Assembly: GCA_003139695.1 (NCBI GenBank) | Contig: PLJM01000017.1 | Location: forward strand, 1-64,000 | Origin: Candidatus Dormiibacterota bacterium | GTDB lineage: Bacteria; Chloroflexota; Dormibacteria; Dormibacterales; Dormibacteraceae | DNA length: 64,000 nucleotides | Direction of reading: 5' to 3' | In this document: positions 1 to 64,000 of the stretch, piece after piece | Position numbering within the stretch: the stretch's first letter is position 1 | Layout: each line of letters opens with the position of its first letter | The notes under the pieces: generated by a model | Told to the model about the DNA's origin: nothing | The model's input: only the letters and a program-made list of their open reading frames with translations | Databases searched by the model: none | Translations under genes and position numbers: made by a program

Positions 1-3
1 GCA

Positions 4-1119
4 ATGCAGGAGCTCTGCGCGCGGATTGCGCTGCACACCGGTGTCGGGCTCGGAGTCAGCCTTCGCCGCAAGTTCCCGACCTGGCTGGTCGGTTTGTGCA
101 TCCTGTTGATGCTGGTCGCGAACACCATCAACATCGGCGCCGACCTCGGCGCGGTCGCGTCAGGCGGATCGCTGTTGACCCGGGGAAGGATTGCTCCGAT
201 CTGGCTGGTGGTGCCGGCGGCCGCCCTGATAGTAGGGCTGCAGCTCTTTGCCAGCTACCGGGTCATATTCAACGCCTTTAAGTGGCTCACCCTCGCCCTT
301 TTCGCGTACGTGATCACCGCATTCCTGGTCCATCCGCCGGTGATGAAGGTGCTGATCGCCACCTTTGTTCCCCACCTGGAGTTCAACAAGGCCTTCATCA
401 CGATGCTGGTCGCGATCCTCGGCACGACCATCTCGCCGTACCTCTTCTTCTGGCAGGCGTCGTCTGAGGTGGACGAGATGAAGGCGGCTGGTCTGCGGAC
501 CGAGCGCTTACGCAAGAGAGTCACCCGATCCGAGATGCGTGGCGCGCGGATCGATGTCTTTGTCGGGATGGCCTTCTCGCAGGTGGTGATGTACGCGATC
601 ATCCTGGTCAGCGCCGCGACCTTCAACGCCCACGGCGCGACTGGTATTGCGACCGCGGACCAGGCGGCCAAGGCCCTCGAGCCGCTGGCCGGCTCGCTTG
701 CGTTCGTGCTTTTCGCGGCCGGGTTCATTGGCACCGGCCTCTTGGCGATCCCGGTCCTATCGGGTTCCGCAGCTTATGCCCTGGCCGAGTTCACCGGCCT
801 CAAAGGGACGCTCGCCGAGAAACCTAAGTACCGGCCGACCTTTTACGCCGTGATTGTTGTAGCGACCCTCGCGGGCGTGGCATTGAATCTGCTCCGCATC
901 GATGTGATCAGCGCCCTGTTTTACACCGCGGTCATCAATGGGGTCGTCGCGCCACCCCTGATGATCCTGATCGCGCTCCTCGGCTCGGACAAGAAGGTGA
1001 TGCAGAAGCGAGTTAGCGGTCGATTAAGCCTCTCGCTGGTCTGGATCGCGACAATTGGCATGACGATCGCGGCTCTGCTTTTGATCGTAACCCTGGTTCC
1101 GCACGGCCCGCTGAGCTGA
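4..1119 (+). CDS. Nramp-family divalent metal ion transporter (5' end possibly outside window)
   Basis: Multi-TM protein with the Nramp-type segment LGTTISPYLFFWQASSEVDEM; ORF begins at the window edge. Confidence 0.85.
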   Translation: MQELCARIALHTGVGLGVSLRRKFPTWLVGLCILLMLVANTINIGADLGAVASGGSLLTRGRIAPIWLVVPAAALIVGLQLFASYRVIFNAFKWLTLALFAYVITAFLVHPPVMKVLIATFVPHLEFNKAFITMLVAILGTTISPYLFFWQASSEVDEMKAAGLRTERLRKRVTRSEMRGARIDVFVGMAFSQVVMYAIILVSAATFNAHGATGIATADQAAKALEPLAGSLAFVLFAAGFIGTGLLAIPVLSGSAAYALAEFTGLKGTLAEKPKYRPTFYAVIVVATLAGVALNLLRIDVISALFYTAVINGVVAPPLMILIALLGSDKKVMQKRVSGRLSLSLVWIATIGMTIAALLLIVTLVPHGPLS

Positions 1120-1356
1120 CCCATCAATGACTGCTTCCAACCAGACCGACGCCGACTGACCAGGTACGGGTCCAGGTACTCAAGAACAAGGAGTTGTTCC
1201 GTCCGCAGCGACTGCGGACTGGAATCGGCCGCCGCGCCTGGCCGCGCTGCGAACGGTACTGAACGCGGCCCTTTCCACAGCGATCAGTCGGGGCGTCGGT
1301 TTCACCGGAGAACCGACCCTTGGGTCGTCAGCGGCCGGTGGCCATCGTCCCCATGA

Positions 1357-2997
1357 TCACCCGCGAGTCCCCTCCCCCTCCGTACCCGCCAACTGCAGGA
1401 GGGGCGCAAGGGTGGTATCGGGGAGGTCGACCACGTAGTCGCCGGGAGTGGTGACGTCGGCGCCAACCGTGCCCGGGCTTAGGCGCAAGACGATGGTGAC
1501 CACGATGGTGACGATCAGGTTGAGCATCAGCGCGGTGAGAGCGATATATCCGTTCTGGCCGATGATCGGGATCATGGCGGTCGATCCGGCGAAATGGGGC
1601 ACGGTTGGTGTCGAGACGCCATAGGCCTCGTATGTGCCGTAGACCATGCCGGCCAGCCAGCCGAGGATCAGGCCCCAGCGGTGGAACCATCGAGTGAAGA
1701 GTCCGATTGCGATGGAGGGGAACGTCTGGAGGATCCAGATGCCGCCGAGGAGTTGAAGGTTGATTGCGTTCTGGGTGTTAATCCCGAGGACGAACGCCAG
1801 GGCGCCGAATTTCACCACCAGCGAGGCGATCTTGGAGACCTGCGCCTCCTCGGACGGCGTCGCCTTGGGTCGGATGAACTCGCGGTAGATATTGCGGGTG
1901 AAAAGGTTCGCGGCCGCGATCGACATGATCGCCGCCGGGACCAGGGCCCCGATGGCCACTGCGGCGTAGGCGACGCCGGCGAACCAGCTGGGAAACATCG
2001 CCCGAAACAGGAGGGGCGCGGCCAGCCGGCTGTTGGTGGTGTGGATGCCGGCGGCGATGGCCATGAACCCCAGCAGAGCGATGAAGGCCAGCATGAGGGA
2101 GTAGAGGGGAAGCGCCACGGTGTTGCGCCGGATCGTTTCTCGCTGCCTGGAGGCCAGCACGCCGGTCACCGAGTGTGGGTACATGAACAGCGCCATCGCT
2201 GACCCCAACGCCAGGGTGGCGTAGGCCCAGTACGACTTCGCGGACGGCAGGAGAGCGAACGTCGACGTGGTGTGTTTGGCCAGCGCTGTCGCTGCCGCTG
2301 CGTTGGCGTGGGCTTCGACAGCCGAGAAGATCTGGCCGTAGCCACCCAGGCGGATGGGGATATAGATCACCGCAACGATGACCACCAGATAGACCAAAAA
2401 GTCCTTGACAAAAGCGATCAGCGCCGGGGCGCGCAGTCCCGACGTATAGGTGAACGCGGCCAGGATGACGAACGCGATGATGAGCGGAATGTCCTGCTCG
2501 AAGCTAGAGGCGCCATTGCCGAGGCCCATCACCTGCAGGACCGACTGGATGCCGACCAGCTGCAGCGCGATGTAGGGCATGAGGGCGAGGATGCCGGTGA
2601 AGGCGATGGCCAGGCCGAGCCCCCGTGAGCCGTAGCGGCCACGCACGAAGTCCGCGGGGGTCACGAACCCGTGCTTGTGACTCACCGACCACAATCGCGG
2701 CATGAGCACGAACACGATCGGCCACACGAGGATCGTGTAGGCGACCGCGAACCAACCGGAGACGGCACCGAGGGCGTACATGGCCCCGGGCACGGCGATG
2801 AACGTGTACGCGGTGTAGAGATCCCCGCCGAGCAGGAACCAGGTGACGAACCCTCCGAACGACCGGCCTCCGAGAGCCCACTGATCGAGGGTGTTGAGGG
2901 GTGCCGTTCTCCGCCACCGGCCCGCAGCGAAGCCAATCATGGTGACGGCGGCGAAGAGGACGATGAACACGGCGAGCGCGACGCCGTCGAGGTTCAT
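1357..2997 (-). CDS. Sodium:solute symporter (SSS) family protein
   Basis: 547-codon multi-TM ORF from MNLDGVALAVFIVLFAAVTMIGF; SSS-like GGRSFGGFVTWFLLGGDLYTAYTF. The longer ORF call to 3399 extends upstream without homology and overlaps DUF3311. Confidence 0.85.
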   Translation of the reverse strand: MNLDGVALAVFIVLFAAVTMIGFAAGRWRRTAPLNTLDQWALGGRSFGGFVTWFLLGGDLYTAYTFIAVPGAMYALGAVSGWFAVAYTILVWPIVFVLMPRLWSVSHKHGFVTPADFVRGRYGSRGLGLAIAFTGILALMPYIALQLVGIQSVLQVMGLGNGASSFEQDIPLIIAFVILAAFTYTSGLRAPALIAFVKDFLVYLVVIVAVIYIPIRLGGYGQIFSAVEAHANAAAATALAKHTTSTFALLPSAKSYWAYATLALGSAMALFMYPHSVTGVLASRQRETIRRNTVALPLYSLMLAFIALLGFMAIAAGIHTTNSRLAAPLLFRAMFPSWFAGVAYAAVAIGALVPAAIMSIAAANLFTRNIYREFIRPKATPSEEAQVSKIASLVVKFGALAFVLGINTQNAINLQLLGGIWILQTFPSIAIGLFTRWFHRWGLILGWLAGMVYGTYEAYGVSTPTVPHFAGSTAMIPIIGQNGYIALTALMLNLIVTIVVTIVLRLSPGTVGADVTTPGDYVVDLPDTTLAPLLQLAGTEGEGTRG

Positions 2998-3356
2998 TCC
3001 CGGATTCCCTGTTGGCTGGTGGGGGATGTGCCGCGCGCGTCTCGGATGCGCCGGCGACGGGGACCGGCGACGAGCAGCTGGTAGGCGACTAACTGGCAAC
3101 CTGAGTTGATCACCAGCCAAAGAAGCGAGTACCAGTAAAAGAACGGTATCCCTCCGAGCGTCGGCGTCAGGTGCGCGTAGCTCGGCACCCAGAGCAAGGC
3201 GACGAACGCCGAGCCGAGCAGCCCCGCGCTGATGACGTAAGCCACTGGCGCATCCGAGAAGCGCCGACGTCCGGCCCCGTCGCCGTCGCCAGCATCCGGA
3301 ACACCTTCCCGGCGAGATTGGTGCGGTTCGGCCAAACTCTCCCTGCCTGTACTCAT
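2994..3356 (-). CDS. DUF3311-type small membrane protein, symporter partner
   Basis: 120 aa, two TM segments (PFFYWYSLLWLVINSGCQLVAYQLL), 4-bp overlap with the downstream SSS gene, the usual DUF3311/SSS arrangement. Confidence 0.7.
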   Translation of the reverse strand: MSTGRESLAEPHQSRREGVPDAGDGDGAGRRRFSDAPVAYVISAGLLGSAFVALLWVPSYAHLTPTLGGIPFFYWYSLLWLVINSGCQLVAYQLLVAGPRRRRIRDARGTSPTSQQGIRE

Positions 3357-3605
3357 GGCTGGACGCCATTGTGCTACGCGACTCCCCTTCTGTGTTCAAC
3401 CCGAGGTAAGAGAGCTCCCCAGCGGAAATTGATGAGCCAATAGGGCCTTCGCTTGGAAAGGGTCGTATCCGGCCACTACCCGTTCCAATTCGCTGACAGC
3501 CAAGGTGACAGCCAAGCCGGCGGACAACTGAGGACCACGCGGACGATCCAGGATTGCCGATGTTTATGGCTGAACGTGAGCGGCCGTTAGTGGACGATCT
3601 CAGAC

Positions 3606-3654
3606 GCTGGGACCGGGGTCTTCAAAACCGTTTGCGGGCTTCGGAAATCCCAGC
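3606..3654. other. Intergenic hairpin element (copy A), similar to the element at 59657-59712
   Basis: Perfect 7-bp inverted repeat GCTGGGA/TCCCAGC enclosing AAAACCGTTTGCGGGC (3624-3639), which matches 15/16 nt at 59683-59698. Confidence 0.35.
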
Positions 3655-3705
3655 CCTGCCAGGCTCTCGCGATATCGGCCTCGAGACGTCACCTTAATGT
3701 GCCGG

Positions 3706-3744
3706 TTTCCCCCACGCGCGTCTTCTTAATGGGGGCGGGGGAAA
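3706..3744. repeat. Inverted repeat TTTCCCCC...GGGGGAAA
   Basis: 8-bp perfect arms (3706-3713 / 3737-3744); alternative pairing CCCCCA/TGGGGG (3709-3714/3730-3735). Confidence 0.5.
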
Positions 3745-3771
3745 GAGTGCTGTCGATAGGGCTCCGATACC

Positions 3772-3783
3772 GAAAGCGCTTTC
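3772..3783. promoter_or_regulatory. LacI-family-like operator GAAAGCGCTTTC
   Basis: 12-bp perfect palindrome with central CG, 43 bp upstream of the 3827 start codon. Confidence 0.45.
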
Positions 3784-3826
3784 ACTCGACCACGGGGCCC
3801 AGGGCAGACATCGAGGAGTAAGTTGA

Positions 3827-4345
3827 ATGGCGATGTCCGTTGACCAGCGACTTCAGTCTGCCCGCCGGTTAAGGCTGGCGCACGTCTATACCGAATACTT
3901 CGCCGAGGATCCCCGACGCGAGCGTCTGTTTTTGGCTTCTCTGGGCTTCTTCGCAGGCTTCGGAGCGGCTCGCACGATCACCCATGCGATTCTCCACCAG
4001 GTCGGTCCCTTCAGAAACCTGTCGATCGCCGGCCGGCATCTACACCACATGGTCTTCGGGATCGGCGGCTTGCTCGGAGTGGGGTACCTGTGGCTGGTCT
4101 TGCTTGGAGTCTCGCCGAAGGGCAAGAGAATGTCGCAGGCCACGGCCGTAGGTTATGGCGTGGCCTCGGCGATGACGCTCGACGAGTTCGCGCTCTGGTT
4201 AAACCTCGAGGACGTCTACTGGGCGAAGCAAGGGCGCCAGAGCGTCGATGCGGTGGCGCTCTTCGGTGGGCTTCTGTCCATCGGTATCTGGGGCGGACCG
4301 TTCATGGTCGGTGTCGCCCGCGAGCTCAGGAGGCTGGTTCGTTAG
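3827..4345 (+). CDS. Conserved integral membrane protein, unknown function
   Basis: 172 aa, four predicted TM segments, RBS-like gaggag upstream, conserved-looking HLHHMVFGIGGLLGVGY. Confidence 0.7.
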   Translation: MAMSVDQRLQSARRLRLAHVYTEYFAEDPRRERLFLASLGFFAGFGAARTITHAILHQVGPFRNLSIAGRHLHHMVFGIGGLLGVGYLWLVLLGVSPKGKRMSQATAVGYGVASAMTLDEFALWLNLEDVYWAKQGRQSVDAVALFGGLLSIGIWGGPFMVGVARELRRLVR

Positions 4346-4458
4346 GGCGGACCGCGGATCGATCACGTGAACGATCCGGCGATTCGCTTCTCGCCTTTCT
4401 CGCGGTTGACAAACCTCGGTTCGCCACTCGGCAGCCGGGCTAATAACGCGGCCACGTC

Positions 4459-4845
4459 CTACCCATGCGGGGCGTCAACGATCCGGCACGGGATATCCGC
4501 GTTCTCGTCAAGGTGATAGCTGGCGCAGATGCGGTGGTAACCGTCGGCGACCGTGAGTGGGACATGAGCGTCTAGGCGCCCTCGAACCAAGAGGACAGGA
4601 GACAGCAGTTCACCCTTCTTGACCTTGGCGAGATCTTTGGCGACGTGGATGTTGTCCAGCGGAAGTATGGGCAGCGCACTCGCGCGCAGCAAGTCCTTCG
4701 CCTTTCTGCGTACGAGCGGTTCGGCGCGCAGCCGGCGGACCAGCTGGTCCGCCTCCTTCTGCGGCATGAGCAGGCTTAAATAGTCGGCCGCTGCGGGATA
4801 GTCATGATCATTGGGCGCATCGTTCCAGTTCGGCTTTGCGGTCAT
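4459..4845 (-). CDS. ParB/Srx-fold-like hypothetical protein
   Basis: Contains LSPVLLVRGRLDAHVPLTVADGYHRICASYHLDENADIPCRIVD, resembling the ParB-like 'DGxHRicA' motif. Confidence 0.55.
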   Translation of the reverse strand: MTAKPNWNDAPNDHDYPAAADYLSLLMPQKEADQLVRRLRAEPLVRRKAKDLLRASALPILPLDNIHVAKDLAKVKKGELLSPVLLVRGRLDAHVPLTVADGYHRICASYHLDENADIPCRIVDAPHG

Positions 4846-4881
4846 GGTGATCCTCGCCCAGCAGCGTACCGCCGCCCTTGA

Positions 4882-6045
4882 TCACACGGCCACGTCGGCG
4901 GTGGGCGCAGCGACTGGTTTCCCGGCCAGCAGCAGAGCGCCGACGCTTGCCGGGATAAGCGTCAAGACGCCTCCTGCCACAAGCGCGGCAGCCACGGCGG
5001 GCGCCAAAGCTCCGCTGGCAAGGCCCAGCGAGGCTGCGGCCGCGGGAAGTCCCAATTGAGCGGAAGCCAGCAATCCGGCCGGCAGCCTTGTTTCCGTACC
5101 GGCCACCAACGACGCCATCACGTGCACCGCTGTCGCCCCGATCGCCATGGCCAGCGCCAAGCCAATTGCCGACGGCGAGCGCACGAGGGCGCTCAGATCG
5201 AGGCTCGCGCCCAGCAGAACGAAGAACGCCGGCACGAAGAAGCCACTTGCCAGGCCAGTCAATTGTTGGGCAAGTCGGTTCGGCTCGTTGAACCGGCGCA
5301 GCACGATGCCGGCCGCGAATCCCGCGACCAGCAAGCTTGCGCCGGTGCGGTCGGCGATGGCTGCTAGCGCCAGCAGCAGGAGCACCGAGAGCCGAAGCTG
5401 CAGAGCCCAGTGGCGGTGCTTGGATTCGCGCTTCACCTCGTCGGCCAAGCCGGTCTTGAACAGCCGGCGCGCAACCATCATCGAGGCTATGGCGACCGCG
5501 ACTATTAGACCGTCGCCAACCAGCGCCAGCGGAATCTGGCTTGCGGCGGACAGAGTCAGCGGCATCAGAACCGCGGTCAGGGCGTCCACCAGCGTGATCC
5601 AGGTGATGAGAATGGCAATGGCGGGCCCCGTGAGCCCGCGCTCTCGAATGGTCGGAAAGGCGACCGCGGCCGAGCTTCCCGCCACGAGGACCACCAAGAG
5701 CGATGAATGGCCAGTGGGGAATAGGGCGCCGACGGTGAGCCCGATCGGAAGACTGAGCGTCAGCGCGATCAGCAGCGCCAGGGTTCCTCGGACAGCTCCG
5801 GCACGCAGCTCCTTGGACCCGAGGTCGACCTCATTGCCCGCCTCGAGCATGAGCATCGCAAAGCCAATGGCGGAAAACGCCGGGAAGGGTTGCGACGTGG
5901 AGACGATTAGATGGAGCCCGGTCTTGCCGAGAATCGCGCCTGCGATCAGCTCGCCAACCAATACCGGAGCCAGCGGCCTTCTGCCCGCCGCCAGCAATGG
6001 CCCGAGCAGGCCCGCGAGAACCAGCAGCGTCAGAGATGTGAACAT
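4882..6045 (-). CDS. Cation:proton antiporter (CPA2/KefB-like)
   Basis: 387 aa multi-TM; GPLLAAGRRPLAPVLVGELIAGAILGKTGL and FVPAFFVLLGASLDLSAL are CPA2-like. Confidence 0.8.
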   Translation of the reverse strand: MFTSLTLLVLAGLLGPLLAAGRRPLAPVLVGELIAGAILGKTGLHLIVSTSQPFPAFSAIGFAMLMLEAGNEVDLGSKELRAGAVRGTLALLIALTLSLPIGLTVGALFPTGHSSLLVVLVAGSSAAVAFPTIRERGLTGPAIAILITWITLVDALTAVLMPLTLSAASQIPLALVGDGLIVAVAIASMMVARRLFKTGLADEVKRESKHRHWALQLRLSVLLLLALAAIADRTGASLLVAGFAAGIVLRRFNEPNRLAQQLTGLASGFFVPAFFVLLGASLDLSALVRSPSAIGLALAMAIGATAVHVMASLVAGTETRLPAGLLASAQLGLPAAAASLGLASGALAPAVAAALVAGGVLTLIPASVGALLLAGKPVAAPTADVAV

Positions 6046-6165
6046 CGAATTCGTAATCGCAAGTTGAGAATATGCGGACAGGAGTTCAGAGGATCTACTT
6101 GCTATCGATGAGAGATGCTTGGCGAGATCAAATGGGCAGTTGGGTCCTCTGCCCGCATCCCTAGG

Positions 6166-6609
6166 TCACGCATGCGCCTGATCAATCGCCGACTGCAGCG
6201 ATTGAACGTAGGCATCGCTGGTATACGTGGCTCCCGACACGATATCGATCTGTGCGGTCCTGGATGAGACAGCCTTGAGTGCCTCGTCTTGCAGGATCGG
6301 ACCTGCCGCTTGACTGATTTCGACAGAGCGTGCTCGGTCACTGGGAAGCAGGGGTGCTTGGATATCAGTGATAAGTCCGTTCGAAATCGTGATTTGAACC
6401 TGCACGTCTCCAAAACGGGTTGTGATGTCCTGCCCGGTGTACTGCCCGTTTCTCAGTGGTGCCGGAATCTGGAGTGTGGGGGCCCCAAAACCGCCACATC
6501 CCGCCAGGAATATTGACGACACCGCAGACGCGGCGGCGCCTGTGAAGGCGCGTCTTTTCGGCGTAGAGGTAGCCGGCTGCAGCAGTAAGCGAGCGTCGTC
6601 CCGTTTCAT
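6166..6609 (-). CDS. FMN-binding domain lipoprotein
   Basis: Signal/lipobox SSIFLAGCGG; C-terminal DIVSGATYTSDAYVQSLQSAI, the ApbE flavinylation-type S-G-A-T motif. Confidence 0.75.
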   Translation of the reverse strand: MKRDDARLLLQPATSTPKRRAFTGAAASAVSSIFLAGCGGFGAPTLQIPAPLRNGQYTGQDITTRFGDVQVQITISNGLITDIQAPLLPSDRARSVEISQAAGPILQDEALKAVSSRTAQIDIVSGATYTSDAYVQSLQSAIDQAHA

Positions 6610-6619
6610 GAGCAACGTG

Positions 6620-7126
6620 TTAGCCCATGTGCGCCTGCTGTAGGGCCGATTCGAGCGATTGCGCGTAAGACTGACTCGTGTAGGTGGCTCCGCTGATGAT
6701 GTCGATATTCGCGCTCTGCGCCTGCAATGCCTCCGTGCGCAGCAATGGCCCGGCGACCTGGCTGACGTACGCGGAGTAGGCACGGTCGGTTGGAAGCTTG
6801 ACGGCCTGGACGTCCGTTATGTGCCCGTTCGAGATCACCACGCGCACGACCACGTCACCGAAGAAGTTCGGCGCGTCGGATCCGGTGAATGTGCCGTTCA
6901 CAGTAGTTGACGTCGATGGCGTTGGTGACGGTGGGGGCGTCGCCAGCGTTACCGAGGGTGAAGGCGTCGCGAAGGGCGAAGCCGACGGACTCGCCGAGGT
7001 GTTGCCAGCGCTCGGGGTTGGCGGCACGCTCGCAAGCGCACCAATCTGGGGCGGGGCGGCCTTATAGGTCAGAAGCCAGGCGACTCCCAGGACGGTCGCA
7101 CCCGTAGCGATTACTGCCCTTTTCAT
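6620..7126 (-). CDS. FMN-binding domain protein, membrane-anchored
   Basis: N-terminal TM, Ser/Thr/Pro-rich linker, C-terminal DIISGATYTSQSYAQSLESAL; paralogous to the adjacent gene. Confidence 0.75.
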   Translation of the reverse strand: MKRAVIATGATVLGVAWLLTYKAAPPQIGALASVPPTPSAGNTSASPSASPFATPSPSVTLATPPPSPTPSTSTTVNGTFTGSDAPNFFGDVVVRVVISNGHITDVQAVKLPTDRAYSAYVSQVAGPLLRTEALQAQSANIDIISGATYTSQSYAQSLESALQQAHMG

Positions 7127-7261
7127 TGCAACTGAAAAACCACATTGCGAATCTGATCAGGAGCCACGCCTAGTGCCTCGAGGGAGAGTTCGGTCGCCGT
7201 AGGCGAGGTCTGATGCTGCATGTTTGAGCACCTACGCTAGTCCGCTTTCATTGGAGATCGA

Positions 7262-7675
7262 TTGGGAATTCGTGGCTTGGCTAGCTGCGGCCTGTTGCTG
7301 CACCGCCTGACGTCGCCGCCGTACCCCGAGGCGTACTTTCTCGAGCCGGCCCGCACGCTCAGACATGCCGTCTCCAAGCCGATCATCCTGGTCGGCGGAA
7401 TGCGGACTCCCGCAACGATGGAAGGGATCGTCTCGAGCGGTGACGCGGATTTCATCGCCCTCGCCAGGCCGTTCATCCGCGAGCCGGATCTGGTTATGAA
7501 GCTTGCCGATGGGCGCCGTGGATCGGTTGCGTGCACGTCGTGCAATCTCTGCCTGATGCACGAGTCCCACCATTCGTTGCGGTGCTGGCGAATCCCAAGG
7601 CGAAGGCTTTTGGAGCACGCTGTCTATCGTCTCCGCGGAGGATTTCGGGAAGCGCACCGGCCACACACTACCTAG
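7262..7675 (+). pseudogene. Truncated NADH:flavin oxidoreductase / old yellow enzyme C-terminal remnant
   Basis: Encodes PYPEAYFLEPARTLRHAVSKPIILVGGMRTPATMEGIVSSGDADFIALARPFIREPDLVMKLADGRRGSVACTSCNLCL, the OYE C-terminal region; the N-terminal TIM-barrel portion is absent. Confidence 0.65.
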
Positions 7676-7818
7676 CCGCGCCCATAGGATCCCCCGGCGA
7701 GCAATTGTGTGTCAATTAGGATTGCCTCGACCCCTCAAGCGACTCGCGGTGGTCGAAAAGCTTCGATTCATCCGCAGTCGGTGCTCCGTCTGATTGAATT
7801 CCTTGCAGGAGTAATAAT

Positions 7819-8757
7819 TTGAAGATCGATTTCAAAGGGCTGTTTCCGGCCACGGTGCTGCCGATGACCGAGGACGCGCAGATCGACGAGCCGACCCTAC
7901 GCCGTTATATGAGGCACGTCGCCGATACCAAGATCCACGGCGTGGCCATCAACGTGGACACCGGAGAGGCAGCGCACCTTTCACACGCTGAGCGTGTGCG
8001 GGTGCTCGAGATAGTCGTCGACGAGATCGGCGATCGCCTGCCCGTCATCGCCGGCCTCCCGGCCCAGTACACCGACCAGGCTGTCGCCTTCGGTCGTGAC
8101 TACAAGGCCGCCGGCGCCTCTGCGTTGCTCGTGTTTCCCCTCTCCGCCTATCAGGGGATTCCGCTCGACGCGGAGATGGTGGTTCGCTATCACACGGCGG
8201 TGGGGGACAGGGTCGGCCTGCCCCTCGTCCTCTTCAACCTCTTGCCCGCGCTGGGCGGCGTCCTCCTGCCGGCGGAGATCATCGGCCGGCTCTGCAGCCT
8301 CGCGCCCGTGGTCGCGATCAAAGACGCCTCGTTCGAGAAAAAAATCTTCGTTGAGCTAGTAGCGGCGGTCAGGCAGCAGCAGAGATCGATTGCAATCCTG
8401 ACCGGCGACGATCCCTTCATCCACGAATCGTTCGTGCTCGGCGCGGACGGAGCGCTGCTCGGTTTCGGCGCCGTGCCCACCCGCCAGCTCGCCGACATGG
8501 TCGACCTCGCACTATCGGGTCGCCTCGAAGAGTCCAAGGCGATCATGGATCGCCTCACGCCGCTCGAGCGAGCGATATTCGCGCCGCCCGTCCGCGACTA
8601 CCGCGCTCGGGCTAAAGAGGCGCTCGTCATGCAGGGCATCCTTCCGCAGGCAACCGTACGCGAGCCGTTGCTGCCCGTGTCGCAACAGGACCGCGACGCG
8701 ATGCGCAAGGCGATGATCGCTGCCGGCGAGCTCACGCCAAGCCTGGCCGCCGGCTGA
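7819..8757 (+). CDS. Dihydrodipicolinate synthase / N-acetylneuraminate lyase family protein
   Basis: 312 aa DapA-like; FPATVLPMTEDAQID..., Schiff-base Lys in VVAIKDAS. Confidence 0.85.
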   Translation: MKIDFKGLFPATVLPMTEDAQIDEPTLRRYMRHVADTKIHGVAINVDTGEAAHLSHAERVRVLEIVVDEIGDRLPVIAGLPAQYTDQAVAFGRDYKAAGASALLVFPLSAYQGIPLDAEMVVRYHTAVGDRVGLPLVLFNLLPALGGVLLPAEIIGRLCSLAPVVAIKDASFEKKIFVELVAAVRQQQRSIAILTGDDPFIHESFVLGADGALLGFGAVPTRQLADMVDLALSGRLEESKAIMDRLTPLERAIFAPPVRDYRARAKEALVMQGILPQATVREPLLPVSQQDRDAMRKAMIAAGELTPSLAAG

Positions 8758-8766
8758 GAATTCGCC

Positions 8767-9783
8767 TCAGGCGGCCACTGCCGGCGCGACGGTGGTGAAA
8801 AGCAGTTCGACCATGTCCCGCACGTTTCCGCCCGCCGGCGCGAACGGCAGCACGGCCACCTCCTCGATGCCTCTTTCCTTCAACCGGCGGAGCTTCGCAA
8901 CGCATTGGCTGGGGTCGCCGGCCACGGTCAGGTCTTCAACCAGCGCTCGTGGCAACCTGGCGACCACCCAGTCGACCTCGCCCGCATTCCACGTGTGCCT
9001 GCTTTTCTCGACGAAGTCGAGGACCTCCGCCGGGATCGTATAACCGATCTCGGTCAGCATCTTGTGGCTGCTCCGCAGGGCCAGGGCGAGACCGCGCGCT
9101 GCGCCGCGTTGGGCCGCGGCCGAGTCAGAGCTCACCGACAGATATATCCAGCAGGCCTTGCGTAACGCCGGCAGCGCCTGATTGCGCTCCTTCTCAGCTT
9201 CATGAATGTGCTCGAGGGCGTAGTCGAGACCCAGTCCCTGGGCAAAGCTGCCGATGAGGGCGACATCGCCCAGCCGCGCAGCGACTGCCAGCATCTTTGG
9301 GCCCCGAGCCGCGACGTAGATCGGTATCGGTCCGGGCGGTTTGAAGTCGAGGCAATCGTTGAGAAACTGGATCTGCTGCCCCTGGTAGGAGAACGCCTTG
9401 GACTCGCTCCACAGCCGCCGGCACAGCTCGATGCACTCGGTGACCGCCCGAGCGGGTAATCGCGGCGTCAGCCCCAGAGCATGAAACCCGGTCGACCCGG
9501 CGCCAAGGCCGAGCAAAGCGCGCCCGCCACTCAGCTCGTGGAGCGTCGCGGCCGCCGCCGCCGTCAGCGCCGGGTGCCTGATGTATGGGTCGGTCACGCA
9601 GATGCCGATGGAAACGCGGGAAGTGACCGCGGCGATGGCTCCGAGCTGCACCCACGGGTCACGCAGAAACTGCTCGTCCGCGACCCACAGGCGGCGCAGG
9701 TGCTCGTGACGTTCGAGATCCCGTGCCCATTGGACCACCCCTCTCGAATCGTCATCGCCGAGGAATGCCAGCCCAAACAGCAT
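8767..9783 (-). CDS. LLM class flavin/F420-dependent oxidoreductase
   Basis: Luciferase-like motifs RVSIGICVTDPYIRHPALTAAAAATLHELSGGRALLGLGAGS. Confidence 0.85.
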   Translation of the reverse strand: MLFGLAFLGDDDSRGVVQWARDLERHEHLRRLWVADEQFLRDPWVQLGAIAAVTSRVSIGICVTDPYIRHPALTAAAAATLHELSGGRALLGLGAGSTGFHALGLTPRLPARAVTECIELCRRLWSESKAFSYQGQQIQFLNDCLDFKPPGPIPIYVAARGPKMLAVAARLGDVALIGSFAQGLGLDYALEHIHEAEKERNQALPALRKACWIYLSVSSDSAAAQRGAARGLALALRSSHKMLTEIGYTIPAEVLDFVEKSRHTWNAGEVDWVVARLPRALVEDLTVAGDPSQCVAKLRRLKERGIEEVAVLPFAPAGGNVRDMVELLFTTVAPAVAA

Positions 9784-9793
9784 CAGGCTGGGC

Positions 9794-10555
9794 TCACTCT
9801 TCGACGAATGCGACGACGCGGCACGGCGAGGCCTCTCCTCCCTCGATCGGAATCGGGAAGGCGCCGATCATGCACCGCTTGTTCAGCACCTGCTCGACGT
9901 CCCCGCCGAGGTTCTCCACGTGCATGATGCCGTGACGGAAGGGGACTCGATGCATCACGAACAGGTCCTCCTCGGGCCAGATGTCGTTCACCGGCTTGCC
10001 CATCCGCTTCTCGTACTCGCGTGTCGCGTCTGGCCGTTTGGTACGAATCGAAGTGTTCATCGGGTGGTCGCCGGAGCCGCAATCAACAGCAGTCCACGCC
10101 AGCTCCATGTTGACGATCCATTCCGCGAGCGAGCGATCCCCACCGGGGTGGCGCAGGAAGTACCGCTCCTCATCCTCTTCCGGCCGGCCGTTGAAGAACC
10201 GATGCCAACCCGTGTGGAAGATGACGATGTCCCCTTTCCTGACCTCCATGCGGTCGGTGACCTGCTTGGGCGTGATCACCGACCAGTCCTCCATCTCGTC
10301 GGAGAGGTCGACGATCACTCCTTCCCGGCACAGCGTCGTCAGCGGCACCGAGGCAATGTCCTTCCCGCCTGACACGATGTGCATCTGGCCGTCGAAATGC
10401 GTCCCGGCATGCAGCGGGGTCTCCAGGTACTGCGAGACGATTCCGTTGGTCGCATGTCGCTGGAGATAGCTCAGCTTGGGCGAGGGATAGCCGACCCAAC
10501 CTGGCGTGTGGATCGAGAACCGGTGCGTGAGGTCGACCAACTTCGTGTGGTTCAT
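9794..10555 (-). CDS. Cyclase family protein (kynurenine formamidase-like)
   Basis: Metal-binding motif HAGTHFDGQMH and GDIVIFHTGWHRF. Confidence 0.85.
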   Translation of the reverse strand: MNHTKLVDLTHRFSIHTPGWVGYPSPKLSYLQRHATNGIVSQYLETPLHAGTHFDGQMHIVSGGKDIASVPLTTLCREGVIVDLSDEMEDWSVITPKQVTDRMEVRKGDIVIFHTGWHRFFNGRPEEDEERYFLRHPGGDRSLAEWIVNMELAWTAVDCGSGDHPMNTSIRTKRPDATREYEKRMGKPVNDIWPEEDLFVMHRVPFRHGIMHVENLGGDVEQVLNKRCMIGAFPIPIEGGEASPCRVVAFVEE

Positions 10556-10956
10556 CAGCGCCTCTCCGGTTGACGCGCGACGGCGTCGATCTCGACCAGT
10601 GCGTCTGGGATCACAAAAGCTGTGACTTCGACGAGCGTGCTCGCCGGCCGGCTCTCGCCAAAGAACCGGCGGCGAACGGTGTTGACCGCGGCGCGGTCCC
10701 CGATGCGGCGCAGGTAAACGGTGACTTTGACCACATCTTCGAAACCTGCACCCGCTTTGGCGAGCACCGCTTTGATGTTCTCGTGCACACGCTCGGCCTG
10801 CGCGACCACGTCGTCGCCGCCGATCAGCGCCCCGGACGCGTCCAGGGCAAGCATTCCCGAAATCCAGATCCAGCCGTCAGCGACCACGCCGTCCGTGTAT
10901 TGGCTGATCGGCTCAGGGAGCTGCTCGGGAAGTCGTATTCGTTGCAGTGGGGACAC
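10555..10956 (-). CDS. RidA (YjgF/YER057c/UK114) family protein
   Basis: 134 codons from GTG; WIWISGMLALDASG...NIKAVLAKAGAGFEDVVKVTVYL. TGATG overlap with the cyclase gene. Confidence 0.8.
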   Translation of the reverse strand: MSPLQRIRLPEQLPEPISQYTDGVVADGWIWISGMLALDASGALIGGDDVVAQAERVHENIKAVLAKAGAGFEDVVKVTVYLRRIGDRAAVNTVRRRFFGESRPASTLVEVTAFVIPDALVEIDAVARQPERR

Positions 10957-10989
10957 GGATTGGCCTCCTCTCTGTATGCCCCCGGATCC

Positions 10990-11041
10990 TTGACACACCC
11001 TCCGGGCGACTATATAGTCCGACCGAGTAATTGTCGGACAA
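10990..11041 (+). promoter_or_regulatory. sigma70-like promoter with overlapping palindromic operators
   Basis: TTGACA (10990-10995), 17-nt spacer, TATAGT (11013-11018); palindrome GACTATATAGTC (11008-11019); GntR/FadR-like TTGTCGGACAA (11031-11041). Confidence 0.6.
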
Positions 11042-11070
11042 ATTACCGAGTTCTGGGCGAGGGAAAGCAG

Positions 11071-12372
11071 ATGATTGATCGACTGGCCACGTCCAAGTTG
11101 CATGCCTCGTTGGCCGCTGGGGCCCTGCTGATCCTGGCGGCATGCGGGTCGAACACCCCGAGCGCCACGCCCAAGACGTATACCGGCACTCTGACCTTTG
11201 CCAGCTTCAACCCGTTCACGGGTCCGGACGCCAGCTTCGGCCCTGAGATGGCCGCCGGCTGCATACCCGCCGCGAAGACGATCAATGATGCGGGAGGCGT
11301 GCTCGGGCACCAGGTGCAGTGCGTTGCTGTTGACACTCGCGGGGACCCCGCTGACGCCGTCCCCGCCGCCCAGAAGATGATCGCCACCACGCAGAACCTG
11401 GTTGGCATGAACGGGCCCAGCTCCGACGAGGCGCTGGCGACCGTTCCAATCATCGACCGCGCGCACCTGCCGATGTTTGCGGACTCTGGACAGGCCGCCT
11501 TCGACAAGAGCACGTACAAGTACTTTTACCGCCTGACCCCGCCCGATGACGCCGCCGGCGTCGCGATGGCGATCTATGCCTACAACAAGGGCTACCGAAG
11601 AGGCGCCGCCGTGTTCGGCAACGACCTCAGCTCGCAGGGGAACGTTCCCAACCTCTTGAGCGCATTCGTGAAGCTGGGCGGCCAGATCGTGGTCAACCAG
11701 ACCCTCACGCTGGACCAGAGCTCATACCGCACCGAGGTCACGGCCCTGGTGGCGGCCACCCCCGACGTCATCTTCACCGAAGCCGACCCCCAGACCGATG
11801 CCGCCTACCTGAGCCAGCTGCAGCAGCTGCACGGCATGATTCCTGTCGTCGGCACCCAGCCGACAGTTCAACCACCCTGGATCAAAGCCGTCAGCGGCGC
11901 CATCGGCAGGAGCACCCTTTCGCAGAACTTCGCGGCCGCCCAGCCGTACTCGACGTCGCAGGGACCCGCATGGGAGGTTTACAACACCGCGCTTCTCGCA
12001 TCGGGATCCGCCGTGCCTCAGCCCGACCAGTGGAGCCAGGACCCGTACACCGAAACCGACTACGACGCGATCATCATGATGGCGCTGGCGATGCTCGAGG
12101 CGAAAACGCCTGACCCCAGCTTCTACAACGCTTTCATCCCGAAGGTGGTCGGTAATGCCGCTGGTGCCACTGAGGTCCACTCATATAAGGAAGGGATGGA
12201 CGCGATCGCCGCCGGCAAGACGATCAACTACGTGGGCGCCGGCGGCCCCGTCGCATTCGACCAGTACCAGAACTCCACGGGCGCGTTCGAGCTGATCGGA
12301 TACGCAGCCAATGGCTCCAACCCTCAGCTCGCCGTCGTCAGCGCCTCAGACATAGCGAAGCTGCGCCAATGA
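11071..12372 (+). CDS. Branched-chain amino acid-type ABC transporter substrate-binding lipoprotein
   Basis: Lipobox LLILAACGS; periplasmic-binding fold TLTFASFNPFTGPDASFGPEMAAGCIPAAKTINDAGGVLGH. The longer ORF from 10570 is unsupported upstream. Confidence 0.85.
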   Translation: MIDRLATSKLHASLAAGALLILAACGSNTPSATPKTYTGTLTFASFNPFTGPDASFGPEMAAGCIPAAKTINDAGGVLGHQVQCVAVDTRGDPADAVPAAQKMIATTQNLVGMNGPSSDEALATVPIIDRAHLPMFADSGQAAFDKSTYKYFYRLTPPDDAAGVAMAIYAYNKGYRRGAAVFGNDLSSQGNVPNLLSAFVKLGGQIVVNQTLTLDQSSYRTEVTALVAATPDVIFTEADPQTDAAYLSQLQQLHGMIPVVGTQPTVQPPWIKAVSGAIGRSTLSQNFAAAQPYSTSQGPAWEVYNTALLASGSAVPQPDQWSQDPYTETDYDAIIMMALAMLEAKTPDPSFYNAFIPKVVGNAAGATEVHSYKEGMDAIAAGKTINYVGAGGPVAFDQYQNSTGAFELIGYAANGSNPQLAVVSASDIAKLRQ

Positions 12373-12446
12373 CCCCGCGCGGACGAATCACAAGCTGACC
12401 ATCGAGCGACCAGCCGCACCAGCACAGCGCGTTTTCGGGGGCTGAA

Positions 12447-13334
12447 GTGGACCAGCTGATTCCGGCGTTTGGCTTTGGACTGATCACCGCCTCGATCCTC
12501 GCGATCGCCGCGGTTGGGTTCACGCTGCAGTTCAGCGTCACCAACATCCTGAACCTGGCCTACGGCGACATCATGACCGCTTGCGCCTTTGCGGCCTATC
12601 TCGCCAACCATGCGGGGGTGAACATCTGGATCAGCCTCATTGTCGGTGCGCTGTTCGGCGCCGTCTTCTCGATGCTTCTCAACCGCTTCGTGTATTTCGG
12701 TTTCGTTCGGCGCGGGACCAGGCTCTTCGGGATGATCATCGTCACGATCGCGGTCAGCCTCATCATCCAGAACTTGCTGCTGGCGATCTTCCGGCCGACT
12801 TTCTTCAGCTACACAGCATCGCAAGGTCCGTCGTACCACGTGGGCTCAATGGTGTTCACCGCCAGCCAGCTGGCGATCATGGGGATTGCGGTCGTGGCCA
12901 TGGTTTGCGTCCACCTCCTGCTGACCCAAACCCAACTCGGAAAGGCGATGCGCGCGACTGCAACCAATCCTGGCCTTGCGCGCAGCAGTGGGATCGCCAC
13001 CGACCAGGTGATCGACGCGGCGTGGCTGGTCTCCGGAGCCCTGTGCGGCATCGCAGGAGTGGCCCTCGTGCTTAACACGGCGACATTCAGCGAAACGACA
13101 GGTGCCGCCTTTCTGGTCCCGATCATCGCGGCGGCAGTCTTGGGCGGTATCGGCCAACCCTATGGGGCGATGCTCGGCGCGCTCACCATCGGCATAGCAG
13201 GCGAGGTGGCGGCCGCGCTGATCAGCCCGTCTTACAAAGACGTCGTCGCATTCGTGATCTTGATCGTTGTCCTCCTCGTCCGCCCGCAGGGGATCCTGTC
13301 GGAGATCGCGGCGGCCAAGGAGGTGGCGGCATGA
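12447..13334 (+). CDS. Branched-chain amino acid-type ABC transporter permease (LivH-like)
   Basis: LivH-like TM protein; position in Liv operon. Confidence 0.85.
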   Translation: MDQLIPAFGFGLITASILAIAAVGFTLQFSVTNILNLAYGDIMTACAFAAYLANHAGVNIWISLIVGALFGAVFSMLLNRFVYFGFVRRGTRLFGMIIVTIAVSLIIQNLLLAIFRPTFFSYTASQGPSYHVGSMVFTASQLAIMGIAVVAMVCVHLLLTQTQLGKAMRATATNPGLARSSGIATDQVIDAAWLVSGALCGIAGVALVLNTATFSETTGAAFLVPIIAAAVLGGIGQPYGAMLGALTIGIAGEVAAALISPSYKDVVAFVILIVVLLVRPQGILSEIAAAKEVAA

Positions 13335-14314
13335 GCGACGCGATGCAGTTCTACATCTCGACGCTGCTGATCTATCTCTTCATCGACATCATGGGCGTGC
13401 TCGGCCTCAACCTGCAGTTCGGGGTCGCAGGCATCATCAATTTCGCTTACATCGTCTTCGTCGCAGTCGGTGCCTACACGGCCGCGGTGGTGTCCCTCGG
13501 ACCCGACTACCCGGGCAACTTCCAGCACTACGTCTTCGGCGCGAGCTGGCCTTTTCCACTGCCCATCCTCGCCGGCGGCGCGGCCGCGGGTCTGCTGTCC
13601 CTGGTCGTCGGCGTGATCAGCTTGCGGCGGCTGCGTAGCGACTACCAGGCCATGGTCATGCTCGTCCTTTCGCTCATCGCGACTCTGATCGCGTCGAACG
13701 CGACAGGCCTCGTCAACGGGCCCGCGGGGCTCGCCACGGTTCCACAGCCGCTGTTCGACCAGCTGGCCCTCCCTTATCTCGATTACCAATGGGTCTACGC
13801 GGGCTGGTGCCTGTTCCTCACTGTGGTCATATTCCTGTTCGTTCGGGCCATCACCAGGTCCCCGCTCGGCCGGACCCTCAGAGCGATGCGCGACAACGAC
13901 CGCGCGGCCGCGGCAGTCGGCAAGAACATCACTGCGCTCCGGCTGATGATCTTCGTCGTCGGCGGGGTGATCGCCGGTATCAGCGGCGCCGTTTTTGTCG
14001 AGTTCATCCAGGCGTGGTCGCCGGGTTCGTGGCTCTATCCCGAGACGTTCGTCTTCCTGGCCGCGATCCTGGTTGGAGGCGCGGCCAACAACTGGGGAGT
14101 AATGCTCGGCACCCTGCTGGTTCCAGTGGGCTTCCTCGAAGCGACGCGCTATCTGCCGCCGATCTTCTACCAGGGATTCATCGAGGCGATGCAGTGGGTC
14201 TGTGTCGGGCTGCTGATCCTGCTTTTCCTGTGGTTCCGGCCCAACGGCATCTTCCCCGAGAAGCCGGGCCGCTTCAAGCCGCGGGTAGCAGCGCCGTCAA
14301 GGCCGGCCGAATAG
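13331..14314 (+). CDS. Branched-chain amino acid-type ABC transporter permease (LivM-like)
   Basis: LivM-like segments GRTLRAMRDNDRAAAAVGKNI; 4-bp overlap with previous gene. Confidence 0.85.
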   Translation: MSDAMQFYISTLLIYLFIDIMGVLGLNLQFGVAGIINFAYIVFVAVGAYTAAVVSLGPDYPGNFQHYVFGASWPFPLPILAGGAAAGLLSLVVGVISLRRLRSDYQAMVMLVLSLIATLIASNATGLVNGPAGLATVPQPLFDQLALPYLDYQWVYAGWCLFLTVVIFLFVRAITRSPLGRTLRAMRDNDRAAAAVGKNITALRLMIFVVGGVIAGISGAVFVEFIQAWSPGSWLYPETFVFLAAILVGGAANNWGVMLGTLLVPVGFLEATRYLPPIFYQGFIEAMQWVCVGLLILLFLWFRPNGIFPEKPGRFKPRVAAPSRPAE

Positions 14315-15085
14315 ATGGACGCCCAGCCCAAGCCGATCCTCGCAGTGAGCGACGTGCGGCGTGATTTTGGGGGTCTGAAAGCTGTCGACGGCGCCTCGTT
14401 CAATGCGTTGCCAGGGCGCATCACCGGTTTGATCGGACCCAACGGCGCCGGCAAGTCGACCCTGATCGGCATCATCGGCGGCCAGATCAAGCCCACCGCG
14501 GGTTCGATTACGTTCGACGGCCGCGACATCACGGGCCTCGCGCCACACAGGATCGCGCGCAGCGGGCTGGTCCGCACCTTCCAGCTGTCGGCGGAGTTCA
14601 CGAAGCTGACGGTGCTGGAGAACCTCCTCGTCGCCGCCCCGGATCAGAAAGGAGAGTCGCTGCTCGGCGCCGAGCTGAGTCGCTTCTACTGGGGTCGCAG
14701 CGAGGCCGCCAACGTCGATGCGGCGCGCGACGTCCTGGACCGGTTTGCCATGACCCCCAAGGAGAACGAGCTGGCCGGCAACCTCAGCGGCGGCCAGAAG
14801 CGCCTGCTGGAGATCATGCGTGCGCTGATGACGAAACCCAAGATGCTCCTGCTCGACGAGCCGTTCGCCGGCGTCAACCCGACGCTCGCCCGCGAGATCG
14901 AGCAGTACCTGCTCGACCTTCGCGACGAGGGGCTGTCGATGATCATGGTCGAGCACGAGCTCGCCGTGGTGGAACGGCTGTGCGAGCCTGTGGTGGTGAT
15001 GGCCCAGGGCAAGGTCATCTCCGAGGGTTCGATGCGTGACGTCAGCGCGCGGCAGGAGGTGCTGGATGCCTACCTCGTCGGCTGA
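14315..15085 (+). CDS. ABC transporter ATP-binding protein (LivG-like)
   Basis: Walker A GPNGAGKST, signature LSGGQKR, Walker B MLLLDEP. Confidence 0.9.
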   Translation: MDAQPKPILAVSDVRRDFGGLKAVDGASFNALPGRITGLIGPNGAGKSTLIGIIGGQIKPTAGSITFDGRDITGLAPHRIARSGLVRTFQLSAEFTKLTVLENLLVAAPDQKGESLLGAELSRFYWGRSEAANVDAARDVLDRFAMTPKENELAGNLSGGQKRLLEIMRALMTKPKMLLLDEPFAGVNPTLAREIEQYLLDLRDEGLSMIMVEHELAVVERLCEPVVVMAQGKVISEGSMRDVSARQEVLDAYLVG

Positions 15086-15857
15086 CGGAACGGGCAGGCC
15101 GGCACAGTACCTGCAGGTCGACGACCTCAGCGCCGGCTACGGCGGGACGGTCATCGTCAACGGCGCCTCGGCATCCGTCGGGCCGGGAGAGATAGTGACC
15201 ATCGTCGGCCCCAACGGCGCCGGCAAGAGCACGTTCCTCAAGGCCATCGTGGGCATGATCCCGGCGATCAGCGGCCGCGTGCGCCTGGGCGGCGAGGACG
15301 TCACCAACATGCGGGCCAACAACCTCGCCAAGCGCGGCCTCGGCTATGTACCCCAGGTGAACGACGTGTTCGACACGCTCTCGGTCTTCGACAACCTTGC
15401 GATCGGCGGCTACCTGTTGAGCAGGCCCGACGCAGCCAAGCGCACGGAGGCGGTGCTCGAGACTTTCCCCGCCCTCAAGGCGATGCTGAAGCGAACAGCC
15501 AGCAAGCTCAGCGGCGGCGAGCGGAAGATGCTGGCGATCGCCAGGGTCCTGATGCTGGAGCCGCGCCTGCTCGTCCTCGACGAGCCAACCTCCAACTTGA
15601 GCGCAGACCTCTCGAGGATGCTGCTCGAGGAGCACGTCCGCCGCCTCGGCAAGGGCGGCACGGCTGTTCTTATCGTGGAGCAGAAAGCGCTCGCCGCCCT
15701 GACGATCTCGGACTGGGCTTACGTGATGGCGGCGGGAACGATGAAGGTCTCATCCGCGGCGAAGGAATTGCTAGCACGAAAGGACATCGGCGAGGTGTTT
15801 CTCGGCCGGTCCACGGAACCGGCGAGCTTGCCGAAGGCATCAGGCGGCATGGATTAG
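15066..15857 (+). CDS. ABC transporter ATP-binding protein (LivF-like)
   Basis: Walker A GPNGAGKST, signature LSGGERK, Walker B LLVLDEP; start ATG at 15066 within the livG 3' end. Confidence 0.9.
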   Translation: MPTSSADGTGRPAQYLQVDDLSAGYGGTVIVNGASASVGPGEIVTIVGPNGAGKSTFLKAIVGMIPAISGRVRLGGEDVTNMRANNLAKRGLGYVPQVNDVFDTLSVFDNLAIGGYLLSRPDAAKRTEAVLETFPALKAMLKRTASKLSGGERKMLAIARVLMLEPRLLVLDEPTSNLSADLSRMLLEEHVRRLGKGGTAVLIVEQKALAALTISDWAYVMAAGTMKVSSAAKELLARKDIGEVFLGRSTEPASLPKASGGMD

Positions 15858-15868
15858 GGGGAGCTGAG

Positions 15869-16522
15869 ATGGAGACAGAAAACGGCAAGGCAGTGCTGGA
15901 CGTCGTCATGCCGCCCAAGTCGGGCAAGGCGGTGGAGCTGAAGAAGGGCCAGCGCATCCGCATCACCGACATCGAGGGCAAGCAGGTATGCGATGTGGCG
16001 GTGTTCAACATGGAGAACGTGCGCGAGAAGCTTTCCACCTCCTACTCGCGCACGCGCTATCCGATGAAGGTGACGGGGGATTACATTCCGCGCGACCATC
16101 TCACGGAGGGCGACACGCTCATGTCCACGCTGTGCCGGCCGATGATGACCATCGTCAAGGAGACGGCGAAGATCAAGGGCGTGCACGACACGCACCACCG
16201 CATGTGCAACCGCTACCTGTACGAATCCAACGGGTACGGGCCGCGCGACGGATGCCAGGAGCAGATCGCCGCGGCAGTGGCGCCCTACGGCATCGCCTCA
16301 GAGGACCTGCCTGACACGTTCGACCTGAACATGAATTTCACCCATGACTGCGAAAACCACAGGTGGTGGATCAAGGAGCCTGTCAACGAGCCCGGCGACT
16401 ACGTCGAGATGCGGGCCGAGATGGACGTCCTGGTTGGGCTCTCGAACTGCCCGCTGGACGTCATGGTGCCCTGCAACGCCTTCAACTGCACACCACTTCG
16501 CGTCCAGGTTTTGGAGGCGTAG
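15869..16522 (+). CDS. DUF1989 / urea carboxylase-associated family protein (copy 1)
   Basis: VVMPPKSGKAVELKKGQRIRITDIEGKQVCDVAVFN and metal-site-like HDTHHRMCNRYLYE...DGCQEQIAAA; conserved NFTHDCENHRWW. Confidence 0.8.
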   Translation: METENGKAVLDVVMPPKSGKAVELKKGQRIRITDIEGKQVCDVAVFNMENVREKLSTSYSRTRYPMKVTGDYIPRDHLTEGDTLMSTLCRPMMTIVKETAKIKGVHDTHHRMCNRYLYESNGYGPRDGCQEQIAAAVAPYGIASEDLPDTFDLNMNFTHDCENHRWWIKEPVNEPGDYVEMRAEMDVLVGLSNCPLDVMVPCNAFNCTPLRVQVLEA

Positions 16523-16524
16523 CG

Positions 16525-17322
16525 ATGGATCTTCAGCTGACCGGCAAGGTGGCGTTCATCACAGGGGCCAGCAAGGGCATTGGCAGGGCTGTCGCAGAGC
16601 AGCTGGCGTCCGAAGGGGCTGACGTCGTGATCACGGCGCGGACGGCAGAGCCGCTGGAAGAGACCGCCAGCAAGATCGCCGCCGGCAGCGGGCGATCGGT
16701 CGTCGCGATGCCGGGCGACATGAGCAAGCCCCAGGACATCGACCGGTGCGTGACGGAGACCATCAAGCGGTTCGGCCATATCGACATCCTTGTCACCTGC
16801 GCAGGCAGCTCACCGGGCGGCCTGCTGGAAGAGCTCACCGAGGAGCACTGGATGTCGAGCCTCAACCTGAAGTTCATGGGCTACGTCCGTACGGTGCGCG
16901 CGGTCATCTCGCACATGCGCGAGAGGGGAGAGGGCGCGATCGTGCTGGTGGTCGGCAACGACGGCTTGAAGCCGAGCTACTGGGAGATGACGGCCGGGGC
17001 CGCCAACGCCGCCGACATCAACTTCGCCTCATCGGTTGCGGAGCAGTACGGGCGCTATGGCGTCCGCATCAACACGGTCAACCCCGGGCCAGTCAACACC
17101 GACCGCTGGGACGGGCTCGAAAAGGCCTTCGCCCGCGACAAGAAGGTGGACCAGCACCGTGCGCACGAGCTGGCTGTCTCCTCGATCCCGCTGCGCCGAA
17201 TATGCGAGCCGGAGGAGGTGGCGTCCCTGGTCACGTTCCTCGTGTCGCCGCGCGCCTACTTCATCAACGGCGCCCACATTCCCATCGACGGCGCCCAGCG
17301 CAAGGCGTTGATGGACGTCTGA
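16525..17322 (+). CDS. SDR family oxidoreductase
   Basis: TGASKGIGRAV cofactor motif; C-terminal FLVSPRAYFINGAHIPIDGA. The catalytic Tyr region is atypical. Confidence 0.85.
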   Translation: MDLQLTGKVAFITGASKGIGRAVAEQLASEGADVVITARTAEPLEETASKIAAGSGRSVVAMPGDMSKPQDIDRCVTETIKRFGHIDILVTCAGSSPGGLLEELTEEHWMSSLNLKFMGYVRTVRAVISHMRERGEGAIVLVVGNDGLKPSYWEMTAGAANAADINFASSVAEQYGRYGVRINTVNPGPVNTDRWDGLEKAFARDKKVDQHRAHELAVSSIPLRRICEPEEVASLVTFLVSPRAYFINGAHIPIDGAQRKALMDV

Positions 17323-17921
17323 TGGGAAACGTGACCGAGGTTTTGATCCCCGCCGGCGAAGGCCGCGCCTTCCAGGTGCCAAAGGGCGCCCTCTTGGAGA
17401 TCATCGACGTCGAGGGCCAGCAGGTGGCGGACTTCATATCGATCATCGAGAACGATCCGAAGGAGTGGCTTTCGGCCACCCACACCCGCTCGACGGTGCT
17501 GCGACTGAACCTCAAAGTTGGCGATCGTCTCCAGACCAACTGGCGGCGCGACATGTACGAGGTCGTCAGCGACGACGTCGGCATGCACGACCTGATCACA
17601 TCGATGTGCGACGCCCGCCGGTACCGGCTCGACTACGGGGTGGAGAACCACCGCAGCTGCCGAAGCAACTTCCTGGAGGCCCTGTCGCCCTGGCGGTACG
17701 AGGAGTGGCAGATACCTGACGTGGTCAACATCTTCCAGAACGCGCCGATCCACCCGGATCGAACTTTCGGAAACGAGTTTCCGCTCAGCAAGCCGGGCGA
17801 CAAGATTGTTCTGCGCGCCCTCCTGGACGGCATCGTGGCGGCGATCTCCGCGTGCCCTCAGGACCTCAACCCTTGCAACGGCTTCCACCCGAGCCCGATA
17901 AAGGCCCGGATTCTCACCTAG
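17322..17921 (+). CDS. DUF1989 / urea carboxylase-associated family protein (copy 2)
   Basis: LEIIDVEGQQVADFISI..., GMHDLITSMCDARRYRLDYGVENHRSCRSNFLEAL, CPQDLNPCNGFHPSPI. Confidence 0.85.
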   Translation: MGNVTEVLIPAGEGRAFQVPKGALLEIIDVEGQQVADFISIIENDPKEWLSATHTRSTVLRLNLKVGDRLQTNWRRDMYEVVSDDVGMHDLITSMCDARRYRLDYGVENHRSCRSNFLEALSPWRYEEWQIPDVVNIFQNAPIHPDRTFGNEFPLSKPGDKIVLRALLDGIVAAISACPQDLNPCNGFHPSPIKARILT

Positions 17922-17929
17922 CGCTCGAA

Positions 17930-18814
17930 TTGAAGGCGGGAACCTCCGACGGCATCGAGATCTACTACGAGGAGGAGGGCCAAGGCATCCCGCTCCTGTT
18001 CATCCATGAGTTTGCCGGCGACCATCGGAGCTGGGCGCCGCAGGTCGGTCGCTTCGCGGGCGCCTACCGCTGCATCACATACGCCGCGCGGGGCTACCCG
18101 CCCTCGGACGTCCCGACTGACGCGGCAGCCTACTCCCAGAGGCGTGCAGTCGATGACGCCATTGCTGTCCTCGATGCGGCGGGCGCGAAGCAGGCCCACG
18201 TCGTCGGACTCTCGATGGGCGGCTTCGCTGCGCTGCACCTGGTCGTGGCCCATCCGAGCCGCATTCGTTCTGCCGTCATCGCCGGGGTCGGATATGGCTC
18301 GCAGCCGGAGAAGGGCGAGCAGTTTCGCAAGGAGAGCCACGCACTCGCTGCCGCCTTCGAGTCTCAGGGCTCGGCCAAGGTGGCCGAGACGTACGCTGTC
18401 GGGCCTGCGCGCGTGCAGCTGCAGAACAAGAACCCCGACGCCTGGCGGGAGTTCGCGAAGGCGCTCGCGCAGCACGATCCGACCGGCGCGGCCCTCACGA
18501 TGCGCGGGGTTCAGGCGGCCCGTCCTTCTCTTTACGACCTTCAGGATGAATTGCGTGCGGTGCGCACGCCGGTCCTGATCCTGTCAGGCGACGAGGACGA
18601 AGGGAGTCTCGAGCCTTCCATGATGCTCAAACGGACGATCCCCACGTCCGGCCTGGTGATCCTTCCGCGAACCGGCCACACCTCAAATCTCGAAGACCCG
18701 TTAGCGTTCAACGACGCGGTCGGCGCCTTCCTTACCGCCGTGAGCAGCGGCGAGTGGCGAGAGCGCGACCCGCGCGCGCGGACCACCTCGATCATGGGAG
18801 TCGTTCACCCCTAG
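17930..18814 (+). CDS. Alpha/beta hydrolase
   Basis: Nucleophile elbow GLSMGG; oxyanion HEFAGDHRSW; terminal His GHTSNLEDP. Start codon uncertain (TTG 17930 proposed; ORF open from 17852). Confidence 0.8.
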   Translation: MKAGTSDGIEIYYEEEGQGIPLLFIHEFAGDHRSWAPQVGRFAGAYRCITYAARGYPPSDVPTDAAAYSQRRAVDDAIAVLDAAGAKQAHVVGLSMGGFAALHLVVAHPSRIRSAVIAGVGYGSQPEKGEQFRKESHALAAAFESQGSAKVAETYAVGPARVQLQNKNPDAWREFAKALAQHDPTGAALTMRGVQAARPSLYDLQDELRAVRTPVLILSGDEDEGSLEPSMMLKRTIPTSGLVILPRTGHTSNLEDPLAFNDAVGAFLTAVSSGEWRERDPRARTTSIMGVVHP

Positions 18815-19920
18815 CGGGCGATGGCACCCGGCCGCGCGGCCGCCAGGCCGGCGCCCAGCTGGGCGAGGCAGATAGCGATCATCGCCAGGATCGCCAGCGT
18901 CCATCCGCCGCTGATCGAGTGCAGGAGGCCGGCGACCAGCGGGCCGAGGGCCGAGATCATGTAGCCGATCCCCTGCGCCATGCTCGACAGCCGGCGCGCA
19001 ATGACCTCGTCGTGCGCACGAGAAGCCATGAGCAGGAGGGTGAGGCTGAACGTGCCGCCGGTGCCGATGCCCAGCAGCGTCGCCCACACAAGTGGCAGCG
19101 CTGTCGGTGCGAACAGCACGCCGGCGAGGCCGATGAGGATCAGCACCGAGCACCCGACCACCACCGCCTGGGCGTTGCTGGTGCGCTGCGCGAGAAGCGG
19201 CGCCGCAAAGTTGCCGGCGATACCCACTGCGGACATGACAGCAAGCACAGCACCGGCAGCGACCGGGCTCGAGCCGTGGTCGCGATAGATGGTGGGGAGC
19301 CACGAAAGGAGCGAGTAGTAAAGCGCCGATTGCAGGCCGAAGAAGAGAGTGATCTGCCAGGCGCGGAAGTCCCTCAAGAGGCCGATGTCCCCTCCAGCCG
19401 TGTGGGCGCCCGGCAAAGGATGGCGAAGCTGTGGCAGCCACACGGCGAAAGCGACGCCGGCGGCCACGGCCCAGATCGCCAGGGCCAATGGCACGGATCC
19501 GCCCAGCGCACCCACGAGCGGCACTGTCAATCCCGCGGCCAGGGCCGCGCCGATGGAGAGCGCCATCGTGTACGCCGCCGTCATCTGACCCAGGTGCTTC
19601 GGGAACCGCCGGCGCAGGACGCTGGGCATCATCACGTTCATCACGGCGACCGCCAGCCCGCACAGGACAGTGCCGGCAAACAGGGAGAGGTTCGGCCACC
19701 ACGGGCGCAGGGCGAGGCCGGCGCAGAGCGCGGCGCACATGGCCAGCAGGACCCGCTCCTCACCGAGACGCGCCGAAAGAGGAGGTCCGGCGAATGCCGC
19801 CAGGCTGAAGCAAACCACCGGGACCGCCACCAGCAACGAGCGCTCGAAGTCACTCAGCGAGAGGTCGCGAAGGACCGGCGGTACCTCCGCCACCGCGATT
19901 CGCAGGTTGAGCGCGAGCAA
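18811..19920 (-). CDS. MFS transporter (CynX/NimT-like)
   Basis: 12-TM-type hydrophobic protein, LRIAVAEVPPVLRDLSLSDFERSLLVAVPVVCFSLAAFAGPPLSARLGEER. Confidence 0.75.
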   Translation of the reverse strand: MLALNLRIAVAEVPPVLRDLSLSDFERSLLVAVPVVCFSLAAFAGPPLSARLGEERVLLAMCAALCAGLALRPWWPNLSLFAGTVLCGLAVAVMNVMMPSVLRRRFPKHLGQMTAAYTMALSIGAALAAGLTVPLVGALGGSVPLALAIWAVAAGVAFAVWLPQLRHPLPGAHTAGGDIGLLRDFRAWQITLFFGLQSALYYSLLSWLPTIYRDHGSSPVAAGAVLAVMSAVGIAGNFAAPLLAQRTSNAQAVVVGCSVLILIGLAGVLFAPTALPLVWATLLGIGTGGTFSLTLLLMASRAHDEVIARRLSSMAQGIGYMISALGPLVAGLLHSISGGWTLAILAMIAICLAQLGAGLAAARPGAIAR

Positions 19921-19946
19921 GATGATGCCCGCCGCCGTGAGCTTTC

Positions 19947-22280
19947 TCAGCGCGACTTCGTCCGGATGAGCGACAGAACCCGTTCGGGCGTGAAGGGAAG
20001 CTCGGCGTCCGGCACCGAGAGCGCGTCCGCGATCGCATTCGCAACGGCAGCCGTGGACCCGATCGTTCCGCCTTCGCCGATGCCCTTGGTCCCGAGCTCG
20101 TGGACGGTCGAGGGCGTGACCAGGTGCCTTATCTCAACTGCCGGCACCTCGCCGGCGGTCGGGATCAGATAGTCCATGAAGCTGCCGCTGAGCAGCTGGC
20201 CGTCGGAGCCGTAGCTGATCTCCTCCAACAGCACTGCGCCGACGCCTTGGGCGATGCCGCCGACGACCTGGCCGTCGACGATCATCGGGTTGATCACGGT
20301 GCCGCAGTCGTCGGCGACGACGTAGCGGCGGATCTCCACGGAGCCGGTTCCTGGATCGATCTCCACCATGCAGGCGTGGGTGGCGTAAGGGTGTGCGGCC
20401 TGGACTGGGTCATAGGTGACTGAGACGTCGAGCGAGTAGCCGCCGTTCTCGGCCGGATCCACCGCTGCGAGCTGAGCCAGAGTGACGCCGGCCGCCTCGC
20501 CGTCGACAAGGATCTCCGTGCCTCGGATCGACAATCGCTGAACGGGCTGGTCCATGCGCCATGACGCAGCGTTGAGGATCTCGGCATGAAGCTGTTTCGA
20601 CGCACGATGGGTGCAGGTCGCCGCGGTCACCGAGCTGCGACTCATAAACGAGCCCGTGCCGCGACCGACCTTGGCGGTGTCGGTCTGCTCGACGATCACG
20701 CTTTCAGCGGGGACCCCCAGCTCGGCTGCCGCCACCTGGGCGAACGTTGTCTGGACCCCCTGGCCGATGGCGGGACAGCTCGTCTGGACGCGCACCCTTC
20801 CGTCCTCGCCCACCCAAACCCGCGCCGTGTCGGTGCCCGGAATCCCGACCATGCCGCGCGCCTTGAAGGTCGAGGAGCCCGCCCCTGTGAACTCGACGTA
20901 CGAGCTGAGGCCGATCCCGACCAGCCGCCCTTGAGCGCGTGCGCTCGCTTGCTCACCACGGGCCAGTTCGTAGTCGAACGCGGACAGCGCGACCTCGAGC
21001 GCCTCCGGAAAATCGCCCGACTCGTAGGGATGGCCGGTGACCGCCATGTATGGCATTTGCGCCGGGGTGATGAGGTTTCGGCGCCTCACGTCGGCCGGGT
21101 CTATGTCGAGCCGGACCGCGATGAGGTCCATGAGGCGTTCGTGCGTCAGAACGGCCGTCACCATCCCCACCCCGCGGTAGGGGCCCTCAGGGCATTTGTT
21201 GGTCGCGATTGCGTACGAGTCGTACTCGTAGTCCCGGATGTCGTACGGGCCGGGGATGAGGCCGGCGCAGGTCATCGGGTCAAGCAGCGGGCCGTGCGGC
21301 CTGATGCCATACGCGCCGATGCTCGAGAGCACTGTGGCGCGAAGGCCAAGCACGCGGCCATCTTTCCGAACCGCGGCGCTGAACCGGACCTTTTGGTCGC
21401 GCGCATGGTTGGACGCCTGCAGGTGCTCGGATCGATCCTCGATCCACTTGACAGTCCTCTGGAGCTGCAGGCTGATCCAGCACAGCAGGATCTCCTCGGT
21501 GTACACGTGCGCCTTGAGGCCGAATCCACCCCCGACATCGGAGGCGATGACGCGAACCTGTTTCTCGTCGAGCCCAAGGCTTTCAGCGATCGCCTCGCCG
21601 ACAAGGTGTGGTGCTTGTGTCGAGCTCCAGGCGACGACGCCACCCAAACCGTCAGGCATCGCGATCACGCCACGCCCTTCCATCGGCGCCGCCGATACCC
21701 GTGGATGCACGACCTCGCCCTCGACCACGACGTCGGCCTGCGCGAAGGCCTTGTCGACTTCCCCCATGGTGCGGTGGCCCAGGAAATACCTGTTGTCGGG
21801 CACCGAGTCATGCACCAACGGTGCGCCGTCCGACATGGCGTCCTCGAACGTGACCACCGGCGTGAGAGGAACCAGCTCAGCCCGGATCAGCTCCAGCGCG
21901 TCCTCGGCCTGGTAGCGGTTGCCGGCCACAACGACAGCCACGATCTCGCCGACGAACCGAGCGCGGTCGACCGCGATGATGGGGCGGTCCGGCGCTATTG
22001 CTCCCGGCGTCGTGAGATGGACTCGCATCGGAGCGCAGGTGCCCTGCAGGTCCGCGGCGGTGAAGATCGCGACCAGGCCGGGCGCCAGGCGAGCCGCGGC
22101 GGTGTCGATTCCACTGATGCGCGCGCTCGCCATCGGGCTGCGGAGCATCGCGACATGGAGATGACCTTCGGGCTTCAGGTCGTCAATGAACCGGGCCTGG
22201 CCGCGCAGCAGCGGCCCATCCTCGAGGCGTGGCAGCCTCGTCCCGATCGGCCCGACTTGAACGCTCAGCCCTTCAGTCAT
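19947..22280 (-). CDS. Xanthine dehydrogenase-family molybdopterin-binding (large) subunit, copy 1
   Basis: 777 aa; RLEDGPLLRGQARFIDDLKPEGHLHVAMLRSP, PYRGVG, GIGEGGTIGS. Confidence 0.88.
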   Translation of the reverse strand: MTEGLSVQVGPIGTRLPRLEDGPLLRGQARFIDDLKPEGHLHVAMLRSPMASARISGIDTAAARLAPGLVAIFTAADLQGTCAPMRVHLTTPGAIAPDRPIIAVDRARFVGEIVAVVVAGNRYQAEDALELIRAELVPLTPVVTFEDAMSDGAPLVHDSVPDNRYFLGHRTMGEVDKAFAQADVVVEGEVVHPRVSAAPMEGRGVIAMPDGLGGVVAWSSTQAPHLVGEAIAESLGLDEKQVRVIASDVGGGFGLKAHVYTEEILLCWISLQLQRTVKWIEDRSEHLQASNHARDQKVRFSAAVRKDGRVLGLRATVLSSIGAYGIRPHGPLLDPMTCAGLIPGPYDIRDYEYDSYAIATNKCPEGPYRGVGMVTAVLTHERLMDLIAVRLDIDPADVRRRNLITPAQMPYMAVTGHPYESGDFPEALEVALSAFDYELARGEQASARAQGRLVGIGLSSYVEFTGAGSSTFKARGMVGIPGTDTARVWVGEDGRVRVQTSCPAIGQGVQTTFAQVAAAELGVPAESVIVEQTDTAKVGRGTGSFMSRSSVTAATCTHRASKQLHAEILNAASWRMDQPVQRLSIRGTEILVDGEAAGVTLAQLAAVDPAENGGYSLDVSVTYDPVQAAHPYATHACMVEIDPGTGSVEIRRYVVADDCGTVINPMIVDGQVVGGIAQGVGAVLLEEISYGSDGQLLSGSFMDYLIPTAGEVPAVEIRHLVTPSTVHELGTKGIGEGGTIGSTAAVANAIADALSVPDAELPFTPERVLSLIRTKSR

Positions 22281-22341
22281 GTCTTCAAAGTCTTGACAGT
22301 CCGGTCAATTAGTAATACAAATCACCGATATCGGCAAGCGG

Positions 22342-23091
22342 GTGATTCGGCGCGACAAGGTGGTACAGCCGGTGGGGGGCACGTCTCTAGCCAACAGAGC
22401 CCGCGAATCCATTCTGGATTCGATTCTCGAGCGCCGCTTCGAGGACAGCCGCCTCCCGCCGGAGAACGAGCTGGCCGACATGCTGGGCGTCAGCCGGACG
22501 ACAGTTCGGTCGGCGCTGCAGTCGTTGGAGCAGCACGGCGTGCTCACGCGCAGCCCGCGTCGCGGGACCCAGGTGCACGGCCGCCTGAGCCCATCGATGG
22601 TCGCTCTGCAGCGCCTGATCGGCTTCACGCGACTGCTCGAGGAGCAGGGGTACACGGTGGAAACCCTGACCAACCCAAGGATCACCACCACGCCGCCGGA
22701 CGAGGTGCTCAAAGCACTCGACGCCCCGAAGGGAACCCCGGTTTATGAGATCGACCGGCTGTTCTTGGCCAGCGGCAAGCCGGCGATCTGGGCCATCAAC
22801 TACATCAAGGTCGACCTGTTCGCGGAGCCACCCACTGACGACCAGCTCGCGCAGTCGCCGTTCGACATGGGCGACCTGCTGATCAGCGGCCCTGTCGACC
22901 AGGCCCTCGTGGAGCTGGTGCCACGCAAAGCGACGAAGGAGGTGGCAAAGCAGCTCGGTCTTAAGCCGGCCGAGGCCTACCTTCTGCTGAAGGAATTTCA
23001 TTTCTCGGAGTCCGGGGAAATCCTGGGCTTCAGCTTGATCCACGTCAACGACCACTTCGTTCGATTCCGCCTACACCGCGGTGGGCGATGA
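22342..23091 (+). CDS. GntR family (HutC-like) transcriptional regulator
   Basis: wHTH FEDSRLPPENELADMLGVSRTTVRSALQSLEQHGVLTRSPRRGTQV plus UTRA-like C-terminus. Confidence 0.88.
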   Translation: MIRRDKVVQPVGGTSLANRARESILDSILERRFEDSRLPPENELADMLGVSRTTVRSALQSLEQHGVLTRSPRRGTQVHGRLSPSMVALQRLIGFTRLLEEQGYTVETLTNPRITTTPPDEVLKALDAPKGTPVYEIDRLFLASGKPAIWAINYIKVDLFAEPPTDDQLAQSPFDMGDLLISGPVDQALVELVPRKATKEVAKQLGLKPAEAYLLLKEFHFSESGEILGFSLIHVNDHFVRFRLHRGGR

Positions 23092-25394
23092 AGATCACGG
23101 CAGACATAATCGATCCGGTGGCCATCAATGGGATCGGTACTTCGCCACTGCGTAAGGAGGACTGGCCACTTGTGCGCGGCGAGGGTACTTTCGTCGCCGA
23201 CTTCAAGCGCCCTGGCATGGTCCATGCATTTGTCGTCCGCAGCCCGCTGGCGCATGCGCGGTTCACCTCCATCGACCGCACAGCCGTGCTCGCGTCGCAG
23301 GGCGTCCTGGACGTGATCACCGCGGCCGAGCTGCCCGATCGCGGCCACAAAATCCCGACCCGCCAGTTCGCCGATGAGGGATCGAATCGCTTTCTGCAGC
23401 GGCCCCTGGCGGATGGTGTCGTGCGCTACTCGGGAGAGCCAGTGGCGGTGGTGATCGCCGACTCGCGCTATCGCGCCGAAGACGCGGCGGAGCTGCTGGA
23501 CATCGATTACGAGCGGCTCGAGGTCGTGCTGGAGCCTGACGACGCGGTGGCAGAGAGCGCGCCATTGCTTCAACCGGACGCCGGTACCAACATTGCCGGC
23601 CGGCTGCTGGTCGAGATCGGCGCGCTCGATGAGGCGTTCGCCCAGGCCGACCTCGTGATCAAGGAGACGTTCCGCATCCAGCGCCATGCCGCTGTTCCAC
23701 TCGAGACGCGCGGCCTGCTCGCTGAATATGACACCGAAACGGAATCGCTCACGGTATGGGGAGCGGCCAAGATCCCCCACGTCAACCGAGCGATCCTTGC
23801 CCGAATGCTCGGCTGGAGCGACGAAAGCAGGGTGAGGATGGTGGAGCTGCACGTGGGCGGCGGCTTCGGCGCGCGCGGCGAATTCTACCCAGAGGACTTC
23901 CTCATCCCGTTCGCAGCCATCCGCACTGGTAGACCGGTGGCGTGGGTGGAGGACCGCGAGGAGAACCTGCGCGCCACCAACCACTCTCGCGAGCAGGTTC
24001 ATCGAGTCGAGATGGCGCTGAAGAAGGACGGCACTTTCCTCGCTCTGAAGGACAGCTTCATCAACAACACAGGCGCATACGTACGCACGCACGGCATGAC
24101 CGTGCCAGGACTCAGCGTGTCGATGCTGCCCGGGCCTTACAAGTGGCCTGCTTACCGCGGCGAGTTTCGAAGCGTGGTCACCAACAAGACTCCCGGCGGT
24201 ACATACCGCTCGCCCGGCAGGTTCGAGATCAACTTCGTACGGGAACGGCTGATCGACATCGCCGCGCATAGGCTTGGGATCGACACTGTCGACATCCGCC
24301 GCCGCAACCTGATCGACCGAGCGAGCTTTCCGCACGACGTCGGCACTCTGTATGACGGACATCCGGTCATCTACGACAGCGGCGACTACGAGCTTCTGCT
24401 CGACAAGGCGCTCGCGGCCTTTGACTATGAGGGCCTCAAGCGCTGGCGCCGGGAGCCGGCGACCGCTGGGATGCGACGCGGGCTGGGAATTGGATTCTTC
24501 GTCGAGAAGGCTGGGCCCGCCGAGCGCGAGTACGCACGCGTCGAGCTGAACGACAGGGGCGACGTGGTTGTTTACACGGGTTCGGCATCGGTCGGCCAGG
24601 GTGTCGAGACGATTCTCGCCCAGGTGTGTGTGAGCCACCTCGGGTTGCCGTATGACCGGGTTCGGGTGGTTCACGGTGACACGGCCGTCATCCCCGAAGG
24701 CATGGGGGCTTTCGGGAGCCGCGCCACGATGCTGGGCGGGGCAGCGGTGATGCGGGCCTCGGAACAGTTGAGGAAACGTCTCCTGGACGCGGCTGCCGAG
24801 GAGCTCGAGGCGGCGCCTGCCGACCTCATGCTCACGGCGGCAGGCGTATCCGTGATCGGTGCACCAACGCGCAGCGTCTCGCTGACAAACCTGCTCAGCG
24901 CGAGCGCCGGCGTGATCACGGAGGAGCACCGCTTCGTATGCGACCTGCTGGGCTTTCCGTACGGCATCCACTTCGCGGCGGTCGAGGTCGATCCGGCATC
25001 GGGCGCGATCCACATCCATCGGTACGCGGTGGCTTACGACATCGGGCGTTGCGTCAATCCAGTGCTCGTCGGGGGACAGATCTCGGGCGGTTTCGCCCAG
25101 GGCATTGGCGGCGCCTTGCTCGAAGAGTTCAGCTTCGATGCGAGCGGCCAGCCGCTGTCGGCGAGCTTCATGGATTACCTGATGCCAACGTCGGAGGAGG
25201 TGCCCGATGTTGAGCTGCTCATCACCGAGGACGCGCCATCGCCGCTGAATCCCCTGGGCGTCAAGGGTGCGGGCGAAGGCGGGACTGCTGCGGTGGGTGC
25301 GGCAATCGCCAACGCCGTTTCCGACGCACTGGGCACTGAGGTCACGCGTCTTCCGCTGAGCCCGCAGCGTGTTGTAGAGCTGGTGGGCGCATGA
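23088..25394 (+). CDS. Xanthine dehydrogenase-family molybdopterin-binding (large) subunit, copy 2
   Basis: 768 aa; GGGFGARGEFYPEDFLIPFAA, TYRSPGR, GVKGAGEGGTAAVG. Confidence 0.9.
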   Translation: MKITADIIDPVAINGIGTSPLRKEDWPLVRGEGTFVADFKRPGMVHAFVVRSPLAHARFTSIDRTAVLASQGVLDVITAAELPDRGHKIPTRQFADEGSNRFLQRPLADGVVRYSGEPVAVVIADSRYRAEDAAELLDIDYERLEVVLEPDDAVAESAPLLQPDAGTNIAGRLLVEIGALDEAFAQADLVIKETFRIQRHAAVPLETRGLLAEYDTETESLTVWGAAKIPHVNRAILARMLGWSDESRVRMVELHVGGGFGARGEFYPEDFLIPFAAIRTGRPVAWVEDREENLRATNHSREQVHRVEMALKKDGTFLALKDSFINNTGAYVRTHGMTVPGLSVSMLPGPYKWPAYRGEFRSVVTNKTPGGTYRSPGRFEINFVRERLIDIAAHRLGIDTVDIRRRNLIDRASFPHDVGTLYDGHPVIYDSGDYELLLDKALAAFDYEGLKRWRREPATAGMRRGLGIGFFVEKAGPAEREYARVELNDRGDVVVYTGSASVGQGVETILAQVCVSHLGLPYDRVRVVHGDTAVIPEGMGAFGSRATMLGGAAVMRASEQLRKRLLDAAAEELEAAPADLMLTAAGVSVIGAPTRSVSLTNLLSASAGVITEEHRFVCDLLGFPYGIHFAAVEVDPASGAIHIHRYAVAYDIGRCVNPVLVGGQISGGFAQGIGGALLEEFSFDASGQPLSASFMDYLMPTSEEVPDVELLITEDAPSPLNPLGVKGAGEGGTAAVGAAIANAVSDALGTEVTRLPLSPQRVVELVGA

Positions 25395-26269
25395 AGCCGG
25401 CACAGTTCGAGTACGACGACCCTCAGACCGAGGATGAGGCGCTGGATCTCCTGGCTCGCCATGGTGACGACTGCAAGGTCATCGCCGGCGGGCAGAGCCT
25501 GGTTCCGCTGATGAACTTCCGGCTCGCGCGGCCGGCGCGCTTGATAGACATCAACCGGATCGATTCGCTGAGCTACATCAGACGCGAGGAGGGGCGCTTG
25601 GTGATCGGCGCGATGGCGCGTCACACGCACCTTGAGCACGCGGAGGAGGTGGCGCAAGGCTGGCCGCTGCTGACGGAGGCGGTCGGGTGGGTGGGGCACG
25701 CGCAGATTCGAAACCGCGGCACGATCGGTGGATCGGTGGCGCATGCGGACCCCGCCGCAGAGCTGCCGGCCGCATTCGCGGCCCTCGACGCAAAGTTCCA
25801 GCTGCGTTCGAAGCGCGGCTCCCGGACCGTCAGTTGGGACGAGTTCTTCGTCTCCGAGTTCACCACCGCGCTGGCCCCGGACGAGCTCGTGGCAGCGGTT
25901 GAAGTGCCCGCGCTCGACCCGGGCACCGGTACGGCATTCGTCGAATACGCGCGACGGCACGGGGACTTTGCGCTGGGCGGCGCGGCGGCAATCGTGAAGC
26001 TCGGCCGCGATGGACGCTGTGAGAGGGCGACGATTGCTCTGCTGTCGGCCGGCCCGGCGCCGGTGAGGGCAAAGGCCGCGGAGCAGCAGCTGCGGGGCGC
26101 GAAGCTCGACGATTCGTCCATCCGAGCCGCGTCGGCGGAGGCGGTCAGGGGACTGCGTCCGACCTCGGACCTTCACGGGAGCACCGAGTACCGGATCGGG
26201 TTGCTGCGAACGATGACCGAACGGGCCCTCACCAAAGCAGCGCAACGTGCGGCGAGCAGCACCTCATGA
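25391..26269 (+). CDS. FAD-binding (medium) subunit of xanthine dehydrogenase family
   Basis: CDCKVIAGGQSLVPLMNFRLARP-type FAD motif, IRNRGTIGGSVAHADPAAELPA. Confidence 0.9.
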   Translation: MKPAQFEYDDPQTEDEALDLLARHGDDCKVIAGGQSLVPLMNFRLARPARLIDINRIDSLSYIRREEGRLVIGAMARHTHLEHAEEVAQGWPLLTEAVGWVGHAQIRNRGTIGGSVAHADPAAELPAAFAALDAKFQLRSKRGSRTVSWDEFFVSEFTTALAPDELVAAVEVPALDPGTGTAFVEYARRHGDFALGGAAAIVKLGRDGRCERATIALLSAGPAPVRAKAAEQQLRGAKLDDSSIRAASAEAVRGLRPTSDLHGSTEYRIGLLRTMTERALTKAAQRAASSTS

Positions 26270-26766
26270 GTCGCAGAATCGCGGTCGAGATCAACGGGCG
26301 CGCCGTCGAGGGCGAGGTCGAGCCGCGCCTGCTGCTCGCGGACTTCATCCGCGACAACGCCGGCCTGACCGGCACTCACCTGGGCTGCGAGCACGGTGTT
26401 TGCGGCGCGTGCACAGTGCAGCTTGACGGGCACCCCGTACGTTCGTGCCTGATGTTTGCGGTGCAGGCTCATGGCCACCGCATCGCGACAGTGGAGGGCA
26501 TGGCCCCGGGCGACTCCTCGCTGCACCCGCTTCAGCAGGCGTTCCATGAGTGCCACGCGTTGCAGTGCGGGTTCTGCACGCCAGGCATCTTGATGACGAT
26601 GGAGGCGTTCCTGCGGGAGGAGCCGGACCCAACTTCTGAGCGCATTCGCAGCGCGCTCGCGGGGAACCTGTGCCGGTGCACCGGCTATCAGAACATCATC
26701 ACCGCCGTTCGCCTCGCCGCCGATCGGCTGCAGAACAAAGGGGAAGCGGCAGTCGAGGCGTCTTGA
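26266..26766 (+). CDS. (2Fe-2S)-binding (small) subunit of xanthine dehydrogenase family
   Basis: GCEHGVCGACTVQLDG and CGFCTPGIL...GNLCRCTGYQNI. Confidence 0.93.
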   Translation: MSRRIAVEINGRAVEGEVEPRLLLADFIRDNAGLTGTHLGCEHGVCGACTVQLDGHPVRSCLMFAVQAHGHRIATVEGMAPGDSSLHPLQQAFHECHALQCGFCTPGILMTMEAFLREEPDPTSERIRSALAGNLCRCTGYQNIITAVRLAADRLQNKGEAAVEAS

Positions 26767-26767
26767 G

Positions 26768-27763
26768 GTGCTGATCGACGTCCATTCGCATTACATGCCG
26801 AAGGCTCTGGCGCGCGCGCTCGAGCAGCGAGCCGGCACACCGCGGATCTTGGAGCGTGAGGGAAAGATGCTGATTGAGTACGGCGAACGCTCGATTGCAC
26901 CCTTGACGCCGGTGTTCTTCGAGCCCGGGCTCATCCTCGAGCAGATGGATCGCGCGGCCATCGACCACGCTGTCCTGAGCGTGTCCATCCCAGGTGTCGA
27001 CTGGCTAGAACCAGAGCATGCGGAGGAGGTAGCCGAGGCCGCCAATGAGGAGACGGCGGCGATCGTGGCCCGGTACCCGGATCGCTTCAGTGGGTTGGCG
27101 ACAGTTCCGCTGCAGGCGCCGGAGCGGGCGGTGCAAGTGCTTCGCCACGCGGTGGCCCTGGGCATGAGAGGGGCGATGATCTACTCGAACGTGGCGGGAG
27201 CCCCCCTGGACGAGCCATCGCGCCGAATTTTCTTCGACACCGCTTCGTCACTCGACGTGGCCATCTTGCTTCACCCTACCTATCCGCTGTGCGCGCCTTC
27301 GATGATGGCCGGCGGGATGATCGAGATGACAGGCTTTCTTTTTGACACCACCACTGCTGCTCTGCGACTGGTGTTCGACGGCCTGTTCGAGCGGCACCCC
27401 GATTTCAAGTTCATCGTGCCGCACGCAGGCAGCCTCATTCCATATTTCGTCGGACGCATCGACCACTTTGGCCGCATGCAGAGGCCGGGCTCGACCGGCG
27501 CCATCTCGGGCCCTGCGAGCGACCACATACGCAGGCTATATGTCGACACCGTGTGTGAGTGGGCGCCGGCGATGAGCCTCTGTTGCGACTTCTTCGGAGT
27601 CGACCGCGTCATGCACGGGACAGATCACCCGTTCTGGCCGATGGCCCTTGGGCGGCGGCTGTTGGACCAGGTCGATCTGAGCCCCGAGGACCGGGCCAAG
27701 ATCGAGCACGGAAATGCTGCGCGGTTGTTTCACATTCAGCTGCCCGCGCGAAAGGGCGACTGA
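26768..27763 (+). CDS. Amidohydrolase family protein (ACMSD-like)
   Basis: DVHSHYMP, LHPTYPL, PHAGSLIPYFVGRIDHF, HGTDHPFWP. Confidence 0.85.
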   Translation: MLIDVHSHYMPKALARALEQRAGTPRILEREGKMLIEYGERSIAPLTPVFFEPGLILEQMDRAAIDHAVLSVSIPGVDWLEPEHAEEVAEAANEETAAIVARYPDRFSGLATVPLQAPERAVQVLRHAVALGMRGAMIYSNVAGAPLDEPSRRIFFDTASSLDVAILLHPTYPLCAPSMMAGGMIEMTGFLFDTTTAALRLVFDGLFERHPDFKFIVPHAGSLIPYFVGRIDHFGRMQRPGSTGAISGPASDHIRRLYVDTVCEWAPAMSLCCDFFGVDRVMHGTDHPFWPMALGRRLLDQVDLSPEDRAKIEHGNAARLFHIQLPARKGD

Positions 27764-27765
27764 GA

Positions 27766-28296
27766 GTGGCAAGGCTGCCACTCGTACCAGCGGGGACCTC
27801 GCCTGCAGTCGATTACCTCTATGCGGAGGTCGAGCGCTTGGGGCGGCCAGTGTTGAACCTCTATAGCGTGCTGGCGAATCAGCCACCGGCGCTGGCGGCG
27901 TTCCTGGGGATGTCGGCCTACGTACGGTCGGGCTCGAGCCTGGATCCGCGCCTTCGAGAGCTGGTGATCCTGGCCACGGCGCATGAGCTCGGGCAGGACT
28001 ACGAGGTGGCCCATCACACGCAGGCGGCGGCACGCGTGGGAGTTGAATCTGTGAAAGTGGCGGCGCTCATGCTGGGCGGATCGCTCGAAGACTTCACTCC
28101 AGACGAGCGCTGCGCCATCGATTTCGCACGGCAGGTTGCTCACACCCGCTCATGCGATGAGGCGACGTTCAGCCGGCTGCAGTCGCTGTTCTCGACCGAA
28201 AAGATCGTGGATCTCGTGGTGACGACGGCCTGGTACCACCTCTGCGCGGTGATCTTGGGGTCGCTGCGCGTGGAGCTCGAGGCGGACGCTCGATGA
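27766..28296 (+). CDS. Carboxymuconolactone decarboxylase (CMD/AhpD-like) family protein
   Basis: LDPRLRELVILATAHELGQDYEVAHHTQAAARVGV; start GTG 27766. Confidence 0.8.
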   Translation: MARLPLVPAGTSPAVDYLYAEVERLGRPVLNLYSVLANQPPALAAFLGMSAYVRSGSSLDPRLRELVILATAHELGQDYEVAHHTQAAARVGVESVKVAALMLGGSLEDFTPDERCAIDFARQVAHTRSCDEATFSRLQSLFSTEKIVDLVVTTAWYHLCAVILGSLRVELEADAR

Positions 28297-29075
28297 TCGC
28301 TCGCCGAGAAGGCGAAGGCTGGACCCTGATCCGCCAGATGGATCACGCGGCGCACTGCGCGGAGCTGGCTCGGGCGTGGCGGGCTGGACCGTTCGGCCGG
28401 GATTCCGTGTCCTCGTCTCTTGAATACGCGGCCGGCTACCACGACCTGGGTTGGACGGAGATCGATGACCGGCCTGAGATCGACGGGGAGGGCCGGCCGT
28501 GTAACTTCACGCAGATCGACGAGGCGCGGCACACGGAGTTCTACGCGCGTGCAGTGAGGACGATCGCTCTGACAGACCCATACGCTGCTTACCTGGTGAG
28601 TCTGCACGCGTCCGGGTTATACAGCCGGCGGTATGGGTGGGCCGGGTTGAGGCCTGTGGACTGGACAACGATTGGTCCCCATGGCAAGGCGCTGTTGGAA
28701 GGCGAGCGTGCCTTCCGTGCGGAGCTGTCCGCATCGATCGCGCCGCGGGAGCTCGAGTTCGAGGCGTCTTGGCGCAACTACATGCTGCTTGAGACTTTCG
28801 ACTATCTGTCGCTGCTGACGTGCTTCGGCTTCGAGAGCTCGAGCTGTGGGCCTGTGCCGACTGTGGAAGGGCGGTGGGAGCAGCTGTCGGTCCGGCGCCT
28901 TGGCCCGTGGGACGTCGAGCTCGATCCATTCCCGTTTGCGGGTGATCGGTTTGAAGTCGAAGTTGCGTGTGTGCGCGTTGATCGCCCCAACTTCCGATCT
29001 GATGACGAGCTGCGGGCTCAGTTCAACTCAACACCCCCACAGATTCGCCGAAGCCTGTACCGGGGCCGCTCTTGA
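28293..29075 (+). CDS. DUF3891 family protein
   Basis: QMDHAAHCAELARAWR...AAGYHDLGWTEIDDRPEID, with His/Asp positions as in DUF3891. Confidence 0.75.
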   Translation: MIARREGEGWTLIRQMDHAAHCAELARAWRAGPFGRDSVSSSLEYAAGYHDLGWTEIDDRPEIDGEGRPCNFTQIDEARHTEFYARAVRTIALTDPYAAYLVSLHASGLYSRRYGWAGLRPVDWTTIGPHGKALLEGERAFRAELSASIAPRELEFEASWRNYMLLETFDYLSLLTCFGFESSSCGPVPTVEGRWEQLSVRRLGPWDVELDPFPFAGDRFEVEVACVRVDRPNFRSDDELRAQFNSTPPQIRRSLYRGRS

Positions 29076-29503
29076 ACACAACCGTCAGGGCGCCAGCAAT
29101 CGACCATCTGGGTTGGGCAGTTCGCTCCATCGATTCATCTCGCATGCATTTCGAATCCAGGCTGGGGCTGGACATGCAGAGCGACGAGCGATTCCCCGAT
29201 GTACGGGTCGCATTCTTTGGCACCGGCCCAGCGAACGTCGAGCTGCTGGAGCCGCTCACCCCGGAATCCGACGTAGGTCGTTTCATCGCGCGGAGGGGCG
29301 AGGGACTTCATCACCTCGCGCTGCGCGTGGACAGTGTTGCGGCTGCGCTGGCAGAGGCTCCAGCGCACGGCTTCCTGCTTGTCGACAAGGTGCCGAGGCC
29401 TGGCGCTCGCGGCACCACAATTGGCGTGGTCGATCCTCAGCGCGAGGATGGAGTTCTCATTCAGTTCGTGCAGGGGGCCGCGCCCGCGTCGGAAGGGCTG
29501 TGA
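29072..29503 (+). CDS. VOC family / methylmalonyl-CoA epimerase-like protein
   Basis: IDHLGWAVRS...VELLEPL...GEGLHHLALRVD. Confidence 0.75.
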   Translation: MNTTVRAPAIDHLGWAVRSIDSSRMHFESRLGLDMQSDERFPDVRVAFFGTGPANVELLEPLTPESDVGRFIARRGEGLHHLALRVDSVAAALAEAPAHGFLLVDKVPRPGARGTTIGVVDPQREDGVLIQFVQGAAPASEGL

Positions 29504-30249
29504 GGCTCGACGGCAAAACCGCCCTCGTCACCGGCGGCACCAGCGGGATCGGCCTGGCCATAATCCGCGCCCTACGTCGCGACGGCGCGCGCGTGATCGC
29601 GCTGGGTCGGTCCAAAGAGCACATCGAAACGTTTCGCGAGGAGTTCAGGCAGGACTCCCTCGCAAGCGCCGAGCTGGTGGACGTTCGTGATCGTGATGAG
29701 CTCAAAGGGGTGCGCGACCGCCTTGATGGCCTCGACATTCTGATTCCCAACGCAGGGATCAACACCCGCGTCAAAGCCCTCGATCTGGAAGATGAGGCGC
29801 TGCGGGATATGTTGCAGACGAACCTGTACGGCGTTTTCGTCACCTGCCAGGTTTTCGGCCCTCTGCTCTTCTTACGGCCCGGCGGGCGGGTCGTCGTGAC
29901 CAGCTCTTTGGCTGCCATCCACGGCTTGGACTTGCGCGTCGCTTACACGGCCACGAAGGCGGGACTGTCCGGCCTGGTGCGTAGCCTTGCGATCGAATGG
30001 GGCCCAAAGGGTGTGACGGTGAACGCCGTAGGGCCGGGCATCATCGAGACGTCCCTTACCAGGGCATACATGGACAAGCACCCTGAGCGGGTCAGGGCGA
30101 CAATCGAAAACACACCGCTGCGGCGGATCGGCACCCCAGAGGACGTCGCCGATGTGGTCGCATTCCTCGCGTCTGACGGTGCGCGATTCATCACGGGCCA
30201 GACGATCTACGTGGATGGCGGCATCAGCGCCGGGAGCTCGTGGTGGTAA
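29500..30249 (+). CDS. SDR family oxidoreductase
   Basis: GTG start; TGGTSGIGLAI, NAGIN, YTATKAGLSGL, FITGQTIYVDGG. Confidence 0.9.
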   Translation: MRLDGKTALVTGGTSGIGLAIIRALRRDGARVIALGRSKEHIETFREEFRQDSLASAELVDVRDRDELKGVRDRLDGLDILIPNAGINTRVKALDLEDEALRDMLQTNLYGVFVTCQVFGPLLFLRPGGRVVVTSSLAAIHGLDLRVAYTATKAGLSGLVRSLAIEWGPKGVTVNAVGPGIIETSLTRAYMDKHPERVRATIENTPLRRIGTPEDVADVVAFLASDGARFITGQTIYVDGGISAGSSWW

Positions 30250-30268
30250 GGGGAGGGGTTAGCGAACA

Positions 30269-30694
30269 ATGAGCGGCCACAGCATCGACGACATCGCAGT
30301 TGGATTGCGAACCCGGCTTACCAAGACGGTGAGCGAATCGGACGTCTACCTCTTTGCTGGAATCACCGGTGACCTCGATCCGAATCATGTCGATGAGGAG
30401 TACTGCCGCAGGACCAGCCTCGGCCATCGAGTCGCCCACGGGGCCTTGATCGTCGGCTACACGTCTGCGGCATCCACTCGGATCCTTCAGGACTTTGACC
30501 GGCCGATGGTTTCCGCCGGCTACGACCGCATCCGGTTCCTGAAGCCGGTTTACTTTGGCGACACGCTGACCATCGACTACGAGATTGCGAGCATCGATCG
30601 TGAGCGCGAGCGCACGGTGGCGAAGATCGAGGTCAAAAATCAGCGGGACGAGCTGGTGATGGTTGCGACGCACATCATGCAGCTCGTGACGTGA
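30269..30694 (+). CDS. MaoC family dehydratase
   Basis: Hotdog hydratase motif FAGITGDLDPNHVDEEY...RVAHGALIVGYTSA. Confidence 0.85.
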   Translation: MSGHSIDDIAVGLRTRLTKTVSESDVYLFAGITGDLDPNHVDEEYCRRTSLGHRVAHGALIVGYTSAASTRILQDFDRPMVSAGYDRIRFLKPVYFGDTLTIDYEIASIDRERERTVAKIEVKNQRDELVMVATHIMQLVT

Positions 30695-31890
30695 GCGACC
30701 GCAAGGGTCTGAGCCTTCTGGAGGGCGTGCGCATCCTCGCCTTCACGCAGTTCCTGCTTGGACCTGCCGCGTGCCAGTACCTGGCCGACATGGGCGCTGA
30801 CGTGATCAAGATCGAGCCGCCCGGTCGCGGAGCGTGGGAGCGCAGCTGGTCCGGAGCCGACACCTTCATCGGGGGGGTCAGCGCTTTCTTCATGTTGGCA
30901 AATCGCAACCTCCGCAGCGTGACCCTCAACCTGAAGAGCAAGCGTGGGGTCGAAGTCGCCCAGCGACTGGTCGAGACCGCCGATGTGGTGGTCGAAAACT
31001 TCAGGCCAGGGGTCATGGATCGCCTGGGCCTCGGATACGAGGACCTACGCAAGATCAATCCGCGTCTTATCTATGCGGCAGGATCAGGCTATGGCGGCGA
31101 CGGGCCATACAGCCACCTTCCCGGCCAGGATCTGCTGATCCAGGCCATTTCGGGCCTCGGAGCCAACACGGGAACTGAGGAGCAGGGCCCAACCGTCTCG
31201 GCGGCTGCCGTTGTCGACCAGCACAGCGCGAGCTTGCTGGCGATGGGGATTCTCGCCGCTCTCGTCAGTCGCGGCCGCACAGGTCAGGGACAGCGGGTCG
31301 AGGTGGTCATGGTGCAGGCGGCCCTGGACCTGCAGGCAGAGCCGATCGTCTATCACCTGAACGGTGCACAGCTCCGGCGTCCAAAGACTCCGGCGGCCGA
31401 CACGTTCCACGCGGTGCCGTACGGCTTCTACGCCACTGCGGATGGATATGTGGCCATCTCGCTGACACCGGTAAAAGCGCTCAGCGAAGCTCTCGGCAAT
31501 CCAGCCGACCTTGCGCCCTATGAGAATCCAGACATCGCTTACAGCAGGCGAGACGAGATTCGCGCGGCCTTGAACCCCTATTTTCGCCGGCGGCCGACGG
31601 CGGAATGGGTCGATCTCCTTCGTGCCCACGACATCTGGTGCGCCCCGGTCAAGAACATGACCGAGACCTTCGAGGACGTCGCGGTCAAGCACATCGCGCC
31701 GGTGCTCGAGTTCGACCATCCCCGCGCGGGCCGCGTGCGGGTTTTGAAGCATCCGGTGCGGTACAGCTCAGGCGAGGCGACTCTTCGCAGGCCGCCACCT
31801 GACCTCGGCGAGCACACCGACGAGGTGCTTGGCGAATTGGGATATGACCCTGGCCAGATCGAAGCGATGCGAGAAGATCGAGACATCTAG
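30691..31890 (+). CDS. CaiB/BaiF family (class III) CoA-transferase
   Basis: LLEGVRILAFTQFLLGPAACQYLADMGADVIKIEPPGRG; NLRSVTLNLKSKRG. Confidence 0.92.
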   Translation: MSDRKGLSLLEGVRILAFTQFLLGPAACQYLADMGADVIKIEPPGRGAWERSWSGADTFIGGVSAFFMLANRNLRSVTLNLKSKRGVEVAQRLVETADVVVENFRPGVMDRLGLGYEDLRKINPRLIYAAGSGYGGDGPYSHLPGQDLLIQAISGLGANTGTEEQGPTVSAAAVVDQHSASLLAMGILAALVSRGRTGQGQRVEVVMVQAALDLQAEPIVYHLNGAQLRRPKTPAADTFHAVPYGFYATADGYVAISLTPVKALSEALGNPADLAPYENPDIAYSRRDEIRAALNPYFRRRPTAEWVDLLRAHDIWCAPVKNMTETFEDVAVKHIAPVLEFDHPRAGRVRVLKHPVRYSSGEATLRRPPPDLGEHTDEVLGELGYDPGQIEAMREDRDI

Positions 31891-32055
31891 CCGTGCGCGA
31901 CGTCCGCTCTCGATCGTGTGCGAAGACTCATGCATAGATCGAGAATCGGAAACTCAGATATCGCCATAACCTCGTGGGTCGCTCGACCAGTCCGGCGCTA
32001 GAACGCGGCGAGCGCGGGACCGACTGGAAGGCATGGAAGCGATAATGCTACCGCT

Positions 32056-33153
32056 ATGACGATTTCGGCAGGCTCATATCTTGGTGACTATGAGGTGCTG
32101 GAGCTAATCGGACGCGGGGCCATGGGCACCGTGTACCGCGGTTACCACAAGGCCCTTGATCGGGTGGTGGCCATCAAGGTGCTAGACGCGCTCGCATCGG
32201 ATCTGCATGGGGCGGAGCGGTTCCAGCGCGAGGCAAGAGCGATAGCGCACCTCAGGCATCCGAACATCTTGGCGGTGTTCGACTTTGGCGAAGTCTCCGG
32301 CGTCCCTTACATGGTCGTGGAGTACATGCCGGGCGGTTCGCTGGCAGCAGCGCTGGCGGCAGGCCCTGCTCTCTCGGCGCTAGCAGTGATCACCCTGCTA
32401 AGGGGCGTGGCCGCGGGTCTGGACCATGCGCATGCTGCGGGTGTCGTTCATCGCGACGTCAAACCCGCAAACGTTCTACTCTCCTCCGAACGAGTGCCGG
32501 TGCTCGGGGATTTCGGCCTGGCCCGGCTACGCATCGACACGTCGCTGACCGGGACTGGACTGATAGTCGGATCGCCGGCATACATGGCCCCGGAGCAGGC
32601 AAAGGGCCTCGAGGTCGGTCCGGCGGCCGACCGCTACTCGTTTGCCGTCATGGCCTACCAGATGCTCACGGGCGAGCTGCCGTTCAACGCAGATCAGCCG
32701 CTCGAGGTGCTTTACATGCATGTGAACAGTCAACCGTTTCTGCCGTCTGCTGTGAGACTTGGCCTGCCGCAAGCGCTGGACACTGTCCTGCTCCGAGGGC
32801 TCGCCAAAGAGTCCAGCGAGCGCTGGGGCAGCTGTACGGCGCTGGTGGACCGGATCGCCGGGAGCCTGGGTTCTTCGAGCATTGGAGATATTGCCCTGAC
32901 GCTGGTGCTCCCACGGCCGCTCCCGAGCAGTCGCGCAGCAGCGACGCCCGCCACCCAGAAGATTGAAGCCGTCGCCGGAAATGGCGCTGCTTCGCCCGCA
33001 GGCGAGTCTCGTGTCGCCGCAGTCAGTGGTGCAATGCCAACGGGCCGGAATCTAAGGCTGATGGAGTGGGTGATAGTTGCGTCCATTGCCGCGCTTGTCG
33101 CGGTGCTCTCGCTGCTGCTCAATCATCCTCCGACCGCTGCCGGAGGACCATGA
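32056..33153 (+). CDS. Serine/threonine protein kinase with C-terminal TM segment
   Basis: GRGAMGTVYRG, VAIKVL, HRDVKPANVLL, DFGLARL, SPAYMAPEQ; C-terminal VIVASIAALVAVLSLLL. Confidence 0.93.
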   Translation: MTISAGSYLGDYEVLELIGRGAMGTVYRGYHKALDRVVAIKVLDALASDLHGAERFQREARAIAHLRHPNILAVFDFGEVSGVPYMVVEYMPGGSLAAALAAGPALSALAVITLLRGVAAGLDHAHAAGVVHRDVKPANVLLSSERVPVLGDFGLARLRIDTSLTGTGLIVGSPAYMAPEQAKGLEVGPAADRYSFAVMAYQMLTGELPFNADQPLEVLYMHVNSQPFLPSAVRLGLPQALDTVLLRGLAKESSERWGSCTALVDRIAGSLGSSSIGDIALTLVLPRPLPSSRAAATPATQKIEAVAGNGAASPAGESRVAAVSGAMPTGRNLRLMEWVIVASIAALVAVLSLLLNHPPTAAGGP

Positions 33154-34646
33154 TCTCACCGCGTTTCTGGATCGCCTCCTCAGACTGGAGCGGAAGGCAC
33201 AGGCTCGCGTTGCGGGCCGCCGTCATCACCGGTGCCGTCGTCGCCCCGCTGCTTCTCCTGACCTGGTTTCTGCAGAACCCCGGGTTCAATCCAGAGCTCG
33301 AGACGCCCATCCAACACTTCGTGATCGTGGGCGGCGTTTCCCTGGTGGCGTTCACGGTGGCGGTGCTGCTGGTGGTGGGGGCGATGCGCACCGCCGCGTA
33401 TCGCGTCCTCTTTCTGTCCATCGGCTTCATGGCGATGGCCGGTCTTTTCCTCATCCATGCCATGTCGACGCCTGGGGTTCTCGTCTCGAACGCGGGGGAC
33501 GTATACGGCACTAGGACCGTGGTACGTCTGTCGGCCTTCCTGAGCGTGGCGATCCCCTCAGGCTTCTTCGCCGCGAGCTACACCCCCCTCCCGGTGTTGC
33601 TTGAGCGCCGCCTTCCCTTCCTGCCGGTCGGGTGGTTGTCGCTCGTGGTGGCAAGCCTGCTGCTCATCTTCGCCGGACTAGCCTTCGGCGACCAGGCGCT
33701 CATTTCTGGGCTACCACTGGCCTCGCCACCGTGGGCGAATATATTCGCCGAGGGGAGCGTGCTCCTGTTGGCGTTCGCGGCCTGGCGTCAGGCGCGCATG
33801 TACTTAATCTCACGGCTCCCACTGCAGGCAGCCCTGGCGCTCGCCTTCATTTTTCTGGCGGAGGCCCAGGTAGCGATGGTCGTGACCAGCGTGTGGACCC
33901 TCGCATGGTGGCTATATCACCTGCTCATGTTTGCCGCGGTCGTGCTCGCTTTTCGCGCTCTGACGATCGAGATCGTATCCGGGCGCCCTCTACGCACCAT
34001 CGTGAATCAAGCTCTGCAGCTCGGCTTGGATGTCGTGGTCGACGACGAGTTCGTTGATAGCATCGCGGCTCTGTCCACCGCCATCGAGCTCAAAGACGGA
34101 TCAGTTCGCGGGCACAACCGGCGCGTGGCCGGGTACGCCGTCGCGATCGGACGAGAGCTCGGCATGACCAACCAGGCGATCCGTATCATGGCCCGCGCTG
34201 CGCTGCTTCACGACATCGGAAAGCTGGGAATCTCGGACGCGATCCTGCTCAAGCAAGGACCCCTATCGGAAAGTGAATGGACGCTGGTCAAGAGGCACCC
34301 GACCATGGGCCTCGACATCCTGGCCACCGTGGGTCATCTGCAGCAGGAGTCCGAGATCATCACAGCCCATCACGAAAGGATCGACGGCAGTGGATACCCA
34401 AAGGGCCTGGTCGGGGACGAGATCCCGATGGGCGCGAGGATCATCGCGGTGGCCGACACGTATGACGTGTTGATGTCTGACCGGCCCTACAGAACCGCGC
34501 GTTCGGCCGCTGTCACCCAGCAGACCCTGGTGGCCGAGGCGGGTCACCATCTGTACCGGCCGGCGGTCGAGGCTCTCGTGAGACTTGTGGACGCAGTCGG
34601 AGCCCAAACATCGACCGCCGGCCGATCGCCTCGATCGGAGGCCTGA
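33150..34646 (+). CDS. Membrane-anchored HD-GYP domain protein
   Basis: LLHDIGKLGISD and HHERIDGSGYPKGL; N-terminal multi-TM sensor-like region; ATGA overlap with the kinase. Confidence 0.92.
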   Translation: MISPRFWIASSDWSGRHRLALRAAVITGAVVAPLLLLTWFLQNPGFNPELETPIQHFVIVGGVSLVAFTVAVLLVVGAMRTAAYRVLFLSIGFMAMAGLFLIHAMSTPGVLVSNAGDVYGTRTVVRLSAFLSVAIPSGFFAASYTPLPVLLERRLPFLPVGWLSLVVASLLLIFAGLAFGDQALISGLPLASPPWANIFAEGSVLLLAFAAWRQARMYLISRLPLQAALALAFIFLAEAQVAMVVTSVWTLAWWLYHLLMFAAVVLAFRALTIEIVSGRPLRTIVNQALQLGLDVVVDDEFVDSIAALSTAIELKDGSVRGHNRRVAGYAVAIGRELGMTNQAIRIMARAALLHDIGKLGISDAILLKQGPLSESEWTLVKRHPTMGLDILATVGHLQQESEIITAHHERIDGSGYPKGLVGDEIPMGARIIAVADTYDVLMSDRPYRTARSAAVTQQTLVAEAGHHLYRPAVEALVRLVDAVGAQTSTAGRSPRSEA

Positions 34647-34824
34647 TCGCCACCTCAACGGCATGAGCAATGGATTTCGCCGCGCTCCGGAGCCAAATCT
34701 GAATACAGATCGGTTCGCCTGGAACCCTGCTAGTCCAGCGCGACAGCAACCCGATAGCGTCCCGGTTCCCACGGCAGGGAAGGTTCCAATTGCCAGCTCT
34801 GTCCGGCACGGACTTCGTGCAGCG

Positions 34825-36636
34825 ATGACACGGCCATCGTTGATTCGACCCTATGATCGAGACGTGGCCTTCATCACCCGCCCGGAGCTGAAAGGCACCT
34901 TCGGGATGGTGAGCTCAACGCACTGGCTCGCCACTCAATGCGGGATGGCGGTGCTCGAGCAGGGCGGTAATGCATTCGACGCCGCCGTCGCCGCCGGCTT
35001 CGTCCTGCAGGTGGTCGAGCCGCACTTGAACGGACTCGGCGGGGAGGTTCCCATTCTGCTCTGGGATGTATCTCGAGGCGGCGTTGAGGTCATCTGCGGT
35101 CAGGGCCCTGCGCCAAAGGCGGCCACCATCGAGTTGATCCGCTCTCTCGGCTTGGACGACATCCCCGGTACCGGCCTGCTCGCTGCATGTGTGCCGGGCG
35201 CCTTCGGCGGATGGATGACGCTCTTGCGGGATCACGGAACGTTGCGGCTGGCTGACGTTATGCGTTTCGCCATCGATTACGCCGAGGCCGGTTACCCCGC
35301 GGTGCCGCGCATCGCTGACGCTGTCGCCGTGGTGGAGGGGCTCTTCCGCGAACATTGGCCGACCTCAGCGGCCGTCTACCTGGGCGACGGCCGGCCAACC
35401 ACCGGTTCGCTGTTCCGCAATCCGGACCTCGCCGCGACGTACCGGCGCCTGGTGCGGGAGGGGGAATCGGCGAATGGCGGGCGCGAGAGTCAGATCGATT
35501 CTGCCCTGAGTGCGTTCTATTCAGGTTTTATCGCCGAGGCCGTCGAACGTCACTGCCGCACCGAGTTGATGGACAGCTCAGGGACTGCCCATCGCGGCCT
35601 GCTTACGGGTGTCGACCTTGCCGAGTTCAAAGCAACGCACGAGGAACCGGTGACTGCTGATTTCGAGGGCTGGACCGTGGCCAAATGCGGGCCATGGAGC
35701 CAGGGACCTGTCTTCCTCCAGCAGTTGCGCCTCCTCGAAGGACTCGGGTTGCTCGCCGCCGGCTTTCTCTCGGCGGATCACATCCATCTTGTGGCCGAAT
35801 GCGCGAAGCTCGCCTTTGCCGACAGGGATGCGTGGTACGCCGATCCCAACTTTGCGGCGGTACCCCTAGATGACCTCCTTGCGCGGGACTACGCCGCAGC
35901 GCGACGCGGTCTCGTGGCCACCCGCGCGTCGCTTGAGCTCCGACCAGGTGCGCCTGCCGGCCTCGATCCTCGGCTGCCACGGTCCTCCGGCCAGGCGGTC
36001 GCCGAAGGCCACTGGACGGGCACCGGCGCGCAGGCGGTCGGCGAGGTGCGCGGGGACACGGTGCATGTCGCGGCCGCCGACCGCCACGGCAACATGGTCG
36101 CCTGCACCCCCAGCGGTGGCTGGCTGCAGAGCTCACCCGTCATCGCCGGCTTGGGCTTCTGCCTGGGCACCCGCGCGCAGATGCTCAACCTGGATCCGGA
36201 TCATCCGAACCGGCTCGAGGGAGGCAAGCGACCGCGCACGACGCTCAGCCCGTCCCTTGCATTGCGCGACGGCGAACCCAGGCTCGCCTTCGGAACGCCC
36301 GGCGGCGACCAGCAGGACCAATGGTCGCTTGAGTTCTTCCTCGCGCACGCCGTCTACGGCCATGACCTGCAGGCGTCCATCGACGCCCCGATGTTTCACA
36401 CGGCGCATTTCGCCAGCTCGTTCGCGCCGCATGCCGCGGAGACTGGAAGCCTCTACGTCGAGTCGCGCGTCGAAGGTGCGGTTTTCAGCGAGCTGCGAAG
36501 GAGAGGGCACGAGGTCGTGGAAGCGGGCCCATGGTCCTTGGGTCGTCTGTGCGCGGTCGGGCGCGATCACAAGACGGGCATGTTGTCCTCCGCCGCCAGC
36601 CCGCGTGGCGCGCAGGGCTACGCGGCCGGTCGCTAG
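34825..36636 (+). CDS. Gamma-glutamyltransferase family protein
   Basis: [46 protein letters not shown]; nucleophile region [24 protein letters not shown]. Confidence 0.88.
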
Positions 36637-37676
36637 CCAAGAGGGAAGTAACAAGCGGCCAGGTGGTCGCCAAGCCGCACCGTATCGAGCGGGGGCTCCG
36701 ACTCTGCGCATTGCGGCTGGGCCTTGAAACAGCGTGTTCGGAAACGGCAGCCGCTCGGCGGGTTGACCGGAGACGCGACGTCGCCCTTGAGGATGATCCT
36801 TTCGCGGCCCCGCTCGACCGTCGGGTCGGGAATCGGGATCGCCGACAGCAGCGACGCGGTGTAAGGGTGCTGTGGGCTCTGGTAGAGCTCCCTTGCGCCC
36901 GACACCTCAACGACCTTGCCGACGTACATCACAGCGATGCGATCGGAGATGTGCTTCACGACTGACAGGTCGTGCGCGATGAAGAGGTAGGTGAGATTGA
37001 ATTTCTCCTGCAGGCGCTCGAGGAGGTTGATGATCTGAGCCTGGATCGAGACGTCGAGCGCCGAGACGGGCTCGTCGCAAACGATAAATGTCGGATCGAC
37101 CGCCAAGGCGCGAGCGATGCCGACTCGCTGTCGCTGGCCGCCTGAGAACTCGTGCGGGTAGCGGTCGACAAAGCTCGGGGCCAGCCCGACGAGGTCGAAC
37201 AGCTCGCGAACTCTCTCTTGCCGCTGTCGCCGCGTCCGGGCCAGATGATGGATCTCGAGCGGCTCGCCCACGATGTCTCCAACGGTCTGCCGAGGGTCTA
37301 GGGATCCAAACGGGTCCTGGAAGATCATCGCCATGTCGCGCCGCATCCGGCGCATCGCCGCCGGCCCCATGCGGAGCATGTCTTGCCCTTTGAACCGCAC
37401 CTCGCCCGAGGTCGGCTCGATCAGCCGCAGGATTGAGCGGCCCAGTGTCGACTTTCCGCATCCTGACTCTCCTACCAGGCCGAGAGTCTCGCCCTGCCGG
37501 ATCGTGAGGTCGACTCCGTCGACCGCCCGCACCTGGCCGACCGTGCGCGCGAGCACGCCGGAGCGAACCGGGAACCAGGTGGTCAGGCGCCGAACCTCCA
37601 CCAGTGGGTCGGCCGCGCTCCAGGTCGAGGCGGAGAGCCCGCTCGCGACCGCCTCAGCCGGCATCGACCGAGCCAT
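36633..37676 (-). CDS. Oligopeptide/dipeptide ABC transporter ATP-binding protein (DppF-like)
   Basis: [22 protein letters not shown]-terminal [17 protein letters not shown]. Confidence 0.92.
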
Positions 37677-38655
37677 TGAGAGAGGTGCCCGCCTGCGTCA
37701 CCCAGCAGCGCGCCAGGTGGCCGCGCACGTCGCGGAGCTCAGGTTCATCCTTGGCGCATCGCTCGACTGCGAATGGACACCGGGGTTGGAACTTGCAGCC
37801 GGAGGGCAGCCCCATCATGTCCGGTGGCGACCCCTCGATAACCTTCAACGGTTCACGATCGTCGGCGTCGAGCCTCGGGATGGAGTGCAGCAGCGACCAC
37901 GTGTAGGGGTGCTCCGGATGCGCGAAGACATCTTCTGTCCGTCCCTGCTCGACCACCCGACCGGCGTACATGACGATGACCCGGTCGCAGATGCCCGCGA
38001 CGACACCGAGATTATGGGTGATCAGGATGGTCGCCATGCCCGAGTCGCGGTTCAGGGTTCGCAGGAGATCGAGGATCTGGGCCTGGATGGTGACGTCAAG
38101 TGCCGTGGTCGGTTCGTCGGCGATGAGAAGGCTTGGGCTGGTGGTCAGCCCCATCGCGATCATGGCCCGCTGGCTCATGCCGCCGGAGAAAACGTGCGGA
38201 TACTGGGCTACGCGCTTTTCCGCTTCCGGGATTCCGACCTTCTTGAACATCGCGATCGCCGCGGCGAGCGCGGCTCGCACATCAATGCCGCGATGGATCT
38301 GAAGCGGTTCTCCCACCTGCCAGCCCGTGCGGTAGACGGGGTTGAGGGAGGTCATGGGGTCCTGGAAGATCATCGCCATCTCGGTGCCCCGGATTTCTTC
38401 CATCTCATCCTCGGAGAGTCCGGTCAGCTCGCGGCCCTTGAACCGGATCGCTCCGCTGTCGATCCGGCCCGAGCGGGGCAGGAGTCGCATGATCGACAGC
38501 GCTGTCATCGACTTTCCGGAGCCGGACTCTCCGACGATGCCGAGCGTCTCGCCCGCGTCGACGTGGAACGAGACTCCGTCGACCGCCCTAACGACGCCCG
38601 TTTTGAGGGTCAGTTTGGTGTGCACGTCCTCGAGCTCCAGCAGGTGGAGGGACAT
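37654..38655 (-). CDS. Oligopeptide/dipeptide ABC transporter ATP-binding protein (DppD-like)
   Basis: [49 protein letters not shown]. Confidence 0.92.
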
Positions 38656-39539
38656 TAGGAGCGAAGCCTCGGGTCCAGGGCGTCACGGAGCGAATCGCCC
38701 AGGAGATTGAAGCTGAAGACCGTCACCGAGATGGCGGCCCCTGGCACGATCGCCAGCCACGGGTCGTTCGCGAGGAAGGTTGCCCCCGTGTTGATCATCT
38801 GCCCCCAGTCCGGGGTCGGCACCTGTGCTCCCAGCCCGAGAAACGACAAAGTCGCTTCGGCCAGGATGGCAAAGCCGGCGGATAAAGAGACCTGGACGAT
38901 GACCGGGTTGAGCAGGTTCGGGATCAGGTGTCGAAGGATGATGCTCGTCGGCGTCGCCCCCAGCGAGCGGGTGGCCGCAATGAACTCCATCTGCTTGAGC
39001 TGGAGGACAAGCGCACGGACGAGGCGGGCGTAAACCGGGATGGCTACGATGCCGATCGCGATCATCGCATTGCGAAGGTCGGGGCCTAGGGCGGCCACGA
39101 TGGCGATCGCGAGGATCAGCGCGGGAAACGCGAGCAGCGCATCGATCAACCGCATCAGCAACAGATCGAAGACCCCGCCGAAGTAGCCACTGATCAGGCC
39201 GATCACCCCGCCGGCGACCAATCCCACCGCCACCGCCACAAAAGCTACCGGCAAGGAAACACGTGCGCCCCAGAGGACGCGGCTGAAGAGGTCGCGCCCC
39301 AGTTCGTCCGTGCCCAGCAGGTGGCTGGGGCTGAGGGGCGGCAGGTATGCGTTATCCGCATTGACGGCGATTGGGTCGTGGGGCGAGATGAATGGGGCGA
39401 GCAGCGCAATCAGGAACAGGAGCAATACGAGAGAGCCGGCGAGGATGACGCGGGGGTGCCCGCGAGCTAGCTCGAGCAGGTGGATCCGGGTCTGGCGGAT
39501 GGATGCCTGGGTCGCGACCAGCGCCGGTGCGGTGCTCAT
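38655..39539 (-). CDS. Dipeptide-type ABC transporter permease (DppC-like)
   Basis: HLLGTDELGRDLFSRVLWGARVSLPVA; EAA-loop region RSLGATPTSIILRHLIPNL. Confidence 0.9.
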   Translation of the reverse strand: MSTAPALVATQASIRQTRIHLLELARGHPRVILAGSLVLLLFLIALLAPFISPHDPIAVNADNAYLPPLSPSHLLGTDELGRDLFSRVLWGARVSLPVAFVAVAVGLVAGGVIGLISGYFGGVFDLLLMRLIDALLAFPALILAIAIVAALGPDLRNAMIAIGIVAIPVYARLVRALVLQLKQMEFIAATRSLGATPTSIILRHLIPNLLNPVIVQVSLSAGFAILAEATLSFLGLGAQVPTPDWGQMINTGATFLANDPWLAIVPGAAISVTVFSFNLLGDSLRDALDPRLRS

Positions 39540-40480
39540 GTGAAAGAGATCCGGGGATCAAGCCAGCCGTACACAAGGTCAACGAGCAGGTTGGCGATCA
39601 GGTACGAGAAGGCGGCCAGGAGCACGATCCCCTGCACGACTGTGTAATCGCGATTGAAGATCGATTCCACGGCCAGACGGCCCACCCCTGGCCAGGTGAA
39701 CACGGTCTCGGTCACGACCGCGCCCTCGATGATGCCTCCGATCTGCAGTCCGACGATGGTTACAACCGGGATCAGTGCGTTCTTGAGCGCGTGGATGAAG
39801 ACTACGCGCCGCCAGGGCGCTCCCTTGGCCCGTGCGGTGCGGATGTAGTCCTGGTTGAGGACCTCGATCATCGAGGACCGCGTGAAGCGCATGTTGATCG
39901 CGGCGCCGGCGGTGCCCAGCGCGATCGCCGGCAGGATCACATGCCGCAGATTCTCGAATGGGTCCTGATTGAAGGGCACGTAGCCGCCGAAGGGGAACAG
40001 CCGCAGCGTGACCGAGAGGAAGAAGATCAGCACGATCCCGATGAAGAAGTTCGGGATCGACACGCCGCCGACGGCGAGGCCGGTTGCCAGGTGGTCGGCG
40101 AGCGAGCCTCGCCGAACGGCGGCGATGGTGCCCAGCGGTATCGCGACGAGCAATGACCAGATGAGGGCGACCGCTCCGAGCTCCAACGTGGCCGGAAGGC
40201 GCTCGCCGATGGCGGTGGTAACCGGCTGGTGGGTGGTGATAGACCGCCCGAGGTCCCCGTGCACGATGTGCCCGAGCCAGATCAGGTACTGCACATAAAG
40301 CGGCTTGTCGAGTCCGAGCTGTTGGTGAATTGCCGCGATCGCCTGTGGGCTGCGGTCCTCTCCGAGGAGGATCAGGGCCGGGTCGCCAGGCGTGAGGTGG
40401 ATGAGCATGAACACGCCGATGGTCACCAGGAAGGCGACCGGCACCATCAGCACCAACCGGCGCAGGACGTATGTGGTCAT
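39536..40480 (-). CDS. Dipeptide-type ABC transporter permease (DppB-like)
   Basis: TYVLRRLVLMVPVAFLVTIGVFMLIHLTPGDPA; DYIRTARAKGAPWRRVVFIHALKNALIPV. Confidence 0.92.
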   Translation of the reverse strand: MTTYVLRRLVLMVPVAFLVTIGVFMLIHLTPGDPALILLGEDRSPQAIAAIHQQLGLDKPLYVQYLIWLGHIVHGDLGRSITTHQPVTTAIGERLPATLELGAVALIWSLLVAIPLGTIAAVRRGSLADHLATGLAVGGVSIPNFFIGIVLIFFLSVTLRLFPFGGYVPFNQDPFENLRHVILPAIALGTAGAAINMRFTRSSMIEVLNQDYIRTARAKGAPWRRVVFIHALKNALIPVVTIVGLQIGGIIEGAVVTETVFTWPGVGRLAVESIFNRDYTVVQGIVLLAAFSYLIANLLVDLVYGWLDPRISFT

Positions 40481-40537
40481 GCCGGGCTGCTCCGCAGCAT
40501 CAATTCAAGGGACGGAAGTGCGATTGTCTAGTGTGGG

Positions 40538-42049
40538 CTAGCCCTTCCAGACCGCTGCCATCCGGATCATCAGGTCGGGGTAGAGCGTGAATCCATGAAT
40601 CTTGTTGCTCGAGATCTGCGCGCTGACGCCGAAGACTGTGAAGACGTACGGCGCGTCGGCCACGATCTGTTTCTGGGCGTTGAGGTAGTCCTGCTTGCGC
40701 TTGTTCTGGTCGGTGCTCACGCGGGCGTCCTCGAGCCAGGCGTCGACCTGCGCGTTGCTGTACAGGCTGTCGTTGAAGTCGCCTTTGGTGTGCCACCACG
40801 CGTACGTGTTCCCGTCCGGGTCGAGCCTCCCCGACCAGTTCACGTTGCAGGCCTGGAACTGGTGATTGGCGCATTCCTGCACGTACGTGGCGAACTCCTC
40901 GGTCTGGATGTTCATCGTGATCCCAGCCGCGGCAAGCTCCGACTGGAGCAGCGCTGCCAGCTGCTGGTTGATCGGGTCTGACGTCGTCTTGTAGGTGAAG
41001 GTGAACCCGGTGGCGGTAGCTTTTGCTTTCGCAGCGTCAGCGTGGTCGTAGATCTTCTCGGTCGAATCGAAGGCCCAGCTGGAGGGCGGTATCGGTCCGT
41101 AGCCGACAACTCCGATGTTGAAGTTGATGTTCTTCAGGATCTCGTATCGGTCGGTCGCCAGCGCCACCGCCTGCCGCTTGGCCGGATCGTTGAAGGGTGG
41201 CGCTCCGGTGTTGAGCTCGAACCCGTTGAACCCGATGGCGGGGGTGTCGCGGTAGATGAAGCTGGAGTCTGATTTGATGCCCGCGACATCCTTCGGGGCG
41301 ATGGTGCGGGCGATGTCGATGTCGCCGGTCTTCAGGGCCGCCAGGATGGCGTTGACGTCGGGGATGGCCCGGTACGTGACACCGTCCAGGTAGGGAAGGC
41401 CAGGCTTCCAGTAGTTGGGATTCTTCTTCAGCGTCAGGTGGTCGTTGCGCTGCCACTCGACGAACTCAAATGGCCCACTGCCGGCACCGACCGGCGCCAG
41501 CGAGAAGTTCTGGCCGCCCTTCTGGACCGCCGCCATCGACAGCATCATTCCGGCGCGGTCGACCAGCGTCGCGAGCAGTGTGGCGTCTGGCTTCTTCAGA
41601 TGGAAGATGACGTGCGTGTCGTCGACCACCTCGACGCTGCTGACGCTGGCCAGGTCTGATTTTCGGCGAGAGGTCGAAGCCGTCAGGTAGCGCTGGATGT
41701 TGTCCTTCACGGACTGTGCGTTGAAGGCCGTCCCATCCTGGTACTTGACGCCGGACTGCAGCGTGAACTTGAGGTTCAAGGGGTCGGAGACGTCCCATGA
41801 CTTCACGAGACCGGGTGTGATCTTGAGCGACGGATCGATCGTGAACAGCGAGTCGTACATGTTGTAGAAGACCTCGCGCTCGACCAGCAGCGACGAGTCG
41901 AGCGGGTCGAGCGTGCGCAGCTCGCTCTCCAGGGCGATCGTGGCGGTCCCGCCGGCCTTCGGGGTGCCGCCAGACTGGCTCGTACCCCCGCTAGGTCCGC
42001 ACGCCGCCACCAAGACCAGTCCCGCGACCGCAACAGCAACCCATCTCAT
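40538..42049 (-). CDS. ABC transporter substrate-binding lipoprotein (SBP family 5)
   Basis: Lipobox GLVLVAACGPS; LRTLDPLDSSLLVEREVFYNMYDSLF. Confidence 0.9.
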   Translation of the reverse strand: MRWVAVAVAGLVLVAACGPSGGTSQSGGTPKAGGTATIALESELRTLDPLDSSLLVEREVFYNMYDSLFTIDPSLKITPGLVKSWDVSDPLNLKFTLQSGVKYQDGTAFNAQSVKDNIQRYLTASTSRRKSDLASVSSVEVVDDTHVIFHLKKPDATLLATLVDRAGMMLSMAAVQKGGQNFSLAPVGAGSGPFEFVEWQRNDHLTLKKNPNYWKPGLPYLDGVTYRAIPDVNAILAALKTGDIDIARTIAPKDVAGIKSDSSFIYRDTPAIGFNGFELNTGAPPFNDPAKRQAVALATDRYEILKNINFNIGVVGYGPIPPSSWAFDSTEKIYDHADAAKAKATATGFTFTYKTTSDPINQQLAALLQSELAAAGITMNIQTEEFATYVQECANHQFQACNVNWSGRLDPDGNTYAWWHTKGDFNDSLYSNAQVDAWLEDARVSTDQNKRKQDYLNAQKQIVADAPYVFTVFGVSAQISSNKIHGFTLYPDLMIRMAAVWKG

Positions 42050-42285
42050 TCCCTAGTCCCCCTAGCTGGCGTCGCGACTTCCCAAGCCGCCCGGTAGCTG
42101 TATTAGGAGGATAAGCCGAGCTGGTGTCAACTAACGAGATCCGATGGCCCCAACCGGGTGAAGGCTGGCGTGAAACGGTGGACCCAGCGGGGATGATCGC
42201 TCTCGCGTGCGCGCGTGAAGGGCGGCAAAAGCCGATCAGGATCGTGCACACCTTGGCGCGCCCTGCCCTGATATGCTCCCGCGTC

Positions 42286-42363
42286 GGTGCTGGGCTTCCT
42301 CTTGATAGCGCTCAGCCCGATCTAACGCGGAGGTGGGTGGTTCCGAATCCTCCGCGGCCCACC
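42286..42363 (+). other. tRNA-like pseudogene candidate / structured intergenic RNA
   Basis: D-arm-like GATAGCGCTCAGC, hairpin GCGGAGG/CCTCCGC (42327-42333/42349-42355), possible degenerate acceptor GGTG(CT)GGGC / GCCCACC. No valid full cloverleaf could be drawn. Confidence 0.2.
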
Positions 42364-42595
42364 GATCGGGAGTCGAACCCCTCCCATGGCCGCTTTAGTC
42401 ACGGGATCGCCGCCGGCCCAGCCAGCAAGCTTGCAGGAAACCGGAAACGGTCAACGGTCTGAAGCATTTCCGGTCCCGGTATGAGCAACCAAGTTCGAAG
42501 AGCGTCCACTAAGGGGAGCCAAAACTGGACTCGAATTGGCGCAAGAGAGAGGCGCGCACTCATCGCGTGGCTCTGCCTTCTGCCCTCGTGGCAGG

Positions 42596-44026
42596 CTACG
42601 GCCCGAGGAGGTAGCCAAGGCGACGCGGCAGATGTGCGACGGCCGACGCCAATGGATTTGGCCGGCGTCCTCGCTCCTCGGCGGTGTCGTACGCGATGAT
42701 CGCGCGGCGCACCATGGCCGCACCGAGCGAGCGCAGTGGCTCGGGCGGGAACAGCCGCGACCGGGCATTGACCATCGGTAGCCGAACCAGGTCCGAGTTG
42801 GCACCGACCGCCAGATCGGCGAGCACTCTGCCGGCGAGATGCGAAGGCGCGACGCCGTTGCCTGTGTAGCCGAGGGCATAGTGCACATTCCCCGGCTCGA
42901 GCGTGCCGAAGGTAGGCAGGTGGGTCGGCGAGACGTCTATCGGTCCGCCCCACGCATCTTCAATCGGGACCTCGGACCAACTCGGAAAGAACAGTCGGAA
43001 GCCCTCGGCCGCCTCCCGAACCGCGCGAGTGTCGTGCGTGAACGAATCGCCGATGCGTGGCGCCGCGCGACCGCCGCCACCGCCGAAGGCGATCCGTCCG
43101 TCGCGCGTCGTGCGGAAGTAGCGCAGCGATTGGCGAAGGTCGCTGATCAGCTCACCTCCGGTCCAGCCGATCGCGGCCAGCTTCTCTGGTGCCGGCGCGG
43201 AGAGAACGATGTACGTGCTCCACGCCGCCACGCGGCGCGCCAGTTGGGGCCAAGCCGTGGCCCACGCGTTCACGGCAAGGACGGCATGTCCCGCGCGAAC
43301 GGTGCCGCGATCCGTCACAGCCTCAGGGCCCGCGTTCAAGCGGATAACCTTGGTGCCTTCGTGAATCGTCACGCCCATCTCGAGCACGACGCGCCGCAGG
43401 CCGCGCGCCAGGGTCGCAGGCTGGACAGACGCGCCGTCCTGCATGAAGACCCCACTTCGGAACGCCGGGGATGCGCAGCGTGCCCGTACTTCTTCGCGCG
43501 TGAGGGCACGCATTTCTTCTGGCGCGCCGGCATCGGCCGCAGCCCGCACCATGTGTTCGCACACGAGCTCATGTCGAGGTCCCGTGGCGGCGAACACGTA
43601 GCCCGAACGCCTGAACCAGGCGTCGACTCCGTGTCGATCGCAGAACTGGCCGATGCCGGTGATCGAATTCGATATCTCGCGGCATGCGCGCACCGCGGCG
43701 TCGGCGCCATACAGGTGCACCAGGCCGTGGAGCTCGTCCCACCAACCGCTTGCGAAGCCGCCGTTGCGCCCGCTCGGCCCGCCACCGCAGATGTCCTGCT
43801 CGAGCACCACTACACCGAGCTCTGGCCGGAGTTCCTTAAGGAAGTAGGCCGTCCACAGCCCCGTGAACCCGCCCCCGACGATGACAACGTCTGCAGTCGC
43901 GTTCCCAGTAAGGGGCGGGCATGGCGCCGCATCTTCAGACGCCAATGCTTCACGCAGCCACCAGCTGCGCTGCGCGCCTGGAGTCAGCGCGTGCCCGGTG
44001 AGCTTGAGCTCGGAAGCGGTCTGCAT
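42596..44026 (-). CDS. FAD-dependent amine/amino acid oxidoreductase (DAO family)
   Basis: Rossmann DVVIVGGGFTGLWTAYFLKE; ALGYTGNGVAPSHLAGRVLADL. Confidence 0.88.
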   Translation of the reverse strand: MQTASELKLTGHALTPGAQRSWWLREALASEDAAPCPPLTGNATADVVIVGGGFTGLWTAYFLKELRPELGVVVLEQDICGGGPSGRNGGFASGWWDELHGLVHLYGADAAVRACREISNSITGIGQFCDRHGVDAWFRRSGYVFAATGPRHELVCEHMVRAAADAGAPEEMRALTREEVRARCASPAFRSGVFMQDGASVQPATLARGLRRVVLEMGVTIHEGTKVIRLNAGPEAVTDRGTVRAGHAVLAVNAWATAWPQLARRVAAWSTYIVLSAPAPEKLAAIGWTGGELISDLRQSLRYFRTTRDGRIAFGGGGGRAAPRIGDSFTHDTRAVREAAEGFRLFFPSWSEVPIEDAWGGPIDVSPTHLPTFGTLEPGNVHYALGYTGNGVAPSHLAGRVLADLAVGANSDLVRLPMVNARSRLFPPEPLRSLGAAMVRRAIIAYDTAEERGRRPNPLASAVAHLPRRLGYLLGP

Positions 44027-44098
44027 TCAGACCTATTTTGTCGGACCGCGCACAAGCATCGAGCCTCGAAGGGATCACCATTGACGTTGGTGATTCGA

Positions 44099-44431
44099 AT
44101 GGTGGTGTGCGTTCCCGTCACGACGGAAGGGCTGATCGACCCACGCTGGGGTCGCGCGGATCGGGTGGCGATCACGGAGGTGAGCGCCGAAGGGATCGGA
44201 TCCTGGCAGGAGTACCAGGTCGGGTGGGACGCCCTCCACGATGCGGGAACCGAAGGCTCCCACCACGCGCGGGTGGCCCGTTTCCTCAAGGAGCACCACG
44301 TCGAGGCGGTGCTGGCGGACCACATGGGTCCGCCCATGGTGCACATGCTGGAGCGAATGGGAGTCAAGGTCGTGCTTGGAGCGATGGGCAACGCACGGGA
44401 GGCCGCGATCGGGACGTATCCGACTGTTTGA
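44099..44431 (+). CDS. NifX/NifB-type dinitrogenase iron-molybdenum cofactor biosynthesis domain protein
   Basis: VVCVPVTTEGLIDPRWGRADRVAI...HVEAVLADHMGPPMVHMLERMGVKVVLG. Confidence 0.7.
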   Translation: MVVCVPVTTEGLIDPRWGRADRVAITEVSAEGIGSWQEYQVGWDALHDAGTEGSHHARVARFLKEHHVEAVLADHMGPPMVHMLERMGVKVVLGAMGNAREAAIGTYPTV

Positions 44432-44453
44432 CCGGACGGTTAGACTACCGCCG

Positions 44454-45089
44454 ATGCCTAAGAACGCCCCTTTAGCCGCACCTGCCGGCGCCCCGGATCG
44501 CAGGGTCGACTTGATCCGAACCGCTTACCGGCTGTTTAGCGAGAAGGGCGTGCATCGGGTGCCGCTGGACGAGATCGCGGCCGGGGCCGGCCTCAGCAAG
44601 GGCCTGGTGCTCTACTACTTCAAGACCAAGGAGAACCTGGTCCTGGCCACCATGCGTTGGGCGCTGGACATCACCGCGGAAAGGGTCCGGCAGGCGATGG
44701 CGAAAGCCTCCACGCCAAACGGCAAAGTGCTCGCCATGATCGACGGGATCTGGTCCGGCGCGAAGACCAACCGCCGCTTCTATCTCCTCTATCTCGATCT
44801 CGCCGGCCACGCGGCCCGGGTCCGGCACTTCACCGAGCTCAGCGCCACGTTCCATGCAGTCGTCAACGCTCTATACGTCGAGGTCATCGCTCAGGGCGTC
44901 GCGGAGGGGGCATTCGCGGTCGCGGATCCTGAGGAGGGAGCGGTGGCGTTGCGGGCGATCATCGACGGGCTCTTTCTGCAGTGGCTGCAGGAGGCCGACT
45001 GGGAGCGGCTTCATCCCTGGTACCGCGACACCTGCAAGCGCACGGCGGTGGCCTACCTAGCCCGGACCCCAGGCTCCCCGGCCGCCTGA
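44454..45089 (+). CDS. TetR/AcrR family transcriptional regulator
   Basis: AYRLFSEKGVHRVPLDEIAAGAGLSKGLVLYYFKTKENLVL. Confidence 0.92.
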   Translation: MPKNAPLAAPAGAPDRRVDLIRTAYRLFSEKGVHRVPLDEIAAGAGLSKGLVLYYFKTKENLVLATMRWALDITAERVRQAMAKASTPNGKVLAMIDGIWSGAKTNRRFYLLYLDLAGHAARVRHFTELSATFHAVVNALYVEVIAQGVAEGAFAVADPEEGAVALRAIIDGLFLQWLQEADWERLHPWYRDTCKRTAVAYLARTPGSPAA

Positions 45090-45128
45090 GCAGCACTTCC
45101 TAGGCGCGCCCTTCCGGCCGTTACCTAT

Positions 45129-45156
45129 TGACTTGACTGACCGGTCAGTCTAAGAT
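45129..45156 (+). promoter_or_regulatory. bcr operon promoter with TetR-type operator filling the -35/-10 spacer
   Basis: TTGACT (45129-45134), perfect 16-bp palindrome GACTGACCGGTCAGTC (45135-45150), TAAGAT (45151-45156), ATG at 45163. Confidence 0.7.
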
Positions 45157-45162
45157 CTGCCC

Positions 45163-46332
45163 ATGGCGGTCCAGGTGCGGCCCGCGTTCGAAGCGATCCT
45201 CGAGCAGTGCTCAGAGCTGGCGGAGGACGTCACCTACCCGAGCGTCAAACGTTGGCGCGAGGACCACCCGGGCGGCCATGCGGTCGGCCATTTTCAGGTT
45301 TACTTCCCGGAGGAGCTCATCCACGCCGCCGGGATGCTGCCGGTCACGCTGATGGGCGCGGGCTCACGGCTCGAAGCCAAGCAGGCCGACTCTCACATCG
45401 GCTCATTCATCTGCTCCATCTGCCGCACCTCCCTCGAGCTCGGTTTCAGCGGTCGGGTCGGCTTCCTGGATGCCTTTTACACGACCCCGATCTGCGATGT
45501 GGCGCGCAACCTCGCCGGCATCTGGGGACGCAACTTCAAGGGTATGACGGCGGAGATCCTCTACTTGCCGCAGAACGCGAATGCCAAGCAGGCGGTGCCG
45601 TACCTGCGGGACGAATACGCACGTGTTCTGGCCGAGTTGGAGCGGATTTCCGGCCGGCCCATCGAGGAGGCCGACCTGCGGCGCAGCATTGGCGTCTACA
45701 ACGAGAACCGGCGGCTGTTACGTGAGTTGTACCGCTACAAGAGGGAGACGCCGTGGCTCCTTTCCACCACAGAGGCCTACGTCCTGGCCAAGGTGGGAAC
45801 CGTGATGCCTCGGGAGGTTCACAACGAGATCCTTCGTTCGGCGCTGGCCGAAATTCCGAACCGGGAAGCGCGTCGCCAGGACCGGGTCCGAGTGGTATTC
45901 GAGGGAGGCTTCTGCGAGCAACCTCCGCTTGACATGCTGCAGCTGATCGAGGAGGCCTGTTACATCGTCGATGACGACCTCCTGATCGGGATGCGCTGGA
46001 TCACCGACGACGTCCCCGAGACCGGCGACCCGCTGTATGCGTTGGCGGAGAGCTACTTCGAGCGCTCGACCTACAGCTGCGTGCAGCACGATGACCGCAA
46101 GCCCAAGGAGGAGATGCTGCTGCGCAGAGTCGAGGAGTCCGGCGCTCAAGCGGTGATCCTGGCCGCGGCAAAGATGTGCGAACCCGGGCTGGACGAGCAG
46201 GTCGCGTACCAGAAGACCCTCGAGGCGAAGCAGATCCCGTTCCTTCTTCTTGACTTCGAGGAGAAGATGACCGCTTTCGAACGCATGCGGATGGAGGTCG
46301 AGACCTTCGTGGAATCGATCCTGTTCGACTGA
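45163..46332 (+). CDS. bcrC: Benzoyl-CoA reductase (class I) subunit C / 2-hydroxyacyl-CoA dehydratase family
   Basis: PGGHAVGHFQVYFPEELIHAAGMLPVTLMGAG; Cys positions SFICSICRTSLELG and TTPICDVARN. Confidence 0.8.
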   Translation: MAVQVRPAFEAILEQCSELAEDVTYPSVKRWREDHPGGHAVGHFQVYFPEELIHAAGMLPVTLMGAGSRLEAKQADSHIGSFICSICRTSLELGFSGRVGFLDAFYTTPICDVARNLAGIWGRNFKGMTAEILYLPQNANAKQAVPYLRDEYARVLAELERISGRPIEEADLRRSIGVYNENRRLLRELYRYKRETPWLLSTTEAYVLAKVGTVMPREVHNEILRSALAEIPNREARRQDRVRVVFEGGFCEQPPLDMLQLIEEACYIVDDDLLIGMRWITDDVPETGDPLYALAESYFERSTYSCVQHDDRKPKEEMLLRRVEESGAQAVILAAAKMCEPGLDEQVAYQKTLEAKQIPFLLLDFEEKMTAFERMRMEVETFVESILFD

Positions 46333-46336
46333 AGGA

Positions 46337-47677
46337 ATGGTGAGCCAAATGCCCGAAATGTCCGTCACACAAGCTCCGGCGCCGCAAAAGGAAGGCGAGC
46401 TGGTCGGCCGAGGCCGGCGCGACGGCAATCGCCTCTTCAAGGAGTGGTATGCGGAGCTCGACGCGGCGGCCGAGTCCGGCGACCCCTCCGCCTACGTGTT
46501 CGTCATGGGCTCGGCGGCCGAGGTCCTCAAGGCTTTCGACCTGAACCTTGTCTTCCCGGAGATCAACTCGCTCCAGATGGCCGTCCGGAAGGTCTCTCTC
46601 GAGTACCTGAACAAGGCCGAGGACTACGGCTACTCGACCGATGTCTGCGGCTACGTCAAGGCCGACGTCGGGATGCATCTCGACGGTCGCAAGCATCCAA
46701 ATGGGCGTATCCCGAAGCCTTCGATCGTGGTCGCCACCAACATGTGCAACACCTACGTCAAGTGGGTTGAGATCTGGCAGCGGATGTATGGCTGCAAGGT
46801 CTTCGTCCTGGACATCCCCGGCCAGCGGGGCATCGGCTGGAGCACCGAGCCTGGCAGCGAGCAGTTCGAGAATGACCGCCGATACGTCCAGAGCCAGTTG
46901 GAGGAGTTGATCGAAGCCTGCGTGGCGGTCACGGGCAAGCCGTTCAAGATCGAGCGCCTGCAGGAGAACCTCGCACACGTCAACCGGATGGCCGCCGATT
47001 GGAGCGCCGTGCTCAAGCTCAACCAGAACATCCCCGCGCCCTTCAACGCAATGGCCGACGGTCTTACCTACATGGGCGTGCTCAGCGCTTATCGAGGCAC
47101 CGAGACCGGGGCTCGCTACATGGCCGAGCTGCGTGAGGAGATGGAGCACAAGGTTCGGCTCGGGCTGGGCACCATCGCCGAGGAGCGCTTCCGCCTTCAC
47201 GGCGTCGGCCCCGCCTGCTACTCCTACTTCAGGCGCTTCCTCGAGTTGTTCCAGGACTGGGGTGCGGTCTACGTCAACTCGGAATACCTCGCCTACGCGG
47301 GGGGTGGGCTCGACCTGGGGATCCAGTTCGACGTCGAGCGGCCTTTGGAGAGCCTTGCCGAGCAGCTGCTGATCACGGGTCGGCGCTCGATGTCGAACAT
47401 GTTCTTCAGCCAGGACCAGCTCGCCGATACCGTCCGCGACTGGAAATCGGACGGCATCGTCTATCACTCAGTGAAAAGCTGCCGGACCGTCAGCACGGGA
47501 ATGGCCGACAGCCGCGAGTACCTGACCCGCATCAAGGATGTCCCTGCTCTCTTCGTCGAATCCGACCTGGTCGACCCGCGGCTCTGGTCGGAGGCCCAGT
47601 TCAAGAACCGGATCGACGCCTTTTTCGAGGCGCTCGGTGCACGTAAAGCGGCCGCCCTGGTGGCGGCGAAGGGGTGA
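46337..47677 (+). CDS. bcrB: Benzoyl-CoA reductase (class I) subunit B
   Basis: [71 protein letters not shown]. Confidence 0.82.
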
Positions 47678-47681
47678 ACCA

Positions 47682-48644
47682 ATGCTCGTAGGAGGAGTTG
47701 ACGTCGGCTCCACTCAGACCAAGGCGGTGGTCATGGACGACCGGCGCCGAGTGCTGGGCCGGTCGCTGATCGACACCGGCGGCATCGTCACCGCCGCCGC
47801 CGAGAACGCGTTCCAGCTGGCGGTCGCGGACGCCGGCGTCGAGCGCTCCGATGTGGTGTATGTGGTCGGCACCGGCTACGGCCGCTACAGGGTTACCTTC
47901 GGCGACACGCAGGTCACCGAGATCAGCTGTCACGCTCGCGGTGGCCAGTACCTATTTCCGAAAACTCGCACCGTCCTCGACATCGGCGGCCAGGACACGA
48001 AGGCGATCAAGATCGGGCCGGAGGGCCAGGTCCTCGACTTCTCGATGAACGACAAGTGCGCCGCCGGCACAGGTCGGTTCCTCGGTGCCGCCGCCATGGC
48101 GCTCGACATCCCGCTCGGCGAGTTGGGTGCGCTGGCGCTGGCGGCGAAGAACCCGGTCAAGATCACGACCACCTGCACCGTCTTCGCCGAGACAGAGATC
48201 ATCAACTGGCTCGCGCGCGGCAAGAAGGTCGAGGACGTCCTTATGGGAGTCCACCAGGCAATCGCGACGCGCAGCATCTCGCTCCTGCGAAGGGTCGGAG
48301 TCGAAGATGAGCTCACCTTCACCGGCGGCGTCACGCGAAACATTGCGATGGTCCAAATCCTCGGAGAGATGCTCGAGACCCACCTGAACGTCAGTGAGGA
48401 GGCGCACTACATGGGCGCCATCGGCGCATCGCTCTTTGCGCTCGAGAAAGCGATGACGGGAGCCGCCGGCGCCGTCGAGGCGATGACGGTCGGCGCCCGG
48501 CTCGACTCCACCCGAGCAGCAGCGGGCGACTGCGAGGTCTGCCCCGAGCTACCCGATCGCAAGTTCGGTGACGCACAGGAACGGCTGGCCAAGCCTTCTG
48601 AGCTGATCCAGATCGGCCGGATGCGAGAGGGGGTGAAGTCGTGA
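47682..48644 (+). CDS. bcrA: Benzoyl-CoA reductase ATPase subunit (BcrA/BadF family)
   Basis: [41 protein letters not shown] (ASKHA BcrA/D family). Confidence 0.8.
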
Positions 48645-49489
48645 TCATGGTTGTCGGCATCGACGTCGGCGCGACTTACACCAAGGCGTTCGCGCTCGAT
48701 GAGGATAAGAACGTCATCGGCCGCTCAATGGTCAAGACCGGCTTCAACCTGGCAGGAGCCGCAGAGCGAGGTTACGCGGAGGTTCTCACCTCGGCGGGTC
48801 TCGCTGAAGAGGAGGTCGACTACGTCGCCTCGACCGGCTACGGGCGCTATGTCGTACCCATGCGGGATCTTCAGATCACAGAGCTGACGTGTCACGCCAA
48901 AGGCGCGTGGCACCAGTTTCCGCAAACGAGGACGGTGCTCGACGTCGGCGGTCAGACGGTCAAGGCGATCAAGCTCGACGAGCGCGGCAAGGTTCGCTCA
49001 TTCCGCCTCAACGACAAGTGCGCTGCCGGTACCGGCGCGTTCCTCGAGAAGACCGCCCGCTACATGGGGCTCGACCCCGCCGAGATCGGCTCACTGGCGA
49101 TGGTCTCCAAAGAGCCGGTAACGATCTCGAGCGTCTGCGCCGTCTTCGCCGAGTCCGAGGTCATCAACCACCTCACCAGCGGCACCAGGCCGGAGGACAT
49201 CATGTACGGCGCCGTGCTTTCGCTGGCCGGCCGCGCGCACCAATTGATGAAGCGCGTCGGAATGGAGCCCGAGTTCACCTTCTGCGGCGGGATGAGCCGC
49301 AACGAAGCCTTCGTCAAGGCAATCAAGCACGAGCTGAAAGCTCCCGTCAACGTCCCCGACGGGGATATGGGGCATTTCAACGGTGCCCTGGGTGCCGGCT
49401 TGCTCGCCCTCGACCGGGTGCGCAAGCTGCAGGCGGCCGGGGAATGGACAAATCGCAGCCATAGAGCTGTACAAGGAGTTTCCGCATGA
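48641..49489 (+). CDS. bcrD: Benzoyl-CoA reductase ATPase subunit (BcrD/BadG family)
   Basis: [50 protein letters not shown]; paralog of the preceding gene. Confidence 0.8.
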
Positions 49490-50484
49490 GCACGTTCAAA
49501 CCTCGACCGGCCGCCGACTTTGGTTTCGAGCAAATCCTCTACGAGAAGGGCGATTGGGTCGCCCGGGTCACGATCAACCGGCCCGAGGTCTACAACTGCT
49601 ACTCCGCGCAGACCCTACAGGAGATGACGATCGCTTTCCGCGACGCCGCGTGGGACGACACGGTCGCGGTGGTGGTCTTGACGGGCGCGGGCGAGAAGGC
49701 CTTCTGCACCGGCGGCGACGTGGCTGAATACCAGTCGCAGTACCTGAAGCGCCCCCGCGACTACTGGAAGTACATGGGGCTGTTCCACGACTGCCACGAC
49801 CAGCTCCGCAAGATTGGCAAACCTGTCATAGCACGTATCAACGGGATCGTTGCGGGCGGAGGCAATGAATTCAACATGGCTTGTGACCTGGCCGTGATGG
49901 CCGACCACGCGACCATCCGTCAGGTCGGCACCAAGGTCGGCAGCGTCGCCGCGGGCGGCGCGACTCAGTGGCTTCCGATCATGGTCGGCGATCGCCGCGC
50001 CCGAGAGATGCTGTTCACTTGCGACCCGATCGACGCGAAGACCGCGCTCGACTGGGGCCTGGTCAACCGCGTCGTGCCTTACGCGGAGCTGGACGCCGCC
50101 GTCGACGTGCTCGCGCAGAAGCTGATCGACAAGTTTCCCGAGTGCACGCGCTACACCAAGGAGGCCGTCAACTACTGGAAGGACCTGTCATGGTCGGCCA
50201 CGATCGGACACGCACGCGATTGGCTCAGCCTTCACTTCGCGACCCTCGAACCGTGGGAGGGCATGACCGCCTTCGTCGAAAAGCGGAAGCCTGACTACCG
50301 GGGCATTCGACGGAAGGCAGCCGAGGGTGGTTCGAGTGAGTTCGTGTGGGGACCCTATGTCGGGGCCTGCGGCTCGTGCGGAGCCAAAGGGATTCCGGCC
50401 GATTTCGCCTTCTGCGGCAACTGCGGCGCGGCGTTGGAGAAGGTCCCGGTGGGCGCTCCCGCCGGCGCATCCAACGGGCGGTAG
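49486..50484 (+). CDS. Crotonase superfamily protein (6-oxocyclohex-1-ene-1-carbonyl-CoA hydrolase/BamA-like) with C-terminal zinc ribbon
   Basis: VTINRPEVYNCYSAQTLQEM, GAGEKAFCTGGDVAEYQSQYLKRPRDYWKYMGLF, GGNEFNMACDLAVM; C-terminal CGSCGAKGIPADFAFCGNCG. Confidence 0.78.
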   Translation: MSTFKPRPAADFGFEQILYEKGDWVARVTINRPEVYNCYSAQTLQEMTIAFRDAAWDDTVAVVVLTGAGEKAFCTGGDVAEYQSQYLKRPRDYWKYMGLFHDCHDQLRKIGKPVIARINGIVAGGGNEFNMACDLAVMADHATIRQVGTKVGSVAAGGATQWLPIMVGDRRAREMLFTCDPIDAKTALDWGLVNRVVPYAELDAAVDVLAQKLIDKFPECTRYTKEAVNYWKDLSWSATIGHARDWLSLHFATLEPWEGMTAFVEKRKPDYRGIRRKAAEGGSSEFVWGPYVGACGSCGAKGIPADFAFCGNCGAALEKVPVGAPAGASNGR

Positions 50485-50489
50485 GGATC

Positions 50490-51317
50490 GTGTTCCTCAG
50501 CTCGGCCGAGGCGATCGAGAGACTGGTGCCGCAGGGTACCGGTCTCCTCGCCGTCGGCGGCATGCATATGCACAACAACCCGATGGAGCTGGTGCGGGAG
50601 CTGGTCCGGCGCCGGCGTGGCGTCCGCCGCCTTCTCACCAGCCCTTCCGCGTCGCTGGCCGCCGATCTTTTGATCGGCGCAGGCCTTGTCGACGAAGTCG
50701 CCACGGCCTACATCGGTTTCGAGCATCTTGGCCTCGCCCCCGCCTACCGTCGTGCGGCCGAGTCGGCAGCGATCAATGTGGTCGAGCTGTGTGAGGCGGC
50801 GATCGTCCACGGCCTCTACGCGGGGGCCGGCGGTCTGCCGTTCATTGCTCTACCGGCGGGCCTCGAGCTGTCGGACGTCAGCAGCGCCAACCCTGAGCAT
50901 TTCCGCACGCTTACCGATCCATTCACGGGCGATCGGGTGCTGGTCGCGGCACCGCTCCGGCCCAACGTATCGCTGATCCACGCCATCGCCGCGGATGAGC
51001 GCGGGAACGTCTTCTTTGCCGGCGCGCACTTCACCGATCGGTTGATGGCGATGGCGGCGAAGACGGTGATCGTCCAGGTGGAGCGAATGGCCGAAGCCGG
51101 CGAAATCGCCGCTCAACCAGCCGAAAGTGTCCTGCCAGGCTTCCTGGTCACCGCGGTCGTCGTCGCTCCGCGCGGCTGCCTGCCGACCGCATCGCACGGC
51201 GCATACGGGTACGACGAGCCGGGACTTCGCGCGTACCTAAAGCTTGCCCGCACCGCAGAGGGCTTCACCGAATATGTTCAGGTCAACGGGATGGCCCCGT
51301 CGGAGGTGACGGCATGA
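50490..51317 (+). CDS. CoA-transferase-like subunit A (class I fold; GctA/IpdA-like)
   Basis: GTG start; LLAVGGMHMHNNPMELVRELVRR, VSLIHAIAADERGNVFFAGAHFTDRLMAMAAKTVIVQVERM. Confidence 0.75.
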   Translation: MFLSSAEAIERLVPQGTGLLAVGGMHMHNNPMELVRELVRRRRGVRRLLTSPSASLAADLLIGAGLVDEVATAYIGFEHLGLAPAYRRAAESAAINVVELCEAAIVHGLYAGAGGLPFIALPAGLELSDVSSANPEHFRTLTDPFTGDRVLVAAPLRPNVSLIHAIAADERGNVFFAGAHFTDRLMAMAAKTVIVQVERMAEAGEIAAQPAESVLPGFLVTAVVVAPRGCLPTASHGAYGYDEPGLRAYLKLARTAEGFTEYVQVNGMAPSEVTA

Positions 51318-52087
51318 GCACCGCAGTCGAAGTCGAGTACTCCACCGGAGAGCTCATGGCCGCCGTTATGGCGCGCCACCTGCGTCCGGGTGAGGTCGCG
51401 ATCATGGGCGCTGTGAGCGCGCTGCCGCAGGCAGCCTGCCGGCTGGCGCAGCTTACGTCGGCGCCAGGCCTGTGGTTCATCGCTGGCGGAAGCGGTGCGG
51501 TGAATCCGCACCTCGACCCGTTGGTCGCGTCCAGCTGCGACGAGCGGCTGCTGGACGCAGATGCGGTCATGACGCTCCCGGATGTGATCCTGGTCGAGGG
51601 ACGGGGGGACCTGATCGACATTTTCTTTGCAGGCGGTCTGCAGATCGACGCGCACGGCAACTGCAACCTGGGCCCGATCGGGCCCTGGCGCCACCCCACT
51701 CTGCGCGGACCGGGAGGTGTCGGCCTTCCTTTCGTCTCACGGGCCGGGCGAGTCGTCATCTACTCGATGTCGCACGACCGCCGAACCTTTGTCGAGCACG
51801 TTGACTTCGTGAGCGGACCTGGCTTCGCCGCCGGCTCCGTAGCGCTTCACGGCGGCGGTCCGGCGCTGATCGTCACCCCGCTGTGCACGATGGACTTCGA
51901 TTCCGACACTCACCTCGCCCGGCTGGCCACCCTACACCCAGGGGTCACCCTGGCCCAGGTACTTGAGTCGACAGGCTTTGCTCCCATCGTCCCGCCGAAG
52001 CTCGAGACCACCCCGGTGCCGACGCCGGACCAACTGGCAATTCTCCGCGGCCTGGATCCGACCGGCCTGCTGCGTGGGGGCGCGTGA
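51314..52087 (+). CDS. CoA-transferase-like subunit B (class I fold; GctB/IpdB-like)
   Basis: DLIDIFFAGGLQIDAHGNCNLGPIG, HDRRTFVEHVDFVSGPGF. Confidence 0.75.
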   Translation: MSTAVEVEYSTGELMAAVMARHLRPGEVAIMGAVSALPQAACRLAQLTSAPGLWFIAGGSGAVNPHLDPLVASSCDERLLDADAVMTLPDVILVEGRGDLIDIFFAGGLQIDAHGNCNLGPIGPWRHPTLRGPGGVGLPFVSRAGRVVIYSMSHDRRTFVEHVDFVSGPGFAAGSVALHGGGPALIVTPLCTMDFDSDTHLARLATLHPGVTLAQVLESTGFAPIVPPKLETTPVPTPDQLAILRGLDPTGLLRGGA

Positions 52088-52845
52088 CAGTGAAGCGCTA
52101 TGAGGATCAAGTCGCGATCGTCACCGGAGCCGCCAGCGGCATCGGCCGGGCGACGGCACTCCGCCTGGCCGCAGAGGGCGCGGCGGTCGTGATCGCGGAT
52201 GTCAACATGGAGGGCGCCGGCGTCGTCGCCAATTCGATATCGGATGGTGGTGGCCGGGCACTTGCCCTGCACGTCGACGTCACGGATGCCCCGGGAGTCA
52301 GGGCGATGACCGCTCGAGCCGTCGCCGCATTTGGCAAGGTCGACATCCTCATCTCCAACGCGGGTTGGGATCGGGCCGGACCGTTCGCCGACACCGACGA
52401 GGAGCTCTGGGACCGTGTCATCGCCGTCAACTACCGCGGTCACCTGGCCACCTGTCACGCCGCTCTTCCTTATATGAGGGAGCGGGGCGGGGGAAGGATC
52501 GTCACGGTCGCCTCAGACGCCGGCCGGGTGGGCTCGAGCGGCGAGGTCGTCTACTCGGGCGCCAAGGGCGCAGTCATAGCGTTCACCAAGGGCCTGGCTC
52601 GCGAGGTTGCCCGCTACGGGATCAACGTCAACTGCGTGGCGCCGGGCCTGGTTGACACACCGCTTCTCGCCGGGATAGTCGAGGGTAACGAGAAGTTGAT
52701 CGCGGCGATCGTCCGCTCCATTCCTCTTCGGCGCACCGGGGTTCCTGAAGAGGTCGCGGCGGCCATCTGTTTCTTCGCGTCGCCCGATGCGGCCTACATC
52801 ACTGGCCAGACCCTGAGCGTCAACGGCGGCTTGACAATGCCTTGA
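52084..52845 (+). CDS. SDR family oxidoreductase (BadH/FabG-like)
   Basis: GTG start; TGAASGIGRATALRL, NAGWDRAGPF, YSGAKGAVIAFTKGLAREVA, SVNGGLTMP. Confidence 0.88.
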   Translation: MTVKRYEDQVAIVTGAASGIGRATALRLAAEGAAVVIADVNMEGAGVVANSISDGGGRALALHVDVTDAPGVRAMTARAVAAFGKVDILISNAGWDRAGPFADTDEELWDRVIAVNYRGHLATCHAALPYMRERGGGRIVTVASDAGRVGSSGEVVYSGAKGAVIAFTKGLAREVARYGINVNCVAPGLVDTPLLAGIVEGNEKLIAAIVRSIPLRRTGVPEEVAAAICFFASPDAAYITGQTLSVNGGLTMP

Positions 52846-52854
52846 ACCTGACAT

Positions 52855-53373
52855 GTGGGGGTTGATGGCGTGGAATCGATCATGGAAGACCTATTGCGGC
52901 AGCATCGTGGCGCTGAGGCGATGCTGGTCAAGCTGGCGGCCGGCGTGGGTCGAGTGCAGCGCGAGGGCGTGAATGGAGCGGGTGTCCTAGACGACCTCCG
53001 TGAGCTACGACGTGAGATACAAGGGGAGGTCTTGAGCCACTTTCGCGAAGAAGAGCAAGCGCTCTTCCCGGTGTTGGGCAGGCATATCGACAGCGCGTCG
53101 GGTCCGATCGCGATGCTGATGGAGGAACACGCGATCTTCCGCCAGCTCGAGCTCCAGTTCGAGGAGGCGGTTGCGGCCCTCGAAGCCGGCTATGGTGACG
53201 GTTGGGAGGAGAAAGTGTGCGACGCCGGCGACTCGATCGCGCGACTGCTGCCGCCACATATAGAAAAGGAGGAAAGCGTTCTCTTCCCGATGGCCACGGA
53301 CGTGCTGAGTGCGGACGAGTGGGATCAGGTGCGGCGGCTCTGGAAGGAGGCGCTCGCCGCGGTCACCTCCTGA
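52855..53373 (+). CDS. Hemerythrin HHE domain protein
   Basis: LLRQHRGAEAML, HFREEEQALFP, LMEEHAIFRQLE, HIEKEESVLFPM. Confidence 0.85.
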   Translation: MGVDGVESIMEDLLRQHRGAEAMLVKLAAGVGRVQREGVNGAGVLDDLRELRREIQGEVLSHFREEEQALFPVLGRHIDSASGPIAMLMEEHAIFRQLELQFEEAVAALEAGYGDGWEEKVCDAGDSIARLLPPHIEKEESVLFPMATDVLSADEWDQVRRLWKEALAAVTS

Positions 53374-54277
53374 GAGCGGCGGTGATCCCAAACATGAGGT
53401 TGGCTGGTCTCTCGGCGAGCCGGCGCAGGTACCACGCGGCCCACTCCGAGCCATAGCTGATCAGAACGGCTCCCCGGTGCCCCTCGGCGACCAACGCCGA
53501 CAAGTCGGCGTTGCGGATGCCGAACAACATGGCGATCTCGTAGCGGTCGCGGGCGACCTCGGCGGTGGCCAGGATCGACCTCAGAAGCTCGACGTCGTGC
53601 GTCGCGAGCGTGGGCGGCGGGTGGCCGTGCCCGGCTTCTTCAAGCAGTTGCAGCGCGATCAGCCTGTAGGCACTCGACACCTCGCCTCGTGATTGGAACG
53701 CGATCGCTGCGGGTTCCTTGTACGCGCCTTTGACCAGCCTGATCCGAGGCTGCAGCAGCACAAGGCTCTGCAGATCGGAGGGAGTCCGGCGCAGGTAGGC
53801 CTGCAGGCAGAGGCCGACATTATCGTGCCGCTCACGCAGCCGGCGGTAAGCCTCCAGCGTCTCGGCAGTTGAGGCGCTCCCCTCCATATCGATCCAGATA
53901 AGTCGCTCGACCTCTGCGGCAGCGCCGGCCAACCTGTCGAGGTTTACGTCCAGGAGTGCGTTGTTGACGCCCAGACCCAGCTGCGTGAGCTTGACCGATG
54001 GATGAGTCGGCAGGTGCCGATGGGAGATGGCCGTCAATGCGTCCAGGTAATGGCGGGTGACCTCATCCGCCTGCTCCTGATCGGTGACGTCCTCGCCGAG
54101 CAGCGTCAACAGAGTGGAAATGCCGCGGTCAGCCATCCCCGTCGCGGCTGCGAGCGCATCGTCCAGGCCTTCGCCCGGCATGAAGCGAGAAACTGCACGG
54201 CGGGCCATTGCCGAGCGGCCGAGCCAGTCGCGTACCCGGCCGCTTTGGGATGCTCGTAGGAGGACCCCCTTCACCAT
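53363..54277 (-). CDS. Proline dehydrogenase family protein
   Basis: VKLTQLGL, IWIDMEGS, VGLCLQAYLRRT, RIRLVKGAYKEP, ATHD, MLFGIRN. Confidence 0.9.
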   Translation of the reverse strand: MVKGVLLRASQSGRVRDWLGRSAMARRAVSRFMPGEGLDDALAAATGMADRGISTLLTLLGEDVTDQEQADEVTRHYLDALTAISHRHLPTHPSVKLTQLGLGVNNALLDVNLDRLAGAAAEVERLIWIDMEGSASTAETLEAYRRLRERHDNVGLCLQAYLRRTPSDLQSLVLLQPRIRLVKGAYKEPAAIAFQSRGEVSSAYRLIALQLLEEAGHGHPPPTLATHDVELLRSILATAEVARDRYEIAMLFGIRNADLSALVAEGHRGAVLISYGSEWAAWYLRRLAERPANLMFGITAALRR

Positions 54278-54339
54278 GTCTGCGTCGGCCTTGCCGCTGG
54301 ACCCATACCTAACTGTTGCCGCCTTCCTGGATGGTTGGT

Positions 54340-54828
54340 CTAACCGAGGAAAACGCCCGGGATGAGCCAGCCGGCGGCGAAGTGACGGCCTGTCACCTTT
54401 TCAGCATTCAGGGCAATCCAGTGCAGCCTGGTGCCGGGCGCGAGTGGATCCAACCGGAGCTGGCGTAATGCCCGGCTGCGAGCATCTTCAGCGTCGGTGA
54501 TCTCCTCGAGCGGACCCGCAGCAGTCACGCTCCATCCTTCACGTGCGTGCGGATCGTAGCCGTCGATCTCGAAGCAAGCCACGGTGCCCGGGCCGTGCGC
54601 CAGCTTGCTGCCCGGTTCGGTACGGAAGACGATCGCTTTCTCACCCACCGCGTAATTCACGGGAAATATTTGGGGACGGCCGCTGATCACGATCGCCAAC
54701 CTGCCAAGTTGGTGAACCTGTAGATGTTGCCAACAGTCCTCCTCGGTGAGCTCGAGCACTCCCGCCGAGGATGATCTGGCCCCGGCGCGCCCTAACGACC
54801 GGACATCTTCCGCGGGCGTGTGACCCAT
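54340..54828 (-). CDS. Pyridoxamine 5'-phosphate oxidase family protein
   Basis: LTEEDCWQHLQVHQLGRLAIVISGRPQIFPVNYAVGEKAIVFRTEPGSKL. Confidence 0.85.
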   Translation of the reverse strand: MGHTPAEDVRSLGRAGARSSSAGVLELTEEDCWQHLQVHQLGRLAIVISGRPQIFPVNYAVGEKAIVFRTEPGSKLAHGPGTVACFEIDGYDPHAREGWSVTAAGPLEEITDAEDARSRALRQLRLDPLAPGTRLHWIALNAEKVTGRHFAAGWLIPGVFLG

Positions 54829-54943
54829 CTCACGTCCATGCTTAACATCCCATCCCTTCGGCGCCGAGGGTCGAAAGCCTCACAAGCGTGGGGACTCTCG
54901 GCCCTCCCTGGCGGCGATCATCAACCTCAGCATCTGATCCAAA

Positions 54944-55402
54944 GTGTTTTTGCGATCTTATGTGGATGTGGCACGCCCGATCGAGGAGGTCGAGGTTGAG
55001 ATGGCGGCCGGTGTCGAAAACTGGCTGCCTGACATGGCCAGGGGTGCGAACGGGGCCGGGGAGAAACTTCTCTCGGAGCTGGGCTTCAACCTGGGCAAAC
55101 GCCGAATCGGCAGGCAAATCACCGTAGAAATCGGCGCACCCAAGGCCACGACGGGGCTGATGTTCTTGCCCATCCGCTGGCGATCCGCGACCGAGTCCGG
55201 ACTGTTCCCGACTCTGGACGGCGTGTTGGAGGTCGCCGCGTTGGGCGCCGCCAGAACACTCCTGGGCCTCAGCGCCGACTACCAGCCACCTCTCGGGCTC
55301 ATCGGGAAGATCGCCGACCGGGCTCTGTTTCACCGGGTCGCCGAGGTGACCGTCAAAGACTTTCTCGAGCGGATCGGCGCGCGGCTCGCGCAGACCAAAT
55401 AA
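54944..55402 (+). CDS. Hypothetical protein, possibly SRPBCC-like
   Basis: 152 aa ORF; SYVDVARPIEEVEVEMAAGVENWLPDMA resembles SRPBCC openings. Confidence 0.5.
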   Translation: MFLRSYVDVARPIEEVEVEMAAGVENWLPDMARGANGAGEKLLSELGFNLGKRRIGRQITVEIGAPKATTGLMFLPIRWRSATESGLFPTLDGVLEVAALGAARTLLGLSADYQPPLGLIGKIADRALFHRVAEVTVKDFLERIGARLAQTK

Positions 55403-55424
55403 CGTGCAATTCCGTGGCGACGAA

Positions 55425-56828
55425 ATGATCGGGCCCGACTCGTTTCACACGATCATCGAGCCGTTCAAGATCAAGACGGTCGAACCCATACGGATGACCT
55501 CCCGCGACCAGCGGGCCACATTCTTGAAGGAGGCGGGCTACAACCTCTTCCGACTCGCCTCTGACAACGTGCTCATCGACCTCCTGACCGACTCCGGCAC
55601 TGGCGCCATGAGCTCCGAGCAGTGGGCGGGGATGATGCGCGGCGACGAGGCCTATGCGGGCTCCAGCAGCTTCTTCCGTTTCGAGAATGCGATCAAGGAG
55701 CTGACGGGATTCAAGCACGTCATACCAACCCATCAGGGCAGGGCGGCTGAAAGGATACTGTTCTCCGTCACATCTGGACCCGGCAAGGTCATCCCAGGCA
55801 ACCATCACTTCGATACCACCCGGGCGAACATCGAAGTCACCGGGGCTGAGGCTCTCGATCTCCCCTGCGAGGAGGCTGCCGACCCATCGCAGCCGGCGCC
55901 ATTCAAGGGCAACATCGACCTGAAACGGTTGGAACCCCTGCTTCAAGCCCGAGCTCGACAAGTACCCATGTGCATCATCACGCTGACCGACAACACCGGT
56001 GGAGGGCAGCCGGTGTCGCTGCGCAATCTCCGCGATGCGCGGGCGCTGCTCAACCAGCACGGGGTTCCGCTGATACTCGACGCCGCCCGCTTCGCTGAGA
56101 ACGCGATGTTCATAAAGATGCGCGAGCCGGGGAATGCCGGCAGGACGCCTCGAGAGATTGCCCGCGAACAGTTCTCTTACGCCGACGGCTGCTTGATGAG
56201 TGCGAAGAAGGACGGGATCGCCAACATTGGCGGCTTTCTGGCGTTGAACAACGACAACTGGGCCGACAACGCCCGGCAGCTCCTGATCCTGACTGAAGGC
56301 TTCACGACATACGGCGGTCTTGCGGGGCGGGATCTGGAAGCGATCGCCCAGGGTCTCGAGGAAGTCCTACATGAGGACTACCTTCGCTACCGGCTGCGCA
56401 GCGCGGAGTATCTCGGCGCGGGGATCCGTGATGCTGGCATACCGATTGTCGAACCGCCAGGCGGCCATGCCGTATATATCGACGCGCGAGCGATGCTGCC
56501 CCATGTGCCACCCGAGCTCCTGCCAGGCCAAGCGTTGAGCTGTGCACTCTATGTCGAAGGCGGCGTGCGCTCGATCGAGGTCGGGAGCGTCATGTTCGGC
56601 CATACCGATCCTCAAACGGGGCAACAGGTGCCTGCGGACAAGGACCTTGTGCGCCTGGCCCTGCCGAGGCGCGTCTACACCCAGAGCCACGTCGACTACG
56701 TGATCGAGGTGGCGCAATTCCTGGCCCGGAACCGGGCGGCGATCGGAGGCTACCGGATCATGTCCGAACCGGCCGCGCTGCGCCATTTCACCGCCGTCTT
56801 CGAGCCAATCGGCCCGGTCACTTGCTGA
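55425..56828 (+). CDS. Tryptophanase / tyrosine phenol-lyase (beta-eliminating lyase)
   Basis: LIDLLTDSGTGAMSSEQWAGMMRGDEAYAGSSSFF, HVIPTHQGRAAE, PLP Lys in FSYADGCLMSAKKDGIANIGG. Confidence 0.9.
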   Translation: MIGPDSFHTIIEPFKIKTVEPIRMTSRDQRATFLKEAGYNLFRLASDNVLIDLLTDSGTGAMSSEQWAGMMRGDEAYAGSSSFFRFENAIKELTGFKHVIPTHQGRAAERILFSVTSGPGKVIPGNHHFDTTRANIEVTGAEALDLPCEEAADPSQPAPFKGNIDLKRLEPLLQARARQVPMCIITLTDNTGGGQPVSLRNLRDARALLNQHGVPLILDAARFAENAMFIKMREPGNAGRTPREIAREQFSYADGCLMSAKKDGIANIGGFLALNNDNWADNARQLLILTEGFTTYGGLAGRDLEAIAQGLEEVLHEDYLRYRLRSAEYLGAGIRDAGIPIVEPPGGHAVYIDARAMLPHVPPELLPGQALSCALYVEGGVRSIEVGSVMFGHTDPQTGQQVPADKDLVRLALPRRVYTQSHVDYVIEVAQFLARNRAAIGGYRIMSEPAALRHFTAVFEPIGPVTC

Positions 56829-57179
56829 TCACCTCGACTGGGTAGCCGACCTACGGGTTTCCTCCTGCCCACCGGTGATGGACTGGAGCTGGACGACGTG
56901 CGCCTCGAAGATTTGCCGGGCCACATCCAGCAGCTTGTTGACCTGACGATCGCGAAGTCGGTAAAAAATGACATTGCCCTTCCTACGGGTGTCGACCAGG
57001 TTCTTCATCCGCAGGATGGCGAGCTGTTGAGAAACCGACGAGCCCTCGGCCGACAGTGCCAGCTGCATCTCGGTGACGCTCTTCTCGCCGTCGCGGAGAA
57101 GCTCGAGGATGCGGATTCTGGCCGGGTGTGCGAGGGCCTTGAACAGCTCGGCCTTAAAGCTTTGCAATGAACCAGTCAT
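56829..57179 (-). CDS. ArsR-family helix-turn-helix transcriptional regulator
   Basis: LFKALAHPARIRILELLRDGEKSVTEMQLALSAEGSSVSQQLAILRMKNLVDTRRKGNVIFYRLRD. Confidence 0.92.
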   Translation of the reverse strand: MTGSLQSFKAELFKALAHPARIRILELLRDGEKSVTEMQLALSAEGSSVSQQLAILRMKNLVDTRRKGNVIFYRLRDRQVNKLLDVARQIFEAHVVQLQSITGGQEETRRSATQSR

Positions 57180-57266
57180 ATCTTTGAAGATTCTAAACTA
57201 CTGCAGATGTTCGCTGGTGCGTTTGCTACAATATCGCAAGATTCAGATGTATGGGGAACCGCGTCA

Positions 57267-57716
57267 GTGATCCAGGGAGTCCACGCACAGAGCGTTGTTT
57301 TCATCGGCCCGGAGTCGGTTGCCGGCTTGCTGCAGGGGGGACTCTGGCGGGGGCCCCAAGGCCGTGCCTCCACTGCCGAGCTCGCCTTCACTGGCACCTG
57401 CCCAGACCGGTTGGTCGTGCGGATCGGACAGATTCGGTCGTCAAAGAGGTCCGCTTCCTGCAGCTTCCAGCTGGAGTCCCCAATAGAGCGCTTCAAACCT
57501 AAGGTCACGGGCACTCTTGAGTTCATCGAGGCCCCGGCGCGCGGCCGTACCAAGGTCATTCTTCAGGGTACGGCAGATCGCGCTCTGGTCGGCACGCAGG
57601 CGCCGACCGAGGCTGTCCGAGGAGTCGCCAATGAATATGTCCGCCAAATGCTCGATGAGATTGCAAAGAGGCTAGAGGAGCTGGTTACGAGCGAGCCCGC
57701 CAAGGCCAAAGGCTGA
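57267..57716 (+). CDS. Hypothetical protein, possibly SRPBCC-like
   Basis: GTG 57267 lies downstream of a TACAAT -10-like box (57227-57232); the annotated ATG at 57207 would precede that promoter. Confidence 0.5.
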   Translation: MIQGVHAQSVVFIGPESVAGLLQGGLWRGPQGRASTAELAFTGTCPDRLVVRIGQIRSSKRSASCSFQLESPIERFKPKVTGTLEFIEAPARGRTKVILQGTADRALVGTQAPTEAVRGVANEYVRQMLDEIAKRLEELVTSEPAKAKG

Positions 57717-57763
57717 CCGCAACCGCCTGACCCGCGAGAACTCGCTGCTACCGCCCGGGAATA

Positions 57764-58144
57764 TTGCTGATCTTTTTATGGCGGGCGCCGTACTTGTGCG
57801 GAATGAGGAAGGTCCAGCCCAAGAGCGGCCGGCCGGACGTCGATGCGGCCATACGCGGCGGCGATTGGACCCAACCAATGGATGGTGAGGGTGCTCCAGA
57901 ACAGGCGACGCTCAAGCAAGCGCTCTACTGGAGGCAGATTTATACCGAGATCCTAGCCATGGAGGAAAAGGTGCTCGTCCGCATCCGCCAATTGATGCTC
58001 ACCCAGTCGGGCGTGGCCCGCCGCGAGGTCGAGCTGACCAGCGTGCCGGTCGTCATCGGCCAAGTCGAGAGGTTTCGGCAGCGCCTTGGATACTGGGAGG
58101 CGCGGGTACAGCAGGTCGGCGGCGATTCTCGCCTGGAACCTTAG
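57764..58144 (+). CDS. Small helical protein sharing a domain with the 58972-59541 regulator
   Basis: ALYWRQIYTEILAMEEKVLVRIRQ...VARREVE...RFRQRLGYWEARV aligns almost ungapped with ARHWMSIYVDLLEFKRGILDRVRR...VAQRAAQ...GYQKRLEIWTRRV. Confidence 0.6.
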   Translation: MLIFLWRAPYLCGMRKVQPKSGRPDVDAAIRGGDWTQPMDGEGAPEQATLKQALYWRQIYTEILAMEEKVLVRIRQLMLTQSGVARREVELTSVPVVIGQVERFRQRLGYWEARVQQVGGDSRLEP

Positions 58145-58167
58145 ACGAGTCAGCCCGTGGCTTCCGA

Positions 58168-58911
58168 CTAAGCGACTGAAATCTTTGGCTGCTGGAGCAC
58201 CAAGCGGTAACCCTTACCCTTCTCGTTGACCACCTCGCACACGCCTTTGAACGGCAAAAGCTTTTGCCGAAGCCGCGCCACGTAGGTGCGGAACTGCTCG
58301 ATCGACGCTTCGGGGCCCCAGGCCGGCAGAGCCACGTCCTCGGCGGCGAAGAACTGACTCGGATTGGCCAGCAAAAATGAGAGCAGCTGCCACTCGCGCT
58401 TCGTCAAGGAGGCTGTGGCCGCATCGCTCTTAACCGTTCGCTGCTTGGCGTCAAAGACGAGGCCGCCCAATTCGATTTTGGTGGCGATCGAAACCACCGA
58501 GGCGACGTCCGGACCGCGCAGCACCGACTTGATCGCCCCGATCAGAGCGTCCGGGACGAAAGGCTTTGGCAGAACTTGGCTTGCACCCGCTTCGTAGGTT
58601 TCGAGGGTTGCTCCGGCATCGTCGGACGACTCATCGAGCAAGATGAAAGGGGACCGAGCCGAAGCCTTCAACTCACCGAGTTGCTTGGGGGTTACGCGGG
58701 AGTCGGCGCTCATGCCGAGAATGACCAGGTCGAACTTCCGGGGCCTCTCAAGTTGCAGCTTCGCTGCGTCAAACTCAGCCACACTCTCAAATTCCCCTCC
58801 CGACAGCTCGACCACATGTGAGATGACGGAACGGTAACCGGCGTTAGCGTCGACGACCAGGATGCGGGGCAGTTTGGCTCGCTGCCGCGGCCGAGTCTTT
58901 CTCTTTCCCAT
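58168..58911 (-). CDS. OmpR-like winged-helix protein with degenerate receiver domain
   Basis: Receiver-like ILVVDANAGYRS...FDLVILGMSADS...VLPKPFVPDALI, with Gly at the usual phosphoacceptor Asp; C-terminal SLTKREWQLLSFLLANPSQFF...RTYVARLRQKL. Confidence 0.75.
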   Translation of the reverse strand: MGKRKTRPRQRAKLPRILVVDANAGYRSVISHVVELSGGEFESVAEFDAAKLQLERPRKFDLVILGMSADSRVTPKQLGELKASARSPFILLDESSDDAGATLETYEAGASQVLPKPFVPDALIGAIKSVLRGPDVASVVSIATKIELGGLVFDAKQRTVKSDAATASLTKREWQLLSFLLANPSQFFAAEDVALPAWGPEASIEQFRTYVARLRQKLLPFKGVCEVVNEKGKGYRLVLQQPKISVA

Positions 58912-58971
58912 TGCACTCCCTATTGCGGTTCATGGCCGTCGCTCAAATTATGCGGTGGCGTCAACCGGTCG

Positions 58972-59541
58972 CTAATTGTCGAGGCGGAGCTCCAGGGAAT
59001 AGCCGCGACCCGCCTGGTCGACCAGATCGCACGGGATTTCCAATTCCGCAAGGATCATTTGCACGCGCCGGACGTAGTTGCGGACCTCCTCCGGGAAGAG
59101 GGCGGGCCCGGCCCAGGCCTGGCTCAGGATCTGGTTGACGGTGAAATAGCGGTTTGGATGATCAAGCAGGAATTGGAGGAGCTGAAACTCCCGCGCGGTG
59201 AGCGTAGCCTCCCCACCCTTATAGCGAATCATTCGCCCCTCTGGATCCAGCCAGAGGCCGTCGAGATCCCAAACGCGTCGTGTCCAAATCTCGAGCCGTT
59301 TCTGATAGCCGTCCATCGGGCTCTCGATGATCTTGAGGTCCGCCTGTGCTGCCCTCTGCGCGACTGGCTCCAGCTTGGCTACATTGCGCCTGACCCGATC
59401 GAGGATTCCCCGTTTGAATTCGAGGAGATCGACATAGATGCTCATCCAATGGCGGGCGTCTTCACTACGGGTGGTTCCAATGTCTTCACCCTCGAGCGGC
59501 GGGGAACCTTCATCCATCACTGGCGCGACGAAATGTGGCAC
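58972..59541 (-). CDS. Winged-helix (OmpR/PhoB-type) DNA-binding protein with unnamed N-terminal helical domain
   Basis: TLTAREFQLLQFLLDHPNRYFTVNQILSQAW...EVRNYVRRVQMILAEL...GRGYSLEL; no receiver domain. Confidence 0.75.
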   Translation of the reverse strand: MPHFVAPVMDEGSPPLEGEDIGTTRSEDARHWMSIYVDLLEFKRGILDRVRRNVAKLEPVAQRAAQADLKIIESPMDGYQKRLEIWTRRVWDLDGLWLDPEGRMIRYKGGEATLTAREFQLLQFLLDHPNRYFTVNQILSQAWAGPALFPEEVRNYVRRVQMILAELEIPCDLVDQAGRGYSLELRLDN

Positions 59542-59656
59542 CCGGACTGGGCCGCTGTCAGCAAAATTCGGTGTTTCGCTGCATTACAAATATTGCGCAC
59601 TCCCTCCAGGAGAATTCGCGCTAGCGACTGAACTGCAGCAGCCGTTCACAGATGGT

Positions 59657-59712
59657 CTGGGACGGTAAGCTCTTCGGTTTCTAAAACCGCTTGCGGGCGG
59701 CTGTCGGAAGAG
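59657..59712. other. Intergenic hairpin element (copy B), similar to 3606-3654
   Basis: CTCTTC/GAAGAG (59670-59675/59707-59712) enclosing CGGTTT-CTA-AAACCG and AAAACCGCTTGCGGGC. Confidence 0.35.
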
Positions 59713-59890
59713 GGCCTATTTCGTTCAGCCAGGCCGGCGACGACCGATTAAGCCACCGAGCGAACCAAGGTCATGCTATCGACAGTTGAGGTGATCGACC
59801 TCGCAGTAGGCGGGCACAGCGTCGAGGCACCTGCGCGGGCTTAGGCGGTGTGGTTCCGCACGCAAGCGGTTCGGTGAAACACGAGCGTGG

Positions 59891-60442
59891 CTACTGAGCA
59901 ATGAGATTCGGGATACCACCGGCTCCGACCTCGAGGTCTGCCCACATGCCGCTGGCCTCGTTGCCGTCGACCAGCGATGCGATGCGATAGCCGCCGGTCG
60001 CCGTCGGAGTGAACGTGAAGCTGGCTGACTGGCCGGGATCCAAGCCGCGGCGAGGGTTCGAGGTGGACCAACCGGGCTGAACCGGTGCAGTTGCTTCGCC
60101 GTCGGCGACGACAGCGCACGAGTTGGGCACCGTCCCGTGGTTGACGCATTGAATAGTCACCTGCCACTCCGTTGGGACCGTGAGCACCAACGCGCCGTTT
60201 CCGTAGCCGTCGTAGTTGAACTGGATGTCGGTGGCAGGATGGCCTGCGATCAAGGTGACGACGGCAGTCCGCGTCGCTGCATCGACGTGGATGAAGGTCT
60301 TTGGATCGGGCGCGGTGCCGGGTCCGGTTCCAGCCAGAGGGTCGCACGAGGACACGCCCAACAGGAAGAGTGTTCCCAGCAGAAGGAAAGCTCCCAATCC
60401 ACCGCCGAGGTTGGTCCGGTCGTGGAAATGAATCGACACCAT
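59891..60442 (-). CDS. Sulfocyanin-like (cupredoxin) exported protein with degenerate copper site
   Basis: Lipobox-like LLLGVSSCDP; IQFNYDGYGNGALVLTVPTEWQVTIQCVNHGTVPNSCAVV...YRIASLVDGNEASGMWADLEV. Confidence 0.65.
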   Translation of the reverse strand: MVSIHFHDRTNLGGGLGAFLLLGTLFLLGVSSCDPLAGTGPGTAPDPKTFIHVDAATRTAVVTLIAGHPATDIQFNYDGYGNGALVLTVPTEWQVTIQCVNHGTVPNSCAVVADGEATAPVQPGWSTSNPRRGLDPGQSASFTFTPTATGGYRIASLVDGNEASGMWADLEVGAGGIPNLIAQ

Positions 60443-60613
60443 AAAACAGCATGCACTTTCAATCCAGTGTGTTGCGAGCTTCACATTCCATGCTGGCAGG
60501 CACAACCGTGTGCAGACGAATTAGCGGACGTGCGAGCATCGTGCTGTGGTGAGCGTTTGGCGGCGTGCTCTCGATAAGAGACCTTGTTGTCCTACGCTGA
60601 TTGGCGCCACCTG

Positions 60614-62560
60614 ATGTCTAGCTCGCCGCCCAGCGCCGCCCGTCCGCCAAGACTCTCGAAGCCTGCGCAGCAGAAAACGCCCGCCCCTGTGCTACAGAAC
60701 CCATTCCGCTCGAGACGCCTTTGGATCACCCTCGGCTTACTCCTGCTGATCAATATCTTCGTGACAAACGTGCTGTTTGCGCCGGCGCAACCAACCACCG
60801 TGACCCTGCCGTATGACGTATTCAAGCAGCAGGTTGCCGCCGGCAACGTGATCAGCGTGACTACAACCGGCGATGCAATCACCGGAGTCACCAAAACTCC
60901 GGTCAAGGAGTCGCCAACCAGCACGGTCAGCGCGACGCACTTCTCCACGCAGCGGCCCTCATTCGCCGATGACAGCCTGGAGCCTCTTCTGGAGCAGCAC
61001 GGGGTCACCATCAACGCTAAGCCCGAGAACCCTCCGCCTCCGCTCTGGCTGACGTTGCTCCTGAGCTTCGGGCCGACCCTATTGATCGTGGTCGCAGTGC
61101 TCTACTTCATTCGCCGCGCTGCAAGTGCTGGTGGCGCGGGTGGCTTGCTCGGCGCGTTTGGTCAGAGCCGGGCGCGGCTGTATGACCCCGAACGGCCCGG
61201 GACGACGTTCGCTGACGTAGCAGGGATCGATGAGGTCCGGCAAGAGCTCGAAGAGCTAGTCGACTTCTTACGGGAGCCGCAGAAATATGAGCGCCTCGGC
61301 GGAATGGTCCCGAAGGGCGTTCTCCTTATCGGGCCGCCAGGCACCGGCAAGACTTTGCTGGCTCGCGCCGTCGCGGGCGAGGCAAAGGTGCCCTTCTTCA
61401 GCCAATCCGCATCGGAGTTCGTGGAAGCAATTGTTGGCGTCGGCGCCTCGCGCGTGCGGGATCTGTTCACAAAGGCGCGCCAAGCCGCGCCCGCGATCAT
61501 TTTCCTCGACGAGCTTGACGCCGTCGGCCGTAGCCGTAGCTCCGGCTTTCGCATCGGTGGCAACGATGAACAAGAACAGACGCTCAACCAGATCCTTACG
61601 GAAATGGATGGGTTCGAGCCAGGGAAAGGAGTCATCGTCCTGGCTGCAACCAACCGGGCGGATGTTCTCGACCAGGCCCTCCTTCGGCCCGGTCGCTTCG
61701 ATCGCCGTGTGACGCTCCAGCCGCCGGACCGGCGCGGCCGCGCCGCGATTCTGAAAATTCACACGGCAAAGGTGCCACTGGGCCCCGACGTCGACCTCGA
61801 TGCGATCGCCGGTGCCACCCCCGGGCTGGTGGGTGCCGATCTCCGCAACCTCGCCAACGAGGCGGCCCTCGGCGCCGCTCGCAAGGGCGAGTCTGCCGTC
61901 ACCTCTGCTGACTTTTTCGAGGCCATCGACAGGATTCTGCTTGGAACCGAGCGTCACCTGATGCTGACCCCAAGCGACCGCGAACGTGTCGCCTATCACG
62001 AGTCGGGGCATGCCCTCCTGGGCTTGCTGATACCCGGTGCGGACCCCGTCCGCAAAGTGACGATAATTCCGCATGGCGGAGCACTGGGAGTCACAGTCCA
62101 GAGCCCTGTCGACGATCGCTTCAACTATGGCGAGGATTACGTGCGCGCTCGGATCGTGGGCGCCCTCGGCGGCAGGGCGGCGGAGCAGTTGGTCTACAAC
62201 ACACTGACCACGGGCGCGGCGAGCGACCTGCAACAGGTCACGATGATTGCTCACGAGATGGTGGTGAGATGGGGGATGAGCCCCAAAATCGGACCACTCG
62301 CGTTCAGGGAGAACGGTTCGGGCGATGGTCTCGGACTGACGCGACCCTACAGCGAAGCCACAGCAAGGGAAGTTGACACCGAGGTCAAGCGCATCGCCGA
62401 TGAATGTTTTGCCGACGCTGTGCGACTCCTGACTGAACATCGAGAGCAGTTGGAAGCCCTTGTCCAGGCCCTCTTGAAGGAGGACTCTTTGGGCGAGGAG
62501 CAGATTCTCGCCGTCACAGGTCTAAAGGCGGCCGCCTCTGACACAAACCGCTCAGGCTGA
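60614..62560 (+). CDS. ftsH: ATP-dependent zinc metalloprotease FtsH
   Basis: Walker [47 protein letters not shown], two N-terminal TM segments. Confidence 0.95.
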
Positions 62561-62733
62561 GGCCTCCGACGGAGGCCCGCAGGGCAAACTCCATAGCAAC
62601 TGGGGGCAGTTATGCGGCGCGGAAGATTGCTGCTTTTGTTACATCAGCTGGGTGAACATGGTCGTGTCAGGGCGGAGGGGTGCCGTCGTAAGACCGCCCC
62701 TTCGGCTTGGCCAAGCGACCCTCCGACCGCGGG

Positions 62734-63156
62734 CTAGCGCGCGGCCGCGAGCCCTGCCTCGGCCACCTCCATATCTTGCTTGTAATGGCCTCCACTTACT
62801 CCGATCGCGCCTACGATCACCTCGCCGGCCTTGATCGGGTAGCCCCCTCCAAAAACGACGAGCCGATCAATCCCTCCGACGGCGCCGGCCGCCAGCGGCG
62901 GGTCATTCTTGATGAACTCATGCCAGGCGTCAGTTGAAAGCCCGAAACCGACCGCCGTATAGGCCTTGTCCTGGGCGATTTGAACACTGAGGAGGGCGGC
63001 ACCATCCATCCGGCTGAAGGCCTTCAGCACACCGCTCTCATCGCATACGGCTATCACGAATGGATGACCCATCGCCTTTGCCTTCGCCTCCGCCGCGGCG
63101 ACGATCCGATGCGCCGACTCGGTGCTGATGCTGGCCTTGTTGAACGTCTCGCTCAT
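62734..63156 (-). CDS. GlcG/HbpS family heme-binding-like protein
   Basis: IVAAAEAKAKAMGHPFVIAVCDESGVLKAFSRMDGA...GVSGGHYKQDMEVAEAGL. Confidence 0.88.
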   Translation of the reverse strand: MSETFNKASISTESAHRIVAAAEAKAKAMGHPFVIAVCDESGVLKAFSRMDGAALLSVQIAQDKAYTAVGFGLSTDAWHEFIKNDPPLAAGAVGGIDRLVVFGGGYPIKAGEVIVGAIGVSGGHYKQDMEVAEAGLAAAR

Positions 63157-63992
63157 TGGTCCTCCTCCATGTCAACAACTTTGTACCGCTGCTCGAGCTC
63201 GAGAATCTCTGGTAAGCCGATGAAGTCGACGAAATCGCCGAATCGAGGAAGGTCGGAGAGGACGCCGATCGGAGAGCCGTCCTCCTTGATCCTTTTTAGC
63301 ACGCCGCGCATTGCCTTGGTCGCTGCGAGCAGGGTGCTGATCGGAAAGATGATGATGGCGAAGCCCAGTTCGGTCAACAGGCTGTGTGAAACCGCTGGTG
63401 TCTTGCCCCCTTCCGCATAGTTGAAAAGAAGTGGAACTTTCGGGAAGGCGGCTGCAACAGCGCGTATCTCGGCCTCCGATTGAGGCGCCTCGATGAAAAG
63501 AATGTCGGCCCCGGCCTCCCGGTAGAGCCGAGCCCGTTCGATGGCAGCGTCCAGGCCCTCGACCGCGCGGGCGTCGGTTCGAGCGATCAGCAGGAAGTCC
63601 GGCGAGCTGCGCGCGTCACTCGCAGCGTGGATCTTGGCTGCCATCTCGTCGGGCGAGATGACCTGCTTGCCTTCCATGTGTCCGCACTTTTTGGGTGCCA
63701 CCTGGTCCTCTATGTGGATCGCAGCCACCCCCGCCCTTTCGTACGCCTGAACGGTGCGGATGACGTTGATCGGGTTGCCGTACCCAGTGTCGGCGTCGGC
63801 GATCACCGGAATGTCGACTGCATCGACGATACGCCGGGCGTTATCGACCATCTCCGCCATCGTCATGAGCCCAACGTCGGGTCTCCCGAGGTATCCGGCC
63901 GAGGAACCAAAACCAGTCATGTAAGCGACCGGAAAGCCCGCCTCCTCGACGAGTCGAGCGCTCAGAGCGTCGTAGCACCCCGGGGCAAGCAC
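63153..63992 (-). CDS. Isocitrate lyase/PEP mutase family protein (may extend beyond window)
   Basis: PGCYDALSARLVEEAGFPVAYMTGFGSSAG, ADADTGYGNPINVIRTVQAYERAGVAAIHIEDQVAPKKCGH. Confidence 0.9.
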   Translation of the reverse strand: MLAPGCYDALSARLVEEAGFPVAYMTGFGSSAGYLGRPDVGLMTMAEMVDNARRIVDAVDIPVIADADTGYGNPINVIRTVQAYERAGVAAIHIEDQVAPKKCGHMEGKQVISPDEMAAKIHAASDARSSPDFLLIARTDARAVEGLDAAIERARLYREAGADILFIEAPQSEAEIRAVAAAFPKVPLLFNYAEGGKTPAVSHSLLTELGFAIIIFPISTLLAATKAMRGVLKRIKEDGSPIGVLSDLPRFGDFVDFIGLPEILELEQRYKVVDMEEDQ

Positions 63993-64000
63993 CGGCGAAG

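Follow-up and report, generated by a model that had tools for sequence, protein, structure and literature searches.

The window analysed here, a stretch of 64,000 nucleotides, includes three small genes, here referred to as A, B and C, along with a short DNA box and a -10-like element that precede A (Table 1). Upstream of the A promoter, a gene for an ArsR-type regulator (56829–57179, minus strand) is divergent from a gene for a weak Polyketide_cyc2/SRPBCC-like protein (57207–57716, plus strand), and a complete Beta_elim_lyase gene of the tryptophanase/tyrosine phenol-lyase type (Pfam E 3e-73) is found at 55404–56828. In a preliminary description of this DNA, A was taken to be a 126 aa open reading frame beginning with the TTG at 57764. 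However, as a conserved promoter element begins with base 57764, the start is most likely the ATG at 57803, which gives a protein of 113 aa. The possibility that the block upstream of A is translated, as a leader peptide or an N-terminal extension of A (LLIFLRR..), was rejected, as the frame is broken or includes stops in several loci (L083, L087, L080, L084 and L085). The same block also precedes unrelated genes, which argues against a leader peptide.

Table 1. Features of the A–B–C region (positions are those of the window)
Feature	Position	Strand	Basis or remark
Regulatory box TTGCTGATCTTTTTATG, predicted operator/activator site of A	57764..57780	+	match to TTRCTGANNTTNTTAYG; direct repeat, 12 bp period
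-10-like element TACTTG	57791..57796	+	transcript predicted to be leaderless, beginning at or beside the A start codon
Protein A, standalone hairpin, 113 aa	57803..58144	+	ATG start, translation
A hairpin domain, residues 37–110	57911..58132	+	AlphaFold2 model, profile match
Protein B, pseudo-receiver and Trans_reg_C winged helix, 247 aa	58168..58911	-	Pfam; downstream of C, same direction
Protein C, N-terminal hairpin and OmpR/PhoB-type winged helix, 189 aa	58972..59541	-	GTG start, translation, Pfam Trans_reg_C
C winged-helix DNA-binding domain, residues 97–185	58987..59253	-	Pfam, AlphaFold2, Foldseek
C hairpin domain, residues 26–93	59263..59466	-	AlphaFold2 model, alignment with A

The preliminary description proposed that A and the N-terminus of C share an unnamed helical domain, and this proved to be real. 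The two align over approximately 85 residues with 24% identity (BLASTP, 32 bits, E 6e-7), and the alignment score of 87 was not reached by any of 2000 shuffles (29.7 ± 5.2). AlphaFold2 predicted the same antiparallel two-helix hairpin in both, with helices at residues 37–65 and 70–110 of A (mean pLDDT 86) and at residues 26–54 and 59–93 of C (mean pLDDT 88), where the winged helix follows. Iterated profile searches over 65 loci recovered 114 domain open reading frames and placed the A and C domains in one family of about 115, with the consensus (L/M)xGEDPxT...DARHWxxxYxELLxFKxxLL...RLxFWxxRxxELxG. An alignment of 20 diverse hairpin domains was too variable for use in scanning contigs. The domain lies outside every Pfam, NCBIfam, PHROG and PDB family searched: A had no match in Pfam, NCBIfam or PHROGs, the A model had no significant match in Foldseek (best E 1.8), and nothing significant was returned when the hairpin profile was compared with the PDB. 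A is strongly conserved, with 33 of its 113 columns invariant in 27 homologues. These include an N-terminal segment, RPDxxAAxRGGD, that C does not have.

In a phylum-wide sample, 26 genomes had the hairpin domain. Each of them is from Dormibacteria, the class to which the window belongs, and no genome outside that class had it. Similarly, nearly all relatives of C recovered in the genome scan are in Candidatus Dormibacterota/Dormibacteria bins. One near-type A–C pair (L190, PMLV01000048.1) is in a contig labelled Acidimicrobiaceae, which is probably a mis-binned Dormibacteria contig. Viral contigs searched with A yielded no match, and plasmids searched with C yielded only weak matches, mostly to the winged helix. 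A mobile or viral origin was therefore rejected.

Hairpin-only genes were also found with no C within the fetched stretch. One directly adjoins a PspA/IM30-like gene (L113:4256-5733) and another is near a Transgly_assoc-like gene (L131:3914-4863), each a further link to envelope stress. Distantly related hairpin proteins adjoin genes for CheB, CheR-PAS and hybrid histidine kinases in a further set of loci (L099, L100, L101, L105, L106, L108, L109, L111, L128, L129, L133 and L137–L139), which are apparently not chemotaxis operons.

C was confirmed to be a hairpin fused to an OmpR-type effector domain. Pfam detected Trans_reg_C at residues 111–182 (35.9 bits; cut-off 26.2) and no receiver, and Foldseek matched the C model to the effector domains of SaeR, CovR, CadC, VicR and PhoB (E down to 6e-5), with matches confined to winged-helix effector domains. 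B, which had been described as a second atypical regulator, is also a winged-helix protein (Trans_reg_C, 34.6 bits), and its receiver does not have the phospho-acceptor Asp. The Response_reg match of B (26.9 bits) is below the 30.2 cut-off, and alignment to solved regulators revealed Gly in place of the Asp (FDLVILGMSADS), as is also the case in the B homologues seen. Thus, neither protein is a response regulator in the sense of having a receiver with a phospho-acceptor Asp, and B, with Gly at that position in a receiver-like domain, belongs with the aspartate-less receivers.

Examination of the neighbourhoods of hits revealed that A and C have remained neighbours despite rearrangement in about 45 distinct loci. 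Among the fetched loci there were 46 A–C neighbour pairs, 20 divergent, 15 in tandem with C first, 8 in tandem with A first and 3 convergent. Distances between A proteins were correlated with those between the neighbouring C proteins (r 0.94, in part reflecting shared species history; the best of 2000 permutations reached 0.50). Absence from known families, A–C adjacency, correlated distances and a control element that co-occurs with C (see below) together give good support to the earlier suggestion of a small uncharacterised regulatory module.

The A and C of the window are not the usual pair, though, but a composite of two related modules. The C of the window groups with C genes that precede B (support 99/89), a gene order that is common to this C clade and in which B is operonic with it, while the A of the window groups with A genes preceded by a different C, several of them upstream of ice-binding genes. 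L158 is arranged similarly, its two modules facing one another. The genome that includes the window has other A–C pairs, divergently arranged, in contigs C14, C18 and C1, and contig C19 carries a C, a B-like gene and fragments of A. Several of these copies are decaying. The C gene on contig C1 has an internal TGA (G000 C1:266245-266984; L012), much of the second hairpin helix is gone from that on contig C18 (G000 C18:1540-2514; L011), and the A gene on contig C19 has been split by a frameshift (G000 C19:13543-16430; L009).

The shared DNA box and the candidate regulon that it defines are additions to the preliminary description. The block upstream of A is nearly invariant (TT(G/A)CTGA-N-CTT-Y-TT-R-Y-G) and lies 39–43 bp upstream of the start in 37 of 38 A genes. 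A strict 17-mer, TTRCTGAHCTTYTTRYG, occurs four times in the 3.3 Mb window genome, each time just upstream of an A gene. The relaxed 17 bp form, TTRCTGANNTTNTTAYG, can be read as a direct repeat with a 12 bp period (GTTRCT-N6-GTTAYG) and lies 11 bp upstream of the -10-like element. It has 10 exact sites in the window genome and 59 in 61 genomes, where the reversed control has none and two, respectively. At index 28 relative to the box there is an A in 38/42 sites upstream of A genes and in 39/41 exact sites elsewhere, and at index 32 a T is present in 36/41 of the latter. These bases would match -11A and -7T of a -10 element located 11 bp after the box, and they are conserved separately from the box, with constant spacing, across unrelated promoters. 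The window genome includes two pairs of opposed boxes with an equal spacing of 91 bp (G000:C31:7066-7173 and C1:256505-256612), possibly bidirectional promoters of the box regulon.

More distant A–C groups have direct repeats of their own upstream of A, again with a 12 bp period. These are GTGCTG-N6-GTGCTC in L097 and L104, with a similar repeat in L098, and TTGCTG-N6-TTGCTG in L105, with a close one in L106. Three genomes each have a single exact copy of the GTGCTG-N6-GTGCTC core, and the other 58 have none.

Genes downstream of the box encode A, YggT-like, ice-binding and Transgly_assoc-like proteins, LuxR-type regulators, and CsbD-like and other small stress proteins (Ice_binding, Sortase and Transgly_assoc were named from Pfam, and CsbD, YggT and LuxR were read from the sequences). 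Across the 61 genomes, 15 have both an exact box and a near-C gene, 44 have neither and two are discordant (15/1/1/44; Fisher p 4e-12, a value that overstates independence because the genomes, mostly metagenome bins, are related to one another). The exceptions are G010, which has a box with one mismatch, and G013, which has the box and no C that could be found, and is 59% complete. Box and near-C are patchy inside genera, and the agreement holds there too (G000 with and G001 without; also g2 and g8), so it does not merely mark one clade. When a box was counted with up to one mismatch within 450 bp, 11/17 ice-binding genes in genomes with near-C had one and six did not, compared with 0/13 elsewhere (p 3e-4). 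In near-C genomes and G013, every close YggT-like gene that was scored has a box with no or one mismatch, except that of G023, with three mismatches, while the YggT-like gene of G017, which lacks C, has no box. In G031, a genome without near-C, both A and its box have decayed. C itself rarely has a box, and self-regulation of C via the box was rejected, as no good match lies upstream of C other than in L094 and in those divergent loci whose box is oriented towards A. B was likewise rejected as the general reader of the box, as it is present in only a subset of near-C loci.

The domain family, the A–C pairing, the box with its -10-like element, the targets and the co-occurrence with C were computed directly. 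With moderate confidence, we consider the best overall explanation of them to be that C, as a PhoB-type regulator independent of phosphorylation, activates a cold and envelope stress regulon, with A as its main target and tuning partner. That C reads the box is probable, given a PhoB-like protein, a PhoB-like site, their co-occurrence and the A–C adjacency. The winged helix of C would bind the tandem direct repeat TTRCTGANNTTNTTAYG, which stands in place of a -35 element 11 bp before the -10, and C would, without a need for phosphorylation, turn on the A, ice-binding, YggT-like, Transgly_assoc and CsbD-like genes. The hairpin takes the place of the receiver in C, where it would most likely form a dimer and receive the input. 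A, a hairpin without a DNA-binding domain and the most constant target of the box, would most likely bind the hairpin of C, either as feedback, in which hetero-dimers reduce DNA binding, or to present a signal to C. B, a pseudo-receiver regulator operonic with the C clade found in the window, probably provides a second, non-phosphorylated input. That C activates, that the hairpin dimerises and that A joins C via the hairpin and tunes it form a set of inferences for which we judge the chances to be even. Dimerisation of A with C through the hairpin is plausible; as Foldseek returned no solved relative, it has no backing from a known structure. The origin of the window C in the C–B clade, rather than in the clade usually found beside A genes of the window type, counts against the overall explanation.

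Could the box instead be the site of an alternative sigma factor or some other regulator, with C and A mere members or neighbours of the regulon? The box occupies the -35 position, at a constant distance from a -10-like element, which would suit a sigma factor, as would the resemblance of the box genes to a general stress regulon. However, the conserved block is 17 bp long and takes the form of a direct repeat, unlike a sigma -35 element, and the presence of the box, compared with that of near-C, tracks it even inside one genus. Moreover, distant C groups have diverged boxes of like architecture before their own A, which is what a reader encoded next to A would predict. We regard an alternative reader of the box as distinctly unlikely.

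Two-helix hairpins of the kind in A and C are usually unstable without a partner. This, together with the retained adjacency of A and C, their correlated distances and the 33 invariant positions, speaks against A being an effector stress protein that is a target of C and nothing else, with a hairpin shared by descent (in either direction) and no A–C interaction. We find that reading somewhat doubtful rather than improbable, as regulators often adjoin their own targets and some hairpin-only genes, such as those beside the PspA-like gene in L113 and the Transgly_assoc-like gene in L131, have no C in the fetched stretch. A might also help C rather than oppose it, as a co-activator or signal adaptor that bridges C to B, to CheB/CheR-linked sensors or to RNA polymerase. 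The invariant N-terminal segment specific to A and the hairpin genes that adjoin CheB, CheR-PAS and hybrid kinase genes in other lineages are consistent with such a role, but the CheB/CheR link is absent from the window and the near group, and an adaptor role seems rather unlikely. A broader proposal sees the hairpin as a new signalling domain, the founder of a regulatory network specific to Dormibacteria. In such a network, exchange of A-type hairpin partners, linked in some lineages to CheB/CheR sensor clusters, would control receiver-less winged-helix activators in place of receiver phosphorylation. We put this forward as a speculation that is unlikely to hold.

Dormibacteria are known almost solely from soil and permafrost metagenome bins. 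None of the papers searched combines Dormibacterota with a response regulator, and gene regulation in this group is essentially unstudied. The conservation of A with C, and the box that A shares with ice-binding and envelope stress genes, point to an undescribed stress control circuit in uncultured soil bacteria. Laboratory tests in a suitable host can now address a domain, a regulator, a partner, a candidate binding site and a list of targets. If hairpin partners drive C, promoters of the PhoB type can be run without phosphorylation.

Compared with known systems, C resembles members of the OmpR/PhoB family (PhoB, SaeR, CovR and VicR) in its Trans_reg_C winged-helix effector domain and fold, and its candidate site is likewise a tandem direct repeat about 10–11 bp upstream of the -10. 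In Escherichia coli, the tandem direct repeats bound by PhoB lie 10 bp upstream of the -10 (PMC1906773). However, C has an undescribed helical hairpin where those regulators have a receiver, and the period of the box repeat is 12 bp rather than 11. B resembles the aspartate-less receivers, of which RitR is the archetype (PMC4395418, PMC12632262), in being a PhoB-type protein with a receiver minus the phospho-acceptor Asp. It differs from the RitR type in its Asp to Gly change, in being operonic with C and in its occurrence, among the loci seen, only next to C. The closest parallel for A is one of logic, not of sequence. H-NST corresponds to the oligomerisation domain of H-NS alone and acts as an antagonist of H-NS, most likely by forming hetero-dimers (PMC7074111), and A is also a short protein that matches only the non-DNA-binding part of a DNA-binding relative. 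In contrast to H-NST, A is unrelated in sequence, is found beside C and across a whole class rather than on mobile islands, and would be an antagonist by inference.
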